Shown piece by piece: positions 1 to 64,000 of a DNA stretch of 64,000 bases. A program made the position numbers and the translations under genes. Location of the stretch: contig NZ_CP019285.1 in assembly GCF_000226975.2 (NCBI RefSeq), positions 310,001 to 374,000 on the forward strand. Reading direction: 5' to 3'. Source of the DNA: Halobiforma lacisalsi AJ5. GTDB taxonomy: Archaea; Halobacteriota; Halobacteria; Halobacteriales; Natrialbaceae. Each line of letters opens with the position of its first letter. Within the stretch, counting starts at the first letter, position 1. The notes beneath the pieces were generated by a model. That model did not search any database, was not told the DNA's origin, and was given only the letters and a program-made list of their open reading frames with translations.

Positions 1-284
1 GCGGTTTCGCACCGTATTACAGCGCACGGACTACCAGCGGAACGATCGAGGAGGGCGAAGAGATCATCGTGCTGGATCCGGGCGGCGGGAACGTGCTCAC
101 GGTCGAATCCCTGGGTGCGATCGGCGAAGACGAGATCGACCGTGCGCTCGCACGAGCCGACGAAGAGAACGCGGATTCGGGGGACGGCGACGTCCAGACA
201 CGAGAGCGGAGTCGAGAGTCGACCCGGGAGCGAGAACGGGACCCCGATCGCGCCTCGGAGTTCGAAACCGAGAACTCGAGTTGA
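1..284 (+). CDS. NfeD-like membrane protein, C-terminal part
   Basis: Only the 3' end of this gene lies in the window (reading frame from base 3, TGA stop at 282-284). The visible residues begin as a small beta-rich domain with the pattern SGTIEEGEEIIVLDPGGG, typical of the C-terminal OB-fold of NfeD proteins, followed by a charged Arg/Glu-rich tail. NfeD proteins are membrane partners of SPFH/stomatin proteins, and an SPFH gene follows 104 bp downstream on the same strand, which supports the call. The assignment rests on the short domain and the context; the membrane part lies outside the window. Confidence 0.7.
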   Translation, partial: GFAPYYSARTTSGTIEEGEEIIVLDPGGGNVLTVESLGAIGEDEIDRALARADEENADSGDGDVQTRERSRESTRERERDPDRASEFETENSS

Positions 285-388
285 GCGCCGCGGGACCGAC
301 GCTACCCCGTTGCCCTCGCCCGTCACTCTCCCTCATATGTCGACGAAATAAGGGAACGTTTTTCCCCTCACCGCCGTAAGAGCGGAAC

Positions 389-1537
389 ATGGTCGTACCA
401 CTCCCCATGCAAACCGGCGGTGCGCTGCTGTTCGTCGGTGCCCTCGTACTCGTGGTCGTGATCGCCGCCCTGTTGAGTGCGATCGAGATCGTCGACGCCT
501 ACGAGAAGCGTGCGCTGACCGTTTTCGGTGAGTACCGCAAACTGCTCGAGCCCGGTATCAACTTCGTCCCGCCGTTCGTGTCGAACACCTACCGATTCGA
601 CATGCGGACACAGACGCTCGATGTCCCCCGGCAGGAAGCGATCACGCGGGACAACTCGCCCGTGACGGCCGACGCGGTCGTCTACATCAAGGTGATGGAC
701 GCCAAGAAGGCGTTCCTCGAGGTCGACGACTACAAGAAGGCCGTCTCCAACCTCGCCCAGACCACGCTGCGTGCCGTGCTGGGCGACATGGAACTGGACG
801 ACACGCTCAACAAGCGCCAGGAGATCAACGCCAAGATCCGCCAGGAACTCGACGAACCCACCGACGAGTGGGGCATTCGAGTGGAAAGCGTCGAGGTCCG
901 CGAGGTCAACCCCTCGAAGGACGTCCAGCGCGCGATGGAGCAACAGACCTCCGCAGAGCGTAAGCGTCGCGCGATGATCCTCGAGGCACAGGGTGAACGC
1001 CGCAGTGCCGTCGAGAAGGCCGAGGGTGACAAGCAGTCCGAGATCATCCGCGCCCAGGGTGAAAAGCAAAGCCAGATTCTGGAAGCGCAGGGTGACGCCA
1101 TCTCGACCGTCCTGCGCGCTCGCTCCGCGGAATCGATGGGCGAACGCGCGATCATCGACAAGGGAATGGAGACCCTCGAGGGGATCGGTCAGAGCGAGTC
1201 CACGACCTTCGTCATGCCCCAGGAACTCACGTCGATGGTCGGGCGCTACGGCAAGCACCTCTCGGGGAGCGACGTCAAGGAGAACGGCGAGCAACTCGAG
1301 AGTCGCGATTTCGACGAGGAGACCCGCGAACTGATCGGCCTGGACGACATCGCCGAGATCATCGGCGAGATCGATCAGGAAGCCGAGATGGACGTCGAAG
1401 CGATGGAGCAGGAAGCCCAGGCGATCAAGCAGGGCGAAGATCCGTCGAAGATCACCGACCCCGAGGAAGTGATCGAGGAGATGGACCAGGACTTCCAGGG
1501 AGCCGATCCGACCACCGAGGAGTCCCAGGACGACTAA
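389..1537 (+). CDS. SPFH/Band 7 domain protein (stomatin/prohibitin-like)
   Basis: This 382-residue protein starts with one hydrophobic segment (about residues 12-33) and continues directly into an SPFH core beginning VDAYEKRALTVFGEYRKLLEPG, the usual stomatin order. Residues 180-250 are a heptad-rich Lys/Glu/Gln coiled coil (AEGDKQSEIIRAQGEKQSQ region). The C-terminus is a long acidic tail typical of haloarchaeal adaptation. The protein should be an oligomeric membrane scaffold anchored at the cytoplasmic membrane. The preceding NfeD gene is its classical partner. The exact process it serves cannot be read from sequence. Confidence 0.92.
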   Translation: MVVPLPMQTGGALLFVGALVLVVVIAALLSAIEIVDAYEKRALTVFGEYRKLLEPGINFVPPFVSNTYRFDMRTQTLDVPRQEAITRDNSPVTADAVVYIKVMDAKKAFLEVDDYKKAVSNLAQTTLRAVLGDMELDDTLNKRQEINAKIRQELDEPTDEWGIRVESVEVREVNPSKDVQRAMEQQTSAERKRRAMILEAQGERRSAVEKAEGDKQSEIIRAQGEKQSQILEAQGDAISTVLRARSAESMGERAIIDKGMETLEGIGQSESTTFVMPQELTSMVGRYGKHLSGSDVKENGEQLESRDFDEETRELIGLDDIAEIIGEIDQEAEMDVEAMEQEAQAIKQGEDPSKITDPEEVIEEMDQDFQGADPTTEESQDD

Positions 1538-1560
1538 GGACTTCGAGACGCCGTTTCGAA

Positions 1561-1595
1561 CCTCGAACCTCGAACCTCGAACCTCGAACCTCGAA
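1561..1595. repeat. Heptamer tandem repeat CCTCGAA x5
   Basis: Five perfect head-to-tail copies of the 7-base unit CCTCGAA lie 24 bp after the SPFH stop codon, preceded by a degenerate copy (TTTCGAA). No coding potential was seen here. Confidence 0.95.
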
Positions 1596-1795
1596 CTGCC
1601 GTCTCGTTCTCGAGAGGCCCGATCCGTGCCATCCCCGGGGAACCGGATTCGTTTTCGACCCGCCGATGCTGATCGTGATCGTTGATCGACCGCCCGCACC
1701 AGCGTCCCCTCGAAAGCCGTGACTTTCAGCTTTCGGTGACCGAAGGGGAGCGAAACCTGTTTTACGGCGGATCCCCTTGCGGACGGTAGACCGAC

Positions 1796-2434
1796 ATGAC
1801 ACCGCCCGACGGGGTCGACGACGACAAGCGAGCGACCCTCCGCCGGTTCGCTGCCCTCGGAGCGAGCGCTTCGATGGCGGGTGCCGGAGCCGCCGGACTC
1901 GCCGAGCGTGCGGCCGCCGACGACGCGGGCGACAGCGACGCCCGCGACGCGATCGCCGGCTACCTCTCGACGACCCCCGGTGCGCACTTCTCGAAGGTCC
2001 GTGACGACCTCCAGCTGGGAACCGGCGAGACCCAACACCACCTGCGTCGCCTCGAGGAGAACGGCACCGTCGAGCGATACAGCGACGGCGACTACAAGCG
2101 GTTCGTCCCCGCCGATCGCTTCGACGAGTTCGAGAAGCGGGCGCTTGGATACCTCCGTCGGGACACGCCCCGGGGAATGCTGATCGAACTCCTTTCGAAC
2201 CCCGAAGCGTCGGCGGGCGCCCTCGCGGACGCCCTCGACGTCTCCTCCCCGACGGTTAGCAAGTACGCCGGGGAACTCGAGGAGGCAGGCCTGCTCTCCC
2301 GGGAGGACGGTTACGCCGTCGAGCGCCCCGAAACTGTCCTGTTGCTGGTCGTCCGGTACGCCGATTCCTTCGGCGACCGGGCGACGCGTCTCGCCGAGAA
2401 CGCGGACCGGTTCCTCGAGTACGACGGGCACTGA
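1796..2434 (+). CDS. Dual winged-helix regulator with Tat-like N-terminus
   Basis: The 212-residue protein has two winged-helix modules: residues about 45-105 (IAGYLSTTPGAHFSKVRDD... THHLRRLEENG type) and about 118-175 (LSNPEASAGALADALDVS type, ArsR/MarR-like). This architecture is common among haloarchaeal transcription regulators. Oddly, the N-terminus reads ATLRRFAALGASASMAGAG, a twin-arginine-like motif followed by a small-residue hydrophobic run. The start at 1796 is supported by a TATA-like TTTTAC about 31 bp upstream (1760-1765). Alternatives are a membrane-tethered regulator or a leader that is not functional. Target genes are unknown. Confidence 0.8.
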   Translation: MTPPDGVDDDKRATLRRFAALGASASMAGAGAAGLAERAAADDAGDSDARDAIAGYLSTTPGAHFSKVRDDLQLGTGETQHHLRRLEENGTVERYSDGDYKRFVPADRFDEFEKRALGYLRRDTPRGMLIELLSNPEASAGALADALDVSSPTVSKYAGELEEAGLLSREDGYAVERPETVLLLVVRYADSFGDRATRLAENADRFLEYDGH

Positions 2435-2462
2435 GCACTCGTTTGCGACCAGCGCTCGCGGA

Positions 2463-2479
2463 CGTAAGATCAGCTTACG
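2463..2479 (+). terminator. Short hairpin with trailing T's after the winged-helix gene
   Basis: CGTAAG and CTTACG form a perfect 6-bp inverted repeat with a 5-base loop, about 28 bp after the stop codon, followed by GGCTGTTTT. This looks like an intrinsic terminator, but the stem is short. Confidence 0.4.
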
Positions 2480-2622
2480 GGCTGTTTTCGAGCGCGTACG
2501 GACGATCGGCTAGCCACGGCAGCAGACTCGACCGGGGACACGTCGGGGCCGCTCGTGGCGTCACTCGAGCGGCGAGCGTAGTAACAGAGACGACGGAAAC
2601 GGGGACGAGCGGCGGCGTCGCT

Positions 2623-2856
2623 CTAGGCGTTTACTTTCCAGGTGGTGCTCGAGGAGTAGCCCCACTTTTCGATCTCGATGTCGTAGTCGCCTTCCTGCAG
2701 CGCGGTGATGTTCGAGCCGACCTCCTTGGCCGTCATTCCGAGCTCCTGCCCGATGAGTCGGGATTTGAAGTAGGTTTTCGTCGCGGCGTTCTCCCGGAGG
2801 TACTGGAGAATGCGCTGTTGTTTGGACGTGAGGTCGGGGGCCATTGCACTGCTCAT
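2623..2856 (-). CDS. DUF7123-type small wHTH-like protein
   Basis: This 77-residue protein contains LTSKQQRILQYLREN followed by a recognition-helix-like KSRLIGQELGMTAKEVG and ends in KWGYSSSTTWKV. This resembles a conserved small haloarchaeal family (DUF7123, recalled and not searched) with a winged-helix look. The start was placed at 2856 because family-like sequence begins there and the 60 residues read upstream of it in frame are low-quality. A second ATG lies four codons further in. It is likely a DNA-binding protein of unknown target. Confidence 0.8.
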   Translation of the reverse strand: MSSAMAPDLTSKQQRILQYLRENAATKTYFKSRLIGQELGMTAKEVGSNITALQEGDYDIEIEKWGYSSSTTWKVNA

Positions 2857-3057
2857 ATTCGTACGGATGCCGGGAACGCCCTTAGGGGGTTTGGTACGTG
2901 CAGTTAACCGGCCGCTGTCTTGCGGTTTTTGCTCCGAGTAATAGCGGAATACTCCGACCGAAAGCTCGTGTTGGTACGGCCGGTTAACGCACACGATCGG
3001 CCGACAGTCAGGACGACGAACCGTTTCACGGCCCAAGGCCGGCTTGTATCGGGCCGA

Positions 3058-3573
3058 TTAGTCGTAGTAGCCCGACCGGAACGGACCGAAGGCGCAGGCC
3101 ACAGCCTCGCTCAGCGCTCGCGTGCGATCCGTCAGACCCTCGGTGAGGGCGCCTGCCGCCCCCTGAGACTCGGCGACGCCGTCGGTCCCGAGGAGGTCGT
3201 CCATCACCGGGCCGAGTTCGGCGCCGTTCTCGAGTCGGTCCGCGACTTCGTCCGGAAGCCGCAACGTCGGTCCGGCCCCGCGTTCGGTCCGTCGGCCGTC
3301 GGTCACGGCGGCCCACATGATCAGCGAGAGGCCGGGAACCCCCTCGAGGCGGGCGACACCGCCCTCGAGTCCGATTCCGTAATCGGCGTCGGTCTCCGTC
3401 AGCGATGCTCGAGCGCGGTTCTCCGCGCCGGTGACGGTTTCCTCGATGGACCACGGCTGCTCCGGGACGCCCGAGTCGACCGCGACCGATTCGACCGACG
3501 GATCGTACCGCTCGAGGGTGCGCTCGACCGCCTCGACCTTGACCGGGTTCGTGCTCCCGACTGCGACGTGCAT
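3058..3573 (-). CDS. Inosine/xanthosine triphosphatase (DUF84/YjjX family)
   Basis: The 171-residue protein begins MHVAVGSTNPVKVEAVERTL, the nucleotide-binding start of YjjX/DUF84 NTPases, and carries the family's SGVPEQPWS, GAENRA and GIGLEGGV motifs. Members hydrolyse non-canonical purine triphosphates (ITP, XTP) to monophosphates, cleaning the nucleotide pool. Length fits the family. It is transcribed away from tfb. The two N-terminal Thr/Asn-Pro and Glu-Gly-Gly motifs are intact, so it is probably active. Confidence 0.9.
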   Translation of the reverse strand: MHVAVGSTNPVKVEAVERTLERYDPSVESVAVDSGVPEQPWSIEETVTGAENRARASLTETDADYGIGLEGGVARLEGVPGLSLIMWAAVTDGRRTERGAGPTLRLPDEVADRLENGAELGPVMDDLLGTDGVAESQGAAGALTEGLTDRTRALSEAVACAFGPFRSGYYD

Positions 3574-3803
3574 ACGTATCCCGGCGATTCGAACGGGGGC
3601 GATTTGGAGACACCGTTTTCCGGCCGCCCGGTTCCCCTGCTTGAATGTTTTGATAGATCATGCCAGAACGGACGAATTACCGCCTTTCGAGTGTTGTCGG
3701 ACCACGATTCCGAAACCGTTATACCTCGAGTCTCTGAACGGAGTAGGTAACGAATCCGTCCGGGCTTTTGCGATCCGTTCGTCCGGACAGCACTCGCCAT
3801 CGT

Positions 3804-4790
3804 ATGACCAACGCACAATCGAACACGAGAGTACGGCGTAACGAACACGAAACGACCGAAGAGACGAGCGAGACCGAGAGCGAAGACACCGACCTGGTCT
3901 GTCCCGAGTGTGCAGGCAACCTCGTCGTCGACGACGAACACGGCGAAACCGTCTGTGAGGACTGTGGCCTCGTCGTCGAGGAAGACTCCGTCGACCGCGG
4001 CCCCGAGTGGCGCGCGTTCGACGCCGCCGAGAAGAACGAGAAGTCCCGCGTGGGTGCGCCCACGACGAACACGATGCACGACAAGGGGCTCTCGACGAAC
4101 ATCGACTGGCGAAACAAGGACGCCTACGGGAACTCACTGGGATCGCGCCAGCGCGAGAAGATGCAGCGCCTGCGCAAGTGGAACGAGCGGTTCCGTACTC
4201 GCGACTCCAAGGAACGGAACCTGAAGCAGGCACTCGGCGAGATCGATCGCATGGCCTCCGCCCTGGGGCTCCCGAACAACGTCCGCGAGACCGCCTCCGT
4301 CATCTACCGCCGTGCGCTCGACGAGGATCTGCTGCCGGGCCGCTCCATCGAGGGCGTCTCCACCTCCTGTGTCTACGCCGCCGCCCGTCAGGCCGGCGTC
4401 CCTCGCTCGCTCGACGAGATCGCCGACGTCTCCCGCGTCGAGAAAAACGAGATCGCCCGCACGTACCGCTACGTCGTCCGCGAACTCGGTCTCGAGGTCC
4501 AGCCGGCCGATCCCGAGAGCTACGTCCCCCGGTTCGCCTCCGGACTCGACCTCTCGGACGAGGCCGAACACCGCGCCCGCGCGCTCCTGCAGAACGCCAA
4601 GGAGAAGGGCGTCCACAGCGGCAAGTCGCCGGTCGGACTCGCCGCCGCCGCGGTCTACGCCGCCGCACTGCTGACCAACGAGAAGACGACTCAGGCCGCC
4701 GTCTCCGACGTCGCCGACATCTCCGAGGTCACGATCCGGAACCGCTACCACGAACTCCTCGAGGCAGAGGAGACCCTCGGTCTGGCCTAA
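3804..4790 (+). CDS. tfb: Transcription initiation factor IIB (TFB)
   Basis: TFB bridges TBP-bound promoters and RNA polymerase. The 328-residue product has an N-terminal zinc ribbon (CPEC about residue 33, CEDC about residue 52), the B-reader/linker (GPEWRAFD... ), and two cyclin-like repeats (about 130-220 and 225-320) with the VYRRAL and AAVYAAALLTNEKTTQ motifs. A start 12 codons upstream (3768) is possible, but the ATG at 3804 gives the usual haloarchaeal length. Haloarchaea carry several TFB paralogues, so this one may be general or condition-specific. A poly-acidic/Thr-rich N-terminal extension of about 30 residues precedes the ribbon. Confidence 0.97.
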   Translation: MTNAQSNTRVRRNEHETTEETSETESEDTDLVCPECAGNLVVDDEHGETVCEDCGLVVEEDSVDRGPEWRAFDAAEKNEKSRVGAPTTNTMHDKGLSTNIDWRNKDAYGNSLGSRQREKMQRLRKWNERFRTRDSKERNLKQALGEIDRMASALGLPNNVRETASVIYRRALDEDLLPGRSIEGVSTSCVYAAARQAGVPRSLDEIADVSRVEKNEIARTYRYVVRELGLEVQPADPESYVPRFASGLDLSDEAEHRARALLQNAKEKGVHSGKSPVGLAAAAVYAAALLTNEKTTQAAVSDVADISEVTIRNRYHELLEAEETLGLA

Positions 4791-4848
4791 CGGTCGCGAC
4801 GGTCGCCGGAACGACACCGTTTTTCTCCCGCTCGGTCACGTCGACAGT

Positions 4849-5505
4849 ATGGAGTTCGACTCGTTCGTCCTGACCGCCTCGACTGCCGACCTCACGGAGG
4901 AGCCTGCCGCCCGCGAACACGCCGACGCCATCGAGTTCCGGATGGACCTCGCGGACGACCCGCTGGCCGCGCTCGAGGCTTACGACGGCGATCTGCCGAT
5001 CCTGGCGACCAACCGGGCCGACTGGGAGGGCGGTGAGGCGACCGAACCCGAGGACGACCGTCTCGAGGCGCTGGCCGAGGCGAGCCGCCTACTCGCGGCG
5101 ATCAGAGAGGGCGACGCCGACGACCTCCTCGAGACGATCGGAGCGCGCGAACCGGCGGTTTCGGTCGTCGCCTCCGCCCACGACTTCGACGGAACCCCCG
5201 ACGAAGCGGCGATGGTCGAGACCCTCACGGAGGCTTGCGAACACGGGGACGTCGGCAAACTCGCCGTCACCGCACACGATCGAAGCGACGCGCTCGCCGT
5301 GCTGTCGGCGACCCACCGGCTGACCGCCGACGGGAGGACGGTCGCGACGATGGCGATGGGCGAGGCCGGAAGCCACACCCGCGCAGTCGCGCCGGTGTAC
5401 GGCTCCAGAATCGGCTACGCGCCCGTCGACCCCGAAAACGCGACCGCGCCGGGCCAGTACGACCTCGAGACGCTGGCGCGGTTGGTCGAGTCGCTCGCGG
5501 ACTAG
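4849..5505 (+). CDS. aroD: 3-dehydroquinate dehydratase, type I
   Basis: The enzyme dehydrates 3-dehydroquinate to 3-dehydroshikimate in the shikimate pathway through a Schiff base. The 218-residue TIM-barrel protein shows AIEFRMDL (substrate-binding Glu/Arg), SAHDF with the catalytic His, GKLAV with the Schiff-base Lys, TMAMGEAGSHTR and the C-terminal TAPGQYD motif. All key residues are present. It lies 58 bp after tfb on the same strand and ends 3 bp before a convergent gene. Confidence 0.96.
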   Translation: MEFDSFVLTASTADLTEEPAAREHADAIEFRMDLADDPLAALEAYDGDLPILATNRADWEGGEATEPEDDRLEALAEASRLLAAIREGDADDLLETIGAREPAVSVVASAHDFDGTPDEAAMVETLTEACEHGDVGKLAVTAHDRSDALAVLSATHRLTADGRTVATMAMGEAGSHTRAVAPVYGSRIGYAPVDPENATAPGQYDLETLARLVESLAD

Positions 5506-5508
5506 AGA

Positions 5509-5895
5509 TCAGAGATCTTGCAGGCGGATTCCGTCGTCGACGAGTCGCATGTTCCGTTCCCGTTCGAGGTGCTCCGCCAACTCCTCGTGTTCGTAGAGCT
5601 GGGCGATCACGTCGGCGTACAGCGTTCGCCACGCGATCGCGTAGATCGGTGACTGCCCCCACGCACGCAGTTCCGGCACCAGTTCGTCGTAGGTCTCGTA
5701 TCGCTCCTCGAACCGGTCGACGGCCTCGAGAATCCGTGCGGCCGCCTCGCGGTCGTCCTCGGCCTCCTCGATAGCGCGGTTCAGACGTTGTTCCCAGCCA
5801 GCGACGGCCTCCTGCATGTCGGCCGCGGCGGTGTCGTCGTCTTCCGGCAGTCGATCGAGTACCGGTTTGGGTACGCCGAGTGAAAGTTCGTCCAT
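5509..5895 (-). CDS. Conserved haloarchaeal hypothetical protein
   Basis: This 128-residue acidic, largely alpha-helical protein has no signal peptide or membrane segment. The composition and codon use are clearly haloarchaeal coding (ESD-rich, helix-forming, ending RLVDDGIRLQDL). The conserved-looking core is AWGQSPIYAIAWRTLYADVIAQL. I do not recognise a named family. It is convergent with aroD with only 3 bp between the stops. Confidence 0.75.
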   Translation of the reverse strand: MDELSLGVPKPVLDRLPEDDDTAAADMQEAVAGWEQRLNRAIEEAEDDREAAARILEAVDRFEERYETYDELVPELRAWGQSPIYAIAWRTLYADVIAQLYEHEELAEHLERERNMRLVDDGIRLQDL

Positions 5896-6090
5896 ACCGG
5901 ACCTACGTCTCGAAGGGGGAAGAAACTACGGCTACGACTCCGGCCGTGGCGCCAACACCAGTCCGTCGGCGGCGGCGAACGTGTCGTCCGGTCGCTCCTG
6001 GAGAGTAAGACGATACAGTAACTGTCGGAGAACACCGAGTCGACGGCGAAACCGGGATTGGGACGGCGACGATCGGTTCCCGACTTCGAT

Positions 6091-8502
6091 CTACCGGGAG
6101 GAATCGACCGCCGGCCGCTCCTGTGCCGTCCCCTCCGTCCCGGTCGATTCGCGGTCCGTCTCGAATCGCTTGAGGCGGTCCGAGAGGGCCGCAGCCTGGT
6201 CTGCGAGCCCGCCGACGCTTTCGGACACCTCGGTTAGCGACGCAGTCTGTTCTTCGGCCGCTGCGGAGACGTTCCCGGCCTCGGCCGCCGACTCCTCGCT
6301 CGAGGCCGCGACGTCGTCGACGGCAGTCACGACCTCCTCGGCGGAGTCGGCCTGGTCGTCCGTCGCCGCGGAAATCTCCTGGACGCCGTCGCTGGTCTCC
6401 TCGGCGTAGGTCGTGATCTCCTCGAGGGCCTCGACGGCGGGTTCGACGGCCTCGGTCCCCTGTCGGACCCTGTCGCTGGTCGTCTCGACGACGTCGACGG
6501 ATTCGTCGGTCCGCTCGCGGATCGTCTCGATCCGTTCTTCGATCTCCGTCGCCGCCTCCTTGGCGTCGGCCGAGAGCGATTTGACCTCGTCGGCGACGAC
6601 GGCGAAGCCGTCGCCTTCGGTCCCCGCCCCTGCGGCTTCGATCGATGCGTTGAGCGCGAGCAAACTCGTCTGGTCGGCGACGTCCGAAATCGCATCGACC
6701 AGTTCGTCGATCCGTTCGACCTCCGTCTCGAGTGACTGGATCGTCTCGACCGCTCGTTCGGCTTCGGCCTCGACTTCGCTCATCTCGTCGATCGCGTCCT
6801 GGGCCGCCTCACGTCCGCGATCGCTCGAATCGACAGTCCGTTCCGCGACGCGTGCGACCTCGCTTGCGGTCGAGGCGATCTCCTCGGTACTCGCCGAGAG
6901 CCCGGACATTTCCGTCTGGATCGTGCCGAGGCGCTCGCTCTGGCGCTCGGCAACGTCGGAGATCTCCTGGACCGACTCCGAGACCTGCTCGCTCGCCGTC
7001 TTTACTTCCTCGCTCGAGGCCGTGACCTGCTCGCTCGCGGCAGCAACGTCGGTCGCGAACCGCTTGACCTCGCCGACGGCGTCCTCGAGTTCCGCGAGCA
7101 TCGCGTTGAACTCCTCGCCGATCTCGCGCATCTGCTCGTTGTCGGTGTCGACGGTCGCACGAACGGTGAGATCACCGTCGGCGGCGGCGCGCATCGTGTC
7201 GCCGTACTGGTCGGCCACCCGCTGGAGTTCGTCCATCACCGAAGCGATCCGCTCGCGCTCGGCTTCGGCCTCCTCACGGGCGGTTTCGGCCTCGGTCTGG
7301 GCCTGTTCGGCCTCCCGCTGGGACGTCTCGGCTTCTTCTTTGGCCTCCTCGGCGGCGGTGATCTGGGCGTCGAGCGAAGACCGCATCTCGTCGAACGCCC
7401 GGTAGAGCCTGCCGACTTCGTCGATCCGGTCGCTCTCGAGATCGACGTTTCGGTCGCCGTCTTCCATCCGTCGCGCCCGGTTTCGGAGATCCTCGAGGGG
7501 GGTAACGGTCTGGCGAGCGAGCACGAAGCCGGCCGCCAGCAGGGCAACGAGCCCCGTACCGATCACCGAGAGCAGGGTCCAGCCGACGGCGTTGCTCGCC
7601 GCGAACGCCTGCTCGGCTGGCACGGTCGTTACCGCGACCCAGTCGTTGTTCGCGGTCGCGGCGTAGCCCGCGACGACGTCGGAATCGTCGTCGCGCTCGA
7701 ATGCGGTCCCGTCGCGGGTATTACCCAGGTCCGCGACGACGTCCGGATCGAGTTCGCCGCGGAGTTCGTCGCTCGCGAGGACGGTCTCGCCGTCAGTGTC
7801 GACGATCATCGTCTCCTGGTCGTCGTGTAACTGTCGAAGACCGTCGACCCGGTATTCGATCGTTCCGACGACGACCGCGATCCGTGCCTCGTCGCCCTCG
7901 ACCGGGCTGGCAAACGAGATGACCTGGTCCTCGACTGTCTCGTCGGCGTACGCCGTCGGCGAGTGCCAGACGTCGTTCGCCGCGGTCAAATCGACCCCGG
8001 GTTCGATTTCCGTCCAGGGCTCGTCGAGGGAGTCGACCGACGCCCCGCGTAACTCGCCGTTCGTACTCGTCAGGACCTGTCCGTCGTTCGTATCGACGAC
8101 GTGAACCGCCCGGACGTCGACGGGAAGCTTCGCCTGTTCCTGGACGACGTGAGCCTCTGCCGTTTCGGCGTCGGTTCCCGCAAGCGCGGGATGTGACGAG
8201 AGCGACCGCGTATGCGACTCCATCGAGATCATCCACTCGTCGATCGAGTCCGCGTGCATGTCGACCGTCGCCGTCAGTTGCTGCTCCGCGTCGGTCTCGA
8301 CCGTCCGTTCGGCCTGAACGTAGCCGATCCCACCAACCAGCGAGATGACGATCAACACTGCGAGAATCGTGATGACGAACTTCGCCCGGTAGCTTCGTCG
8401 GACGAAGTCGGGCACCAGCCGCCGGACGACCCCGCCACCGGCCGAGTTCGCCGTCTGCTGGGCGACCGTCTCGTCGGTGCCGTCGTCCGTCTCGGGAGTC
8501 AT
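6091..8502 (-). CDS. Methyl-accepting chemotaxis transducer (Htr/BasT-like)
   Basis: The 803-residue transducer has a first membrane segment at about residues 41-62, an extracellular sensor region (about 65-295, dCache-like), a second membrane segment (about 305-328), a HAMP domain (about 328-380) and a long methyl-accepting cytoplasmic coiled coil. The signalling tip [32 protein letters not shown] matches the CheA/CheW-contact hairpin in two parts. The start overlaps the stop of the upstream lipoprotein gene by 4 bp (ATGA), so the two are translationally coupled. The transducer should read the ligand state of that binding lipoprotein and control the flagellar motor via CheA. Confidence 0.95.
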   Translation of the reverse strand: MTPETDDGTDETVAQQTANSAGGGVVRRLVPDFVRRSYRAKFVITILAVLIVISLVGGIGYVQAERTVETDAEQQLTATVDMHADSIDEWMISMESHTRSLSSHPALAGTDAETAEAHVVQEQAKLPVDVRAVHVVDTNDGQVLTSTNGELRGASVDSLDEPWTEIEPGVDLTAANDVWHSPTAYADETVEDQVISFASPVEGDEARIAVVVGTIEYRVDGLRQLHDDQETMIVDTDGETVLASDELRGELDPDVVADLGNTRDGTAFERDDDSDVVAGYAATANNDWVAVTTVPAEQAFAASNAVGWTLLSVIGTGLVALLAAGFVLARQTVTPLEDLRNRARRMEDGDRNVDLESDRIDEVGRLYRAFDEMRSSLDAQITAAEEAKEEAETSQREAEQAQTEAETAREEAEAERERIASVMDELQRVADQYGDTMRAAADGDLTVRATVDTDNEQMREIGEEFNAMLAELEDAVGEVKRFATDVAAASEQVTASSEEVKTASEQVSESVQEISDVAERQSERLGTIQTEMSGLSASTEEIASTASEVARVAERTVDSSDRGREAAQDAIDEMSEVEAEAERAVETIQSLETEVERIDELVDAISDVADQTSLLALNASIEAAGAGTEGDGFAVVADEVKSLSADAKEAATEIEERIETIRERTDESVDVVETTSDRVRQGTEAVEPAVEALEEITTYAEETSDGVQEISAATDDQADSAEEVVTAVDDVAASSEESAAEAGNVSAAAEEQTASLTEVSESVGGLADQAAALSDRLKRFETDRESTGTEGTAQERPAVDSSR

Positions 8503-9752
8503 GGTGACACCTCCGTCGGCGTCAACTCGTCCAGCACCTCGATCGCCTCGTCGGCGAAGGTGAAGTACTCGTACTCGACCGAGCCACCGTCTCCGTTCTC
8601 GTCGAACTCGATCTCGCCGGCCGCACCGCGGTAGTGGACCGGTTCACCGGCAGCCGCACGTTCGATCCCGTCGGCGAGGTCGCCGGGGAGAATCTCCGTT
8701 CCCTCACCGGCCGTTACCTCCCGCATCCGGTCGGCGATCGCCGGCCCGTCGTTCTCGCCGGCCGCGGCGTTCGCCAACAGAACTGCCGCCGCGGCGTCAT
8801 AACAGTTCGCGGCGAACAGTCCCGGATCGGCGTCGTACTCCTCGCGGTACAGCGACCGGAACTCCGCCTGTCCGGGTCCGCTCGAGGTCGGCGCGGTTCC
8901 GTACGCATCGATCCGATCCTCGACCCCCTCGATGACCGCCTCGTTTTGTAACCCGTCGCTGACGAACAGCGTCTCGTCGCCCGCGTGGTCGGCGTAGTAC
9001 TCCTCGAGCAGCGGTACCCCGCTTTCGGGATAGCTGATCAGGAAGAGTACGTCCGGATCGTCGGCAAGCGCCGTTTCCAGCGGATCGCCGTAGCCGCCAT
9101 CCCCGGAGGCGAACGACACCTGACGCTGAATCTCGCCGTCGAACGAGGCCGAAAACGCGCCCGAGAGCTGTCGGCCGTAATCCCCCGACGTGTAGAGCGT
9201 CGCCGCGGTGTTCGCCCCGTGTTCGGCGACGGCGAGTCGAGCAGCGATCACCGCCTGCAACGAGTCGACCGGTGCCGTCCGAAACGAGTAGCCCCGATCG
9301 TTCACGATCGACAGCGTCGGCGTCGTACTCGCGGGCGAACAGGAGACGACGTCCGACGGGATCGTTGCCCGCTGGATCATCTGTAGCGTTACGTCCGAGG
9401 CCGCTGCGCCAACGATCGCGGGCACGCCATCGTCGATCAATGCCCCCGCAGCGTCGACCGCGCTCACCGGCGACGTCTCCGAGTCGGCGACCTCGTGCTC
9501 GAGGTCGATGTCCGCGGATGCGGCATCCAGTTCCGCAGCGGGCAGCGTCACCCCGTTCAACAGCGCTTGTCCAGCTTGCTCGAGTTCGCCCGACAGCGGC
9601 AACACGATTCCGTACCGGAGAGTGCGATCCGAAAGCCGTGGGCGACTCTCCGCTCGATCGTCCGCGTCGGTCGTGAGACACCCGGCCGAAACCGAGAGCG
9701 CAGTTCCGCCGACCGCACCGAGGTATCCACGACGATTCCAGCAGTCGGTCAT
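8499..9752 (-). CDS. Periplasmic-binding-type lipoprotein (BasB/CosB-like, Leu/Ile/Val family)
   Basis: The 417-residue protein opens with a Tat-type leader (NRRGYLGAVGGTALS) and the lipobox SAGC, so it should be a lipid-anchored extracellular protein. The remainder is a type I periplasmic-binding fold: YGIVLPLSGELEQAGQALLNGV, VPAIVGAAASDVT, LYTSGDYGRQL and LFVSDGLQNEA, as in branched-chain amino-acid-binding proteins. No permease or ATPase genes are adjacent; instead it overlaps a chemoreceptor gene, the arrangement of BasB/BasT and CosB/CosT in Halobacterium. It therefore likely serves taxis rather than uptake. The ligand is probably a small amphiphile or amino acid but is not determinable here. 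Confidence 0.9.
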   Translation of the reverse strand: MTDCWNRRGYLGAVGGTALSVSAGCLTTDADDRAESRPRLSDRTLRYGIVLPLSGELEQAGQALLNGVTLPAAELDAASADIDLEHEVADSETSPVSAVDAAGALIDDGVPAIVGAAASDVTLQMIQRATIPSDVVSCSPASTTPTLSIVNDRGYSFRTAPVDSLQAVIAARLAVAEHGANTAATLYTSGDYGRQLSGAFSASFDGEIQRQVSFASGDGGYGDPLETALADDPDVLFLISYPESGVPLLEEYYADHAGDETLFVSDGLQNEAVIEGVEDRIDAYGTAPTSSGPGQAEFRSLYREEYDADPGLFAANCYDAAAAVLLANAAAGENDGPAIADRMREVTAGEGTEILPGDLADGIERAAAGEPVHYRGAAGEIEFDENGDGGSVEYEYFTFADEAIEVLDELTPTEVSP

Positions 9753-10037
9753 CGTTCGATCGATCCCGGACCCGTCGTTCTCGATCGGTGCATGTCCACA
9801 CTATTCATAACGGTCCGTTAACCAGACTCGAGCAAGAACGCATCAATATTCTGGCCATCTGGTTGAAGGAATCGTATTTCTGACCCAAAAAACCAATAAT
9901 AATTCTAATCAGAAACCACCACCACCAATAAATAATCAATTCTATCGTAGTTGAGACGGACGACGCCACCTCTCGTCATCGTCGACTCGATCGAGAGCCC
10001 CCGTCACGTCCGGCACGACGCGACACCACCCCCGTAA

Positions 10038-10062
10038 TTTCGTATCGCGATATGGAATTTAT
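10038..10062 (+). repeat. Left inverted-repeat element containing palindrome TATCGCGATA
   Basis: The element reads TTTC-G-TATCGCGATATGG-AATTTAT and contains the perfect 10-bp palindrome TATCGCGATA (10043-10052) followed by a TATA-box-like ATTTATTT. Its reverse complement recurs at 10912-10937 with about 22 of 25 positions conserved. Confidence 0.75.
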
Positions 10063-10911
10063 TTGCTAACGTGGAGTCGATTCGGGGGGATGGCCACCGG
10101 AGTATTCCAGTACGGATCGACTGCCCGAAGTTACACACCGATCCCTCGACCGCTGTGAAATCGGGTGACCAGCAACGAGGAGTCCGTGACGACGCGCTGG
10201 AATCACCCCGGGCAGGCCGATCGGGGATCGACGACCGGCGGGCAGAACGGAGGCCATGCCGTCTCGAGAGCAACACTTCAGTAGCTGCCCTCCGGAGCGT
10301 GGATTCTGCGGCGCTCGAGTTCCTTCCCGGAAACCGGTACGAACCGCAGTGGTTCGGTTCGGACCGGCTGTCGCCCGCGCACGAAAGGAACTACTACGAG
10401 CGTCAGTGGCCCGAGTCCGGTACACAGTCCGACTGTGTCCCCCCGGGGCGAGACCTGGAGTCGACAGCAGGCTCCACGCGGGACTGAACGAAGGACGCTC
10501 GAGCACAGTTCCGCCGGACGGTCGACGACGGTCGCACCGATCCAGCCTGGGAACCCCTCGACAGCCCAGGAGGACAGTACCCGGCCGACGAGCGGATCCC
10601 TCACGACCGGAGCAGATCCTAGAGAAAAAGCGAGCCGAACCCCTCGAGGTTCGACGTCGAGACGGTTCACGAAGCCGGGTGGAATCAATTCTGAGCGCAC
10701 ACTCGTTCGAAGGGACCGACCGGCCTGAATCGGGCGACCGTGCAGCGGCTCCGGAGAAGCGCTGGGACCACTCGAGACGTGGGGGTGTGCCGTTGACACG
10801 TCTGGTCGGCACTGCTCTGTGGATCCGCCCGCTGTGTTCCGGACGTAGGCGATCCGCTTCGTGGGGGTTTCGACCCGACGGTAACGGATCTCGACTCACG
10901 AAGACAGAGTC

Positions 10912-10937
10912 ATAAATCCCATATAGCGATATAGAAA
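10912..10937 (-). repeat. Right inverted-repeat element
   Basis: On the minus strand this reads TTTC-TA-TATCGCTATATGG-GATTTAT, an inverted copy of 10038-10062 with two or three substitutions and one extra base. The two copies face inward over about 850 bp and each ends in a TATA-like ATTTAT. Confidence 0.75.
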
Positions 10938-11050
10938 CCGTTCACTACAGGCAGCGTCGACTCCAGGGAGACCGAACTCGTCAATGACAGTCGATACACC
11001 GCCGACGAGTCGAGGTTGCGCCACCACAACCCCCTCCTGTGTTGGCAAGA

Positions 11051-11059
11051 GTACTTATA
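11051..11059 (+). promoter_or_regulatory. TATA box of the 132-residue protein gene
   Basis: TACTTATAC lies 26-34 bp upstream of the ATG at 11085, the spacing expected for a leaderless haloarchaeal transcript. Confidence 0.6.
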
Positions 11060-11084
11060 CGATGACGGGCGGGACTGGTAGCCG

Positions 11085-11483
11085 ATGACATCACAGAGGA
11101 ACGAGATACCGGACCCGGACCGATACGAATGGGAGTTCGAGAACCGGGACGGTGTCGGGATCTGGTTTATGAACGGCTGGCAAGGCTTTGCGGACGAAAC
11201 GCTCGAGGCGGCGAGCCAACACTACCGAGAGCGGGGGAAGCAGTCGGACATCGAAGCGACGGTCGCGGTCTTCGGTGACGAGACGAGCCTGCCGAAGGAA
11301 ACGCAGGAATACATGGGCGAAGAGTGGTCCGCAAACGGAGCGTACACGGGGGTCGAGAGGGTCGGGTTCGTGTCCGACGGGATCACGGCGATGGCGGTCA
11401 AATCCCGAATGGATATCGACGGTGCCGAAGTCGAGAGCTTCGACGATCTCGAGGCAGCCCTCGAGTGGGCTCGCGGCGCGTAA
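11085..11483 (+). CDS. Conserved hypothetical protein, STAS/SpoIIAA-like look
   Basis: The 132-residue acidic soluble protein has alternating beta-alpha elements: GVGIWFMNGWQGF, then an amphipathic helix, then IEATVAVFGDETSLP, GVERVGFVSDGITAMAVKS and a final helix LEAALEWARGA. This resembles a STAS/SpoIIAA-like fold, which often binds nucleotides or partners, but I cannot name the family with confidence. A clear TATA box supports the start. It lies 75 bp upstream of the Orc1/Cdc6-type gene in the same direction. Confidence 0.75.
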   Translation: MTSQRNEIPDPDRYEWEFENRDGVGIWFMNGWQGFADETLEAASQHYRERGKQSDIEATVAVFGDETSLPKETQEYMGEEWSANGAYTGVERVGFVSDGITAMAVKSRMDIDGAEVESFDDLEAALEWARGA

Positions 11484-11558
11484 AGGGGTTCGGAACTTTC
11501 GGAAGTTTCGGAAACGGGACGCCATCGTTTACTACGGTCGACGTACAACCGGACCGCT

Positions 11559-12629
11559 GTGATCGTCGACGACCGCGTCCTGCGCGAGGACTTCGTCCCC
11601 AGCGAGGTGGTTCATCGCCACGACGAGGTGAACCTCCTCTCGGAAACCCTGGAGCCGCTGTTGTACGATCGGCGGCCGGAACCCGCCTTCCTCTTCGGCC
11701 CGACGGGCGTCGGGAAGACCTGCATCGCCCGGTACACGCTTGCCCAGTTGCGCGAACAGGAACCCGACGTGCGTGTCGCCTACGTCAACTGCTGGCAGGA
11801 GTACACCAGGTTTCGCGTCCTCTACGGCGTCCTCTCGGAGATCGGGCGGGCGATCGACGTCCACCGATCGACCCCGAAGGACGAACTGTTCGGGAAACTC
11901 GCCGACGCGGACGACAACCCCATCGTCGTTGTCCTCGACGAGGTCGACCAACTCGAGGAGACGGCTGCGCTGTACGACCTCCACCGGCTGCCCCACGTCT
12001 CGGTCGTGCTGATCGCCAACCGCGAGGAGGAACTGTTCGCCGGATTCGACGACCGTGTCCGATCCAGACTCCGGGCCGGAACCCGAGTACGGCTCGATCG
12101 CTACGGGACCGACGAACTCGCCGCGATCCTCTCGAACCGCGCGGACGAGGCCCTCGAGCCCGACGCAGTCACCGCCGACCAGCTCCGGCGGATCGCCGAC
12201 GCGGCCTCGGGGGACGCACGAGTGGGAATCGGGATCCTCCGCTCGGCCGCCCACAGAGCCGAACGGCGTGGCCAGGGGTCGATCGACGCCGAGACCGTCA
12301 GGACGGCGATTCCCGATGCCAGGACGGCGATCAGGCGCAAGACGATTCAGGGACTGATCGAGGATCAACGAGTGCTGTACGACGTCATCGCAGCGGAGGG
12401 CGAGATCGAGCCGGGCGACCTCTACGCGGAGTACGAGCGACGGGTCGACGACCCGAAGACCGAGCGAACGCTTCGCAACTACCTGACGAAGATGGTCCAC
12501 TACGACCTGATCGAGGCAGTCGGGAAGCGCCGCGGCCGGACGTACCGGGTGGTCGACGAGGACGCTACCATCGACACCGACTCGGAGGGTGGATCCGACT
12601 CCGGGGTCGACGCCGACGAGTTACCCTGA
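11559..12629 (+). CDS. orc: Orc1/Cdc6 family replication initiator-like AAA+ protein
   Basis: The 356-residue protein has a Walker A motif (GPTGVGKT, about residue 47), a Walker B motif (VVVLDEVDQL, about residue 127), an arginine/sensor region (DDRVRSRL) and a C-terminal winged helix (about 265-335: IEDQRVLYDVIAAEGEIEPGDLY). This is the architecture of archaeal Orc1/Cdc6, which marks replication origins and loads MCM. Haloarchaea carry many paralogues, only some tied to active origins. The gene-free region about 0.5-1.8 kb upstream is a candidate origin-like sequence, though an intervening small gene and the lack of a clear origin-recognition-box core weaken that link. Confidence 0.92.
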   Translation: MIVDDRVLREDFVPSEVVHRHDEVNLLSETLEPLLYDRRPEPAFLFGPTGVGKTCIARYTLAQLREQEPDVRVAYVNCWQEYTRFRVLYGVLSEIGRAIDVHRSTPKDELFGKLADADDNPIVVVLDEVDQLEETAALYDLHRLPHVSVVLIANREEELFAGFDDRVRSRLRAGTRVRLDRYGTDELAAILSNRADEALEPDAVTADQLRRIADAASGDARVGIGILRSAAHRAERRGQGSIDAETVRTAIPDARTAIRRKTIQGLIEDQRVLYDVIAAEGEIEPGDLYAEYERRVDDPKTERTLRNYLTKMVHYDLIEAVGKRRGRTYRVVDEDATIDTDSEGGSDSGVDADELP

Positions 12630-12753
12630 CCCCGGTCCGGGCCGCGTCTTCCGAACGACCCCGGGGGACGCTCGATCTCGACGGTAGCGTGTTCGGCGCG
12701 AACACTGTCAGGAACGTATGAAAGAAGTGAAAACTGGTGATTCGAGCACTACA

Positions 12754-12759
12754 TTTATA
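12754..12759 (+). promoter_or_regulatory. TATA box of the PAS/GAF kinase operon
   Basis: TTTATA lies 34-39 bp before the ATG at 12793. It falls inside the open frame that begins at 12718, which argues that the upstream ATG is not used and that transcription starts near 12781. Confidence 0.65.
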
Positions 12760-12792
12760 CTCGAGAATCGACTTGTGGATAGCAGTCGAAGA

Positions 12793-15700
12793 ATGGATGT
12801 CTCCGACCCGGGCGAAGACTCGACCGGCGACCGTCGGGGCGGTCAGCGAAACGTTCTCACGGAGTTAGGGCAACTGGCACTCGAGTCGACCGATCTCGAG
12901 TCGCTGTGCTCCGAGACCGTCGACGCCGTTCGGGACGTGCTTCCGGTCGAGTACTGCGGTCTCTTCGTCGTTCACGAACCGGGAAAGCAGGAGGGACGAA
13001 CGAACCGAGTCGCGACCCTCCGTCATGGCGTCGGCTGGGAGACAGGCGCCCTCGGCTCCGCGACGGTTCCGGTCGACGGAAACGGCGGAGTCGTCGGACA
13101 TACGGCCGAGACTGGCGATGGGGTCGCCGTCGACGATATCACCGCCGAAGACCGGGTCGCCCGGGCGAACCTGCTCGAGCGCCACGGAATCGCGAGCGCA
13201 ACGACAGTCCCAGTCTTCGGCGGCTCGAACGAGGACGATCATGACCCCTGGGGCGTGCTTGGAGCGTTCTCGAGCGATACCCGGCCCCTCGACGAGGAGG
13301 ACCGAGACTTCCTGCGAAACGTCGCCGACCTGCTTGGATCGGCGATCGATACTTACGACGGATCGAATCGCCCACGAGCGGAAGACGGAGAGGCTTCCGA
13401 CGCCGGCTCCGAGCCGAACGTGGAATCGGAACTGAAGCCGGAACTGAAATCCGACGAGGTGAGCGAACCCGGAGCGGAGGGGACCGATCCGGCCGCCCTC
13501 GCCGACCAGCTCATGACGGCCAGCCCGGTCGGCGTCATCGTCGCCGATCCCGACGGGGACATCCTGCGCGTGAACGAACGAGCCGAAGAAATCACCGGCC
13601 GGGACCGGGACGAATTCACCACGATGGGGCACGGTGACCCACGGTGGGACACCGTCGACACCGACGGGCAGCCCCTGTCGAGCGAACGATTGCCGTTCAG
13701 CCGGGTGCTCGAGACGGGGGAACCGGTGTACGACGCGGAGTTCGGCATCCGACGGCCCGACGGAGAACGGGTCTGGATCATCGAGAACGCCGTCCCGGTC
13801 TCCGAACGTGACGACGATGGGATCACCGCCGTCGTCTCTGCCTTCGAGGACGTCACCGACGAGCGGCGCCTCGAGAGCGAACTCGAGACTACCTTCGAGC
13901 GGATCACGGACGCCTTCTTCGGGCTCGACGAGGAGTGGCGGTTCACGTACGTCAACGATCGCGCCCGGGAGTTGATCGATCCCGACGGAGAGGGATTGAT
14001 CGGCAGGAACCTCTGGGAGGCGTTCCCGGCGGCCGTCGACTCCACGTTCGAACGGGAGTACCGACGCGCGATGGCCGAGCAGGAATCGACGTCCTTCGAG
14101 GAGTACTTCCCGCCGCTGTCGACCTGGTTCGAGGTCCACGCCTACCCCTCCGAGAGCGGTCTCTCTGTGTACTTCCGCGACGTCACCGAGCGCAAGAAGA
14201 CCCAACAGGAGTTGCGCGAGAACAACCGGACGCTGCAACGGCTCTACGAGATCACCGCCGACAGCGAGCGCTCCTTCGACGAGAAGCTCCGGGAGTTGCT
14301 CGAACTGGGCCGGAACCGGCTCGGCCTCGAGGTCGGCTACCTGGCGATGGCCGACGAGGAGGGGGACCGGTTCGAGGTCACCCACGCAGTAAGCGAGGAC
14401 GACCGCCTCCAGCCCGGGACGGAGATGCCGCTGTCGGACACGTACTGCCAGCGGACGGTCGAGGGCGACGGGCTGCTCGCGTTCGCGGACGATCCGACCG
14501 GCCCGGATGGGGCCGGTGGCACCGAAGGACCGATCGACGCGGACACCTACGAAACGTGGGGCGTCGACTCCTACGTCGGCAGTCGGATCACCGTCGACGA
14601 CGAGCTCTTCGGTACGCTCTGTTTCGAGAGCGAAGCGCCGCGATCGGACCCGTTCACGCCCGCCGAACGCTCGTTCGTCGAACTCGCCTCGCAGTGGGTC
14701 AGCCACGAACTCGAGCGCCGGCGCAGACAGCGCCAGCTCGAGGAGAGCGAACGCCGGTACCGGACGTTGATCGAGAACTTCCCGAACGGGGCCGTCGCGC
14801 TGGTCGATCGCGACCTCCGGTACGTCACCTTCGGCGGGACGCTGGAAGGGAGCGCGGACATCGAAGGGCGGGAACTCGAAGAGGAGCCCCTCGAGCGGGC
14901 ACTCCCCCCGGCCATCGCGGACGTGGTCGTTCCCAACTACGAGGCCGCCCTCGAGGGGCAGCGCGCGTCCTTCGAGGAGGTGATAGACGGCAGGACCTAC
15001 CAGTTCCACTTCACGCCGGTTCGGGACGCGAAGGGGGAGGTCGTCGCGGCGATGGGCATGTCCCAGGACGTGACCGAGCGCAAGGAAACCGAGCGCAAAC
15101 TCCGGGATCGGGAACGGCGTCTCGAGCAGTTCAAGCAGTACACCGACGACGTGCTGGACGCGATCGACGACGTGTTCTACGTGCTCGACGAGAACGGAAG
15201 TTTCCGTCGCTGGAACGAGAGCCTGCCGACGGTGACCGGCTATACGGACGCCGAAATCGACGCGATGAACGCGATGGAGCTCTTCGAGGGCGAGGACAGG
15301 GAGACGATCACGACCGCGATCGACGAGGTCTTCGAGACTGGCCACACGCGCGTCGAAGCGGAACTCGTGACGAAATCCGGCGAGCGAATCCCCTACGAGT
15401 TCGCCGCGAGCGCCCTCGAAAACCCCGACGGCGAGCAGGTCCTGACGGGGATCGGCCGTGACATCACCGCACGGCGGAACAGACAGCGCCAGCTCGAGTC
15501 GCTGGTCGCGGATCTCGAGGAGTCGAACGAACGGCTCGAACAGTTCGCCTACGCTGCCTCCCACGACCTTCAGGAACCGCTGCGGATGGTCTCGAGCTAC
15601 CTGACGCTGGTCGAACGGCGGTACGCGGACGAACTCGACGAGGACGGCAGAGAGTTTATCGAGTTCGCCGTGGACGGTGCCGAACGGATGCAGGAGATGA

Positions 15701-16413
15701 TCGACGGCCTCCTCGCGTACTCCCGGGTCGACACACAAGGAGATCCGTTCGAGCCGGTCGACGTCGACGCCGTCCTCGAGGACGTACTCGCCGACCTCGA
15801 GGTGCGAATCGCGGAGACGGGGGCTGACGTCACGGTCGAGTCGCTGCCGACGGTCTACGGCGATCCCGACCAGCTCCGGCAGCTGTTCCAGAACTTGATC
15901 GACAACGCGCTCACCTACGACGACGACGGGCCCCCGGAGGTAACCGTGTTCGCCGAACTCGAGCCAGAATCCGAATCCAAACGGGACGGCGACGCGTGGA
16001 AAATCTCGGTTCGGGACGAGGGGATCGGAATCGATCCCGACGACGCGGAGCGGATCTTCCGGGTGTTCGATCGGCTCCACACCGTCGACGAGTACTCGGG
16101 AACCGGGATCGGACTCGCACTCTGTCAGCGCATCGTCGAACGCCACGACGGCGACATCTGGGTCGACTCCGAACCCGGCGAGGGGTCGACGTTTACCGTT
16201 CGGTTGCCCGCCACGGCGGAGTCCCGCTCCGGCGAGACGGCGCGGTCGATGACCGAGTCGGCAGGGAGAGCGGGTGACGTGGCACCCGAGAGGCGTGCCG
16301 GCCGCCAACACGAGCGAAACCGGGGACGAACACGCGGCCGCGGTCGCGAGAGTGAAAGCGGAAGGCGTAACGGAACCGGGACCCGAGAGTCAACGACGGA
16401 CGAGACTAGATAG
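12793..16413 (+). CDS. Multi-PAS/GAF sensor histidine kinase
   Basis: This soluble 1206-residue kinase has no membrane segment. Domains in order: GAF (about 30-180), PAS (about 235-355), PAS (about 358-475), GAF (about 485-640), PAS (about 652-770), PAS (about 778-898), HisKA (about 905-985) with phospho-acceptor His924 in [13 protein letters not shown], and HATPase_c (about 1020-1140) with [16 protein letters not shown] and [10 protein letters not shown]. The HisKA type is that of phytochrome-like kinases. The stop is one base before the receiver gene's ATG, so the pair is almost certainly one operon. The 60-residue C-terminal tail is Arg/Gly/Glu-rich. Signals sensed by the GAF/PAS domains are unknown. 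Confidence 0.93.
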
Positions 16414-16414
16414 G

Positions 16415-16879
16415 ATGACAGAGATGTACTCGAGTGGTCCCGAGCCGGCACGGATCCTGTTGGTCGAGGACAACCCCGGAGACGTCCGGCTGACCCGGGA
16501 GGCGTTCGAAGCGGCCCGGATCGAGAGCGATCTCTACGTCGTCTCCGACGGTGCCGAAGCCCTCGAGTTCCTCGAGCAACGCGGCGAGTACGAGGACGCG
16601 CCGCGGCCGGATCTCGTGTTGCTCGATCTCAATCTGCCGCGGGCGAGCGGAGAAGAGGTTCTGACGGAGCTCAAGGACGATCCGGAGCTTCGTACGATCC
16701 CGGTGATCGTGTTGACGAGTTCCCGGGCGGAAGAGGACATCGTCCGCTCGTACGAACTCCATGCCAACGCTTACCTGACGAAGCCGGTCGATCCTGACGA
16801 GTTCATCGAGACGATCCGTGCCTTCGAGGAGTTCTGGTTCACGGTCGTCCATCTGCCTTCGGAGGTCGAGGAATCATGA
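16415..16879 (+). CDS. Single-domain response regulator (Rcp1-like)
   Basis: The 154-residue protein is one receiver domain: [10 protein letters not shown] (acidic pocket), phospho-acceptor Asp71 in LVLLDLNLP, the conserved Thr/Ser in VIVLTSS and the Lys in YLTKPVDP. There is no output domain. Its long alpha4-side sequence ([16 protein letters not shown]) is typical of Rcp1, the partner of cyanobacterial phytochrome kinase Cph1, and it directly follows a kinase of matching HisKA type. The start was set at 16415, one base past the kinase stop. It overlaps the next regulator by 4 bp (ATGA). Confidence 0.93.
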
Positions 16880-18642
16880 GCGAACCCGATACACCGATCG
16901 AACGCAATCGAGGTACAGCGACGGACGACCAAGACCGAGACCGAGACCGAGACGAAGACGACCACGTTCGAGAACGGGAGGACCCCCAGGGACGCGACGA
17001 TACCCTCGAGATCCTCCTTATCGAGGACAACCCCGGCGACGCGCGGCTCATCGAGGAGATGCTCCGGGACACGGAGGAACTCACACAGCGGATCGATCCG
17101 ACCGAGACCTCCGGAACGAAACCCGACATCACCCGCGAAAGCCGGCTCGAGGACGGCCTCGAGTCCCTCGAGAACGAGACGGTCGACGTGGTGTTGCTCG
17201 ACCTCAACCTGCCGGACAGCAGCGGTCTCGAGACGCTCGATACCGTCGACGACGAGGCCGACACGACGCCGATCGTGGTGTTGACTGGAGTCCGGGATCA
17301 GGGAGTCGGCGTCCAGGCGATCCAGCGCGGTGCCCAGGACTTCCTCGTGAAAGACGAAGTAACGAGCGAACTCCTGGTGCGAACGATTCACCACGCGATC
17401 GAACGGGCGCTCCAGGAGCGCGAACGCCGCCGCCAGCGCGAGCAACTCGAGACGCTCAACCGTCTCAATCGGATCGGTCACGACATCACCCACGCGGTGA
17501 TCACGACCGAGACCCGGGCGGAACTCGAACAGGAGGTCTGTGACCGGCTCGTCGCGGACGACGCCTACCACTTCGCGTGGATGGGGGCGGTCAACCCCGG
17601 GAGCGACAACATCGTTCCGAAGGCGGCGGCCGGCGAGGAGGACGGCTACCTCGAGTCCGTCGAGATGAGCACCGACGACGGGGCGGACGTCGGCAAGGGA
17701 CCGGCGGGGCAGGCGATCCGTACCGGGGAAGTACAGGTGTGCAACGACGTCGAGACCGACCCCGAATTCGAACCCTGGCGAGCGGAAGCCCGCAAACGGG
17801 GGTTCCGCTCCGTCGCCGGGATTCCGATCATCCACGAGGACCTCGTCTATGGCGTGTTACTGGTCTACTCGGCGTCGCGTCGCGCCTTCACGAGTCCGGT
17901 CACGACGATCCTTTCGCGGATCGGGGACGTCGTCGCCCACGCGATCACGGCCATCGAACGCCGCGACGCGCTCGTCAGCGACGCCGTCATCGAACTCGAG
18001 TTCCGAATCAAAGGGATGGCCGAGGAGGTGGTCGAGCTCTCGGCGACGGAGTCGTGTCGGGTCGAGTTCGAACAGCTCGTCCACGGTGACGATACGCTGC
18101 TGGCCTACGGATCGGCCGAGGGCGTTTCCGAGGAGCGGTTCCAGGAGGCCGTCGAGGAGACGAACGGGATCGAGGACGTCCGATTCCTCTCGGTCAGGCG
18201 CGACGAGTTCGAGTTCGAACTGCTCTCGCCGGCCGCCGTCGAGCTTTTCGACACCATCGCGACCTACGGCGGACGCATCAAGTCCGCCACCATCGAGGAC
18301 GGGGAGTTCCGGTTCATCGTCGAACTCCCCCGCGGCCGGGACACCCGCCAGTTGATCGAACTCATCAAGGACCAGCGCCCCGATGCCACCTACCTCGCCC
18401 AGCGGACCACTGAACGGGGCGACCACTCGGAATCGAATCCGACGACCGTTCTCGAGGGTGACCTCACGGAAAAACAGCGGGCCGCCCTCGAGACGGCCTA
18501 CTTCGCGGGGTACTTCGACTGGCCGCGCGAGAGTACCGGCGAGGATATCGCCGAACGCCTCGGTATCTCGCCCGCGACGTTCAACCAGCACCTCCGGACG
18601 GCCGAGCGGAAGTTCTTCGATTCGGTTCTCGGCGAGGAGTGA
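16876..18642 (+). CDS. Receiver-GAF-HTH_10 transcription regulator (Bat-like)
   Basis: The 588-residue protein combines a receiver domain (about 45-170; IEDNPGD, phospho-Asp in [13 protein letters not shown]), a GAF domain (about 200-360), a Bat-type GAF/HTH-associated region (about 370-510) and a C-terminal HTH_10 DNA-binding domain ([24 protein letters not shown]... [16 protein letters not shown]). HTH_10 is the output domain of bacterioopsin activator Bat. Translation is coupled to the upstream receiver gene by an ATGA overlap. The operon thus runs from sensing (kinase) through a phosphorelay to DNA binding. Target promoters are unknown. Confidence 0.93.
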
Positions 18643-18830
18643 CCGTCTCCGACCGGCTACCGACCTCGGCTTTCGCCATCAGCGGGCGCGTCGATCGCGG
18701 TCCAGCCGCGGACGGGCGCGAGGTCGACTCGAGCGGTCCACGGCGGCCGGTCGGGACTCGACGGAACAGTCGTTCGACCCGGAGCGGTCGCTCGAGAAAA
18801 GAGGGACGACTCGAATCGCTAAAAAACAGC

Positions 18831-19436
18831 CTACGCGCCGCGCGGTTCACCCGCGGGCGGGGTCGATTCGTCGGTACGGCGGCCCGAAACCGCCACGGCA
18901 CTCATCGAGACGCCGGTCGCGAAGAGAGCGACGCCCACGAGGAGACCGATCGCCCACGCCGCGTCCGCCGGGAAGCCGGCCCAGAGGAGGCCGGCGAGGA
19001 CGAGCGAGAGTCCTCCGCTGGCTGCGATCGAGAGCCGTCCGGGTTGGTCGCGCAACCGCATCGCCATCCACAGTTCCGCGACGCCGTCGACCAGCAGGTA
19101 CGCGACCAGCAGGAGCGTTAGGCTCGTGAGTCCGACGATCGGGTTCGCGAGTACGACGATCCCGGCGACGACCGAGACGACGGCGAGCGCGATCTGCCAG
19201 AGCGAACCGCGCCACCCTCGAGCGGTGACGGCGTGGCCGCCGTGAACCACGCCGCTGACGACCAGGAGCGCGCCGAGTCCGACCGCCAGCGAGATCCCGG
19301 TCGCGAGCGGCAAGGCCATGGCGACGAGACCGAGGAGCGCGACGACCCCGCCCGCGATCGCGAGCGTCCGCCATCCGCGCGAGACGGAGTAGCCGTTCGA
19401 AGCGTCGACGTCAGTGTCAGGTGTAATCGAATTCAT
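18831..19436 (-). CDS. HdeD/DUF308 family membrane protein
   Basis: The 201-residue protein has six predicted membrane segments in pairs (for example TLAIAGGVVALLGLVAMALPL, SLWQIALAVVSVVAGIVVLANP, LTLLLVAYLLVDGVAELW), with the repeated short-loop pattern of HdeD/DUF308 proteins. HdeD in E. coli is linked to acid resistance; the haloarchaeal role is not established. The gene stands alone between convergent and divergent neighbours. Confidence 0.88.
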   Translation of the reverse strand: MNSITPDTDVDASNGYSVSRGWRTLAIAGGVVALLGLVAMALPLATGISLAVGLGALLVVSGVVHGGHAVTARGWRGSLWQIALAVVSVVAGIVVLANPIVGLTSLTLLLVAYLLVDGVAELWMAMRLRDQPGRLSIAASGGLSLVLAGLLWAGFPADAAWAIGLLVGVALFATGVSMSAVAVSGRRTDESTPPAGEPRGA

Positions 19437-19678
19437 CGAGTAATATAGGCTTCGCGAGGAGATAAAACGAATACGCGATGCGCCGGTATATCGCGGTTCC
19501 GGACCGGTCGGATCCCGCGACTGGCGGCGTCTCGAGACGGCGACGGGGATTCGACGGGTTCGACCCCGAGCCCTCGTTCAACGTGGCCGATGTCTCAGTT
19601 CTGCCGGACGAAAAGTCTAGCTCTCCTCGTCCGGCCGTCGGTCGAAACGACGACGGGCCGCGAGGGCGAACACCGACC

Positions 19679-19909
19679 GTGAGCGAGGACGAGACCGAAA
19701 ACGGGCGTGTGCTCGAGGACGAGCACGGTGGAAAAACGGAATCGAGCCGCGAAGGGAACGGCGAGGCCGACATCGAGCGGGACGGAGAACCGACCGACGA
19801 TCCAGCGGCAGAACGGCGAGCCGAGCGCCGTGAGTGTGCGATCTGTGGCGAGGAGGTGCCGTCGGCGACGTACCGCGAACACCTGCTCAAGGAGTGTTCG
19901 GGCCCGTAA
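19679..19909 (+). CDS. Small acidic protein with C-terminal CxxC...H...C zinc motif
   Basis: A 76-residue product is read from a GTG at 19679 (VSEDETENG). The first 50 residues are hydrophilic, acidic and probably disordered; the last 25 carry ECAICGEEVPSATYREHLLKEC, a likely single zinc-binding finger. The frame is open upstream to an ATG at 19478, but those residues are Arg/Pro-rich and not gene-like, so the GTG is preferred. It ends 5 bp before the convergent arcS stop. Its function is unknown. Confidence 0.6.
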   Translation: MSEDETENGRVLEDEHGGKTESSREGNGEADIERDGEPTDDPAAERRAERRECAICGEEVPSATYREHLLKECSGP

Positions 19910-19914
19910 CGCGA

Positions 19915-21690
19915 CTACTTCTCCTCGACGTGACGGACCTGGCAGGCGACCCCGCGCGTGCTCTCGGCCATCTCGCGGCCGAACATTTCGGCACGGCCCA
20001 CGGCGAAGGCGTTCGGTCCTTCGACGACGACCTCGTCGCCCACCCGAATGTCTTCGTCGGCGTCGACGACCCCCGGCGCGAGGACGCTGCCGTGGGGCAC
20101 GAAGCCGTCGATTTCGACCCGCTTGACCGGCGCGTCGCTGTCGACCCAGCGTTTCGCCCCCTCGAGCGTAAAGGAGAGCGTTCCGTACTGGGGCACCATC
20201 GTCGCCAGTTGCGTCTCCTCGCGGTCGCGAACCTGGATCTTGGGGTAGCGGCTGGTCGTCCGAATTTCCTCGAAGAGGTCGTCGCCCGCGCCGTCGCCGA
20301 GCAGGTAGTCCGCGATGGCGCGGACGGTGTTGTGTTCGCGCTCGCGCTTGGAGTACTTCAACTCGCCCGACAGCGCATCGCCCAGGTTCGAGAGGGATTC
20401 GTCGTCGGTGGGGTGGCCGCCCTCGGGGACGGTGTAGGTGACGTCGAGGTCGTCGTCACCCTCCCACGACTCCTCGACCCGCTCGACGATGTCGCGGTAC
20501 CCCTCGTCGGGGACGTGTGCGACGACGTACGGGTAGGTGTCGGCGTTGCGCTCGAGGTAGCGACGCAGCACCTCGCCGACGAACTCCTTCTCGTCTTCGG
20601 ACCAGCGGCCGGTGACGACGGTGTCGTAGTGCTGGGCCGGGTAGGTCGTCTCGAGTTCCTGTGGAACGACGCCGATGGGGCTGGTCATCGAGACGAGGTG
20701 GGCGCGCCACTGGATGACGTCGTGGAACTGGCGGTGGCTCTGGGACTCGCTGTAGGGTTTCGTCGCCGAACAGGGGACGAGCACGAGCGGGTTCGAGAAC
20801 CGGTTACGATATCGCGTCGTCACGCGGTCGGCGAACCGCTGGATCTCGACGCGCCGCATGGTGTCCTCGGTCGCCGCCGAGATCTGTGCGTCCCGGAGGA
20901 TCGGCGTCCGTTCCTCGAGGTAGCCCCACTGGTCGTCGAGTTCGCGCATGGCGGCGGTGAGCCACTGGTCGTGGCGGGCCTGCCCCTCGAGGTAGTCCCG
21001 AAGGCGGCCGTCGCGGATCCGTCGGCGGACGATCGTCAGTTCGGACTCGAGGGCGTGGCGGTTGTGCTCGGCGCAGTCCTCGCGGGTGAACTCCTCGCGG
21101 GGCTGCTGGCAGGCGGGACAGGAGCAGGGCAACTCGTCGAGGTCCTCGAGGAAGTACGCTTCGTCGGTCGTGAGATAGCGGCCCTCCGTTCCCTTGACGA
21201 CGGCCGCGGTCGCGTCGAAGCAGTCGACCCCCGCGTACGCCAGCAGCGCGACGTTCCGGGGCGTCGCGACGCCCGAGAACAGGAGGGCTGTGTCGGCCGG
21301 AATCGACTCGCGGACGTTCACGACGGCCTCGACCAGCGCCGCGCCGTGGCCGATCGCGGACTGCACGTCCGAGACGGCGTAGGCGTCCGTTCCCTGCGCC
21401 TCGACGTGATCGCTCGAGACGACGGCGACGCTCGGGTAGTCGACGTCGGGATAGTCGACCGCGAACGACTCCTGGACCTCCTCGGCGGTGCCGCCGGGGA
21501 ACGCCCGGTGGGGGAGGACGGTGAGTGTCGACTCGTCACCCTCGGGGACGTCGCGGTCGCTCGACCAGAGCGAGCCCGCATCCTCGAGGAGGTCGTCGAC
21601 GAGCGCGGGGGTCGTCCGGGAGTCGGCGAGTCGCAACTCGCCGACGCGGGCGGCCCCGTCGCGCTCGTGTACTTCGAAGTGCTCGGTCAT
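19915..21690 (-). CDS. arcS: Archaeosine synthase alpha subunit ArcS
   Basis: ArcS acts on preQ0 at position 15 of tRNA on the way to archaeosine; in many archaea it adds lysine and the radical-SAM partner RaSEA completes the conversion. The 591-residue protein has a TGT-like N-terminal half with a CSCPACQQ cysteine cluster (about residue 190), the ArcS signature LVPCSATKPYSESQSHRQF (about residue 320) and a C-terminal PUA RNA-binding domain (about 510-588: KRVEIDGFVPHGSVLAPGV). Its length fits the full-length haloarchaeal enzyme. tgtA lies 1.5 kb away and RaSEA lies near 40 kb, so the pathway is represented in the window. Confidence 0.95.
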   Translation of the reverse strand: MTEHFEVHERDGAARVGELRLADSRTTPALVDDLLEDAGSLWSSDRDVPEGDESTLTVLPHRAFPGGTAEEVQESFAVDYPDVDYPSVAVVSSDHVEAQGTDAYAVSDVQSAIGHGAALVEAVVNVRESIPADTALLFSGVATPRNVALLAYAGVDCFDATAAVVKGTEGRYLTTDEAYFLEDLDELPCSCPACQQPREEFTREDCAEHNRHALESELTIVRRRIRDGRLRDYLEGQARHDQWLTAAMRELDDQWGYLEERTPILRDAQISAATEDTMRRVEIQRFADRVTTRYRNRFSNPLVLVPCSATKPYSESQSHRQFHDVIQWRAHLVSMTSPIGVVPQELETTYPAQHYDTVVTGRWSEDEKEFVGEVLRRYLERNADTYPYVVAHVPDEGYRDIVERVEESWEGDDDLDVTYTVPEGGHPTDDESLSNLGDALSGELKYSKREREHNTVRAIADYLLGDGAGDDLFEEIRTTSRYPKIQVRDREETQLATMVPQYGTLSFTLEGAKRWVDSDAPVKRVEIDGFVPHGSVLAPGVVDADEDIRVGDEVVVEGPNAFAVGRAEMFGREMAESTRGVACQVRHVEEK

Positions 21691-21831
21691 ACCAGATATG
21701 GGTGGTGGCGAGCGAAAGAGGCTGTCGGTCGGCCGTCGCCGGGCCGGTGTGAACCCGGTGTGGGAGCGGTTCGGTGTCGGCTCAGTGCCGGTTCCGGAGC
21801 GGTTATTTCCCCAGCATCGAAACCGGGGACC

Positions 21832-22803
21832 ATGCTACACCCCCGTCCCCTGGCGTCGATCCCGACGACGCCCGCGTTGGCGGGCCTCGAGGTCGGCCTC
21901 TCCGAATCGGCGCTGGGGATCGCGCTCGCGACCGTCGGTGCCGTCGGCTTCGCGGGCCAGTTCCTCTGCGTTCGCCTGGGGACCGAGGACGGCGACGTGA
22001 TCGACGCCGTGTTGGTCGTCCTGCTATGTAACGTCGCGCTGCTCGTCCCGCCGCTTTTGGTGCTGTACCCGCCGCCCTACGTCGACCTGTACACCCCCGT
22101 CTCCGCGCTCTCGTTTGCCGCGGCCGGCGTCGCAGGAATGTTCGTCGCTCGAGTGGCGATGTTCCGGAGCATTAAAGCGATCGGCGCGAACCTGACCTCG
22201 CCGATCGTCGCCTCGAACGTCTTCTTCGCGACGGTCTTCGCCGTGGTCTTCCTCGGGGAGCGGCTGACCGGCGTCCACCTCACCGGCATCGTCCTGATCG
22301 TCGCCGGCCTGGCCGTCGTCTCCTGGGACACCGCCGCGTCGACGGGGCCGGACCGGTCGCTTCGGGAGGTCGGTGCGACGCTTCTCCTGCCGCTCGTGGC
22401 GGCCGTCTCGATCGGGATCGAACCGATCTTCGTCTCGATCGGGCTGGCCGACGGCACCGCGGTACTGCCCGGGATCGTCGTCATGGCCGGGACCGCGACC
22501 GTCGGCTTCGTCGGCTATCTCGGGGTCGGCGAGTCGGTCCGGCGCGTGCGCCGCTCCGGCCCGGAAGTGAGGTGGTACGTCGGGGCCGGCGTCGCCACGA
22601 CCGTCGGCTTCCTCGCGTACTTCGCCGCCCTCGAGGTCGCGCCCGTCGTGATCGTCATGCCGTTCCTCCAGCTGACGCCACTGTTAGTCGTCGTCCTCTC
22701 CGTACTGTTGCTCCCGAGTCACCTCGAGCGGGTCAGCTTGCGGGTGGTCGCCGCGGCAGTTCTCGTGGTGATCGGGGCGACGTTCGTCTCGATCTCGGGG
22801 TGA
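21832..22803 (+). CDS. EamA/DMT-superfamily transporter
   Basis: The 323-residue protein has about ten hydrophobic segments in two five-helix EamA repeats (about 25-155 and 180-320), with VASNVFFATVFAVVFLGERLTG and MPFLQLTPLLVVVLSVLLL typical of the fourth and fifth helices of each repeat. It is likely a proton-linked metabolite exporter; the substrate cannot be inferred. The ATG at 21832 was chosen because a TATA-like GGTTATTTCC lies about 30 bp upstream and the long open frame before it overlaps arcS on the other strand. Confidence 0.88.
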   Translation: MLHPRPLASIPTTPALAGLEVGLSESALGIALATVGAVGFAGQFLCVRLGTEDGDVIDAVLVVLLCNVALLVPPLLVLYPPPYVDLYTPVSALSFAAAGVAGMFVARVAMFRSIKAIGANLTSPIVASNVFFATVFAVVFLGERLTGVHLTGIVLIVAGLAVVSWDTAASTGPDRSLREVGATLLLPLVAAVSIGIEPIFVSIGLADGTAVLPGIVVMAGTATVGFVGYLGVGESVRRVRRSGPEVRWYVGAGVATTVGFLAYFAALEVAPVVIVMPFLQLTPLLVVVLSVLLLPSHLERVSLRVVAAAVLVVIGATFVSISG

Positions 22804-22812
22804 AAACGAAAG

Positions 22813-23178
22813 CTACGCTCGGCTGCGATATCGCGCGGTCGCGGACGTGTGTCCGCGGTTGAACGAGAGGATCTCGATCTCGATCACGTCGCCGACCTCG
22901 AGTCCCCGGGGGAGGTCCTCGACGAAGACGACGAACCCCTCGACCTTCGCGACGGCCTGTCGTTCGCCGGAGTGGTGTTCGGTGAACTCCTCGACGGCGA
23001 CGCGTTCGACGTCGCCGAGGTCGACCGGCGGCTCCCGCCCCTGGGCCTCGCGGTGGCGCTCGTAGGACTCCCGGCGATCCGCCGAACCCGACACTCGGCC
23101 GCGGAGTCGGCCGGCGATCCACGCGGCGAACAACACCAGCACGACCCCGCCGAGCGCGAGCGACGCTACCCCGAGCAT
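22813..23178 (-). CDS. Membrane-anchored TRAM-domain protein
   Basis: The 121-residue protein has one N-terminal membrane helix (about residues 4-22: VASLALGGVVLVLFAAWIAG), a charged linker and a C-terminal TRAM beta-barrel (about 55-115) with AVAKVEGFVVFVEDLPRGLEVGDVIEIEI and a terminal HTSATARYR. TRAM domains bind tRNA or other RNA. The membrane-helix-plus-TRAM arrangement recurs in haloarchaea; its role is unknown. It is convergent with the DMT transporter (9-bp gap) and is next to tgtA, suggesting but not proving an RNA-related role. Confidence 0.85.
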   Translation of the reverse strand: MLGVASLALGGVVLVLFAAWIAGRLRGRVSGSADRRESYERHREAQGREPPVDLGDVERVAVEEFTEHHSGERQAVAKVEGFVVFVEDLPRGLEVGDVIEIEILSFNRGHTSATARYRSRA

Positions 23179-23232
23179 GTCCCGAACCGGGGACGCTCGC
23201 CCCTTTGCTGTTGTGGTTCGGCGAGCCCGGCG

Positions 23233-24714
23233 TCAGTCGCCCTCGACGGTTAGGTCGACCAGATCGACGTCCTCCGGCACGGCCTCGAGCACGTCCGCGG
23301 GCCAGCCACGGTGGCCGAGCGTCACCTCGGTCTCGGGGTTTGCCGCGACGAGGCGGGCGACGCCTTCCGCGGCGGCCTCGAGGGCCGCGCGGTCGGTCCG
23401 CTCCGGTACTTCGGCCGTCAGCGGGTAGCTCTTCGAGAGCGCCCGGGGGAACGGCCCGAAGGGAGGCTCGACGCGCCAGGACGCCTCGAACTCGTCGCCG
23501 CGTGCCGGCTCGCCCTCCGTGAGGAACAGCGAGTCCGGTACTGCGAGCCGCTCGAGGCGCTCGTGGTGGCGCAGCACTTCGGGGCGGCGTGCGCTCTCGT
23601 GGGACGTGTAGAAGAACGAGCCCTTCGAGACGGGATCGGACGACTCGAGCTGGGCCGCGTGGTCGAGCAGCGCCCGGTAGCCGTCGAGCATCGCCGGGTG
23701 GGCGCGGGCGCGCTGTTCGACCAACTCGAGGAGGTTCCCCGCACGGATCGCCTGTTTGATCCGGCGGATCTCCTCGAAGGTGACGTGGAGATTGTGGGCG
23801 GCCAGTTCCTCCTCGCGCTCCCGGTCGGACAGCGCGAGGAGGTCGTCGGGCGAGTGCTCGGCACAGACGGGACAGGAACAGGGGAAATAGTCGAGGTCCT
23901 CGAGCTGTCGGGTGCCGCGGACGGTGAGATAGCGGTCGTCGCGCGCGTAGAGGGCGTAGGCCGCGGAGTCGAACAGGTCACAGCCCATCGCGACCCCGAG
24001 CGCGAACATCATGGGGTGGCCGGCGCCGAACAGGTGGACTGGCGCGTCCGCGCCAAGCCCGCGTTTCGAGGCGGCGACGACGTCGACCATGTCGTCGTAC
24101 CGGTAGTCGTTCATCAGCGGGACGACCGCGCCGACGGGGAAGACGTCCAGATCCGTGGCGTCGGCGTGGCGACCCGCCTCCTCGCGTAGGTCGGGGTACG
24201 TCGACCCCTGGACCGGCGCGGAGACGAGCATGTCGCCGGTGTCGACCCCTTCGGCGACCTCGAGCCGCTCCTGGGTCGTCTCGAGTTCCTCCGCCGCGCG
24301 TTCGCGGGAGACGTCCGGCGGCGTCGGGATGTCGACGGGCGTCCCGATGTCGGAGCCGATCTCGCGCTGGAACTCGAGGATCTCCTCGGTCGTGACGTCG
24401 ATGTCGCCGTACTCCGAGAGCTGGAAGGAGCCGGAGTCGGTCATGATCGCGCCCGGGAAATCGAGCATGTCGTGGAGCCCCTCCTCGAGGGCTTGCTCGC
24501 GGACATCCTCCGTGCCGTGGATGATGTAGGAGTTGGTGATGAGGATCTCCGCGCCGAACTCCTCGGCGAGTCGGCGGGGACTGATCGTGTCCAGATTGGG
24601 GTTGATCACCGGCAGGAGGGCCGGGGTTTCGACCGTGACGTCGGCTCGCGGGACGGTGAGTTCGCCGATCCGGCCGCCGGCGTCGACGTCCCTGAGTTCG
24701 AAGCACTCGCGCAT
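23233..24714 (-). CDS. tgtA: tRNA-guanine(15) transglycosylase (archaeosine)
   Basis: TgtA exchanges guanine-15 in the D-loop of archaeal tRNA for preQ0, the first tRNA-level step to archaeosine. The 493-residue protein has the TGT barrel: nucleophile/base Asp in [29 protein letters not shown], and the zinc site CSCPVC (about residue 285). The C-terminal domain is the archaeal C1/C2 region without an obvious PUA, consistent with the split haloarchaeal arrangement. The start MRECFELRD at 24714 matches the usual start of the family; an ATG seven codons upstream (24735) is possible. It is co-located with arcS. Confidence 0.95.
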
Positions 24715-24911
24715 CGACCGTGTATTACCGACCATGGCGGTAAGGATTCCGTTCTCCGTAAGGGGGATACCCGGCAGCGAACGCAAGCAGAAGGGAAATT
24801 CCGCTCGAGGGACCCCCGTTCTATCGAACCCAATGAGTGTGTCGGTATCCGACGGCGTGAAGCCGGTATTACCGTTTCTCGCCGCCGTTCTCTCGGAAGT
24901 TGTCCCTGGGA

Positions 24912-24951
24912 TAATCCCGTAACAGTCGCTCCGCTTTACTCCGGGACTGCC
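24912..24951 (+). promoter_or_regulatory. Duplicated promoter element, copy 1
   Basis: TAATCCCGTAACAGTCG, followed by a TTTA core (24935-24938) and CCGGGA, lies just upstream of the first acidic-repeat gene. The same order (TAATCCCG, AAC, GTCG, TTTTA, CCGGGA) recurs before the second gene at 26522-26555 with similar spacing. TTTA sits about 29-32 bp before the ATG and probably forms the TATA region; the TAATCCCG part may bind a regulator. Confidence 0.6.
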
Positions 24952-24966
24952 GGTAGGTCGGCCTGC

Positions 24967-26160
24967 ATGGTTTCACGACCACAGACACTCGGAGTCGTCG
25001 TGATCGCGATGATGATTGCCCTGTCGGGACCGGCCCTGGCAGGTGCGACGTCCACACCCGACGACTCCGGAGACATGGGCGCGACGCTCGAAGGCGTACA
25101 GGTAGACACACTGGAACTCGACAACGTCACCGTCGAGAACGCGACGATCGAGGAGCTAAACGTCGAAGAACTCGACGCCGACGAGGACGAACTTCAGAAA
25201 CTCGTCGACGACGGTGACGGGGTTGCGGACGGCGAGTCCGACGACAGCGAGAGCGACAACGACACCGACGACACGCAGGTCTCCCTCTCCGACATCGAGA
25301 TCGAGCACCTCGAACTCGAGGACGTGACCCTCGAGGAACTCGAACTCGAGGAGAACGAGACGGACGACGAGATGGCTGAAGACGAGATGGCTGAAGACGA
25401 TGACGCCAACGGGATGGACGACAACGAAAACGGCGTCGACGAAAACGACGAAAACGAATCCGGGACCGACGACGAACTCGAGTTGATCGATGAGGACGCC
25501 GATGAGGTCACCATCGAGGACCTTACCATCGAGTCCATGGACGTCGATCAGTTGACGATCGACGAGTTGACCGTCGAAGACGACGGGAGCGACGAGGCCG
25601 AAGACACCAACGAGACGAGCGACGAAACCGAGGAGAACGAAGACAACGAGAGCGACGAAGAAGCCGGGAACGAACTCGATACCGAGGACGCACCCGAAGA
25701 CGACGAGACCGAGGAGAACGAAGACAACGAGAGCGACACTGGAGAGGAACGCCTCGAGGAACTCACCATCGAGCAGTTCGACGTCGAGGAGGTCACGATC
25801 GATTCGATGACCGTCGAGTCGGTCGACGCCGAGGACGACGACGAACTCGAGGCCGAGGACGAAGAGAACGGCGTCGTCGAGGACGAAGCCGACGCCCTCG
25901 AGGAGGACAACGAGTCCGACGACGGGATGGACGACAGCGTCGACGACGGATCCGACGAAACTGACGAGGAGAGCGACGACGGGGAGACCATCTCCGAGGT
26001 CTCCGCGACGTCGATCGACATCGGCGACGCGACCGCCGAGTCGTTCACTATCGGCGAAGCAGACGGCCTAGACGACCTCGGAGACGAGGAGACGGACGAC
26101 GACACCGACGATACCGACGACGAAGAGGACGACCAGCCGTCGATCGGCGCCCTGAACTGA
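24967..26160 (+). CDS. Secreted acidic protein with five pentapeptide-like blocks (paralogue 1)
   Basis: The 397-residue protein starts with a Sec-type signal peptide ([27 protein letters not shown], shown here in concept: about residues 1-27, AxA-type cleavage). The mature part has five short blocks with a hydrophobic residue roughly every second and fifth position, such as [17 protein letters not shown]: block A about 43-72, B 104-130, C 178-206, D 262-289, E 343-372. The blocks are joined by extremely acidic Asp/Glu/Asn/Ser linkers. The period suggests short right-handed beta-solenoid pieces, like pentapeptide-repeat proteins. There is no membrane anchor at the C-terminus. I recognise no named family. 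A paralogue follows 416 bp downstream with the same promoter motif. Confidence 0.85.
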
Positions 26161-26576
26161 TCACACCTACCGGCGCCCGTTCGACGTCGAACCGAGCGAA
26201 GACCGCATCGAGCGGTTCACAACGAGTTTCTTTTCGTGCCGACCCTGGTACCGCTCGAGACCGAACAGCGGACCTGTCTATCGCTCGTCGAACCCTCGAG
26301 CGAGGCGTCGGCGAGAACCGTAAACAGCAGTAAAATCTCGTTCCACGGCTGTTTCGATAAGACGGCGGCCAACGCAAGCACAACCCCGATTCCGGACGAG
26401 TTCCGGCTCCGTGCCGGGAACGGGGACCGTCGGCGGACCGGAGAGTATGAACGGCTGATTAGAATCCGCGCCGCGATTCCAACTTGCGGTTTCTCCGAGA
26501 GGTCGCTTCGAATCCGTGAGCTAATCCCGAAACGGTCGGCTCGTTTTAGCCGGGAGACGGCTGTAGCCCCCAGCGC
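26161..26576. other. Intergenic region between the two acidic-repeat genes
   Basis: These 416 bp hold no supported gene. The only recognisable feature is the second copy of the shared promoter element near the right end. The GC content is lower than the flanking genes in parts (for example AACAGCAGTAAAATCTCG). Confidence 0.6.
26522..26561 (+). promoter_or_regulatory. Duplicated promoter element, copy 2
   Basis: TAATCCCGAAACGGTCG, then TTTTA (26544-26548) and CCGGGA, correspond to the element at 24912-24951. The element is better conserved than the rest of the intergenic DNA, suggesting that it is functional and that the two genes share regulation. Confidence 0.6.
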
Positions 26577-27851
26577 ATGGTTTCACGACCACAGAAACTC
26601 GGCGTCCTGTTCGTCGTACTCGCGGTTGCGCTGTCGGGGCCTGCCCTCGCCGGCGCGGCCACGGACACGACGGACGACGCCGGAGACATGAGCACGAGCG
26701 CGACACTCGAGAACGTACAGGTCGGGACACTCGAACTCGAGGATGTGACGGTCGAGAACGTCACCATCGAGGAACTCAACGTCGAGGAGTTCGAGGTCCA
26801 GTCCGAGGATCTTCAGGAAGAGATCGATCAGGAGACCCAGAACGAGACCGCCGATGACGACGAAAACGCCACCGAGGACGGCAACGAAACGGATGGCAAC
26901 GAGACCGCCCAGGACGTGACGTTCTCGAACATCGAGATCGAAGAACTCGAGTTCCAGAACGTCTCGATCGAGGAACTCGAACTGGACGAAGGCGGCGCCG
27001 CCGATACGAACGAGACCGAGGATGACCCTGAAGGCGGAGACGACGAGGAGACGGGTCAAACCGACGAAACGGACGGCGGCCAACAGTTAATCGACGAGAA
27101 CGCGGACGAACTCACCGTCGAGGAACTCACCATCGAGACGATGGACGTCGAGCGAATGACCATCGACGACCTCGAGGTCGAGGACGGCGGGATCCTGAGT
27201 CAGATCGGCGACTTCATCAGCGGGCTGTTCGACGGCGGCGACGAGGAAGACGGGACCGACGAAACCGAGGAAGACACCCAGGAGACCGAAGACGGGAACG
27301 AAACCGACGAAGACGCCGGCGCCGATCAAGCCGACCAAACCGAGGACAACGAAACGACCAGCGAGGAGATAGGCGAACTCACCATCGAGCAGTTCGACGT
27401 CGAGGAGATCACGATCGAGTCGATGACGATCGACTCGCTGGAGGAAGCCGAAGACGGCGAAGACGCCCAGGAGACCGGGGAGACCGACGAAACGGAAACC
27501 GAAGACGGCGAAGACGCCCAGGAGACCGGGGAGACCGACGAAACGGAAACCGAAGACGGGAACGAAACCGACGCCGGTACCCAGGAAGACGAGGAGGCGA
27601 CCGACGACGCTACCGCCGACACCGAGACCGGCCAGGACGGCGAAACCGTCTCACAGGCGTCCGCGACGTCGATCTCGATCGAAGACGCCAACGCCGCGAC
27701 GGTCACCTTCGAGGACACCCAGGAGCTCGAGCAACTCGCCGGCGACGAGACCGACGAAAGCGAAGGCGGGAACGATACCGACACCGGTACCGACGGGGAC
27801 GAAGACGCCACGAACGACGACGAAGAACCTTCGATCGCCCTCCCGACGTAG
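26577..27851 (+). CDS. Secreted acidic protein with five pentapeptide-like blocks (paralogue 2)
   Basis: The 424-residue protein is a tandem paralogue of the preceding gene. The signal peptides are near-identical ([15 protein letters not shown]) and the five blocks recur in the same order: A about 45-74 ([15 protein letters not shown]), B 113-139, C 176-203, D 264-290 ([16 protein letters not shown]), E near 353-385 (SATSISIEDANAATVTF). Acidic linkers differ in length and sequence, so the blocks are under selection and the linkers are not. This copy also has a short amphipathic insert after block C (LSQIGDFISGLFDG) and an exact 17-residue duplication in the linker before block E. It should be extracellular; the function is unknown. 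Confidence 0.85.
   Translation: MVSRPQKLGVLFVVLAVALSGPALAGAATDTTDDAGDMSTSATLENVQVGTLELEDVTVENVTIEELNVEEFEVQSEDLQEEIDQETQNETADDDENATEDGNETDGNETAQDVTFSNIEIEELEFQNVSIEELELDEGGAADTNETEDDPEGGDDEETGQTDETDGGQQLIDENADELTVEELTIETMDVERMTIDDLEVEDGGILSQIGDFISGLFDGGDEEDGTDETEEDTQETEDGNETDEDAGADQADQTEDNETTSEEIGELTIEQFDVEEITIESMTIDSLEEAEDGEDAQETGETDETETEDGEDAQETGETDETETEDGNETDAGTQEDEEATDDATADTETGQDGETVSQASATSISIEDANAATVTFEDTQELEQLAGDETDESEGGNDTDTGTDGDEDATNDDEEPSIALPT
27451..27552 (+). repeat. 51-bp exact tandem duplication inside paralogue 2
   Basis: Two identical 51-bp units (27451-27501 and 27502-27552) encode a repeated 17-residue acidic linker peptide beginning EDGEDAQETG. The unit length keeps the frame, so this looks like recent linker expansion. 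Confidence 0.9.
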
Positions 27852-27914
27852 GCCGACAGCCACCGGCACCCTGCCGGTCCCTCGCATCGATCCGAAGTTC
27901 ACCCCCCGGGCGAG

Positions 27915-27938
27915 CGGTCGGCGGTCACCCGCCGACCG
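27915..27938. terminator. GC-rich hairpin between convergent genes
   Basis: CGGTCGGCGG and CCGCCGACCG form a perfect 10-bp stem with loop TCAC. It lies 63 bp after the acidic-repeat gene and 40 bp from the convergent Nudix gene's stop, suiting a bidirectional terminator. No long T-run follows directly. Confidence 0.5.
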
Positions 27939-27978
27939 GGGGCTAACTCGAGCGATTCCGCATTTCCTTTTCCGGTCG

Positions 27979-28524
27979 CTACTCCTCGAGCAGCCGATAG
28001 TACGCCACGGCGAGCACCGTCCGCCCGTCGCGAATCTCGCCGTCGCGTACCGCCGCGAGGAGGTCGTCGAACGCCCGTTGCCGGACGCGGATGCTCTCGT
28101 TGTGGTCTAAGTCCTGCTCGGCGGTCGGGCGACAGCCGGACGCGACGAAGAAATGCATGACGGAGTCGGCGATGCCGTTTGCGGGTTCGACGGTCACGAG
28201 CGGCTCCAGCCGCTCGGCCTCGTGGCCCGTCTCCTCGGCGAGTTCGCGGTGGGCCGCGGCCTCGAGGTCGGCGTCGGCGGGTTCGACGCCGCCGACCGGC
28301 AGGCCGTGACTGACGCGGTTGACGGCCTGTCGCCACTCCTCGATGCAGACGACGTCGCCATCGGGCGTAAAGGGCAACACGCAGACGCTCGCCGGTTCGG
28401 AGACGTAATCGAACTCGGTTTCGGTCCCGTCCGGAAGCCGAACGGATTCGTTAACGACGTCGAAGCCGGGACACGTGTACGCTACTCGTCGGTCCCCGGT
28501 TTCCCAGGCGAGTCGGTCGCTCAT
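27979..28524 (-). CDS. NUDIX hydrolase (ADP-ribose pyrophosphatase-like)
   Basis: The 181-residue protein shows a Nudix box GGVEPADADLEAAAHRELAEETG (about residues 77-100), with the catalytic REL-EE-G core intact. The first Glu of the textbook pattern (eight residues before the Arg) is an Ala, so metal coordination may differ slightly. The N-terminal strand VCVLPFTPDGDVVCIEEWRQ resembles ADP-ribose/NDP-sugar pyrophosphatases of the NudF type, with the EEWR motif typical of them. It is convergent with the acidic-repeat gene and divergent from padR. Confidence 0.88.
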   Translation of the reverse strand: MSDRLAWETGDRRVAYTCPGFDVVNESVRLPDGTETEFDYVSEPASVCVLPFTPDGDVVCIEEWRQAVNRVSHGLPVGGVEPADADLEAAAHRELAEETGHEAERLEPLVTVEPANGIADSVMHFFVASGCRPTAEQDLDHNESIRVRQRAFDDLLAAVRDGEIRDGRTVLAVAYYRLLEE

Positions 28525-28698
28525 ACCCGCCGTAGAACGGGGCTCGTGAAAAGCGCCCCGTCCCGGTTCGAGCCCCCTTTCGATCCTCCCAAGGAGCCCG
28601 TTCTGGGCCTACGTGCCGCGTTCCGAGCAACACGATCGTCGTATCAGCTCTATAACAAAGCCACGAATCGATGAACGTCGATATTCAGAGAGTGATCC

Positions 28699-28974
28699 AT
28701 GGACCAGCTAACAGGGTTTCAGCGTGACTTGCTGTACGTCATCGCAGGAAAAGATCGACCGTCCGGACAGGAGATTCTCGACGACATCAATCGATACATC
28801 GACCAGCCGGTAACCCACGGCCGACTGTATCCGAATCTCGACACGCTCGTCGAGAAGGAACTCGTCGAGAAGGGGCAACTCGACCGGCGGACGAACTATT
28901 ACGCGCTCACGCCGAAAGGCCGTCGCGTTCTTCAGCGTCGCCAGGAGTGGGTCGACCAGTACGTCGACGTATAG
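28699..28974 (+). CDS. PadR-family transcriptional regulator
   Basis: The 91-residue protein is a minimal PadR winged helix: LTGFQRDLLYVIAGKDRPSGQEIL, the recognition region VTHGRLYPNLDTLVEKELVEKG, and the wing RRTNYYALTPKGRRVL. Its C-terminal dimerisation helix is very short. PadR proteins usually repress a neighbouring gene, but here no obvious transporter or metabolic target is adjacent. Confidence 0.92.
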   Translation: MDQLTGFQRDLLYVIAGKDRPSGQEILDDINRYIDQPVTHGRLYPNLDTLVEKELVEKGQLDRRTNYYALTPKGRRVLQRRQEWVDQYVDV

Positions 28975-29203
28975 CATCGCTCCGGGCGCCGTTTTCGACG
29001 GATCGGGACAGGAGAACCGACGCCGATAGCACCAGCTCCGAGATAGGGCACTCAGGAACCCCGACGCAACCGACCCTCGAGACGGAAATCGGGACCGTCC
29101 GAACGGCGGTCGGGCTGCGGTCACCACGTCGCAACGGGGCAACCGTCTCGCATCGAACTCGAGCGAGCACGGTCGCGTACCTGCCCACATGATCATCGAC
29201 CCT

Positions 29204-29806
<603 letters not shown>

Positions 29807-29939
29807 TCTCGAGTTCGAATCCGGTATAGGGACCGATAAGTCGACGGCCGACACTCGCGTGGTCGTTCGAGGGCCATGTGGGTTCACACCGCGCGATTTC
29901 CTCCCAAGGGTTCAAATCCATTCAGTGTCAGTGAACGGT

Positions 29940-30302
29940 ATGGAGCGCGACACGGAGTTTGCCGTCTCACGCGAGGGAACCACCCTCGTCACGCTACACG
30001 AGGGAAGCGATACGACCGCCCGCGACGAGGCGACCGCGGAACTGACCGAGACGCTCGAGCGACTGACCGACGAGGGAACGATCGCCGACTGGACGGTCGA
30101 CGGAGCCGAAGTGTACGAGCACCCGGCCGGTCCCTTCGATCCCTATACCATCACCGTCGGGTTCGCGGTCACGGTGACGGTTACGGCCGACGACGCCGAC
30201 CGGGCGGTCGAAATCGGGGCGAACGCGATCGACGACGCCCTCGAGCGCGCGGAGGTGGAGTCGATCTCCTACACTACCTCGCCGGCCGCGTCCGCGTCGT
30301 AA
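29940..30302 (+). CDS. Conserved haloarchaeal hypothetical protein
   Basis: The 120-residue acidic protein has no signal peptide. It shows two helices and several strands (TTLVTLHEGSD, YTITVGFAVTVTVTADDADRAVEIGANAI), looking like a small alpha/beta fold. I do not recognise a family. It lies 49 bp before the ubiquitin-like gene in the same direction, and the two may share a transcript. Confidence 0.7.
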   Translation: MERDTEFAVSREGTTLVTLHEGSDTTARDEATAELTETLERLTDEGTIADWTVDGAEVYEHPAGPFDPYTITVGFAVTVTVTADDADRAVEIGANAIDDALERAEVESISYTTSPAASAS

Positions 30303-30351
30303 CCCCTTCGCTGACCGTCCGTATTATGTCGACCGACGACGACTCTCAGCT

Positions 30352-30642
30352 ATGGAGATCGACCTGCGATTCTTCGCGACCTTTCGCGAGGCCGTCGGCC
30401 AGAAGGAATACACGCGGGAGTTCAGCGGGAACGTGACCGTCGGCGAGGTACTCGCGACCCTCGAGTCGGAGTACGAGGGGCTAGAGGGGCAACTGCTCAG
30501 CGACGGCGCGATCCGGGGCCAGTTGAGCGTGCTCAAGAACGGCCGTGACGTGACCCACATGGAGGGCCCCGAGACGGAACTCGAGGACGGCGACGTCGTA
30601 TCGGTGTTCCCGCCGGTTGCAGGCGGCTGCGACGGGCGCTAA
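30352..30642 (+). CDS. Ubiquitin-like small modifier protein (SAMP/MoaD family)
   Basis: The 96-residue beta-grasp protein begins MEIDLRFFATFREAVGQKEY and reaches VVSVFPPVAGG, strongly resembling the SAMP/MoaD family. These proteins are adenylated at a C-terminal GlyGly by UbaA and either conjugate to lysines or carry sulfur for molybdopterin and tRNA thiolation. Unusually, four residues (CDGR) follow the GlyGly here, so the exposed C-terminus would need proteolytic trimming, as with ubiquitin precursors. The frame and stop (TAA at 30640-30642) are clear. Confidence 0.9.
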   Translation: MEIDLRFFATFREAVGQKEYTREFSGNVTVGEVLATLESEYEGLEGQLLSDGAIRGQLSVLKNGRDVTHMEGPETELEDGDVVSVFPPVAGGCDGR

Positions 30643-30732
30643 CTGGGGCCGCGGCCGACGTCTCCCCCTCGCCCGCCGGCGGTTTCGGGAACGATTTACG
30701 CCTCGAGCGCTGGAGGGTGACGTAGACCCTCG

Positions 30733-31596
30733 ATGGATCTCGACTCCGAACCTGGCGAATCGTCCGACGACCTCGAGCGGCCGAGCGGGACCGATGAAGA
30801 CGCTCGCGACGGCGGCGCGGGGCTCGATCCGGCGACCGCCGTCGATTCGGGGGCCGAACTCGAGCGCGAGTCCGCTTCTGCTCCCGATCCCGACCCTGAT
30901 CCCGACCCCGACCGAATCACGTTCGGGTGGGACGGGCTCCGGGCCGGCTTTCTCAACTGCCTTCCGGTCGCGCTCGGGGTCGGCGGCTACGGTATCGCTT
31001 TCGGCGTGCTCGCCAGCCAGGTCGGGCTGAGCGTCGCCGAAGCGGCGTTGATGAGCGGGACCGTCCTCGCGGGTGCGTCCCAGATCGTCGCCGTGGAACT
31101 GTGGGCCGATCCGCTCCCGGCCGCGACCATCGTCTTCACCGTGTTCGCGATCAACCTTCGGTACTCGCTGATGGGGGCGGCGCTGCAGCCGTGGTTCGAG
31201 CGGCTCTCTCCCGCGAAAGTCTACGGGAGCCTCTACTTCATGGCCGACGAGAACTGGGCGCTGACGATGCGGGACCTGCGGGCCGGGAACGCACGGGGTG
31301 CGTTCCTGCTCGGGAGCGGGATCGCGATCTGGCTCTTCTGGGTCGGCGCGACGATCCTCGGCGCGGTCGCCGGCGGTCTCGTCGGTGATCCGACCCAGTA
31401 CGGGTTCGACTTCATCCTCGCGGCCGTCTTCGTCGCGCTCGCGGCCGAGTTGTGGGAGGGGCGGTCGACGCTCGGTCCCTGGGTTGTCGCGCTCGGGACC
31501 GCCGTCGTCGCCGCCGAGTTCCTCCCGGGCCGGTGGTACATCCTGCTGGGCGGACTGGTCGCCGCGGCCGTCGAGGTGATTCGGTACGATGACTAA
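30733..31596 (+). CDS. azlC: AzlC-family amino-acid exporter subunit
   Basis: The 287-residue protein has a long acidic, low-complexity N-terminal extension (about 60 residues, including a Asp-Pro repeat) followed by the AzlC membrane domain: FLNCLPVALGVGGYGIAFGVLA, SGTVLAGASQIVAVELW, FAINLRYSLMGAAL and FMADENWALTM. With AzlD it exports branched-chain amino acids. The AzlD gene overlaps its end by 8 bp but appears frameshifted, so the exporter may be non-functional. Confidence 0.9.
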   Translation: MDLDSEPGESSDDLERPSGTDEDARDGGAGLDPATAVDSGAELERESASAPDPDPDPDPDRITFGWDGLRAGFLNCLPVALGVGGYGIAFGVLASQVGLSVAEAALMSGTVLAGASQIVAVELWADPLPAATIVFTVFAINLRYSLMGAALQPWFERLSPAKVYGSLYFMADENWALTMRDLRAGNARGAFLLGSGIAIWLFWVGATILGAVAGGLVGDPTQYGFDFILAAVFVALAAELWEGRSTLGPWVVALGTAVVAAEFLPGRWYILLGGLVAAAVEVIRYDD

Positions 31597-31932
31597 CGGC
31601 GCCCTGTCGCTGGATCCGCCCGTCGTCGCCGTCATCCTCGCGATGGCCGCCGTCACGGTCCTCACGAAAGTCGGCGGGATCTGGCTCGTCCGACAGGTCG
31701 AACTGGGTGACCGACTCGAGGCCGGGCTCTCCGTGTTGCCCGGCGCGATCGTGATCGCCCTCCTCGGCCCGGAACTCGCTGCTGGCGGGCCGCCCGAGTG
31801 GGCGGCCGCCGCGCCGTCGTGCTCGGCGTCATGTGGCGCACCGAGAACATCCTGTTTGCCCTCTGTGCCGGCGTGTTCTCGGTGGTGGCGTTTCGGGCGC
31901 TCGCGGCCGGCGCCGGCCTGCCGTTCCCGTGA
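31589..31932 (+). pseudogene. azlD: AzlD-family transporter subunit, frameshifted
   Basis: Reading from ATG 31589 gives the first AzlD helices (VVAVILAMAAVTVLTKVGGIWL, LSVLPGAIVIALLGPELAAGG). After PEWAAAA (about 31800-31815) the frame is lost: the expected ending, AVVLGVMWRTENILFALCAG then VFSVVAFRALAAGAGLPFP and a TGA at 31930-31932, continues in another frame. One missing base in the GC-rich GCGGCCGCCGCG run would explain it. It is either a recent frameshift or a sequencing error. In the unshifted frame the reading runs on into the next gene. Confidence 0.8.
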
Positions 31933-31993
31933 GATCGGTGACGTTGCTGGCCTCCTTGCGAACGAATTTACTCGCGGAAACCCAAGGATGGGT

Positions 31994-32260
31994 ATGACGA
32001 CTCGCGTCGAGCGCTCCTTTCGCGGCATTTCCGAGCGGCTCACGGTGCGGTACCTGACGAACCTGGGCGGCGAACGAGTGGCCGACGACGCAGTCGCGGA
32101 CGAGGACGGCGAGTGGACGGCCACGTTCTCGAGCGACACCGTCGAGATCGGTCCCTCGCTGACGCTGACCGAGATCACCGTCGTCTTCGAGGGCGACGAG
32201 GACGCTCTCGAGTCGCTCGTCGACGACTTCGCACAGAAAGCGATGCGAGCGGGTGGATAA
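31994..32260 (+). CDS. Small conserved haloarchaeal protein
   Basis: The 88-residue protein reads MTTRVERSFRGISERL followed by VRYLTNLGGERVADDAVADEDGE and ends FAQKAMRAGG, with a beta-alpha-beta look. It may be related to DUF1952-type MoaD-associated domains, which would fit the nearby ubiquitin-like gene, but that is a guess. An AATTTACT TATA-like element about 28 bp upstream supports a start at 31994 (31988 is an alternative). Two bases separate it from the next gene's GTG. Confidence 0.65.
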   Translation: MTTRVERSFRGISERLTVRYLTNLGGERVADDAVADEDGEWTATFSSDTVEIGPSLTLTEITVVFEGDEDALESLVDDFAQKAMRAGG

Positions 32261-32262
32261 CC

Positions 32263-32673
32263 GTGAACGACGTCCCGATCGACGGGCAGGTGCTCATGCT
32301 CACCGCCGCGAAGGCGAGCGTCCCTGCCGACCGTCTTCCGGATCTCGTCGAACGAGCCCAGACCGCCCTCGAGGCCGACCTCGACCAGTACCGTCGGGAG
32401 TACGAGCGGGTGTACGCCGGGCCCGGCACCGACAACGGGGACGAGGACGCCGACCGACTCGAGGCGTTTCTCGTCGAGTGGGGCCACTGGGAGACCGTCG
32501 GCGAGGAACTCGGTTTCGACCGGCGCGAACGCGCCGCGGTTCGGCGCGCCCACGAGGAGCAACTCCTGCGTCTCGGGCGTCGCGCCGATCGCGAGGACGA
32601 GTTCGAGACCTCGCTCGAGATCCGCGAGCCGGTGCTCGTGGGGGTCGACGCCCCGGATGCCGACGGCGAATAG
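32263..32673 (+). CDS. Conserved haloarchaeal hypothetical protein
   Basis: The 136-residue acidic, mainly helical protein starts at a GTG two bases after the previous stop (VNDVPIDGQVLMLTAAKAS). It is rich in Arg/Glu helices (LERAQTALEADLDQYRREYERVY, written here in spirit) and has no membrane segment. The tight spacing implies co-transcription and coupling with the preceding small gene. No family was recognised. Confidence 0.7.
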   Translation: MNDVPIDGQVLMLTAAKASVPADRLPDLVERAQTALEADLDQYRREYERVYAGPGTDNGDEDADRLEAFLVEWGHWETVGEELGFDRRERAAVRRAHEEQLLRLGRRADREDEFETSLEIREPVLVGVDAPDADGE

Positions 32674-32790
32674 CGACTGAGCCCGTCCGCGGCTCACCGC
32701 CCGCGTTCGAGGGCCGGTCCGCGCGAACGCCGCTGTTTCCGAGGCGCGCAGTCCGAACGCGGTCGACGACGCTGCGAGGGAAGGTCAAAA

Positions 32791-32798
32791 CTATAAAG
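32791..32798 (+). promoter_or_regulatory. TATA box of the flavin-nucleotide-binding protein gene
   Basis: CTATAAAG lies 34-41 bp upstream of ATG 32832, implying a short leader of roughly ten bases. Confidence 0.6.
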
Positions 32799-32831
32799 AT
32801 CGTGTTGCACCTTTGGCAAAGCACTGAGACG

Positions 32832-33284
32832 ATGGCTATCGACCAAGAAACCGAAATGACCGACGCGGAGATCGACGACTTTCTGAGTCGGCACGAGACC
32901 GGCGTCCTCTCCCTTGCGCGCGATAACGAACCTTACTCCATCCCGATCTCGTACGGGTACGACGAGGAGAACCAGGACTTCTACATGCGACTCGTTTCGA
33001 CCCCGGACAGCGAGAAACGGGAGTTCCTCGACTCGACGCCCGAGAGCCGACTCGTCATCTACGACGAGTCCGGGTCGACCTACCGGAGCGTGATCGGCAA
33101 AGGAACCCTCGAGAACATCGCCCCGGGGGAGCTGACACCGGACCAGATCGCCCAGTACGGTGACGCGAGACGGCCGCTGTTCGAAATCTGGGCACAGGGG
33201 AAAGACGAACTGGATATCGAACTCTATCGACTCTCACCCGAGACGCTCGAGGGACGGCGGACGGTCGTCGACCGAGAGAAGTAG
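32832..33284 (+). CDS. Pyridoxamine 5'-phosphate oxidase-like flavin-binding protein
   Basis: The 150-residue protein has the split-barrel pattern of PNPOx-like/flavin-nucleotide-binding proteins: MTDAEIDDFLSRHETGVLSLARDNEPYSIPISYGYDEE, then FYMRLVSTPDSEKREFLDSTP, and VIYDESGSTYRSVIGKGTLENI. Such proteins bind FMN or F420 and reduce or sequester cofactors. The start ATG at 32832 is supported by a TATA box. The specific reaction is not known. Confidence 0.88.
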   Translation: MAIDQETEMTDAEIDDFLSRHETGVLSLARDNEPYSIPISYGYDEENQDFYMRLVSTPDSEKREFLDSTPESRLVIYDESGSTYRSVIGKGTLENIAPGELTPDQIAQYGDARRPLFEIWAQGKDELDIELYRLSPETLEGRRTVVDREK

Positions 33285-33446
33285 GCCGAGTTCCAAGGGG
33301 ACGACCACGAGGATCGGAAACTGGACGAAGCCGAACTCTCGTCTGTCCTCCGGTACGTCGAGGATCGAACGCGATCGGAAGCGGAGACAGTAAGAGGCGG
33401 GAACGGGAACGGAGACCGACCCCGGAGGGAGTCACCGGACGGCCGA

Positions 33447-33596
33447 CTAGTTCGTCTGCTGTTTACCGGCGAAGTCGGCCGGCGACACGTCGGCACCACA
33501 GACGGGACAACCGTGGTTCAGGGTCGCTTCCCGCATCGAATCATTGACTTCGATTTCTTGCCCGCACTCCGGGCAGGTGAATTCGTATCTGCTCAT
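33447..33596 (-). CDS. 49-residue zinc-ribbon protein (DUF7560-like)
   Basis: This very small gene encodes MSRYEFTCPECGQEIEV followed by a second knuckle GCPVCGADVS, giving a complete four-cysteine zinc ribbon, and ends in a TAG. The fit to a compact haloarchaeal zinc-ribbon family (recalled as DUF7560) is good. Single-ribbon proteins of this kind are usually DNA/RNA- or protein-contact adaptors. Confidence 0.85.
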   Translation of the reverse strand: MSRYEFTCPECGQEIEVNDSMREATLNHGCPVCGADVSPADFAGKQQTN

Positions 33597-33742
33597 GTCG
33601 GAATTCGTGTTCGGTCTGGCGTGCTCGTTCGAGTCCGATAGAGACGTAGGCTGGCTACGTTCATAGCTGTTCGTCCGTTATATATAGGATTGCGGTTCGG
33701 TTCCGGAAACCAGTAGTTCCCGAAGACTTCTTCAACCATGAA

Positions 33743-34426
33743 TTATCGACCGCCTCCGTCGTGGTCGAGAATCGCGTCGAGGAGTTTCGTCTGTGCCGCC
33801 GCGAGATGCTCCGTGAAGGTCGTGCCCGTGATCCCGAGTTCGTCGGCAACCTCGCCGGCGTTCGCCCGCTTCGGGTGTTCGAAGTACCCCATTCGGTGGG
33901 CCGTCTCGAGCACCTCGAGCTGGCGCGCGGTCAGCGTGCTCCGGTCGACGAACACCAGATTCTGTTCGCTGTGGTCCTGCTGGGACTGGAGCAGCCGCTG
34001 GACGTCGATGGTCGAACACTGCTGCTGGAGTTCGCCGATGATCGCCTGCAGCCCCTGCATGTCCGGGGCGTGAAACGTGATGTACAGCGACGACCCGTTC
34101 GCGCGCACGTCGACGACGGGACAGTCGAACCCCTCGACGATCTCGCAGGGACAGCCACGGCCGAGTTCGCGGCCGAAACGGTAGACGGAACTCGAGCCGT
34201 AGGAGAAAATCTCCGTCAGTTCGGGGTCGCCGTCATCCCTACGGTCCGGGGCGTCGCCCGGTTCCCCGGGCTCGAGCAGGAACTCCTCGGCGACGCGGTC
34301 GGGCGCGCCGGGATCGACGCTCTTCGAGACCGAGTGGACCGTCCCGCTCGTGTCCGCTGCGGCGTCGGCGACGGTGCAGGACGGCGGGTCGTCGATCCTG
34401 ATCTCGGCGCGGATTCCCGAGGTCAT
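33743..34426 (-). CDS. HTH_10 (Bat-like) transcription regulator
   Basis: The 227-residue protein starts MTSGIRAEIRIDDPPSCTVA and ends in an HTH_10 domain (LTARQLEVLETAHRMGYFEHPKRANAGEVADELGI, then TTFTEHLAAAQTKLLDA). The middle has cysteines (GCPCEIVEGFDCPVVD) that could bind metal or respond to redox. This small-sensor-plus-HTH_10 layout is common in haloarchaea. The frame extends upstream to 34573, but the ATG at 34426 fits the family's N-terminus. It is divergent from a winged-helix gene, with 212 bp between. Confidence 0.9.
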   Translation of the reverse strand: MTSGIRAEIRIDDPPSCTVADAAADTSGTVHSVSKSVDPGAPDRVAEEFLLEPGEPGDAPDRRDDGDPELTEIFSYGSSSVYRFGRELGRGCPCEIVEGFDCPVVDVRANGSSLYITFHAPDMQGLQAIIGELQQQCSTIDVQRLLQSQQDHSEQNLVFVDRSTLTARQLEVLETAHRMGYFEHPKRANAGEVADELGITGTTFTEHLAAAQTKLLDAILDHDGGGR

Positions 34427-34638
34427 GGTACGGCTATCGATGGGGGGCCCTCCTCCGTAAACCCTCTGTCCTCGGTGCCGTCGAATCGAGTGGTCCGGTC
34501 GCTCGACCCGTGGTATCGCATACCACAAATCGTGGGAGAGGAGCGCTGTCGCGGCCGATACTGGCAACCCCATATAAAGAGCCCTGTATTTATTGGGACT
34601 TATTTGGAGGGGGACTGGTGGATACTAGAGAGTGAACG

Positions 34639-35019
34639 ATGTCCGCTACGAACCCAGACGCGACGCGAGGATGGCTCACTGAAGAGGAAACCGCCGACGC
34701 CGGCACCGTGCTCTCGGCCCTGGACGACGACGCCTGCCGGGCGATCCTCGAGGCGACCAGCCAGGAGGCCCTGACTGCGACCGAACTCTCGGACCAGTGT
34801 GACATTCCGACCTCGACCGCCTACCGCAAGGTCGAGAAACTGACCGACGCCGGACTCGTCGAGGAGAAAGTCCGGATCAACACCTCCGGCAAGCACGCCA
34901 CCGAGTACCGGACGTGTTTCGACGACGTCGTCGTCTCCCTGGCCGACGGCAGCGTCGAACTCGAGTTGACGAAAGCGGAGAGTCAGAGCGGGTCCGCGGC
35001 CCCGATCGCCGGCGACTGA
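34639..35019 (+). CDS. ArsR-like winged-helix regulator
   Basis: The 126-residue protein has one ArsR-type winged helix (about 25-90: VLSALDDDACRAILEATSQEALTATELSDQC, then STAYRKVEKLTDAGLVEEK) followed by a short beta-rich tail. Two TATA-like elements (TTTATTGG, ACTTATTTGG at about 34590-34606) lie 30-50 bp upstream. It is transcribed divergently from the HTH_10 gene, a regulator-regulator pair frequently seen in haloarchaea. Confidence 0.88.
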   Translation: MSATNPDATRGWLTEEETADAGTVLSALDDDACRAILEATSQEALTATELSDQCDIPTSTAYRKVEKLTDAGLVEEKVRINTSGKHATEYRTCFDDVVVSLADGSVELELTKAESQSGSAAPIAGD

Positions 35020-35308
35020 GGAGCGTCGAGCGATTCGACGCGACCGCGATCGCGATCGCGGCTGCAATCACCGGCGCGGCTCGGGGCCCGTCGTAGCGGA
35101 CGTCTCGAGCACTTCCGGTGGATTCGATCTACTCTTTGCTCTCTGCTTTGGTCTCCGCTCTCTGATTCCGGACAGATCTCCCGTCGTCCGAGTAACGTTC
35201 CTGCTGTCCGACCTCGCGAACGACGCGAGCCGCTGCTGTCGCCCACGGCGGTAAAAAACGGAGAACTGACGATCGACCGACCGCGTCGACGGAGTCCTCG
35301 GGGATCGA

Positions 35309-37234
35309 TCAGTCGTCCGAGGGAGCCGCGGCGCCGCCTTCGCTACTGACGCCCGTGCCGGGGCCGACCTCGATCCCGAGTTCGTCGAGTTTCTCGTCGG
35401 GAACGACGCCGTCGACCCAGCCGCGGTAGTCGTAGTACTCCGCTTTCATCTCCTCGAGTTCGCAGTACTCGCCCTCGCTTGCACCCTGGCCGGGGATGCC
35501 GTCCTCGAGGAACCGCTCGGGCAACGAGTCGTCGGAGCCGTCGAACCCGTTGAGGTTGTTGTAGTACCGCTCGAGGTTGTAGACGCGTTCGCCGGCCTCC
35601 ATCAGTTCGTCCTCGGAGACGTCGCGACCGGTCATGCCGTTGTACTGCAGGACGTACTCCTCGATACCTTCTGCGAAGGCGTTGAACTTGCAGATGTCGA
35701 AGGAGTCGCTGATGGCGTGCAGATCCTGGAACTCCGCGGTGAGCTCGCCTTTGCCTTCCCACTCGTAGGGATCGACCTTCTCGGGAATGCCGAGGATTTC
35801 GGCGGCGGGCGTGTAGCCGCGCAGGTGACACGCGCCGCGGTTCGAGGTGGCGTAGCCGATCCCCATCCCCTTCATACAGCGTGGGTCGTAGGCCGCGATG
35901 GTCTGGCCTTTCACCGCCAGCGAGTTCTCCTGTGCGTCTCGGGCCTCGGCGACGCGGCTCGGCCCCTCGGCGAGAAGGTCCGCGAGTTCGCCCTCGTGGT
36001 AGGCGATCTTTTCGATGAGGTCGATCATCGTCTCGGTGTCGCCCCAGTCCAGGTCCGCCTCGAGTTTGCCTTCCTCGGCCATCTCCATGGCCATCGCCAT
36101 CATGTTGCCGGTGTCGATGGTGTCGACGCCCATGTCGTTACAGCGGTCGATCATCACGGCGACGTCGTCGCGTTCGGTGTTGCCGGAGTTCGGGCCGAGC
36201 GCGTACGCCGACTCGAACTCGTAGGACTCCATCCGGACGTTCATCTCCTCGCCTTTGTGCATCGCCTGGACTTCGACCTCCTTCTTGCAGGCGACGGGAC
36301 AGGAGTGACAGGTCGGCTCATCGACGAGGATGTTCTCCCGGACGTTCTCGCCGGAGACTTTCTCCGAGTCGAACTCCTCGCCCGCGAAGCCGTCCTCCCG
36401 GGCGTCCCGGGTCGAGGTGTACTTCCCGTTTCGCGTGGGCAGGCCGGACATCTCCTCGGTGATGTTCATCAGGACGTTCGTCCCGAACTGCGAGAGCCCG
36501 CCCTCGTTGGGCGCGGTGACGTCGGACTCCTGGATGGCCTGCATCGCCTGCTGGTGGCCCTCCTTGAACGTCTCGGGATCGGCCGGCTGGGGCATCTTCG
36601 TGCCGGATTTCACGACGATGGCCTTGAGGTTCTTCGACCCCATGACACAGCCCGTACCGCCGCGGCCCGAGGCACGGTCGTCCTCGTTGATGATACAGGC
36701 GTAGCGAACCTCGTTCTCCCCACCGGGGCCGATCCCCATGAAGCTCAGGTTCTTCCCGTATGACCCCTCGACCTCCTCCTCGAGGGCCTCTCGGGTCTGG
36801 TGGACGCCCTCGCCCCAGACGTGGGAGGCGTCCCGCAGTTCGACCTCGCCGTCCTCGACGACGGCGTAGACCGGGTCGTCGGCCTCGCCCTCGAACAGCA
36901 GACCGTCGAAGCCGGCCCACTTCAGGCGCGCGCCGGACCAGCCGCCGTGGTGGCTGTCGGTAACGGTGCCGGTCAGCGGCGACTTGGTACAGACCGCGAT
37001 CCGGCCGCTCATCGTCACTTGCGTGCCCGACAGCGGTCCGTTCATGAACGCAAGCAGGTTGTCGGGACCGAGCGGATCCACGTCCGGCCCCTGTTCGAAG
37101 ACGTACTTCACCCCCAGTCCGCGCGCCCCGATGTATTTCTTCGCGTCTTCCTCGTCTATCGACTCGTAGTCGACCGACCCCTCGGAGAGATCGACGCGGG
37201 CGACCCTGTCCTGGAAACCGCCGAGTTCTGTCAT
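35309..37234 (-). CDS. Aldehyde:ferredoxin oxidoreductase (tungsten AOR family)
   Basis: The 641-residue protein begins MTELGGFQDRVARVDLSEGSV and carries the AOR landmarks: GPLSGTQVTMSGRIAVCTKSP, GIGPGGENEVRYACIINEDDR-type cofactor segments, RGGTGCVMGSKNLKAIVV, and the 4Fe-4S cysteines in CHSCPVACKKEVEV plus the distal Cys in SFDICKF. These enzymes use tungsten bis-pyranopterin to oxidise aldehydes to acids with ferredoxin. All four expected cluster cysteines are visible. The gene is monocistronic, with an operator-like inverted repeat upstream. Confidence 0.93.
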   Translation of the reverse strand: MTELGGFQDRVARVDLSEGSVDYESIDEEDAKKYIGARGLGVKYVFEQGPDVDPLGPDNLLAFMNGPLSGTQVTMSGRIAVCTKSPLTGTVTDSHHGGWSGARLKWAGFDGLLFEGEADDPVYAVVEDGEVELRDASHVWGEGVHQTREALEEEVEGSYGKNLSFMGIGPGGENEVRYACIINEDDRASGRGGTGCVMGSKNLKAIVVKSGTKMPQPADPETFKEGHQQAMQAIQESDVTAPNEGGLSQFGTNVLMNITEEMSGLPTRNGKYTSTRDAREDGFAGEEFDSEKVSGENVRENILVDEPTCHSCPVACKKEVEVQAMHKGEEMNVRMESYEFESAYALGPNSGNTERDDVAVMIDRCNDMGVDTIDTGNMMAMAMEMAEEGKLEADLDWGDTETMIDLIEKIAYHEGELADLLAEGPSRVAEARDAQENSLAVKGQTIAAYDPRCMKGMGIGYATSNRGACHLRGYTPAAEILGIPEKVDPYEWEGKGELTAEFQDLHAISDSFDICKFNAFAEGIEEYVLQYNGMTGRDVSEDELMEAGERVYNLERYYNNLNGFDGSDDSLPERFLEDGIPGQGASEGEYCELEEMKAEYYDYRGWVDGVVPDEKLDELGIEVGPGTGVSSEGGAAAPSDD

Positions 37235-37290
37235 GGTAACGCCTCGTCCTTATCTTCGGTCTCCAGGGTGTTAGGGGTTGCCAACGCAAG

Positions 37291-37308
37291 GTAACCGATG
37301 TTGGTTAC
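37291..37308. promoter_or_regulatory. Operator-like inverted repeat GTAACC-N6-GGTTAC
   Basis: GTAACC (37291-37296) and GGTTAC (37303-37308) are perfect inverted 6-bp arms separated by 6 bp, 57-74 bp upstream of the AOR start codon. The centre spacing of 12 bp is typical of dimeric HTH-regulator sites. Confidence 0.5.
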
Positions 37309-37497
37309 ACACTCGAGGCGGGTAAATCCCGGAGGCGATTGCCGCTTTTCCTGCTCGTTTGGCGGGGCAAGTGCTGCCGTATCGTAACTGGTCCTGCACG
37401 AACCGGGTGGACAGCGGCTCCGATCGATGAGTCGGGACCGCTCTACCGACACCGCCCCGCCGTTCCGTGTCCCGTTGTCCCGCCGTCTTGACCGCGC

Positions 37498-37683
37498 TCA
37501 CAGTAACAGCGCAACGATCGCGAGCACGATGAAGACGAGCACGAAGATCCGGGCGATCTCCATGGAGATTCCGGCGACCCCGCGCGCGCCGACTGCCGCC
37601 GCGACGATCGCGAGGACGAAGAACACGATCGCCCAGTAAAGGAACTCGCCGCCGGCCTGAAGCGGTAGTGCGTACTCGAGCAT
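37498..37683 (-). CDS. DUF1328 small membrane protein
   Basis: The 61-residue protein has two membrane helices (FLYWAIVFFVLAIVAAAVGARGVAG and ISMEIARIFVLVFIVLAIVALLL, in halves) joined by the RGVAGISMEIARI loop that is diagnostic of DUF1328. The start MLEYALPL at 37683 matches the family length. The role is unknown; members are often stress-related. Confidence 0.9.
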   Translation of the reverse strand: MLEYALPLQAGGEFLYWAIVFFVLAIVAAAVGARGVAGISMEIARIFVLVFIVLAIVALLL

Positions 37684-37774
37684 AGACGTCGGTATCACGA
37701 CCTGCAGTATAAACGCCGGGTACGGTTCGTGCCGCTAACGAGGGGCTACAGCCCCGGTAACGACGGATTCAGCC

Positions 37775-39661
37775 CTATTCTCCTTCAAAGAACGCCCTGC
37801 AAAGCTTCCCCTCCGCGGAGCGCAGGTGCTCGTGGAACGTCGGCCGGGAGACGTCCATCGAGTCGGCGAGTTCCTCGCCGGTCGTCGGCCGTGGCCACTC
37901 GAAGTAGCCGCCGAGGTACGCCCGCTGGAGCGCGACGAACTGCCGGTCCGTGAGGTCGCTCTCGAGGCGGGCGGCGAACTCCTGGCGGGTCTCGTCGTCC
38001 CGGTCGCGGTGGCGGAACGAGCGGACGTCGGTCCGGTCGTACCGCTCCTCGACCGCCTCGACGATCGAGCGGACGTTCGCGGACCGCGGGATCTCGAGGG
38101 TCAGGGTCGCGCGGCCGTCCTCGGCCTCGACCGATTTGGTGCGCACGCCGCGTTCCGAGAGCCAGCCGACCGGATCGTCGCCGCCGGTGAGTTCGACCAG
38201 ACAGCCGTCGTCACGTTCGACGACCACGTGACAGTCGAGATCTTCGTAGGCCGCGGCGGCGTCGACGAGCGCCGCGGGATCGCCCGTCGCGGAGAACATC
38301 GAGGCCGTCCCGTCGGCCCCCGAGCGGTGGACCGAACGGCGGTACTCGAGATGACAGTCCGCGTCGGCCGAGAGCGCGGCCGGGGCGACGGCGTCGTCTT
38401 CGATCTCGAGTTCGACCGCGACGACCGCGTCGGTCTCGAGGACGCGGCTGGTCTCGCGTGCGTTGACCCCGCTTGCGACCGCGCGGGCGAGCGCCGAGAG
38501 GATCACCGATTCCCGGTCGTCGACCTCTCGATCGCCCTCGATGCGCAGCGTCAGCACGCCGTACTCGATGTCGTTGTAGAACAGCGGGAACGCGGCCACC
38601 GTCGTCCCGTCGACGGTACCGACGGCGACGGCCTGGTTCGGGAGCGTCGCCGCGGCCGGGTGGTCGGCGTCGATCGGGATCGGTTCCGGATCGGAGTCGA
38701 TGCCCGCGCTCGTCCGAACCTCGATCGTTCCCGTCGCGGGGTTGCGCTCGCCGATCCAGGCCCCTTCGTAGGCCTCCTCCGAGGCGATCCGGTCACAGAC
38801 TGCCTCCTCGAGTTGCGCCCGGCCGGTCGAGCCGGCGACGGCGGCCGTGACGTCCTGGACGAGTCCCTCGACCCGGTCGAGGATGTACTCGAGTTCCTCG
38901 GTTCGGCGCTCGAGTGCGAGTTCGGCCTCCTTGCGCGCGGTGATGTCGTTCTGGAAGCCGACGTAGTTCGTGACCTCGCCGTCGTCGTTGCGGACGGGCG
39001 CGATGGTCACCTCGTTCCAGAACTCGGTGCCGTCCTTGCGGTAGTTCTTGATCTCGACGGTGACGGGATAGTCCTCGTCGACGGCCTTCGCCATCCGAGC
39101 GATCGCCTCCTCGCTCGAGTCTTCTCCCTGCAGGAGCCGGCAGTTGCGTCCGACGACGTCGTCGTAGCTGTAGCCGGTGATCTCCTGATACGCGTCGTTG
39201 ATGTAGACCAGCGGATTGTCCTCGCGGTCGGGGTCGGAGATCGAGATCCCGACCGGCGCCTCGTCGATCGCACGGTCTTTGATCACGCGATCGCTCACGG
39301 TCGACTCGACGTCGTCGCCCGGCCGGAACACGATCGTCGCCGCGTCCGCGTCGCGGTGGACTCGCGCGACGTACCCTTCCACCTCGAGGTCGACCCGCCG
39401 TGCGGCCCCGACGGTCGTCTCGTTGATCGCCTCCTCGAGTCGGTCCCACTCCTCGAGGACGGAATCCGGGTCCGTTTCGGCGACGCCCTCGTTCTCGAGG
39501 TCGGTCTCGGGGATTCCGAACACCCGTCGGGCGGCACCGTTCGCGTAGCTGATCCGGCCGTCAGCGACGGCTACGACGGGATCGACGACGTGGTCGAGCG
39601 CAGCCGCCGCGGGCGAACGACTGGGCTCGCCCGCGCCGGGCTCCGCGTCGGCATTACTCAT
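37775..39661 (-). CDS. LOV-GAF-HTH_10 transcription regulator (candidate blue-light sensor)
   Basis: The 628-residue protein has an N-terminal PAS domain (about 20-115), a LOV-type PAS domain (about 130-250), a GAF domain (about 275-415), a Bat-associated region and an HTH_10 DNA-binding domain (about 565-620: LTDRQFVALQRAYLGGYFEWPRPTTGEELADS). The LOV domain carries VVGRNCRLLQGEDSS, the canonical motif with the photoactive cysteine (Cys174), as well as INDAYQEITGYS and NDDGEVTNYVGFQNDIT. These residues bind FMN and form a light-driven cysteinyl adduct in known LOV proteins. A light-regulated transcription factor is therefore likely. The ATG at 39661 is supported by the SNADAEPGAGE start. Confidence 0.92.
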   Translation of the reverse strand: MSNADAEPGAGEPSRSPAAAALDHVVDPVVAVADGRISYANGAARRVFGIPETDLENEGVAETDPDSVLEEWDRLEEAINETTVGAARRVDLEVEGYVARVHRDADAATIVFRPGDDVESTVSDRVIKDRAIDEAPVGISISDPDREDNPLVYINDAYQEITGYSYDDVVGRNCRLLQGEDSSEEAIARMAKAVDEDYPVTVEIKNYRKDGTEFWNEVTIAPVRNDDGEVTNYVGFQNDITARKEAELALERRTEELEYILDRVEGLVQDVTAAVAGSTGRAQLEEAVCDRIASEEAYEGAWIGERNPATGTIEVRTSAGIDSDPEPIPIDADHPAAATLPNQAVAVGTVDGTTVAAFPLFYNDIEYGVLTLRIEGDREVDDRESVILSALARAVASGVNARETSRVLETDAVVAVELEIEDDAVAPAALSADADCHLEYRRSVHRSGADGTASMFSATGDPAALVDAAAAYEDLDCHVVVERDDGCLVELTGGDDPVGWLSERGVRTKSVEAEDGRATLTLEIPRSANVRSIVEAVEERYDRTDVRSFRHRDRDDETRQEFAARLESDLTDRQFVALQRAYLGGYFEWPRPTTGEELADSMDVSRPTFHEHLRSAEGKLCRAFFEGE

Positions 39662-39756
39662 ATGCCTCCATAGGTAGGGAAGCTTCAAGAACCATTGGGG
39701 TCCCGGCTTGCTCCGGCACCCTGAACGTTATTACCTCGCGCGTCATACGGTAACAT

Positions 39757-39945
39757 ATGTCAGCATACCGATCACCCTTCGACCGGCTCCGCCAGAAGTT
39801 CGAGGAGTCGACCGTCGAGTGCGGGCACTGTGGCTACCGCGACACGGAGGCCGGATGGCGAGTGACGGCGACGGGGAGTCGTGTCCAGTACCAGTTCGTC
39901 TGTCCGTCCTGTGACGGCGTCGAGACACGGGAGATGCGGCTGTAA
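39757..39945 (+). CDS. HVO_0649-like zinc-finger protein
   Basis: The 62-residue protein MSAYRSPFDRLRQKFEE has a four-cysteine zinc ribbon: CGHCGYRD, about 20 residues, CPSCDG. It resembles a conserved haloarchaeal family named after HVO_0649 (recalled from memory). Its partners are unknown. Confidence 0.85.
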   Translation: MSAYRSPFDRLRQKFEESTVECGHCGYRDTEAGWRVTATGSRVQYQFVCPSCDGVETREMRL

Positions 39946-40123
39946 GGGTCTCGATCCGAACGCGTCATCGTCCGCTCTCGTCCGCGACCGGTCGTACTGA
40001 CACGCCACGGGTCGGACCGCTGGCTCACCCGCGAGTCCCGGTCGGGGCAGGTCCCGCTCGAGCGGTGGCTGCCCAACGGCGCCAACGAAGGCGCTTTACG
40101 GCCTGGGCCGCTTTCCCCTTCTA

Positions 40124-41221
40124 ATGAGTCAACCCACGCCCGAAGTCTACGAGCAGGGCAAGGGCATGGACGCCCACAACCAGGTAATGCGCGAGATTCG
40201 TTCGCGCAAGGAGGCCAGCTACGACCCCCACGAGCCGACCCGCGTCTGGCTCGACGAGGACAACACCCCCGGCGGCGTCAAACGGAGCCTGACGATCATC
40301 CTGAACACCGGCGGTTGCCGGTGGGCCCGTGCCGGTGGCTGTACCATGTGTGGCTACGTCGCCGAGAGCGTCGACGGCGGGAGCGTCTCTCACGAAGCAC
40401 TGATGGACCAGATCGAGGTCTGTCTCGAGCACGAAGCGGACAACGCCGACGAGACGGCCGACCTCATCAAGATCTATACCTCCGGTTCGTTCCTCGACGA
40501 ACGCGAGGTCGGTGCCGAAACTCGCAGGGCGATCGCCGACACCTTCGCCGACCGCGACCGGATCGTCGTCGAGTCGCTGCCGGACTTCGTCGATCGCGAG
40601 AAGATCGCCGACTTCACCCAGCACGGCATCGATACCGACGTCGCGATCGGCCTCGAGACGGCGACCGACCGCGTGCGCCACGACTGCGTAAACAAGTACT
40701 TCGACTTCGCGGACTTCGAGGAGGCCTGTGCCGAGGCTGCCGCCGCGAACGAGGACGCCGACGACGCCGACGCAGGCATCAAGGCCTACCTCCTCATGAA
40801 ACCGCCGTTCCTCACCGAATCGGAAGCGGTCGAGGACATGATATCCTCGATCGAACGCTGTGCCGACGTCTCCGGCTGTCACACCGTCTCGATGAACCCC
40901 TGTAACGTCCAGCGGTACACGATGGTCGACGACCTCTACTTCTCGGACGGCTACCGGCCGCCGTGGATGTGGTCGATCGCCCACGTCCTCGAGGAGACGG
41001 CCGACGTCGACGCCATCGTCGTCTCGGACCCGGTCGGTCACGGCTCCGACCGCGGCCCGCACAACTGCGGGGAGTGCGACGACCTCGTCCAGAAGGCGAT
41101 CAAGGACTTCGACCTGCGCCAGGACCCGTCGGTCTTCGAGCAGGTTTCCTGTGAATGCGAACTGACCTGGGAGACGGTCATGGAACGCGAGCGGAGTTTC
41201 AACCAGCCGCTGACGCGGTAG
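40124..41221 (+). CDS. Archaeosine biosynthesis radical SAM protein RaSEA
   Basis: The 365-residue radical SAM enzyme contains TGGCRWARAGGCTMCGY, a 4Fe-4S-binding motif with the widely spaced first cysteine seen in RaSEA, and further conserved cysteines (SGCHTVSMNPCNVQRY; CGECDDLVQKAIKDF; VSCECELTW). RaSEA works with ArcS, turning the lysine-preQ0 intermediate on tRNA into archaeosine. Its presence along with arcS and tgtA in one 21-kb stretch strengthens all three calls. The gene is monocistronic and is convergent with the kinase gene below. Confidence 0.93.
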   Translation: MSQPTPEVYEQGKGMDAHNQVMREIRSRKEASYDPHEPTRVWLDEDNTPGGVKRSLTIILNTGGCRWARAGGCTMCGYVAESVDGGSVSHEALMDQIEVCLEHEADNADETADLIKIYTSGSFLDEREVGAETRRAIADTFADRDRIVVESLPDFVDREKIADFTQHGIDTDVAIGLETATDRVRHDCVNKYFDFADFEEACAEAAAANEDADDADAGIKAYLLMKPPFLTESEAVEDMISSIERCADVSGCHTVSMNPCNVQRYTMVDDLYFSDGYRPPWMWSIAHVLEETADVDAIVVSDPVGHGSDRGPHNCGECDDLVQKAIKDFDLRQDPSVFEQVSCECELTWETVMERERSFNQPLTR

Positions 41222-41234
41222 ACGAACCGACGCG

Positions 41235-44200
41235 CTACGCCCCGGGGTCGGTCTCCGGTTCCCAGTCACGACCTCGACGCCGACCCCGGTCTCGCTCTCC
41301 GTTTCCGTCCCCGCCGTCCCCGTCGAACTCCGCCCGCGGCAACTCGATCGTCACTACTGCCCCCCGCGAGCCGTTCTCCGAAAACGAGAGTCGACCGCCC
41401 GAGTGGGTGACCACCCAGTTGACGAGCCACAGCCCCAGGCCGCTCGCGTGGCGCAACTGCGTGATCTCGCGGTCCTCCTGCAGGAGTTCGCGTTCCTCGA
41501 CCGGGATACCCGGCCCATCGTCGGCGACCGAGACCCGGACCATCCCGTCCTCAGCCGCGTCCGCGACGGTCACCTCGATCGACGGCTGCGGGGTGTCGTT
41601 GTGCTCGACCGCGTTCTCGAGCACCTGGAACAGCGCCGTCTCGAGGAACTCGGTCCCCCTGGCTGTACAGTCGTCGGGAACCGAGGTCGTCACCTCGGCG
41701 TGGGGGTACTCCCGCTCGAGTCGCGCGACCGCGTCGGACACCAGCGCACCGGGATCGATCCGACTGGTCGCCGAATCGCCGCGCTCGAGGGTGCGTTCGA
41801 CTCCGCGGGTCTTCTCCGCGAGTTCGATGAGTTCGTTCGCTCGTTCCTGGATCGCCCGGGCGTGTTCGCACCCGTCGACGTCGATTTCGACCTCGGGGTC
41901 GTTCTCGAGAGACCGGAGTTCCTCGAGAAGCAGTTGCGCACAGCCATCGATGATGTTCATCCCGTTGCGCAGGTCGTGACGCAACACCCGGTTGAGGATC
42001 TCGACGCGCTTGCGGTGCTGTTTTCGCTCGGTGATATCGGTATAGACGCCGAAGGTTCGCTCGGAGTAGCCGTCGGTCTCCATCGGGGCCAGCCGGAGCA
42101 TGAAATCGCGTAGCCCGTCGGTCGTCCGGCGTTTGACCTCCATCTCGACGGTGTCGCCCTGGCTGCCGGTCCGGTTGATGCGTTCGGCTTCGTCCCCGCG
42201 GTCGGAGGGGACGATATAGTCGTCGATGGATTCGCCGATCAACTCGGACTCCTCGTAGCCGAAGACACGTTCGAACGCCGGGTTGACGGCCTCGACGATC
42301 GGCTGGGCCCCCTCGTCGACGTATCGCGAACTGACGACGGCGTCCGGGACGTTCTCGAAAAGCGCCGCGAAGCGGTCGCGCTCGGTGCGCAACTCCGCCT
42401 CGAAGGCCAGCCGCTCGAGCGCATCGGAGACGTGTGACAGCAGGAGCTCGGCGAGTTCCTTGTCGTCGTCGTCGAACGCGTCGTACTCCGTGGATGCGGC
42501 CTGGAACACCCCTCGATCGCCGATGGGAACGCTCAGGGCCGACCGGAACCGCTCCGTCGCCGGGCGAGCGTCGTCCCGCTCGCCGACGTCCTCGATGCGG
42601 TAGGTCTGTTCGTTTCGATACGTCTTGCCGGCGATCCCCCGATCGAGCGGGATGCGCCGTTCGTACTGGTCGTCGAACGCCGAGGAGAGTGCCCGCTTGA
42701 CCAGCGAGTCGTCGTCCTCGTCGGCGAGATAGACCGCGCAGGCGTCGAAGTTCAGCACGTCCTCGGCGGCTTCGACGGCGAGTTCGCAGACCTCGTCCCC
42801 GTCGTCACAGTCGTCGAGACGGGACGCGATCGCGTGAAGGCTCTCGATCTTCGCTTTCTGCTCGATGATCTCCCGTTGCATTCGTTTGCGGTCGGTGACG
42901 TCGCGAACGATGCCGACGGTTCCCGTTCGGTCCGTGGCTGCCGACCGAACGGAATCGTCCGTCCCGTCGTCTCTCTCCGGTCGCCACAACGTCGTATTGA
43001 TCTCGCAGGGTACCGTCCCCCCGTCGTTCGCCTCGAGAGTCGCCTCGTAGGTCGCGATGCCGCCCTCGCCGACCGACGAGAGCGCGCGGACGCGCTTGCG
43101 CCGGCGGGCGTCGCTTTCGTCGGTGAGGATCGTCGAGACGTGGCTTCCGAGGAGGTCGTCCCGGTCGTACCCCGTCACTGCAGCTAACCGATCGTTGACC
43201 GTTACGAACCGGCCGTCGGCGTCGAGCGCGTAGACCCCGTCGCCGACGGCTTCCACGATCGTCTCGGTCCGTGCGAGTTCCCGGGTCCGAACCGTCCGGT
43301 CGAGCGCTGCCTCGACCGTCGCCGCCAGGACTCGCACGAGGTGGATATCCGTGGGATCGAGACGATCCTCTCCCGAGGACGCGATGGTCAGCAGGCCATG
43401 CTCCCCGACGGGATGCAAGATCGCGTTCCCCAGCGAGACGTCGGCATCCGGTTCGAACTCGACCGGGGTTTCGTCGCTCGAGACGTCCGTAAGAACGATC
43501 GACTCCCCGTCGGCGTAGGCCGTCCAGAACTCGGAGTCGCCGGGTTCGACCGGCGGGACGTCGGCCGCGACGGCCGCGAGTTCCGAGGTAGCGCCCTCGA
43601 GTTCGAGGTGCCCGGCCTCCTCGTCGTAGAGGTAGATCGTCCCGAGGGGCTGTTCGAGGACCGTTTCGGTCGCGTCCATCACGATCTCCGCGATTCGTTC
43701 GGCGGATTCGGCCCGGATGAGTTCGTGGGAGGTCACCTGGAGCGCCTCGAGGGCGTTCGCTCGCTTGTGTTCTTCCGAGACGTCGCGAGCATACGAGAGA
43801 ACGCCGACGATCTCGTCGCCGTCGAAAATGGGGGTGTTAACCCACTCACAGACGATGGTCGAGCCGTCCGCACAGACGTTCCGATTGATCTGCGTGGAAG
43901 GGCCGCGGCCGTACTGGCAGTCGATAAGTTCGGACCAGTACTCGCGGGCGATGTCGCGTTCGGACTCCGGGATCAGTAACTCGAAGGCGGAGGTCCCGAG
44001 CGCCTCTTCCGCGCTGTAGCCGAACAGACCCGTCGCGGTGGCGCTCCAGCCGACCGCCTCGAACTCGCGGTTCCACTCGACGACGGCGAGGGGAATCCCC
44101 TCGAAGAACCTGTCGAGAGCTTCGTCGACGCGGACCGAGTCGGTACCGTCGTCCGTCGAGGAGGACGAGGAGGACGAGGAGGACGAAGAAGACGAGGAAG

Positions 44201-44753
44201 ACGAAGAGGAGTCCGACCGTTCGTCCGCGCCGCCGACGTAGTCCGGATCGAGAGCCATCGCGGACTCGAGGGTCTCGATCGTGTTAATTGCGGTGACGGG
44301 CGGGTCCTCGGTTCCGTTGCGTTCCGGGTTCGGGTCACGCGTTTCCGGGGCGTCACCGTCCGCGGACGAGCCCGGTTCCGAGGAAGCTAGCTCGCGGATC
44401 CGCCTCGAGAGGGTGTCCAGACCCTGCGAGCGCGGAACGTAGCCGTCGACCCCCGCGGCGACGAGTTCGCCCGCGAGGGCTTCGCTCCCGTCGGCCGGGA
44501 AGGCGACGATCGGAACGTCCGGCCGCCGGTCGTGGATCTGTTCACAGAGATCCACGGGATCGGTCTCCGGGAGGTCAGCGACGACTACGCAGTCTGCACT
44601 CGGGAGAGCCTCCAGGCAGTCCCGAACGCCGTCGACGACTGTCGTGACGGCACCGTCGATAGTGCCGGTGTCGTCCGTTCCGTCGTCGGGCGGAGACTCG
44701 AGTCCCTCCGGTGGTGTATCGTCGGCGAAGACGACGCGGGTTCGACCAGTCAT
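41235..44753 (-). CDS. Receiver-like/PAS/GAF sensor histidine kinase with polyserine linker
   Basis: This 1172-residue kinase starts at ATG 44753. Its N-terminal 125 residues look like a degenerate receiver (CVVVADLPETDPVDLCEQI, VPIVAFPADGSEALAGELVAAGVDGYVPR). A linker contains 18 consecutive serines (residues 182-199). Then come PAS (about 210-330), GAF (about 340-500), PAS (about 515-650), GAF (about 655-800), PAS (about 805-925), a HisKA region with phospho-acceptor His in NRVLRHDLRNGMNII, and HATPase_c (VLENAVEHND, DDGPGIP, GLGLWLVNWVV). No membrane helix was seen. No response regulator is adjacent; the receiver-like domain may receive or modulate signals. Confidence 0.9.
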   Translation of the reverse strand: MTGRTRVVFADDTPPEGLESPPDDGTDDTGTIDGAVTTVVDGVRDCLEALPSADCVVVADLPETDPVDLCEQIHDRRPDVPIVAFPADGSEALAGELVAAGVDGYVPRSQGLDTLSRRIRELASSEPGSSADGDAPETRDPNPERNGTEDPPVTAINTIETLESAMALDPDYVGGADERSDSSSSSSSSSSSSSSSSSSTDDGTDSVRVDEALDRFFEGIPLAVVEWNREFEAVGWSATATGLFGYSAEEALGTSAFELLIPESERDIAREYWSELIDCQYGRGPSTQINRNVCADGSTIVCEWVNTPIFDGDEIVGVLSYARDVSEEHKRANALEALQVTSHELIRAESAERIAEIVMDATETVLEQPLGTIYLYDEEAGHLELEGATSELAAVAADVPPVEPGDSEFWTAYADGESIVLTDVSSDETPVEFEPDADVSLGNAILHPVGEHGLLTIASSGEDRLDPTDIHLVRVLAATVEAALDRTVRTRELARTETIVEAVGDGVYALDADGRFVTVNDRLAAVTGYDRDDLLGSHVSTILTDESDARRRKRVRALSSVGEGGIATYEATLEANDGGTVPCEINTTLWRPERDDGTDDSVRSAATDRTGTVGIVRDVTDRKRMQREIIEQKAKIESLHAIASRLDDCDDGDEVCELAVEAAEDVLNFDACAVYLADEDDDSLVKRALSSAFDDQYERRIPLDRGIAGKTYRNEQTYRIEDVGERDDARPATERFRSALSVPIGDRGVFQAASTEYDAFDDDDKELAELLLSHVSDALERLAFEAELRTERDRFAALFENVPDAVVSSRYVDEGAQPIVEAVNPAFERVFGYEESELIGESIDDYIVPSDRGDEAERINRTGSQGDTVEMEVKRRTTDGLRDFMLRLAPMETDGYSERTFGVYTDITERKQHRKRVEILNRVLRHDLRNGMNIIDGCAQLLLEELRSLENDPEVEIDVDGCEHARAIQERANELIELAEKTRGVERTLERGDSATSRIDPGALVSDAVARLEREYPHAEVTTSVPDDCTARGTEFLETALFQVLENAVEHNDTPQPSIEVTVADAAEDGMVRVSVADDGPGIPVEERELLQEDREITQLRHASGLGLWLVNWVVTHSGGRLSFSENGSRGAVVTIELPRAEFDGDGGDGNGERDRGRRRGRDWEPETDPGA

Positions 44754-44899
44754 CGTCTGTATCGGAGCCGTTGGGTCTATTGAGCCGATTATGCGACGGA
44801 CGTGCAATGCACGCTCGGAGGCGTTGCGGCGTCGTTTACTTCGGTCGGTGTCGACTCGGAAGGAATATAAGTGTACCGGCCGTCCTCCGCCGGCCTCGG

Positions 44900-45583
44900 C
44901 TACTCGAACGCCCGGAGAACCCCCTGTCCGTCCGTGGGACCCACGTCCGGCAGCGTCGCGCGTTCCGGATGGGGCATCAGGACGGCGACGGTGTCTCGAT
45001 CGCCGAGCACGCCCGCGACGTCGTGTTTCGACCCGTTCGGGTTCGCGTGCGGTCCGACCTCGCCGTACTCGTCGCAGTACCGGAAGAGGACTCGGTCCTC
45101 GGCTTCGAGTGCCGCCAGCCGGTCGTCGGCGATCTCGTAGCGGCCCTCGCCGTGGGCGATCGGTACCTCGATGACCTCGCCTTCCTCGTAGGCGGCGGTC
45201 CAGGGGGTGTCGGCCCGTTCGACCCGCAGGTGGACGTGCTCGCACTGGAAGCGGGCACTCTCGTTCGTCGTGAACGCCCCCGGCGTCAGGCCGGACTCAC
45301 AGCCGATCTGGGCTCCGTTACAGACGCCCAGGACCGGGACCCCGTCGCTCGCGGCCTCGCGGACCTCTTCCATGATCGGTGCGCGGGCGGCCATCGCGCC
45401 GGCCCTGAGGTAGTCGCCGTAGGAGAACCCGCCCGGGAGGACGATTCCGTCGGTATCGGCGGGGAGGCCGTCCTCGTGCCAGACGATTTCGGCGTCGATC
45501 CCGAGGTGCTCGAGGGCGCGTTTCGCGTCGCGGTCGCAGTTCGAACCGCCGAAGCGGACGATCGAAACCGTCACAGTCGCCAC
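44900..45583 (-). CDS. purQ: Phosphoribosylformylglycinamidine synthase, glutaminase subunit
   Basis: PurQ supplies ammonia from glutamine to PurL in step four of purine synthesis. The 227-residue protein shows SIVRFGGSNCDRDAKRAL, LPGGFSYGDYLRAGAMAA, the nucleophile Cys in LGVCNGAQIG and the catalytic His/Glu in LMPHPERA. It starts at a GTG (45581-45583); a second GTG three codons later is possible. purS lies 56 bp upstream in the same direction, forming the usual purS-purQ unit. Confidence 0.96.
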   Translation of the reverse strand: MATVTVSIVRFGGSNCDRDAKRALEHLGIDAEIVWHEDGLPADTDGIVLPGGFSYGDYLRAGAMAARAPIMEEVREAASDGVPVLGVCNGAQIGCESGLTPGAFTTNESARFQCEHVHLRVERADTPWTAAYEEGEVIEVPIAHGEGRYEIADDRLAALEAEDRVLFRYCDEYGEVGPHANPNGSKHDVAGVLGDRDTVAVLMPHPERATLPDVGPTDGQGVLRAFE

Positions 45584-45639
45584 CCCCCGACGTTGCGGTC
45601 GGCAGTTTCGATCGGCGTGTGAGTGGAAGGGACAGTCAT

Positions 45640-45891
45640 CTACCGTTCGTCGACCTCCACGTCGTAGTCGTGGATGGTCGGGTTCGCCAGCAGCCGTTCG
45701 GCCATCTCGTCGGCGCGCTCGCGGGCCGCGTCCGCAGAGGGAGCCTCGAGGTCGATCTCGAACCGATCCGACGAGCGCAGTTCCTCGAGTTCGAAGCCGA
45801 GCCGCTCTAATGCCTGCTTCGTGGTCTCGGCCTCGGGATCCAGGACGCCGCGTTTGAGTCGAACCGTCACCGTGGCGGTGTAGGCCGTCAT
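45640..45891 (-). CDS. purS: Phosphoribosylformylglycinamidine synthase subunit PurS
   Basis: The 83-residue protein (MTAYTATVTVRLKRGVLDPEAETTKQAL) is a typical PurS, which couples PurQ and PurL. Two beta-alpha-beta units are visible with the conserved LDPEAETT and YDVEVDE ends. The ATG at 45891 was chosen over one 19 codons upstream because it gives the family's normal length. Confidence 0.95.
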   Translation of the reverse strand: MTAYTATVTVRLKRGVLDPEAETTKQALERLGFELEELRSSDRFEIDLEAPSADAARERADEMAERLLANPTIHDYDVEVDER

Positions 45892-46023
45892 TACCTGATA
45901 TCCCGTATTCGTGATCAAAAACGCTTTCGCCTTGTCTTTGTGATGCACGATCGTGGATACCAGAGCTGCGGCCGGAACCGATCAGTACTGACAGCGGACC
46001 GGGGGAGTCGCAACTCGTAGCTC

Positions 46024-46395
46024 TCAGGGGAGGAGTCCGCCGACCGCGGCCCGCAACCGATAGCCGAGCGAGCCGTTCTGATACCCTCTCCAGCGACGCA
46101 TCCCGCCGGCGAGCGTAGCCGCGTCGTACCCATCCTCCTCGAGGACGGCGGTCGCTTTCCGGGCAACGATCCCCGCTTTACAGACCGTGACGACGGTGGT
46201 ATCGTCGGGGATTCGCGACAACGAACCCCGCAACTTCGAGTCGTCCCCGGCCCGAAGATCGTCGTAGACGGGGACGTTCCGACTTCCATCGATGTGCGAC
46301 TGCTGGTATGTCTCCCGCGGCCGAATGTCGAGGACGTGAATCCGGTCGTCCCCCTCGAGCAGTTGCTCGAGTTCGGGCGGGCTGATCTTGCTCAT
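46024..46395 (-). CDS. Rhodanese-domain protein
   Basis: The 123-residue protein is a single rhodanese domain: VLDIRPRETYQQSHIDGSRNVPVYD, the active-site loop VVTVCKAGIVARKA with the persulfide-forming Cys, and the final LAGGMRRWRGYQNG. Such proteins transfer sulfane sulfur, for example to Ubl/MoaD carriers like the one at 30.4 kb, though no functional link is shown. The ATG at 46395 fits the domain start. Confidence 0.92.
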   Translation of the reverse strand: MSKISPPELEQLLEGDDRIHVLDIRPRETYQQSHIDGSRNVPVYDDLRAGDDSKLRGSLSRIPDDTTVVTVCKAGIVARKATAVLEEDGYDAATLAGGMRRWRGYQNGSLGYRLRAAVGGLLP

Positions 46396-46460
46396 GCACC
46401 ACAATAGCGAACAGTTGTACAAAACGATCCGGGTTCGCGTCGCCGACGCAGCGATCAGTC

Positions 46461-46960
46461 GGCGGTCAGTTGTGATCGGTTCGTCGGCGAAATCGCCGGT
46501 ACGATCCGATCAGCCGCCCGGCGCGCGCCGGTGATGTTACCCGCGCGCGGCCCGACGGTGCCAGCGCCCAGCGCACCCGAGATACAGCCGACTCGAGTCG
46601 CCGTCTCCGTCGCCAGGCGAGCGTCGCGTCCTCCAGGACGGGCATCCCGCGGTGTCCACGCTCGAGTCCCAGCACCCCCGCGATCCGGTCGACGAACGGA
46701 TGTTCGAAGATGGGGGTGAATCCGGTCGCCACCACCGCGCGGTCGGCAGAACAGCGGCCGCCGTTCTCGAGCAGGAGTCGAACCTTCCCGTCGACCGCCC
46801 GGGCGGATCGGACCTCCCGCGCCGGCTCGTGAGGTCGCCTTCGTCGGCGAGCGACTCGAGGCGACCGAACAGCCGCGGCGGGATCGAGCCCTCGCTGTGG
46901 CGACGAGCCGACGAGCTGTGCCGAAACGGGCACTGCTGCTGTCGAACCCGAAGGGACGAC
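46461..46960 (-). pseudogene. Decayed FAD/NAD(P)-binding oxidoreductase remnant
   Basis: Three minus-strand frames hold consecutive pieces of one protein: PPRLFGRLESLADEGDLT (about 46840-46885), then VDGKVRLLLENGGRCSADRA, VVATGFTPIFEHPFVDRIAG (about 46640-46800), and finally SGALGAGTVGPRAGNITGARRAADRI (about 46480-46560). The Ala-Thr-Gly-Phe and Gly-Ala-Gly motifs are those of the C-terminal FAD-binding half of haloarchaeal lysine-hydroxylase/FAD oxidoreductases. At least two frameshifts separate them and no N-terminal Rossmann motif is present. Confidence 0.65.
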
Positions 46961-47020
46961 AGCCATGAACGTGACTGCTGTGTCGAGGAGGTCCCGCTGT
47001 CTGCGGGCCACCGCAGACGG

Positions 47021-47413
47021 TCACAGCAGCGGTTCCGGAGGGTAGATAGCGAGTCCGCTCCGGACGCCGTACTCGAGAGTGGCAACGAGGGCCACGACGA
47101 CGACGAAGACGAACCAAACGCCGAGATACAGCGGCGTGAATCCCTCCATCGCGGGCGAGACGTGATCGTACAGGCTGTAGGCGGTGAACAAAACGGTCAG
47201 GGCGAACGGACAGACCAGCGTGTATCGAAGGAGGCCGTACGTCGAGCCCGCACCCAGTACGAACATTCCGAACGCCTGGAGGGACTTGTAACCCAGAAGT
47301 CGAATTCCCTCTGCATCCAGGGACAGGTTGAGGAGATAATAGCCGTTGTAATAGACGATAACAGCGTTGAGGAAGCCGATAGCAGCGGCGATAGCGAGTC
47401 GTCTGTATATCAT
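47021..47413 (-). CDS. Small four-helix membrane protein
   Basis: The 130-residue protein has about four membrane segments (LAIAAAIGFLNAVIVYYNGYYLL, LQAFGMFVLGAGSTYGLL, CPFALTVLFTAYSLY, LYLGVWFVFVVVVALVATL). It has fewer acidic residues than its neighbours and lies in the lower-GC patch. No family was recognised. Confidence 0.65.
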   Translation of the reverse strand: MIYRRLAIAAAIGFLNAVIVYYNGYYLLNLSLDAEGIRLLGYKSLQAFGMFVLGAGSTYGLLRYTLVCPFALTVLFTAYSLYDHVSPAMEGFTPLYLGVWFVFVVVVALVATLEYGVRSGLAIYPPEPLL

Positions 47414-47429
47414 ACTCGGGGCCCTGTCG

Positions 47430-48380
47430 TCACTGCGTCATCAGCATCGCGATATTCCCGTTGTGTGAATCCCAGTCAGCGCCGTTCTCGAGGCTGGAAC
47501 GGGACGGGTACCGGGACGAATTGTTCATCCACCCCTCGACGATTTCCTCTCTCGCATCGTCGAAGTGCCAGTCGTCGACGGTCACTCCCTTGTTGTGGTT
47601 CAGTGGGTCTCGATGTGCCTGTCCGACCACTTCGTACGTCTCGTGGTCGATATCGTACAATCGGACGTGCCATTGCTTCGTGAACTGAATACGGTCCATC
47701 ACGTGTGCTTCGGTACTTGTCACCGTTCCGTCGTCGTTTACGTACCGAGGCTCTTCGGGCAACCAATCGTACTGGCTCCAGTCACAATCGTCCTCCAGAA
47801 ACGACTTCACCTCAGCCGCTTCGATGTCTTCCCAACCGACGTTGATTGGGGCCTTCCGGGCCTGTCGGTCCTGGGCGTCGGACTCCGATTTGTAATGATA
47901 GAGGGGAATCTCGTCCGTGAGGTGAGTCTGCCCCGTTACCTCGTCAGCGCCGGCACGGCGTTGCTCGGTGATCGTCCGCTCGGCCGTGGCGTGTTCCGTC
48001 GCCGTTCCGATCACCAGTCTGTCCGCGACGGTAAGGGTACTCGCTTCCTTCGCGGTGATCTCGTCCGATAGCCACCGGTCCGGAATCGTTTCCGACTCGA
48101 ACTCGAGGACCGGGTCGCCGTACCGCTCCTCGAGGTCACGGCTGACGAATGTATGGGTGTACGTATACGTCCCTCCATCGGATCGATACTCGTGGATCGA
48201 CCGACCGCTGGCATAGATCGGAAGCCGATCGTCGTTGTCGATGTCGCCGGTTCCCGGCGGCCTGTTCGAGCGGTCCGGCCGGGTCTCGCTGTCGGATCGA
48301 TCGTCCGCAGCGGCAACGCCGGGCAAAGTGAACGCGATTGACGCGCCAATTCCTTTCACGAACGATCTCCTGTTACTCAT
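47430..48380 (-). CDS. Tat-exported protein of unknown function
   Basis: The 316-residue protein starts MSNRRSFVKGIGASIAFTLPG, a clean twin-arginine signal peptide, cleaved probably after GVAAA. No lipobox was seen, so it should be released or loosely surface-bound. The mature part is hydrophilic with many Tyr, Trp and His (WEDIEAAEVKSFLEDDCDWSQYDWLPEEP, in part) and ends DSHNGNIAMLMTQ. I recognise no family. The DNA is less GC-rich than neighbouring genes and has an AT-rich upstream region, suggesting acquisition by transfer. Confidence 0.75.
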   Translation of the reverse strand: MSNRRSFVKGIGASIAFTLPGVAAADDRSDSETRPDRSNRPPGTGDIDNDDRLPIYASGRSIHEYRSDGGTYTYTHTFVSRDLEERYGDPVLEFESETIPDRWLSDEITAKEASTLTVADRLVIGTATEHATAERTITEQRRAGADEVTGQTHLTDEIPLYHYKSESDAQDRQARKAPINVGWEDIEAAEVKSFLEDDCDWSQYDWLPEEPRYVNDDGTVTSTEAHVMDRIQFTKQWHVRLYDIDHETYEVVGQAHRDPLNHNKGVTVDDWHFDDAREEIVEGWMNNSSRYPSRSSLENGADWDSHNGNIAMLMTQ

Positions 48381-48837
48381 TTTATCATTCACGCAGAACA
48401 ACATTACTTCGTGAGATAAATATCTTTATAATTTGTATTAATATAAATATAAAAATATAGTATGCGTTCCGAGTTGCGGTTCGATGAGTCCACCGCAACA
48501 CTGCCTCGAGACGACCGAGTCCGGCGTCGCATGCGATCCCGGTTGATACGAGGCTCGGTCCCTGAGACGGGCAGCCACGGGACCTCGCGGGCAAACCCGT
48601 CCACAGGCAGTACAGCCGGAGTGCTCCGGAGTCCGACTCGAGGGGATTCACGGGTAAGGATTAATCACGGCGGGGCCAGCCTCAGACGGTCGTGGTACAT
48701 CAGTCCAACTGGGGCGGGGCCGTCTCGAGGGTCGGCGCTCGGGTGGACGGAGCGGCCGTGGAAAGCAGGACTTTTAGCCGCGCGCGCTCTGAGAAATCCT
48801 CAATGTCTCGCCGCACGCTCGAGCGGAGGTGGCAGCG
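48381..48837. other. AT-rich promoter region and GC-rich leader between divergent genes
   Basis: Bases 48395-48462 are strongly AT-rich (runs such as TATTAATATAAATATAAAA) and probably hold the promoter of the Tat protein gene. The remaining 370 bp up to the purU-like gene are GC-rich and contain a 14-bp perfect palindrome (CCGGAGTGCTCCGG core, about 48617). No tRNA or gene was identified. Confidence 0.6.
48825..48830 (+). promoter_or_regulatory. Shine-Dalgarno GGAGGT that fixes the start
   Basis: GGAGGT ends 7 bp before ATG 48838. It overlaps the alternative in-frame GTG at 48829, which makes the ATG the better start. Confidence 0.6.
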
Positions 48838-49785
48838 ATGACGACCGACCTGACCGAAATCACGGTGATCGGAGACGACGACACCGGACTGATCGCGAAC
48901 GTGACCAGCCTCCTGTTCGAGCGCGGAATCAACATCGAGGACCTCGACCAGGCGGTCCGGGACGGCGTTTTCCGGATGTACCTCGCCGTCGACACCTCGG
49001 AGATGGTCTGTACCGAGGCGAAACTCCGCGAGGACCTCCACGACCTTGGCGACGACCTCGGACTCGACGTCCAGGTCCGGTTCCCCGCCGACCGCGAGGA
49101 CCAGCAGATCGCCGTCCTCGTCACCAAGGAGAGCCACTGTCTCGAGGCACTGTTCGAGGCCTGGGCCAACGACGACCTCGGCGCGGAGATCGGGGTCGTC
49201 ATCGGCAACCACGACGACCTCCAGCCGCTGGCGGAACACTACGGCGTCCCGTTCCACGACATCGGTACCGAAAACGGCCAGCAAAACGAGGACCGACTCC
49301 TCGAACTGCTCGCGGAGTACGACGCCGACCTCATCGTCCTCGCGCGGTACATGCGGATCCTCAGCCCGAACGTCGTCTTCCGCTACGAGGATCGGATCAT
49401 CAACGTCCACCCCTCGCTGCTGCCGGCCTTCCCCGGTGCCGAGGCTTACCGACAGGCCGTCGAGGAGGGCGTTCGGGTTGCCGGCGTCACGGCCCACTAC
49501 GTGACGACCGACCTCGACCAGGGGCCGATCATCACCCAGCGAGCCTTCGACGTCCCCGACGATGCCGACGTCGCCGAAATGAAACGCCGCGGCCAGCCCC
49601 TCGAGGCCGAGGCCCTGCTCGAGGCGGTGCGGCTGCACCTGAACGGCGACGTCTCGGTCCACCGCGGCCGAACGAGCGTCCGGGAGAACGGCGACGAGTA
49701 CCAGCTCGGCCTCCCGTCAGCGATCGACGACGCGACGCCCGACCGCCCGGTCGACGGCATCGGGGACGCGATCGCCGACGACTGA
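48838..49785 (+). CDS. purU: Formyltransferase-fold enzyme with ACT domain (PurU/PurN-like)
   Basis: The 315-residue protein has an N-terminal ACT domain (about 5-80: ITVIGDDDTGLIANVTSLLFERG) and a formyltransferase domain (about 85-280) with the catalytic Asn-His in IINVHPSLLPAFPGAEAYR and the Asp in TTDLDQGPII. This is the architecture of formyltetrahydrofolate deformylase (PurU); haloarchaeal members may serve instead as glycinamide formyltransferase. The residues needed for formyl transfer are present. It lies near purS/purQ and purC, which fits purine metabolism. An inverted repeat follows the stop. Confidence 0.88.
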   Translation: MTTDLTEITVIGDDDTGLIANVTSLLFERGINIEDLDQAVRDGVFRMYLAVDTSEMVCTEAKLREDLHDLGDDLGLDVQVRFPADREDQQIAVLVTKESHCLEALFEAWANDDLGAEIGVVIGNHDDLQPLAEHYGVPFHDIGTENGQQNEDRLLELLAEYDADLIVLARYMRILSPNVVFRYEDRIINVHPSLLPAFPGAEAYRQAVEEGVRVAGVTAHYVTTDLDQGPIITQRAFDVPDDADVAEMKRRGQPLEAEALLEAVRLHLNGDVSVHRGRTSVRENGDEYQLGLPSAIDDATPDRPVDGIGDAIADD

Positions 49786-49806
49786 TACGGTCCGCTGTCC
49801 CGATAT

Positions 49807-49840
49807 CGGTGCAACCGGGACGGATCCGGCGGTTGCACCG
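49807..49840 (+). terminator. 11-bp inverted repeat after the purU-like gene
   Basis: CGGTGCAACCG (49807-49817) and CGGTTGCACCG (49830-49840) are perfect inverted arms separated by 12 bases, 22 bp beyond the stop codon. The structure suits a terminator or an RNA-stabilising hairpin. Confidence 0.5.
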
Positions 49841-49986
49841 GAGACGACTGATAGCGACCTCGATCGTCCATACTGGACGATCATTACGTTTCGAGGTCGT
49901 AACATTATCGCTTCTGAGATTGAGTTTTCGATACTAGTTGGACAGGAGTCGGAACATTCATAGGGACATACGTGAGATATCCGAAC

Positions 49987-50160
49987 ATGACGCCCAATCC
50001 AGGCTCTATCGGCAAGTTGCCGGCGGACGGCGGTGAGATCGTGGCGGCGATCGACGAGATCGACGGCCGACCACATCTCGTCATCGCCGATATCGCCCGG
50101 GACGACGCCTGGATCTCGGTAGCGGCGGACGACGCCGCGCCGCTGCCGGACTGGGAGTGA
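49987..50160 (+). CDS. DUF7556-like small haloarchaeal protein
   Basis: The 57-residue acidic protein reads MTPNPGSIGKLPADGGEIVA and ends WISVAADDAAPLPDWE. It resembles a small conserved haloarchaeal family (DUF7556, recalled). ATG 49987 was preferred over 49972. No function can be assigned. Confidence 0.65.
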   Translation: MTPNPGSIGKLPADGGEIVAAIDEIDGRPHLVIADIARDDAWISVAADDAAPLPDWE

Positions 50161-50257
50161 TCGCCGAGGTCGTCGTCGGGAGAGCGACCGCTCGTCGGCC
50201 GTACTCTCGAGTCGTTTTTCAGCGCGGTCAGGATCGTGGTTGACGAAATGCGGGTCC

Positions 50258-50536
50258 TCAGCCGTCGACGCGGTCGACCGAGACGTTCTCGAACAGCGGC
50301 CGCCGCCGCTCGAGTTGCGCCTCGAGGTTCCGTCGTTCGGTTTTCGCGAGCGTGACCGCGACGGGGTCGATGACGGCGGCGACGTAGCGGGCCGCGTCGT
50401 CGGGGTCGGGGTTCGCTCCGGACGAGTCGTCGAGCAGTGATTGCCGGTTCCCGGTTCCCGGTTTACGGCGTGCTACTGACCTTTTATTTCCGTCGCCGTC
50501 GTAGTCTGGTACGTTATGGCACAACGTGAAGTCCAA
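50258..50536 (-). CDS. Small conserved hypothetical protein (start uncertain)
   Basis: The last 50 residues (ANPDPDDAARYVAAVIDPVAVTLAKTERR) look like genuine haloarchaeal coding sequence, ending FENVSVDRVDG. The only ATG (50536) lies within the divergent formamidase-like gene, so the real start may be a non-ATG codon further in. Function unknown. Confidence 0.5.
   Translation of the reverse strand: MDFTLCHNVPDYDGDGNKRSVARRKPGTGNRQSLLDDSSGANPDPDDAARYVAAVIDPVAVTLAKTERRNLEAQLERRRPLFENVSVDRVDG
50482..50489 (+). promoter_or_regulatory. TATA box of the formamidase-like gene
   Basis: TTTTATTT lies 27-34 bp before ATG 50516, indicating a leaderless transcript. Confidence 0.6.
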
Positions 50537-51823
50537 CAGGAGCTATCGGTCGACCAGTACACGCTCGGGCTGGTCGGCCCGGACCGGGAGTGGGCCGGAA
50601 CGGTCGCCGACGGCGGGACGATCGAGACGTACACCCCGCCGGCCTGTTGGGGGCCGATGATCACGCCCTCGTTCCGGGGCGGACACGAGGTCACGCGGCC
50701 GATCCGGGTCGAGAACGCCGAGGTCGGCGACGCGATCGCCCTGAAGATCAGGGAGATCGAGGTCACGAGCATGGCCACCAGCACCGGGACGATGCGCGAA
50801 CGGGAGGCGGCATTCGAGGACGACCCGTTCGTCGACCACCGCTGTCCCGAGTGCGGGACGGAGTGGCCCGAGTCGGTCGTCGAGGGCACCGGCGAGGACG
50901 CGATCCGCTGCAAGGAGTGTGGCGCGAACGCCTCGTCGTTCGGCTTCGAGTACGGCTACACCGTGGCCTTCGACGAGGACCGTACCGTCGGCGTGACGAT
51001 GGACGCCGACGGCGCACACGAACTCGCGACCGACGCCGAGGAGGTCATGGACATCCCCGAGAACTCCCGGCAACACCCCATCCTGCTGTACGAACCCTCG
51101 GAGATGCCCGGCACGCTCGGACGGCTGCGCCCCTTTATCGGCAACGTCGGGACGACCCCGCCCGTGGAACTGCCCGACTCCCACAACGCTGGCGATTTCG
51201 GCCAGTTCCTGATCGGTGCCGACCACGACTGGGGTCTCGAGAGCGAGGCCGACCTCGAGGAGCGGACGGACGGCCACATGGACGTACCCGAGGTTCGGGC
51301 CGGTGCGACGCTGATCTGTCCCGTCAAGGTCGACGGCGGCGGCGTCTACGTCGGCGACCTTCACGCCAACCAGGGCGACGGCGAACTCTCACTGCACACG
51401 ACCGACGTCAGCGGCACGGTCCGGATGGACGTCGAGGTGATCGAGGACCTCGAGATCGACGGGCCGATCCTCCTGCCTAACGAGGAGGATCTGCCGTTCA
51501 TCTCGACACCCTACAGCGACGAGGAACGTAAGGCGGGCCGCGAACTCGCCGAGAAGCATGGCGTCGACCTCGAGGACGACATGGGGCCGATCCAGGTGAT
51601 CGGCTCCGGCGCGACGATCAACGACGCGACCGAGAACGCGTTCGACCGGGCCGGCGACCTTCTCGGCATGAGCGAGGGCGAGGTCCGGTCGCGATGTACG
51701 TTCACAGGCGGCGTCCAGATCGGCCGACTACCGGGCGTCGTCCAGTTGGACATGCTCGCACCGATGGACGTCCTCGAGGATCGCGGGATGGCCCATCTGG
51801 TGCGAGAGCAGTACGACCTCTAA
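50516..51823 (+). CDS. Acetamidase/formamidase family protein with zinc-ribbon insert
   Basis: The 435-residue protein belongs to the FmdA/AmdA family, whose characterised members release ammonia from formamide or acetamide. The fold landmarks include YTPPACWGPMITPSF, PFIGNVGTTPP and the active-site VGDLHANQGDGEL. A zinc ribbon is inserted at about residues 106-145 (CPECGTEWP and CKECGANAS), which is not part of the basic family and could add a regulatory or RNA/protein contact. The substrate could also be another amide. A TATA box fixes the start. Confidence 0.9.
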   Translation: MAQREVQQELSVDQYTLGLVGPDREWAGTVADGGTIETYTPPACWGPMITPSFRGGHEVTRPIRVENAEVGDAIALKIREIEVTSMATSTGTMREREAAFEDDPFVDHRCPECGTEWPESVVEGTGEDAIRCKECGANASSFGFEYGYTVAFDEDRTVGVTMDADGAHELATDAEEVMDIPENSRQHPILLYEPSEMPGTLGRLRPFIGNVGTTPPVELPDSHNAGDFGQFLIGADHDWGLESEADLEERTDGHMDVPEVRAGATLICPVKVDGGGVYVGDLHANQGDGELSLHTTDVSGTVRMDVEVIEDLEIDGPILLPNEEDLPFISTPYSDEERKAGRELAEKHGVDLEDDMGPIQVIGSGATINDATENAFDRAGDLLGMSEGEVRSRCTFTGGVQIGRLPGVVQLDMLAPMDVLEDRGMAHLVREQYDL

Positions 51824-51901
51824 CGACCGGTGAGAAAAGATAGGGGAAACGAATCGGAGACCAGGAACCGGAACCGCGAACGCAGCCGTCGATAGCGAAA
51901 C

Positions 51902-52117
51902 TCAGTCGGCCTCGTTCGTCTCAGCCTCGAGCGACGGACCTCCCTGCGGGGAACCCGTCAATCGCTCGTTCCACGTCTCGGAGACGACGGGTGCCAGGGC
52001 CAGGAACGTCATGGCGGCGATGAACACGGTCAGCATGATGCTGGCGACGGCCGCGACGCCGATCGTCGGATCGAACGGAACGATACTCGCCGGCACGGAA
52101 CTGATGGGAACGGTCAT
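51902..52117 (-). CDS. Small single-pass membrane protein
   Basis: The 71-residue protein (MTVPISSVPASIVPFDPTIG) has one membrane helix (VAAVASIMLTVFIAAMTFLALAP) and an acidic C-terminal tail. A start ten codons upstream (52147) is possible. No family was recognised with confidence. Confidence 0.6.
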   Translation of the reverse strand: MTVPISSVPASIVPFDPTIGVAAVASIMLTVFIAAMTFLALAPVVSETWNERLTGSPQGGPSLEAETNEAD

Positions 52118-52239
52118 TTCGTGCTTCAGGGTGAGGTCCCCCAGCATATGAGGGTTACTGATTTGCCCGGAATCGGTACGGACGCTACCCTCTACCGCGT
52201 CGTTCGGTAACTACCCGCAAAACGACGGTCGGCCGCCGG

Positions 52240-53265
52240 CTACAGCCGCCGCACGGCACCGATCGCCTTCGAGAGCGGCGGCGCGTCGAACAGCTCTCGG
52301 CCGATGTAGGCATTGGCCCCGGCACAGTACATGTCGCGTGCGGTCTCGAGGACGCTCTCCTCGAGCGGGTCGGGCGTTTCGTCACAGAGGGACTTCCAGT
52401 CTGCGACGCCCTCGTGTTTCGCCTCGGCCTTGGCTTGCTCGACGGCCTGGACCCACTCGGGCTGGGTGCGCTTGTGATACTGGCGCAGCACTTCCTTCGA
52501 GAGCTGGGTCCCCTCGTAGCTGAAGCGGTTCTCGTCGAAGGTGCCGACGACGTCGGCCACGCGGATCTCGCCGTCGTAGTAACAACACTCGATCTTCCCG
52601 TCCTGGTGGTCGAGCCCGGCTTCCTCGGCGCGTTCGGTGACGATCCGGTTGACCTCGCGGGCGAGTGACTCGAGGTCGTCGATCCCCGCTTTTCCGGCGA
52701 TAGCGTCGGCCTCCTCGCGGTCGAGGTAGCGGTCGCTCTCCTCGTACTTCGTCGAGAACTCGACGACCGGCTCCTCGAGGTCGACGGGTTCGTTCGGCCA
52801 GCTATCGAGCTCGAGACCGTGGTCGGCGGGGTCGGTGCGCCGTCGGAGGCTGGAGCCGACGGGAACCCGGTTGCGGAAGACGACCTCGAGGGGGATCAGG
52901 TAGTTCTCGCCGGCGTCGGCGTGATAGCTGTCGTAGTCGTATTCGCGGCCGTCGTTGGGGAGGTCGGGAACCTGCGTCAACTCGATAGCCATCTCGCGGG
53001 GCGGTTCGTCGACCTCCTCGAGAGGGACGGGTTCGTCCGCGTCGTCGGGGACGACCCCCCGGTAATGGGTCGGGATCCCCGCGGACTCGAGGCGCTCGAA
53101 GTTGTACGCGCCCATCGTACAGAGGCTCGCGCCCTTCTGGGGGATCGTGTCGGGCATCTTCCCCCAGTCGAAGACGGAGTAGTCGTCGGTGAAGACGAAC
53201 GACCCTCGGCCGAGTCGGCTCTCGGTCGCGGGCGTTTCGATCCGGAACTCCTTGACGCTCGTCAC
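52240..53265 (-). CDS. purC: Phosphoribosylaminoimidazole-succinocarboxamide synthase
   Basis: PurC joins aspartate to CAIR in purine synthesis. The 341-residue protein starts [25 protein letters not shown] from a GTG and shows [39 protein letters not shown] and [27 protein letters not shown]. These cover the ATP- and substrate-binding segments of SAICAR synthetase. A GTG three codons upstream (53274) is an alternative start. Haloarchaeal PurC is longer than the bacterial enzyme, which fits. Confidence 0.95.
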
Positions 53266-53424
53266 GGCTGCCACCCGGCGGCGGTACGGTCGCCGTCGTA
53301 CATACCCGAACCCGCGTGGTGATCCCTCAAGAAGGTTTCAGTATCGATCGCAGGGTCGGTCCCGCCGGTTCGGCCGCGAGTCCGGCCACAATCTCTTTCT
53401 GGGATGGAAAGAAGCTCTTGGTAA

Positions 53425-56088
53425 ATGACATCACGACTCCAGCGGCTCCTTCCTGACCGGATTCGGTCGAGTTACGTCGCGAAGTTCGCCCTGGTCATCT
53501 GCGTCGTGCTCGTCGTGACGGTCGCCGCCGCCTTGTTCTTCTACGTCGACATTACGGGGGAGATCACCACGAACGTCCAGAGCGAGGTGGAACTGGCGAC
53601 GAGCGACGAAGCGAGCGAACTCTCGAGTCTGCTCGAGAGCCACGAGGAGACCGCCCGTTCGATCGCAGGGACGACCGTCCTCGAGCGGGGTTCGGACGAG
53701 GACGTCGAGACACGACTTGCCGAGGAGCAACGGGGAGCGGGGGACGCCGTCATTGCAATTCACCACGTGGACCTGGCGAGCGACGAGATCATCCACAGCA
53801 GCGACGCGAACGCGGTCGAGACGGACGTCTCGGAGTACGGGATGACGATCCACCTCCCGGTCAAGGACACGGTCGTCGAGCGGGAGTACAGCGGCAACCT
53901 GAACGTCGACTCGACGTACACGGACACGTTCGAATACGACGGCAACGCGGTCATCGCCTTCCTCAGTCCGGTCGAGCGTGCCGGGGACGGGGAGACTGCC
54001 GTGATGGTGGTAGCCTCGGCGACGGAGCTCGCGGCCGAGTTCGAGGAGCCGGTGGAGGGCGGCCACATCCGGGTCGTCGACGTCAAAAGCACGGCCGTGT
54101 TGCTCGCCGAGGACGACGACGCGATCGGCGAGACTTACCGCGAGGGAGAGGAGAGTGCGCTCATCGACAGCGTCACCCACGAGGCTGGCGAGTCAGTCAA
54201 CGAGAGCGAGGACGACGACGGCTCCGGAGTGCTCGAGTACGACGACACCGACGAACTGGTCGGCTACGCCACGGTGCCCGAGACGGACTGGGTGCTGGCC
54301 ACCCACGCCCCGGAGAGCAACGCGTACGCACTGGCCGACGAGGTCGCTACGTCGCTGCTTACGTTGATCGCGATCGCCGTCGGCGGCCTGCTGGTCGTCG
54401 GGGCGACGATCGGGCGCTCGACGGCCCACGCGCTCGACGACCTGGCCGACAACGCCGTGGCGATCTCCGAAGGGGCGACCGACGTCGAGGTCGCAGACGA
54501 CGACCGAATCGACGAGGTCGGACAGGTACGACGCGCCTTCGACGGCATCCAGTCGTACCTCGAGACGGCCGCCGACCAGGCCGACGCCATCGCCCGCCAG
54601 GAGTTCGACGATCCCGCCCTCGAACGCGACGTGCCCGGCGGGCTCGGCGATTCCCTCGAGACGATGCGGACCGACCTCGAGCGATCCATCGACGACCTCG
54701 AGGCGTCGAAGGCCGAAGCCGAAGCATCGCGCGAGGAGGCTGCCGAGGCCCGTCGCGAAGCGGAGGAACTCGCCCAGCGTCTCGAGCGCAAGGCCGGGGA
54801 GTTCGCGGACGTGATGGCCGACGCCGCCGACGGGGACTTCACCCGCCGACTCGACGAGAACGTCGACAACGACGCTCTCGCCGAGATCGCCGCCGCGTTC
54901 AACGGGATGCTCGAGGATCTCGAGCGGACCGTCCTCGATATTCAGGGGATGGCCGAAGAGGTCGACCGCGTCAGCCGGGACGTAACCGCCCGCGTCGAGG
55001 AGATCGAACAGGCCAGTACCGAGGTCAGCACCTCCGCCGACGAGATCGCCACGGCTACCGCCGAACAGAGCCAGCGGTTCCAGGAGGTCTACGGCGAGAT
55101 GAACGACCTCTCCGCCACGGTCGAGGAGATCGCTTCCACCGCGGACGACGTCGCCTCGGTCTCGGAGGAAGCCGCCGATCGCGCCGAGGCGGCCGGCGAA
55201 GCCAGCAGCGAGATCCGGTCGGAGATGGATCGACTCGAGGACCGGACGGAGGCGATCACCGATCGGATCGAGCAACTGGACGACGAGATGGGCGAGATCC
55301 GCGAGATCGTCGATCTGATCGACGACATCGCGGGCCAGACGAATCTGCTCGCACTCAACGCCTCGATCGAGGCCGCCGCCGCGGGGAGCGAGGGCGACGG
55401 GTTCGCAGTCGTCGCCGACGAGGTCAAATCACTGGCAGAGGAGACCGCCGAGGCCACTCAGGAGGTCGACGACCGCATCTCCGAGGTCGAACGCTCCGTC
55501 GAGGAGACCGTCGACGAGATCGAACGCATGCGCCGGCAGGTCGACCGCGGGGTCGACGTCGTCGACGACGGGATCGAGGCGATCGACGCGATCACCGACC
55601 GGGTAGACGAGGCGAACGAGGGCGTCAAGTCGATCGACGAGGCGACCGACGAGCAGGCCCGTGCCAGCGAGCGGGTCGTCACGATGGTCGACGAGGCGAC
55701 CGAAAACAGCGAGGAGACGAAAGACGAGACCGAGAACGTCGCCGCGGCCGTCGAAGAACAGACCGCGACGATCGCCGAAGTCGCCTCCGGCGCACAGACC
55801 CAGACCGAACTCGCCGAAGAACTGCGTGACTCCCTCGAGGCGTTCGACGTGGACGAAGGGGCTGACGGCGGGGGCGACGGTGAAGGCGAGGGCGAGAAAG
55901 AAACCGAGAACGCGACCGACGACGCACCCCTCGAGTGGGACGAGGACGACGTCGATGGAGGCGGTGCGGCGAACGACGCGGAGGCCGCGGGGACCGGTAC
56001 GGATGCCGAATCCTCGGGAGACGAGTCCGAACCGGATGAGGACGGGCCGGACGAAGTTTCCGACGTTCCCGCGACGACCGACGAGTGA
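53425..56088 (+). CDS. Methyl-accepting transducer, tandem copy 1
   Basis: The 887-residue transducer begins [21 protein letters not shown] with a membrane helix (about 22-44), an extracellular sensor region (about 45-310), a second helix (about 312-332, [18 protein letters not shown]), HAMP (about 333-390) and a long methyl-accepting coiled coil whose tip reads [21 protein letters not shown] plus [18 protein letters not shown]. Its acidic C-terminal tail is low-complexity. Within its signalling domain, 452 bases (54781-55232) are identical to those of the next gene, suggesting gene conversion. The sensor domains differ, so the ligands should differ. Confidence 0.95.
54781..55232 (+). repeat. 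452-bp segment identical to 57565-58016
   Basis: Line-by-line comparison found no difference between 54781-55232 and 57565-58016 (constant offset of 2784). Differences appear immediately outside the segment (54780, 55233). It encodes the HAMP-to-signalling coiled coil of two transducers. Confidence 0.9.
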
Positions 56089-56247
56089 TACGGGGTCGGG
56101 ATCGGGCCGGGGTTGGAGTCGGAGTCTGGGTCGGCGTCGGCGTCGGCGTCGGTAGACCCGGAGAAACTCGATCGCCGCCGACCGCGTGAGGTGCTCACAC
56201 GTCTTGGGCCACAACTGCTTTTGTACCGTAGTCGAATCCTCCGGGAA

Positions 56248-58812
56248 ATGGCTGGTTTGCAGGGACTCGTTCCGGATCCCCTCCGACGAAGCTACGTGGC
56301 GAAGTTCGGACTCGTCATCGTTCTCGTGTTGCTCGTCACGCTGGGGGTCGCCGGGTTCTACTACGTCGACATTTCCGAGGAGATCACCGCCGACGTACAG
56401 TCGGAGATGGAACTGACCGCCGAACTCGAGGCCGACGAGATCGGCTCCTGGATCGAAACGCAGGAACAGCAGGCGGCCGCGCTCGCCTCCGACGGCGACG
56501 CTGACCTGGCCGGGAGCTCCGATATCGGGATCAACACCGCGCTGAAAAACGAGTTGACGTTCATGCCCGACGAGGTGCAACGACTCCACTACGTCGACCT
56601 CGAGTCCAACGAGATCGCACACAGCACCGACGAGGCTGTGGTGGGGACAGACCTCGCGGAACTGGGGGTCGACGTCCACGAGCGCGAAGTCGGCTACGTC
56701 GAGGAACACGAGTTCGACGGCAGCTACATCGCCGACGGACGCGCGACACACTCGGACGTCTACGAGTCGAACGGCGAGCCCGTGATGGCGTTCTTCGGCC
56801 CGATCGAGGGAGAGGACGCGGCGGTAATGATCGTCGTGTCGGTCGACGGCGTCTCGGAAACGTTCGCCGAGTCGATCGAAGGCAGCACGACCGAGGTCGT
56901 CGACGCGTCGGACGGGAACGTGATGCTGGCGAACGAGAGCGACGCCGTGCTCTCGACGTACCGCGACGGCCCCGACAGCCGAGTGATCGAAGAGGGACGG
57001 AGCGGCCCGGGATCGACCGAGTTCGACGACGCGGACGACGTCGTCGCGTACGCGCCGGTGCCGAACACCGACTGGGTCATCGCCACCCACGCCCCCCAGA
57101 CCAACGCCTACGCGCTGGTCGACGACGTCGCGGGGTCGCTGATCGTCATCATCTCGATCGCGCTGGCCGGCTTCCTGATCATCGGCGCGACGATCGGCCG
57201 CTCGACCGCCAACGCCCTCGAGGGGCTCGCCGAGGACGCAACCCGGCTCTCGGAGGGGGACACGAGCATCACGATCGAGGACGACGGTCGGATCGACGAG
57301 GTCGGGCAAGTGCGGACCGCCTTCGCGGGCATCCAGTCGTACCTCGAGACGGCCGCCGACCAGGCCGACGCCATCGCCCGCCAGGAGTTCGACGACCCGG
57401 CTCTCGAGCGCGACGTGCCCGGCGGGCTCGGCGACTCCCTCGAGACGATGCGAGCCGACCTCGAGAGTTACATCGACGACCTCGAGGCGTCGAAGGCCGA
57501 AGCCGAGGCGTCCCAGGAGCAGGCTGCGGAGGCCCGTCGCGAGGCCGAAGAACTCGCCCAGCGCCTCGAGCGCAAGGCCGGGGAGTTCGCGGACGTGATG
57601 GCCGACGCCGCCGACGGGGACTTCACCCGCCGACTCGACGAGAACGTCGACAACGACGCTCTCGCCGAGATCGCCGCCGCGTTCAACGGGATGCTCGAGG
57701 ATCTCGAGCGGACCGTCCTCGATATTCAGGGGATGGCCGAAGAGGTCGACCGCGTCAGCCGGGACGTAACCGCCCGCGTCGAGGAGATCGAACAGGCCAG
57801 TACCGAGGTCAGCACCTCCGCCGACGAGATCGCCACGGCTACCGCCGAACAGAGCCAGCGGTTCCAGGAGGTCTACGGCGAGATGAACGACCTCTCCGCC
57901 ACGGTCGAGGAGATCGCTTCCACCGCGGACGACGTCGCCTCGGTCTCGGAGGAAGCCGCCGATCGCGCCGAGGCGGCCGGCGAAGCCAGCAGCGAGATCC
58001 GGTCGGAGATGGATCGGCTCGAGGACCGAACGGCGGCGATCACCGACCGGATCGAGCAACTGGACGACGAGATGGGCGAGATCCGCGAGATCGTCGACCT
58101 GATCGACGACATCGCGGGCCAGACGAACCTGCTGGCACTGAACGCCTCGATCGAGGCCGCCGCCGCAGGGAGCGAGGGCGACGGGTTCGCAGTCGTCGCT
58201 GACGAGGTCAAATCACTGGCAGAGGAGACTGCCAAGGCGACCCAGGAGGTCGACGACCGCATCTCCGAGGTCGAACGCGCCGTCGAGGAGACCGTCGACG
58301 AGATCGAACGCATGCAGGAACGCGTCGAGAACGGGAGCGAGGTCGTCGGCGAAGGAATCGAGGCGATCGAGGCGATCACCGAACAGGTCGCGGAGGCCAA
58401 CGCCGGCGTCCAGTCGATCGACGAGGCGACCGACGAGCAGGCCCGCGCCAGCGAGCGGGTCGTCACGATGGTCGACGAAGTCACCGACGTCAGCGAGGAG
58501 ACGAAAGACGAAACCGAGAACGTCGCCGCGGCCGTCGAAGAACAGACCGCGACGATCGCCGAAGTCGCCTCCGGCGCACAGACCCAGACCGAACTCGCCG
58601 AGGAACTCCGGGATTCGCTCGAGGCGTTCGACGTGGACGGCAAAGAGGCCGACGGCGAGGACGTGGCCGGCCGACTCGAGGGCGTCGCGGACGGGGAGGC
58701 AGACACCGACGGTCCGACCCGCACGGACGCCGACGACTCGGATGGCGAACTGCTCACGTACGAGGAAGAGACCGACCTCGAGGTGCGAGACGGGTCGGCC
58801 GACGAGGAGTAA
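56248..58812 (+). CDS. Methyl-accepting transducer, tandem copy 2
   Basis: The 854-residue transducer starts [21 protein letters not shown] with a membrane helix (about 20-42), a divergent extracellular sensor (about 43-290), a second helix (about 292-312), HAMP and the same type of signalling domain (tip [21 protein letters not shown]). The open frame extends to 56113, but the ATG at 56248 matches the start of copy 1. It follows copy 1 after 159 bp that are rich in GTCGGC repeats. Compared with copy 1, it lacks the long Gly/Asp-rich tail. Confidence 0.94.
57565..58016 (+). repeat. 452-bp segment identical to 54781-55232
   Basis: Second copy of the identical signalling-domain segment; see the partner entry. 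The flanking coding sequence is similar but carries scattered synonymous differences. Confidence 0.9.
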
Positions 58813-58954
58813 GGCGCAGCGTCGACGTCCCGATCCGCTCGAGTGCCTCGAGCGAGACCCCGCGAACGCGCGGTGGGCGGTTCGAGTACGAACGGAACCA
58901 AACGGGTCGCCCGATCCATCACCCTTTTCTCGCTGTACCGGCATCGTTACTCCG

Positions 58955-60328
58955 ATGGATTCCCCGGTGACCGAGATCGAGGCTGACCTCTCGTTCGAGC
59001 ACGTTCCCGAGACCGATCAGTCGTTCGAGAACGCCCTCGAGAAGGCCCGCGACGGCGATCGGCTCACTGTCGACGACGCCGTCGAGTTGCTCACGACCGG
59101 GACCGACACCGACGGGATCGACCGCCGGCGCAAGGAACGCGTCCTCGAGGCCGCGGATCGGCGCCGGGCCGAGGTCGTCGGCGACGAAGTCACCTTCACG
59201 GCGAACCTCAACAACAACGTCACCACCGCCTGTAACGTCGGCTGCCTGTTCTGTAATTTCAAGGACACCGCCCGCACCTTCGAGCGGGACGCCGACGTCG
59301 AGACGGCCGGGTTCACGAAGACGCCGGCCGAGTCCCGCGAGATCGTCGCCGACGCCGTCGAGCGGGGGATCTACGAGGTCTGCTCGGTCTCGGGGCTTCA
59401 CCCCGCGTTCGCCCTCGACGACGAGCACAGGGAACTCCTCGAGGCCCACCCCGAGCCAAAGGAGATCAACTACAAGCCGCCCGAGGTCTACGAGACGAAT
59501 CCCGGCACGTACGTCGACCAGATCGCGGCGATGAGCGTCGACGGGGTCCACGTCCACTCGATGACGCCCGAGGAGGCCTACCACGCCCGACGGGGGACCG
59601 ACTGGTCGTACGAGGAGGTCTACCGCCGGCTGAAAGACGCCGGCCTCGATACGGTGCCGGGGACGGCCGCCGAGATCCTCGTCGACGAGGTCCGTGACGT
59701 CATCTGCCCCGGGAAGATCCGCACCGACGACTGGCTCGAGGCGATGGAGGCCGCGGCTGAGGTCGGCCTGGGGATGACGGCGACGATCATGTACGGCCAC
59801 GTCGAGAACGAGGCCCACCGTGCGCTCCACCTGAAACGGGTCCGGGACCTGCAGGACCGGACCGGCAACATCACGGAGTTCGTCCCCCTCTCGTTCGTCC
59901 ACCGGAATACGCCGCTGTACGAGCAGGGCGTGATCGCCGGCGGTGCGAGCGACGACGAGGACGAACTGCTGATCGCCGTCTCGCGGCTGTTCCTCGATAA
60001 CGTCGACCACATCCAGTCCTCCTGGGTGAAATACGGCGACGAACAGGGCCTGAAGATGCTGAACTGCGGGGCCGACGACTTCATGGGAACGATCCTCTCC
60101 GAGGAGATCACCAAGCGCGCGGGCGGCGACTACGGCGAGTTCCGGTCGTTCCGGGACTACGTCGAGATGATCACCTCCATCGGCCGGATCCCCGTCGAGC
60201 GGTCGACCGACTACGAGAAGCGACGGGTCGTCGACCCCGACGACCCGCCCTTCGGCCCGCAACTCGGTCCGAAAGCCGACGGGACGCCGCTGCTCGAGGG
60301 CGAACGGCGAGCGCCGGCCGACGACTGA
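58955..60328 (+). CDS. cofH: 7,8-didemethyl-8-hydroxy-5-deazariboflavin synthase subunit 2 (CofH)
   Basis: CofH joins the ribityl pyrimidine to tyrosine in making F0, the chromophore of coenzyme F420. The 457-residue radical SAM protein shows VTTACNVGCLFCNFKDTARTF with the CxxxCxxC cluster motif, YEVCSVSGLHPAF, DGVHVHSMTPEEAYHA and VPGTAAEILVDEVRDVICPGKI. CofG, its partner, is not in the window. The ATG at 58955 was chosen because it starts a normal haloarchaeal N-terminus. The LLM-type oxidoreductase at 62.3 kb may use the resulting cofactor. Confidence 0.94.
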   Translation: MDSPVTEIEADLSFEHVPETDQSFENALEKARDGDRLTVDDAVELLTTGTDTDGIDRRRKERVLEAADRRRAEVVGDEVTFTANLNNNVTTACNVGCLFCNFKDTARTFERDADVETAGFTKTPAESREIVADAVERGIYEVCSVSGLHPAFALDDEHRELLEAHPEPKEINYKPPEVYETNPGTYVDQIAAMSVDGVHVHSMTPEEAYHARRGTDWSYEEVYRRLKDAGLDTVPGTAAEILVDEVRDVICPGKIRTDDWLEAMEAAAEVGLGMTATIMYGHVENEAHRALHLKRVRDLQDRTGNITEFVPLSFVHRNTPLYEQGVIAGGASDDEDELLIAVSRLFLDNVDHIQSSWVKYGDEQGLKMLNCGADDFMGTILSEEITKRAGGDYGEFRSFRDYVEMITSIGRIPVERSTDYEKRRVVDPDDPPFGPQLGPKADGTPLLEGERRAPADD

Positions 60329-60434
60329 TCCCGGAGACCCGGAGACCCGAAGACTCGAACGGACGCGACGGACGCCGAGCCCCGTGAGCGAGCACGAGGG
60401 AACCTTAATCCGTTCCCACACCAACGGACCCAAC

Positions 60435-61751
60435 ATGCTCGCGTACCACGCCCTGTTTCTGCTCCTGTTCGTCGGCACGACGGCCTTCTTCAGCGTCCTG
60501 GCCGTTCTGAACGTCCGCCACGGGCGGCGGGCGCTCGAACGCGAACGCGACTGGGTCGAGAAGCGACTGGACGTCGCGGACCTCGATCGGGTGGTCGGCT
60601 ACCAGCGATCGAAGACGCTGCTCTCGCAGGTCCGCACGTGGCTCGGCGTCGCCGTCGTGCTCGCGGCGCTCTACTCGGGCGCGCTCGCCGAGATCGTCGC
60701 CGGACTCGAGGGACTGGGGTACGGGCCGGTCCTCACGGGCGTCGTCTTCTTCGCGGGCGCGGTCGTCGCGCTCCGGCTCCTGTCGGTGCCGTTCGACGCG
60801 TACGACACCTTCGTGATCGAAGAACGGTTCGACTTCAACGAGACGACGCCCGGCCTCTTCCTCCGCGACGCAGTCCTGGGGACGGCGATCGGCGTCGTCT
60901 TCGCGGCCGCCCTCGCGGCCGGCGTGCTCTGGTTCGTGGCAGCGGTCCCGACCTACTGGTGGCTGGCCGCAGTCGGGCTCTACGCGGCGTTCTCACTAAC
61001 GATGCTCGTCGTCTATCCCCGAGTCATCGCGCCGCTTTTCAACGATTTCGAACCGGTCGAGTCCGGATCGTTGCGGGACGCGGTCGAGCGCGTCTTCGAA
61101 CGGGCTGGCTTCTCCTGTGACGACGTCTACGTCATGGACGCGAGCAAGCGCTCCTCGCACGCCAACGCCTACTTCATCGGCTTCGGCCGGACCAAACGGG
61201 TCGTGCTGTTCGACACCCTCGTCGAGACGATGGACCGCGAGGAGATCCAGGCCGTGCTGGCCCACGAACTCGCCCACTGGAAGCGGGCCCACATCTGGAA
61301 GCAGTTCGCCGCCGGAGTCGTCCGGGTCGGGGCCGTCTTCGCGGTCCTGTGGCTGTTGCTCGAGACGACGTGGCTGTACGCGATGTTCGACCTGCCCGAG
61401 ACGGCCTACGCCGGGCTGGCGGTCGGCGCGCTCTGGATCCAGCCGCTCGCGAAACTCGCCAGCCCGCTCGAGAACCGGCTCTCGCTCGCCCACGAGCGCG
61501 AGGCCGACGCCTTCGCGACGGAGGTGATGGGCGACGGCGAGCCGTTGATCGAGGCGCTGTGTCGGCTGGCCTCGGAGAACCTCTCGAACCCGTTCCCCCA
61601 TCCGCTCTACGCGACGTTTCACTACACGCACCCGCCAATTCCGGACCGAATCAGGTACCTCCAGGTCCTCGAGGACGGGGGTGACCTCGAGACGGACGCG
61701 GGGTCGGGCGAGCCGCCCTCGCCGGCGAGCGGGTCGGACGCCTCCGACTGA
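60435..61751 (+). CDS. M48-family Ste24-like membrane metalloprotease
   Basis: The 438-residue membrane protease has M48 N-terminal transmembrane segments (about seven hydrophobic stretches), the zinc motif HELAHW (about residue 277) and the distal zinc ligand Glu/Asp in LAHEREADAFA (about residue 355). This layout matches Ste24/CAAX-type proteases, which in archaea may degrade membrane proteins. A TTAATCC element about 27 bp upstream supports ATG 60435. The C-terminus is a short acidic tail. Confidence 0.92.
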   Translation: MLAYHALFLLLFVGTTAFFSVLAVLNVRHGRRALERERDWVEKRLDVADLDRVVGYQRSKTLLSQVRTWLGVAVVLAALYSGALAEIVAGLEGLGYGPVLTGVVFFAGAVVALRLLSVPFDAYDTFVIEERFDFNETTPGLFLRDAVLGTAIGVVFAAALAAGVLWFVAAVPTYWWLAAVGLYAAFSLTMLVVYPRVIAPLFNDFEPVESGSLRDAVERVFERAGFSCDDVYVMDASKRSSHANAYFIGFGRTKRVVLFDTLVETMDREEIQAVLAHELAHWKRAHIWKQFAAGVVRVGAVFAVLWLLLETTWLYAMFDLPETAYAGLAVGALWIQPLAKLASPLENRLSLAHEREADAFATEVMGDGEPLIEALCRLASENLSNPFPHPLYATFHYTHPPIPDRIRYLQVLEDGGDLETDAGSGEPPSPASGSDASD

Positions 61752-61768
61752 GTCGGTCCGCAGGGACC

Positions 61769-62227
61769 TCACTCGGTCGACTCCCAGGGTTTCGTCTCGG
61801 CGTCGACGAACTCGGACAGTTCGTCGAATTCGTCGGGAAGTTGGGTCTCGACGTTCGCGAGTTCCCCGCCGGGTGCCAGCAGACTGACGAGTTCGATCAC
61901 CGCCTTGCTTCGGTAGACCGCCTCCGCGCGGTCGATCTCCGCCGGCCTGCCGTAGGCGGCGTCGAGATCGAGATCGTCGTGGTTCAGTTTCGCCTGTACG
62001 CGGTCGACGAACCCGTCGAAGTCGAACGTGTGGCCGTGGTCGGCCGCGAGCAGGTAGCGGTCGATCTCCATCGGCAGCGGACCCGCGATGTCCGTCGCCC
62101 CGCCCTCGCCGACGCGTTCGCCGAGCGTCTCGAGGACCGCACGCGTCGTCCTGACGGCCTCGGCCTGCGTCCCGGCCTCCACTCGGTGCTGTACCTCGCC
62201 GATGAAGTCGTTGTAGCTCGTTGACAT
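61769..62227 (-). CDS. DUF2267 family protein
   Basis: The 152-residue protein (MSTSYNDFIGEVQHRVEAGT) is made of the helical repeats seen in DUF2267 proteins, with AEAVRTTRAVLETLGERV and the DIAGPLPMEIDRYL motif. The family has no confirmed biochemical role. It is convergent with the protease gene (17-bp gap). Confidence 0.88.
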   Translation of the reverse strand: MSTSYNDFIGEVQHRVEAGTQAEAVRTTRAVLETLGERVGEGGATDIAGPLPMEIDRYLLAADHGHTFDFDGFVDRVQAKLNHDDLDLDAAYGRPAEIDRAEAVYRSKAVIELVSLLAPGGELANVETQLPDEFDELSEFVDAETKPWESTE

Positions 62228-62310
62228 CGGAACCACCTAGCGATCGATACGGAGGAGTCGAAAAACCATACGCCGGCCTTCGCAGGTCGGAATCGACGGG
62301 GCGACCGGAA

Positions 62311-63291
62311 CTACCCCTCGGGAGCGAACGCCACCATCGTCTCCTCGAGCGTCTCGGTCGAGGCTGGCTCGGGGAGGACAATAAGCGGCTCGTCGATCGG
62401 CGTCCGCTCGACCAGCCCCTGCAGTCGGTCGCGGGCGTCGTCGGGCGTCGCCGCGATCCCCAGGTCGTCGACCATCTCGTCGGAGACGGCGTCGGCGGCG
62501 GCCTCCCGATCCCCGGAGCGCCAGGCGTCGGCGACCCGGTCGGCCCGCTCGGGGTAGGCCGACGCGACCGCGTTCCGGTACCCCTCGCCGCTGCCGACGT
62601 AGTACGCGACGTGTCGACGGATCGTCCGGCGCGCCGTCTCGAGGTCCGGGTCGACGGCCGCGGGGACATACGGCGCGACCGTGATCTCCGCGGGGTCGCG
62701 GTCCCGCTCCTGGGCAGCCCCGGCGACTTCCTCGAACGCCTCGTCGAGCTGCGAGAACGGGATGTTGTGCGGAATCCAGCCGTCGCAGAGCCGGCCGACG
62801 ACCCGCCGGTTGGCCGGCCCGAGCCCGGCGTGGTAGATCGGCACCGATCCGCTCTCGAGCGCGGGGAAGTCCGCGACCGAGAGCAGTTCGCCGTCGTAGT
62901 CGACGGGCTCGCCGTCGCCGGAGAGGTACCCGCGGACGATCTCGATGGTCTCGTGGGCGCGTCGCACCGGCTGGTCGAACGACATCCCGTGGAGATCCTC
63001 GACGGCCTTCGGGGTACTCGTCCCGAGTCCGAGCGTGAACCGCCCGTCGGAGGCGCGCTCGAGCGCGGCAGCGGTCATCGCCAGGACGGCCGGCGACCGC
63101 GAGTAGACGTTCAGGATGGCGCTGCCGAGTTCTACCTCGTCGGTGCGGGTCGCCAGTTCGCCTAGCTGGACGACGGCGCTTTCGCCCCACAACTCGCCGA
63201 GCCAGACCCCGTCGTAGCCGAGTTCTTCGGCGCGAACCGCGCGATCGATCCGTTCGGCGTCCCCCGACGTCAGTACCAGTCCGACGTTCAT
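62311..63291 (-). CDS. LLM-class (luciferase-like) flavin/F420-dependent oxidoreductase
   Basis: The 326-residue TIM-barrel protein starts MNVGLVLTSGDAERIDRAVRA and has GYDGVWLGELWGESAVVQLGELATRTD, FTLGLGTSTPKAVEDLHG and VPIYHAGLGPANRRVVGRLCDGW, characteristic of luciferase-like enzymes. In haloarchaea these generally use F420. cofH about 2 kb away makes the F420 precursor, which supports F420 use. The substrate is unknown. The open frame extends far upstream, but the ATG at 63291 begins the domain. Confidence 0.9.
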   Translation of the reverse strand: MNVGLVLTSGDAERIDRAVRAEELGYDGVWLGELWGESAVVQLGELATRTDEVELGSAILNVYSRSPAVLAMTAAALERASDGRFTLGLGTSTPKAVEDLHGMSFDQPVRRAHETIEIVRGYLSGDGEPVDYDGELLSVADFPALESGSVPIYHAGLGPANRRVVGRLCDGWIPHNIPFSQLDEAFEEVAGAAQERDRDPAEITVAPYVPAAVDPDLETARRTIRRHVAYYVGSGEGYRNAVASAYPERADRVADAWRSGDREAAADAVSDEMVDDLGIAATPDDARDRLQGLVERTPIDEPLIVLPEPASTETLEETMVAFAPEG

Positions 63292-63347
63292 GGTCGTGGT
63301 CTCGATGCCCAGCGAGAAAAGGATCGGTGTCGATCTGCCACGGCGGA

Positions 63348-64000
63348 CTACAACGTCGCGATCGTCGCGATCGTCGCCGAAAACAGGCCGAGGGCGATCC
63401 ACGTCAGTCCCGGCTTCGCCAGCCGCCGGGCGGCCACCTCCTGGGAGGCGTCCGCGACGACGAACGCGGGCGCGCCCGGCCCGTCCTCGATCACCGCGCT
63501 GACGTCCCGCATCCGCTCGCGCGCGTCGACATCGTAGCGGGACTGCCCGAAGACGTACGCCTCCTCGCCGGGCTCGAGCCGGCGTTCGTGGTACTTCCGG
63601 TCGTTCCCGGTCGCGATCTCGACGACCTTGAGGTCGACGGACGTGTTCTCTGACTCGAGGTCGGACTCGGTCGCGAGAAATTCCCGGATCGGCTCGGGTT
63701 CGGGCTCGCCGCCGTCGACCCGGATCGTGTCCTCGCTCGCGAGCGCGAGGTCGGCTCCCGCCGGGTCGACGCGCACGCTCGCGGTCTCGTCCTCGAGTCG
63801 GAACGGGACGCCGCCGGCCCCCCGATCGACGGTGTTCCACGAGGAGTTCTTGCCGCTGGACTGGTACTCCTCGACCTCGTACTCGTAGACGAGACACCCG
63901 CTGCCGGTCAGCGGCGCGGTCACCGTCGCATCGATCCGGTCCGCGGTCCCCTCGAGTTCGACCGGGCCGTCGGCTCGTTCGACCGCGACGACGTCGTCGG
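63348..64000 (-). CDS. GIDE-domain-like membrane protein, 5' part cut by the window end
   Basis: The minus frame is open to the window edge. Upstream of an internal Met (63923) the same frame continues with VELEGTADRIDATVTAPLTG, so the gene starts beyond 64000. The visible part includes CLVYEYEVEEYQSSGKNSSWNTVD, resembling the GIDE domain, then a beta-rich region, YVFGQSRYDVDAR and a C-terminal membrane helix (LTWIALGLFSATIATIATL). The family is found in archaeal membrane proteins of unknown role. Confidence 0.7.
   Translation of the reverse strand, partial: DDVVAVERADGPVELEGTADRIDATVTAPLTGSGCLVYEYEVEEYQSSGKNSSWNTVDRGAGGVPFRLEDETASVRVDPAGADLALASEDTIRVDGGEPEPEPIREFLATESDLESENTSVDLKVVEIATGNDRKYHERRLEPGEEAYVFGQSRYDVDARERMRDVSAVIEDGPGAPAFVVADASQEVAARRLAKPGLTWIALGLFSATIATIATL

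What the first reader, a model, noticed from the sequence alone, without database searches (positions are those of the whole stretch)
24912..27851. Tandem secreted acidic proteins with conserved pentapeptide-like blocks: possible new haloarchaeal surface system
Two adjacent genes encode proteins with a shared signal peptide and five blocks in the same order (A to E), each of about 25-30 residues with a hydrophobic residue at short regular spacing, joined by non-conserved acidic linkers. The blocks look like pieces of a beta-solenoid. The block order is kept while the linkers vary in length, which is strong evidence that the blocks matter. Neither protein has an anchor or a recognisable domain. 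I know of no named family for them.
Basis: partly seen in the sequence, partly recalled or inferred. Interest (0 to 1): 0.78.

Follow-up and report, generated by a model that had tools for sequence, protein, structure and literature searches.

The report
Interrupted beta-solenoid secreted protein pair, haloarchaea
Two neighbouring genes in a salt-loving archaeon make exported proteins in which five fixed-length pentapeptide-like pieces, predicted to pack into one rigid core, are joined by floppy acidic or sugar-acceptor loops; the family is widespread in haloarchaea, has no name in the libraries searched, and contains almost no lysine or arginine, so routine trypsin-based proteomics would tend to miss it.

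Summary
Two adjacent paralogues (24967-26160 and 26577-27851, +) share a Sec-type signal peptide and five pentad-repeat blocks in the same order. In 54 homologues the blocks are almost free of length change (26-35 residues) while the linkers run from 13 to 112. Hydrophobic residues repeat every 5 (z = 7-8). The family occurs in 77 of 96 sampled genomes of the window's family (Natrialbaceae); divergent members with the same blocks occur in four other haloarchaeal families. No Pfam or NCBIfam model reaches its threshold; the recurring sub-threshold match is Pentapeptide_4.
AlphaFold2 orders all five blocks (pLDDT 85-93); pTM 0.53 implies that they pack together. No solved structure matches significantly.
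New findings: (1) a conserved pair at a fixed locus (tgtA | gene 1 - gene 2 | nudix); in 25 of 25 pairs only the downstream protein carries an amphipathic helix after block C; (2) a family-specific promoter motif 32-33 nt before the ATG; (3) linker chemistry switches between Asp/Glu-only, N-glycosylation sequons and Thr-rich repeats, and both paralogues of a genome share the state; (4) almost no Lys/Arg, so trypsin-dark.
Best explanation: a secreted, interrupted pentapeptide-type solenoid displaying hydrated polyanionic or glycosylated loops at the cell surface. Fold and function are inferred.

The parts
24919..24938 (+). Promoter motif of gene 1 (GTAACAGTCGCTCCGCTTTA), TTTA 32 nt before the ATG
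   Evidence: Family-specific motif, 69 of 72 Natrialbaceae upstream regions; position
24967..26160 (+). Gene 1 (upstream paralogue, no amphipathic helix), 397 aa secreted acidic protein
24967..25044 (+). Gene 1 signal peptide (MVSRPQ...ALSGPALA), approximate
   Evidence: Read from sequence; strongly conserved in 54 homologues
25081..25182 (+). Gene 1 block A
25276..25353 (+). Gene 1 block B
25483..25584 (+). Gene 1 block C
25744..25836 (+). Gene 1 block D
25984..26085 (+). Gene 1 block E
26529..26548 (+). Promoter motif of gene 2 (GAAACGGTCGGCTCGTTTTA)
   Evidence: The only 0-mismatch match in the whole genome
26577..27851 (+). Gene 2 (downstream paralogue, with amphipathic helix), 424 aa secreted acidic protein
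26577..26654 (+). Gene 2 signal peptide, approximate
   Evidence: Read from sequence; conserved
26700..26801 (+). Gene 2 block A
   Evidence: predicted strand 56-74 and helix 77-88
26913..26990 (+). Gene 2 block B
   Evidence: predicted strand 114-137
27087..27188 (+). Gene 2 block C
   Evidence: predicted strand 178-201
27189..27236 (+). Amphipathic helix GILSQIGDFISGLFDG, only in the downstream paralogue
   Evidence: 25 of 25 downstream, 0 of 25 upstream; hydrophobic moment 0.47, shuffle p 0.003; predicted helix 206-217, low pLDDT
27360..27452 (+). Gene 2 block D
   Evidence: predicted strand 262-290
27443..27559 (+). 51-nt tandem repeat (2.3 copies, 98%) in the D-E linker: linkers grow by in-frame repeat duplication
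27642..27743 (+). Gene 2 block E
   Evidence: predicted strand 356-378

Best explanation
Both genes encode Sec-exported proteins whose five blocks (25-27 pentads of the form [L/V/A/M]-T-[I/V]-E-x) fold back on each other into one compact right-handed, pentapeptide-repeat-like beta-solenoid of about 6-7 coils. The four inter-block linkers and the tail leave the solenoid as long disordered loops. In this genome the loops are polyanionic and carry some N-glycosylation sequons. The protein thus works as a stiff core that displays hydrated, charged or glycosylated loops outside the cell: a small mucin-like surface or matrix protein. The downstream paralogue adds an amphipathic helix after block C that attaches the assembly to the membrane or S-layer, or docks the partner paralogue. 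Each gene has its own copy of a family-specific promoter and is probably transcribed leaderless and strongly. Shown by sequence: two-gene pair, export signal, block and linker constraint, helix dichotomy, promoter conservation, linker switch. Predicted: ordered blocks that pack together. Inferred: right-handed 4-pentads-per-coil geometry, glycosylation, surface location, brush or matrix role, helix function, expression level.
For: Pentad periodicity z 7-8. Blocks almost indel-free while linkers vary 13-112 aa in 54 homologues. AlphaFold2: blocks pLDDT 85-93, linkers under 50, pTM 0.53; one isolated 30-residue block could contribute only about 0.1 to pTM (my estimate), so the blocks are predicted to be placed relative to each other, and unbroken strand assignments of 19-29 residues per block need partners outside the block. 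A divergent member gives the same strand and helix pattern at low confidence. The recurrent sub-threshold Pfam match is Pentapeptide_4, in 9 of 54 members, best E 2e-4, and in remote members to 1.6e-4. Linker sequon use: 887 sequons against 266 in local shuffles, bimodal across 81 proteins, anticorrelated with acidity (rho -0.79), concordant between the paralogues of a genome (rho 0.87). N-oligosaccharyltransferase (STT3/AglB) is in all 18 genomes tested. Helix in 25/25 downstream and 0/25 upstream proteins, amphipathic. Ancient paralogues kept at one locus. Promoter motif in 69/72, only these two strong sites in the genome.
Against: No PDB sequence match and no significant Foldseek match; superpositions are poor (TM at most 0.06 by query length, rmsd about 10-20 A), which the long linkers may cause but which also leaves coil order and handedness open. 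The second model is low confidence (pLDDT 48) and its fold search found nothing. The pentads are not canonical: position i-2 is bulky (L/V/M) rather than Ala. No block reaches eight contiguous repeats. No experimental evidence of export, glycosylation or surface retention was found. Conserved neighbours give no functional hint.
Confidence: 0.5

Rival explanations
1. The blocks are separate assembly motifs that pair between molecules (gene 1 with gene 2, or homopolymers), so that the proteins form an extracellular network with the linkers as spacers rather than a single-chain solenoid.
For: Each block is only 5-7 pentads, just over one coil; the two paralogues keep matching blocks in the same order over family-wide evolution; beta-solenoid edges often stack (general knowledge).
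Against: pTM 0.53 for a single chain suggests intramolecular packing; some genomes keep one copy only, so hetero-assembly is not required.
Confidence: 0.2
2. The proteins are extracellular cation (Ca/Mg/metal) buffers or chelators, the Asp/Glu linkers being the functional part.
For: 154-172 acidic against 1-2 basic residues in the mature chains.
Against: Acidity of the whole protein falls from about 0.5 to about 0.2 in lineages whose linkers are sequon- or Thr-rich, while the blocks stay; linkers are the least conserved part.
Confidence: 0.12
3. Surface decoy or variable antigen: hypervariable loops on a fixed core that evade or bind haloviruses or neighbours.
For: Linkers vary strongly in length and chemistry and grow by tandem repeats; chemistry differs even inside the window's genus.
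Against: Linker dN/dS is below 1 (0.44-0.59); no invertible or silent cassettes seen; no match in phage or plasmid records.
Confidence: 0.1
4. Ordinary low-complexity acidic proteins of no specific role, a by-product of the haloarchaeal acidic proteome.
For: Acidic composition is usual for haloarchaea (general knowledge).
Against: Nearly indel-free blocks, purifying selection, a promoter motif conserved across many genera, syntenic retention of two paralogues with a fixed difference.
Confidence: 0.03

Closest known systems
Pentapeptide repeat proteins (Pfam Pentapeptide, Pentapeptide_3/4; Rfr fold; e.g. AlbG, QnrB1, Rfr32, SV2C luminal domain)
   Same: Five-residue period with hydrophobics at i-2 and i, predicted all-strand coils, capping helices; recurrent sub-threshold Pentapeptide_4 matches. 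Known members have loop insertions of 6-24 residues (PMC8145042).
   Different: The repeat is broken into five blocks of 5-7 pentads by loops of 13-112 residues; consensus [LVAM]-T-[IV]-E-x instead of [STAV][DN][LF][STR][G]; export signal, extreme acidity and sequon-rich loops; no library threshold is met.
Halomucin (Haloquadratum walsbyi, PMC4378361)
   Same: Secreted haloarchaeal protein proposed to hold a hydrated layer around cells.
   Different: Halomucin is about 9000 aa with other domains; these are about 400 aa with a five-block core. Homology was not tested directly.
S-layer glycoproteins and PGF-CTERM/archaeosortase surface proteins
   Same: Secreted, N-glycosylation sequons, acidic.
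   Different: No C-terminal membrane segment or sorting motif; small; almost no Lys/Arg; no domain match.
Divergent members in other haloarchaeal families with a C-terminal Ig/CARDB-like domain (this work, L131-L135, L142-L146, L150)
   Same: Same kind of signal peptide, block A-E order and linker architecture.
   Different: Extra C-terminal domain, Thr-rich (ETTT) linkers in one family, an inserted helical domain between D and E in another.

Membership tests
Pentapeptide repeat protein superfamily | Five-residue periodicity with hydrophobic i-2 and i | tested here: met
   lag-5 z 7.0-7.8; position profile
Pentapeptide repeat protein superfamily | At least eight contiguous repeats (definition in PMC8145042) | tested here: not met
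   Longest run is 6-7 pentads (block A); the others have 4-5
Pentapeptide repeat protein superfamily | Consensus [STAV][DN][LF][STR][G] | tested here: not met
   Observed i-2 L35 V22 A13 M12; i-1 T51; i I35 V32 L18; i+1 E55 (percent)
Pentapeptide repeat protein superfamily | Reaches Pfam gathering score | tested here: not met
   Best Pentapeptide_4 E 2.3e-4 among 54 members; in the window protein 16.3 bits against cut-off 38
Pentapeptide repeat protein superfamily | Right-handed quadrilateral beta-helix | tested here: inconclusive
   Blocks predicted as packed strands; Foldseek not significant, coordinates not available for inspection
Archaeosortase (PGF-CTERM) surface proteins | C-terminal sorting motif plus hydrophobic segment | tested here: not met
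   C termini are acidic, ending PSIALPT / PSIGALN, no hydrophobic segment
Haloarchaeal lipoproteins | Lipobox Cys | tested here: not met
   No Cys in any mature protein of 54
N-glycosylated secreted proteins | N-X-S/T enrichment and oligosaccharyltransferase in the genome | tested here: met
   Family 887 against 266 expected; window 11 of 17 and 9 of 19 Asn; STT3 present
N-glycosylated secreted proteins | Glycans actually attached | not testable with these tools
   Needs mass spectrometry

The most novel reading that the evidence does not exclude
A new structural class: an interrupted solenoid in which every coil or so is separated by a long disordered loop, used by haloarchaea as a scaffold whose loop chemistry is exchangeable (acidic, N-glycosylated or Thr-rich, perhaps O-glycosylated) on one fixed core. 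That would make charge and glycosylation interchangeable solutions for the same extracellular function, in a core surface component missed because trypsin cannot cut it.
Probability: 0.35. Interest if true: 0.78.

Novelty: new variant of a known kind. Interest (0 to 1): 0.58.

Why it matters
A syntenic gene pair family found in about 80% of sampled Natrialbaceae, with divergent members in other haloarchaeal families, has no family name in the libraries searched and almost no Lys or Arg, so trypsin-based proteomics would tend to miss it. The linker switch (Asp/Glu against N-X-S/T against Thr repeats) on one conserved core makes a concrete question testable: can negative charge and glycosylation replace each other in keeping extracellular proteins hydrated at extreme salt? 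If the fold is right, it also widens what pentapeptide-type solenoids tolerate, from loops of up to about 25 residues to loops of over 100 between coils.

Tried and rejected
Known-family assignment: Pfam, NCBIfam and PDB sequence searches gave nothing above threshold. Mobile-element or viral origin: no match in plasmid or phage records; the locus is syntenic. Operon with conserved partners: neighbours are tgtA and a nudix hydrolase on the opposite strand, and in one genus the pair is split between two places while both members are kept, so no functional partner. Regulon search: the promoter motif has no other convincing site in the genome; the other hits have 2-3 mismatches and most do not sit at a start codon. 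Absence of the oligosaccharyltransferase as cause of the sequon-poor state: rejected, STT3 is present in all 18 genomes tested. The fold search with the divergent model was uninformative because the model is poor. Literature searches found no description of the family; only open-access papers were searched.

Full report
WHAT IS THERE. The window lies in the chromosome of a Natrialbaceae species close to Halobiforma haloterrestris. Two adjacent + strand genes, 24967-26160 (397 aa) and 26577-27851 (424 aa), encode exported proteins 53% identical to each other. They are the only two copies in the genome. Both start with a Sec-type signal peptide and then alternate five conserved blocks with Asp/Glu/Asn/Thr-rich linkers. 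The mature proteins have 154 and 172 acidic residues against 1 and 2 Lys+Arg, and no Cys, Tyr or Trp.

IS IT MORE THAN CHANCE. Hydrophobic residues recur at lag 5 and 10 with z about 7-8 and are depleted at lags 1, 4, 6 and 9. The pentad profile is [L/V/A/M]-T-[I/V]-E-x. In 54 homologues the blocks have almost no length variation (34-35, 26, 33-34, 31, 32-35) while every linker varies about three- to eightfold. dN/dS between related species is 0.12-0.30 in blocks and 0.44-0.59 in linkers.

DISTRIBUTION. A profile search of 392 Halobacteriales genomes finds the family in 110: 77 of 96 in the window's own family and 33 in four other families (lower bounds, as the profile is trained on Natrialbaceae). 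The divergent members keep the signal peptide and, in those read in full, the block order A-E; some of the weakest hits are shorter proteins that were not analysed. Many of those outside Natrialbaceae add a C-terminal Ig/CARDB-like domain after block E (my reading of the sequence; Pfam shows only weak Ig-like matches), and one family has a helical insert between D and E. No plasmid or phage record matches P0001.

THE PAIR. In nearly all Natrialbaceae loci the order is tgtA (opposite strand), gene 1, gene 2, nudix hydrolase (opposite strand). In one genus the pair is split, but the copy beside tgtA is still gene-1-like and the copy beside nudix gene-2-like. In 25 of 25 pairs the downstream protein, and never the upstream one, carries an amphipathic segment of the type GILxQIGDFFxGLF directly after block C (hydrophobic moments). 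A tree of the blocks clusters the two types (7 label changes against 24 in shuffles), so the duplication is old; many deep branches are weakly supported. Single-copy genomes mostly keep the helix-bearing type, and one divergent member from another family (L103) has the helix too.

PROMOTER. Upstream of both genes, and of 69 of 72 Natrialbaceae members, lies a motif of the form GTAACAGTCGNCTCGTTTTAG with the TTTA 32-33 nt before the ATG (the invariant positions are partly set by the search pattern). Haloarchaeal basal promoters have a TTWT TATA box and a CGAAA BRE, and 72% of Haloferax volcanii transcripts are leaderless, more so among highly expressed genes (PMC4983044). The spacing therefore suggests leaderless mRNA. 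The GTAACAGTC part has no other convincing site in the genome, so it looks like a private regulatory site.

LINKER CHEMISTRY. Across 81 proteins the share of Asn in N-X-S/T sequons is bimodal (47 below 0.2, 29 above 0.6; up to 42 of 42), with 887 sequons in all against 266 in local shuffles. Sequon density and acidity are anticorrelated (rho -0.79), and paralogues of one genome share the state (rho 0.87, 25 pairs, not corrected for phylogeny). In another family the linkers are ETTT repeats. The oligosaccharyltransferase is present in all 18 genomes tested. The window's pair is intermediate (9 of 19 and 11 of 17 Asn in sequons). I infer that the linkers must be hydrated and extended, and that charge and probable glycans do this interchangeably.

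FOLD. AlphaFold2 on the 54-row alignment gives high confidence in every block (pLDDT 85-93), disorder in the linkers, and pTM 0.53. Since about half of the chain is disordered, that pTM requires the blocks to be placed relative to each other. The 25-27 pentads would make about 6-7 coils of a pentapeptide-type solenoid. Foldseek found no significant match; the weak ones are mostly beta-solenoids, including AlbG and SV2. A divergent homologue gave the same strand and helix pattern but low confidence. Coil order and handedness are therefore open.

FUNCTION. The best-supported reading is a secreted stiff core that displays hydrated loops, i.e. a small mucin-like surface or matrix protein, with the helix of gene 2 as a tether or docking element. 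Export is supported by the signal peptide; localisation, glycosylation and role are inferred.

COMPARISON. The proteins work like pentapeptide-repeat proteins structurally but fail three formal criteria (eight contiguous repeats, consensus, Pfam threshold), so I do not file them there. They resemble halomucin in presumed role only. Verdict: an unnamed haloarchaeal family, a new variant of a known kind (pentapeptide-type solenoid), interest 0.58.

Noticed in passing
L158:1078-2067 (G267): A cytochrome c oxidase subunit II carries a pentapeptide-like insert (SDLTLENVTLDEATVTN...FSDVTVESATISDATIQNGTVSS) before or at the start of its periplasmic copper domain match, resembling the blocks of this family.
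   Followed up: partly
window 29357-29461: Perfect hexanucleotide array GAACGG x 17.5 (100% identical), probably non-coding.
   Followed up: no
window 29531-29887 (-): Small protein with an Arg-rich signal and lipobox ([20 protein letters not shown]) followed only by an acidic low-complexity tail: a possible lipid-anchored polyacidic tail near the pair.
   Followed up: no
L106/L107 (G344) and L108/L109 (G242): In one genus the pair is split to two places about 30 kb apart in each genome, gene 1 staying with tgtA and gene 2 with nudix, as if a rearrangement broke the locus between them.
   Followed up: partly
L142-L146 (family f5): Homologues with a helical domain inserted between blocks D and E and a C-terminal Ig/CARDB-like domain.
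   Followed up: partly
upstream regions, about -80 from the ATG: A second conserved element (TTCTAACTGTGNTTTTC) lies about 31 nt upstream of GTAACAGTC in many loci and resembles it; possible tandem regulatory sites.
   Followed up: no
L118|75 and L060|111 (G312, G029): Expanded upstream paralogues of 687-815 aa with very long linkers and a His/Lys/Cys-containing stretch (HTGACCGAADD, KHDDAHDDKH), possibly metal-binding.
   Followed up: no

Follow-up and report, generated by a model that had tools for sequence, protein, structure and literature searches.

To our knowledge, the light biology of haloarchaea is known almost wholly through rhodopsins. The bacterial LOV-HTH regulator EL222 uses an HTH domain of another family and is not known to contain a GAF or a BAT domain, and YtvA, which provides the closest solved structure to the LOV domain described here, is not known to have a DNA-binding domain. 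Archaeal LOV proteins were catalogued by Losi, Mandalari and Gaertner in 2014 (PMC4844311), whose text, in its accessible part, counts 167 of them, reports an HTH domain in 30% of the halobacterial ones, with the architecture (RR/GAF/PAS)+LOV+nPAS+kGAF+HTH, and states that none had been studied by then; the outline of EL222, with light acting through LOV on the HTH domain, is the same as that proposed here (PMC4844311, same part). The protein analysed in this study, with its PAS, LOV, GAF-like and HTH domains, fits this archaeal architecture and shares kingdom, class and the canonical cysteine with the catalogued proteins, no essential difference being apparent from the accessible part of the catalogue; the LOV-HTH_10 type is thus already in print and our protein is another member of that kind.

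Among characterised haloarchaeal proteins, BAT-LOV* of Halorubrum, which lacks the cysteine, binds flavin and responds to reduction according to the available portion of the report (Yee 2015; PMC4682037). It resembles our protein in combining a LOV-type PAS, a GAF or GAF-like and an HTH domain in a single chain, but has proline in place of the cysteine together with a receiver domain, whereas our protein has the cysteine and an N-terminal PAS domain; furthermore, Bat regulates bop, whereas our gene has no adjacent opsin gene. ALovD-1 of Halonotius, described in the accessible text of Valle 2025 (PMC12202551) as a canonical LOV domain with a photocycle at up to 3 M salt, is likewise haloarchaeal and carries GXNCRxLQ, but it derives from a histidine kinase and its photocycle has been demonstrated, whereas our LOV domain belongs to an HTH_10 protein. 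No experimental study of a cysteine-bearing LOV-HTH_10 protein was found in the open-licence literature. The preliminary description had pointed to such a protein in a group better known for its rhodopsins, and this novelty is weaker than implied, the surprise being reduced by the 2014 catalogue of haloarchaeal LOV-HTH proteins (PMC4844311, in its accessible part) and by a second, 1462-aa HTH_10 protein with GxNCRxLQ in the same genome.

The DNA analysed (the window) is a stretch of 64,000 nucleotides from Halobiforma lacisalsi AJ5, in which the LOV-Bat gene is real and intact and had correctly been placed at 37775-39661 (Table 1). Automatic annotation starts the open reading frame at TTG 39688, whereas ATG 39661 is the likelier start because it is preceded by GGAGG, and yields the protein of 628 aa. 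The preliminary description was right in naming a LOV domain and a terminal HTH_10 domain, the latter matching at residues 570-621 with 67.8 bits against a cut-off of 23.1, but it left out the N-terminal PAS, GAF-like and BAT domains. The BAT match (137.4 bits) is also above its cut-off and directly precedes HTH_10 in the Pfam results, and strong Pfam PAS matches cover the LOV region at about 129-245. The N-terminal PAS domain is matched by Pfam at residues 20-75 and extends over 17-114 in the AlphaFold2 (AF2) model, and for residues 281-407 a Pfam GAF match is absent in our protein, GAF_2 being found there in relatives and a GAF-like order of strands and helices being recognised by eye in the model. 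This model was built from 34 sequences, and its mean pLDDT of 77 and pTM of 0.38 make the arrangement of domains unreliable, with pLDDT values of about 82-91 over most of the LOV domain; the limits taken from it (LOV 122-239, BAT 411-552, HTH 559-625) are readings of secondary structure.

Table 1. Features of the LOV-Bat locus, in window coordinates
Feature	Position	Strand	Details
LOV-Bat regulator gene	37775..39661	(-)	628 aa, order PAS, LOV, GAF-like, BAT, HTH_10
N-terminal PAS domain	39320..39613	(-)	aa 17-114; PF13188, AF2 model
LOV core	38942..39283	(-)	aa 127-240, includes Asn206, Asn216, Gln237
Codon of putative adduct-forming Cys174 in GRNCRLLQ	39140..39142	(-)	
Long helix after LOV	38831..38941	(-)	aa 241-277; AF2 secondary structure
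GAF-like domain	38441..38821	(-)	aa 281-407; AF2 secondary structure, GAF_2 in relatives
BAT domain PF15915	37973..38431	(-)	aa 411-563
HTH_10 DNA-binding domain PF04967	37799..37954	(-)	aa 570-621
Divergent promoter region, LOV gene / zinc-finger gene	39662..39756	.	TATA-like elements, weak inverted repeat
HVO_0649-family zinc-finger microprotein, divergent partner	39757..39945	(+)	62 aa; NF041911 101.8 bits, cut-off 70
DUF1328 small hydrophobic protein	37498..37683	(-)	61 aa; PF07043 E 6e-11
Conserved palindrome GTAACY-N6-RGTTAC	37291..37308	.	about -74 of AOR start
Aldehyde:ferredoxin oxidoreductase (AOR) gene, downstream	35309..37234	(-)	PF01314/PF02730, synteny

The photoreceptor positions Cys174, Asn206, Asn216 and Gln237, defined by alignment to YtvA, are all present, and the motif GRNCRLLQ with its flanking LOV residues, reported earlier, was found at residues 171-178 (window 39128-39151) within a YtvA-like LOV match and is not a chance occurrence. 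In a sequence comparison with PDB, LOV photoreceptors make up most of the best hits; chain 2mwg of Bacillus subtilis YtvA leads the ranking (E 1.7e-32), and numerous further LOV chains of blue-light receptors come after it. Among NCBIfam models the middle domain is nearest to the LOV part of the YtvA family and to other blue-light receptors, the match to the LOV part of YtvA_fam reaching E 8e-46 but staying, like the matches to the other receptor families, under the whole-protein cut-off, as expected since the rest of our protein has another architecture. The predicted fold is also that of solved LOV domains, Foldseek giving TM scores of 0.87-0.93 (of target) for 9vf7, 0.89 for 2pr5_A and 0.90 for 3t50, with superpositions at 1.3 A for 9vf7_D (TM 0.93 of target) and 0.8 A for 3t50_A (0.90).

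Orthologs were sought in 37 genomes of the same family, including the own genome, and were found in 29, the exceptions being G010, G013, G015, G016, G025, G029, G034 (53% complete) and G035 (8/37). The 28 other orthologs, one of which (in G007) is cut at the contig start, are 56-98% identical to our protein, the closest belonging to Halobiforma haloterrestris (98%). Cys174, Asn206, Asn216 and Gln237 are unchanged in 28/28, and GxNCRxLQ and the N, N and Q residues are also kept in all 36 aligned sequences scoring above 300 bits. Only Cys174 and Cys621 out of six cysteines are invariant in these orthologs, the other four being kept in 27, 21, 12 and 19 of them; the segment of the recognition helix (VSRPTFHEHLR in our protein) is almost invariant, and the N-terminal PAS domain is weakly conserved, with a mean identity to our protein of about 0.3-0.66 per block of 20 aa. 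In a second set of 26 named loci (L102-L127), which partly overlaps the first and covers Halobiforma, Halopiger, Natrinema, Natronorubrum, Halostagnicola, Natronococcus, Haloterrigena and other genera, the LOV cysteine is present in 26/26. The orthologs form a clade with 100/100 support.

Judged by sequence and fold comparison, the protein very probably binds flavin and acts as a one-component regulator that responds to blue light. The YtvA alignment, the invariant pocket residues, the LOV fold match, the HTH_10 and BAT matches above cut-offs and the fully supported ortholog clade together favour a haloarchaeal Bat-family one-component transcription factor with a canonical LOV sensor, which is likely to be switched by light through a Cys174-flavin adduct. 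The earlier designation as a candidate blue-light-dependent transcription factor is therefore the best reading, given LOV signature residues invariant in all orthologs and a bona fide C-terminal HTH_10 domain. In the proposed mechanism, which draws on knowledge of the LOV family, FMN (or FAD) would be seated in the LOV pocket, blue light would produce a C4a adduct between Cys174 and the flavin, and Gln237 would sense the protonation of N5; the signal might then pass through the long helix at residues 241-277, a putative signalling or coiled-coil linker in the model, to the GAF-like and BAT domains, with an effect on DNA binding by the C-terminal HTH_10 domain. Control would be local, and our guess, made from adjacency alone, is that the likeliest targets are the LOV-Bat promoter itself and/or the divergent zinc-finger gene. 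For studies of how archaeal transcription might be controlled by light through a flavin, the orthologs provide a precisely defined and strictly conserved system, in which the promoter region is fixed and a likely partner gene can be assayed as well.

This partner, the zinc-finger gene, is divergent from the LOV gene at a distance of about 95 bp in the window and lies adjacent upstream in 27/28 other orthologous loci, the remaining one (L071) ending at a contig edge; among the 26 named loci the two genes adjoin in 25, the exception again being cut off. Downstream of the LOV gene and on the same strand follow DUF1328 (in the window) and then AOR, the latter in 21/28 orthologous loci, and less constant neighbours are RaSEA (18/28) and PurQ (16/28), both counted within about 8 kb at set identity and coverage cut-offs. 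This study adds the constant divergent pairing of LOV-Bat and HVO_0649-family genes, with AOR downstream in most orthologous loci; no mention of the LOV-zinc-finger pairing was found in the literature examined, including the accessible part of Losi, Mandalari and Gaertner 2014 (PMC4844311). The pairing recalls Bat and Brz of Halobacterium, the latter a small zinc-finger protein, which both regulate bop according to the available excerpts (PMC3184054; PMC6562870). Since deletion of HVO_0649 in Haloferax volcanii causes a swarming defect (PMC6562870, in the excerpt available), motility is a target worth considering. That LOV-Bat and the microprotein form a conserved blue-light module of this family, acting with or without rhodopsins on motility and not on rhodopsin synthesis, is a tentative proposal that we regard as unlikely. 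Two further genes of the window are syntenic in fewer loci, namely a DmsR-type HTH_10 regulator at 33743-34573 (-), found in 11/28, and a large PAS/GAF histidine kinase at 41235-45245 (-), adjoining RaSEA and kept in 8/28 at the cut-offs used.

In three genomes (G016, G025 and G035) the LOV gene alone is missing, with the zinc-finger gene, a DUF1328-type ORF (by eye) and AOR still adjoining, and the LOV-Bat gene is therefore dispensable there. Conversely, the LOV gene persists in G011, G028 and G030, from which an AOR match at E<=1e-50 is absent; from both kinds of genomes it follows that no neighbour depends strictly on the LOV gene. The latter genomes bear on a different reading, in which the protein is mainly a Bat-type redox or oxygen sensor whose flavin is chemically reduced, the photochemistry of the cysteine being incidental or only modulating. 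It is favoured by the description of Bat as a redox-sensing regulator (PMC4844311, accessible part), by the conformational change of the cysteine-less BAT-LOV* upon flavin reduction (PMC4682037, available portion) and by the adjoining AOR, a ferredoxin-linked enzyme by family, but AOR linkage is evidently not obligate, Cys174 is invariant among the orthologs and the LOV versions with proline fall into a separate clade, all of which makes this reading improbable. Because a Bat LOV domain without cysteine binds flavin and responds to reduction, as stated in the available portion of PMC4682037, light may nevertheless be neither the sole nor the main input to the LOV-Bat regulator.

A dedicated role in regulating the downstream DUF1328-AOR genes through GTAACY-N6-RGTTAC appears slightly less probable again. 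Same-strand AOR genes are frequent downstream, as described above, and the palindrome lies at a fixed -74 or -75 from AOR with at most two mismatches out of 10 in 22/22 adjacent loci, window included, but it also occurs at about -71 to -75 in 15/19 non-adjacent AOR copies, including 4/4 LOV-less family genomes with a close AOR (G016, G025, G029 and G035). Of its three exact sites in the own genome, one precedes AOR and the others a TFB-like and a glutaredoxin-like gene (both named by sight), which suggests that another factor reads it. Retention of the palindrome in LOV-less genomes led us to reject it as the site of the LOV-Bat protein, and its presence there and at non-adjacent AOR copies makes another regulator the most likely reader.

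Tyr233 apparently occupies a position (mapped by eye) where characterised LOV domains have phenylalanine, is probably close to the flavin and is present in 24/28 orthologs. Aromatic residues of this sort can quench the photochemistry of flavins. Although aromatic quenching has been observed in BAT-LOV* (PMC4682037, available portion), a LOV domain that is photochemically dead despite its motif, through lack of flavin loading or immediate quenching, is very improbable, since all tested pocket residues are strictly conserved and an archaeal LOV domain whose motif is of the same type is photoactive (PMC12202551, accessible text).

As to operators of the regulator, which is probably light-switched, the TATA-like GTTATTA and the start region of the zinc-finger promoter were rejected, since both are recognisable by eye in the three LOV-less genomes in which this promoter was inspected and thus look like ordinary promoter parts. 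An inverted repeat just 5' of the LOV ATG has a mean of 4.71 paired positions out of 6 over 28 loci, compared with 4.02 in shuffled sequences (0/300 shuffles as high), in a control that ignores kinship, with several locus starts set at the nearest ATG and the repeat overlapping the ribosome-binding site. A stricter motif gave no exact match anywhere in the own genome, the imperfect copy at the LOV gene also failing to match, and this weak repeat is a candidate operator only; among the promoter elements examined no operator specific to the LOV-Bat protein was identified.

The LOV-Bat gene is not linked to a bacterio-opsin gene, the nearest opsin match in the own genome (C1:393250) being about 44 kb away, and BLASTP found no opsin in the window or around the 28 other orthologs (loci of about 18 kb each, one of 9.5 kb). 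A rhodopsin match is absent from 8/29 genomes with the LOV gene, in which the LOV-Bat protein might be a main light sensor, and from 0/8 LOV-less family genomes, numbers too small for claiming a link. More distant LOV-Bat relatives (about 37-46% identity), a non-random pick among the best matches of the family-genome search, are encoded next to opsin genes or not far from them in several genomes. Five that adjoin opsin genes (L077, L181, L182, L186 and L074) keep the cysteine and lie about 45-246 bp upstream on the same strand, and four near opsin genes (L185, L187, L188 and L189), at spacings from about 0.1 to 5.4 kb, have proline instead. Pfam analysis of L077, L181, L182 and L186 (Cys) and L188 (Pro) found PAS at the LOV place, GAF_2, BAT and HTH_10 in 5/5 and a receiver domain in 4/5, that of L077 being under the cut-off. 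The four proline relatives form one clade (100/99), which opsin-near L192 joins at 100/98, separate from the clade of our orthologs; the long branches of L082, L204, L192 and L190 leave parts of the tree unsure. The natural difference between cysteine and proline relatives near opsins would allow light sensing to be compared with redox sensing where the surrounding genes are similar.

Elsewhere in the own genome, a pair of adjoining opsin genes (C1:1533851-1534510 and 1535751-1536410), whose scores are identical, apparently represents a recent tandem duplication. The 1462-aa HTH_10 protein mentioned above is encoded within C1:1085000-1097000 (L075, 4751-9139) and contains GRNCRFLQ, several PAS domains, GAF, BAT and HTH_10. 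In total, the 4.4 Mb genome has 56 HTH_10 matches, 55 of them above the cut-off.
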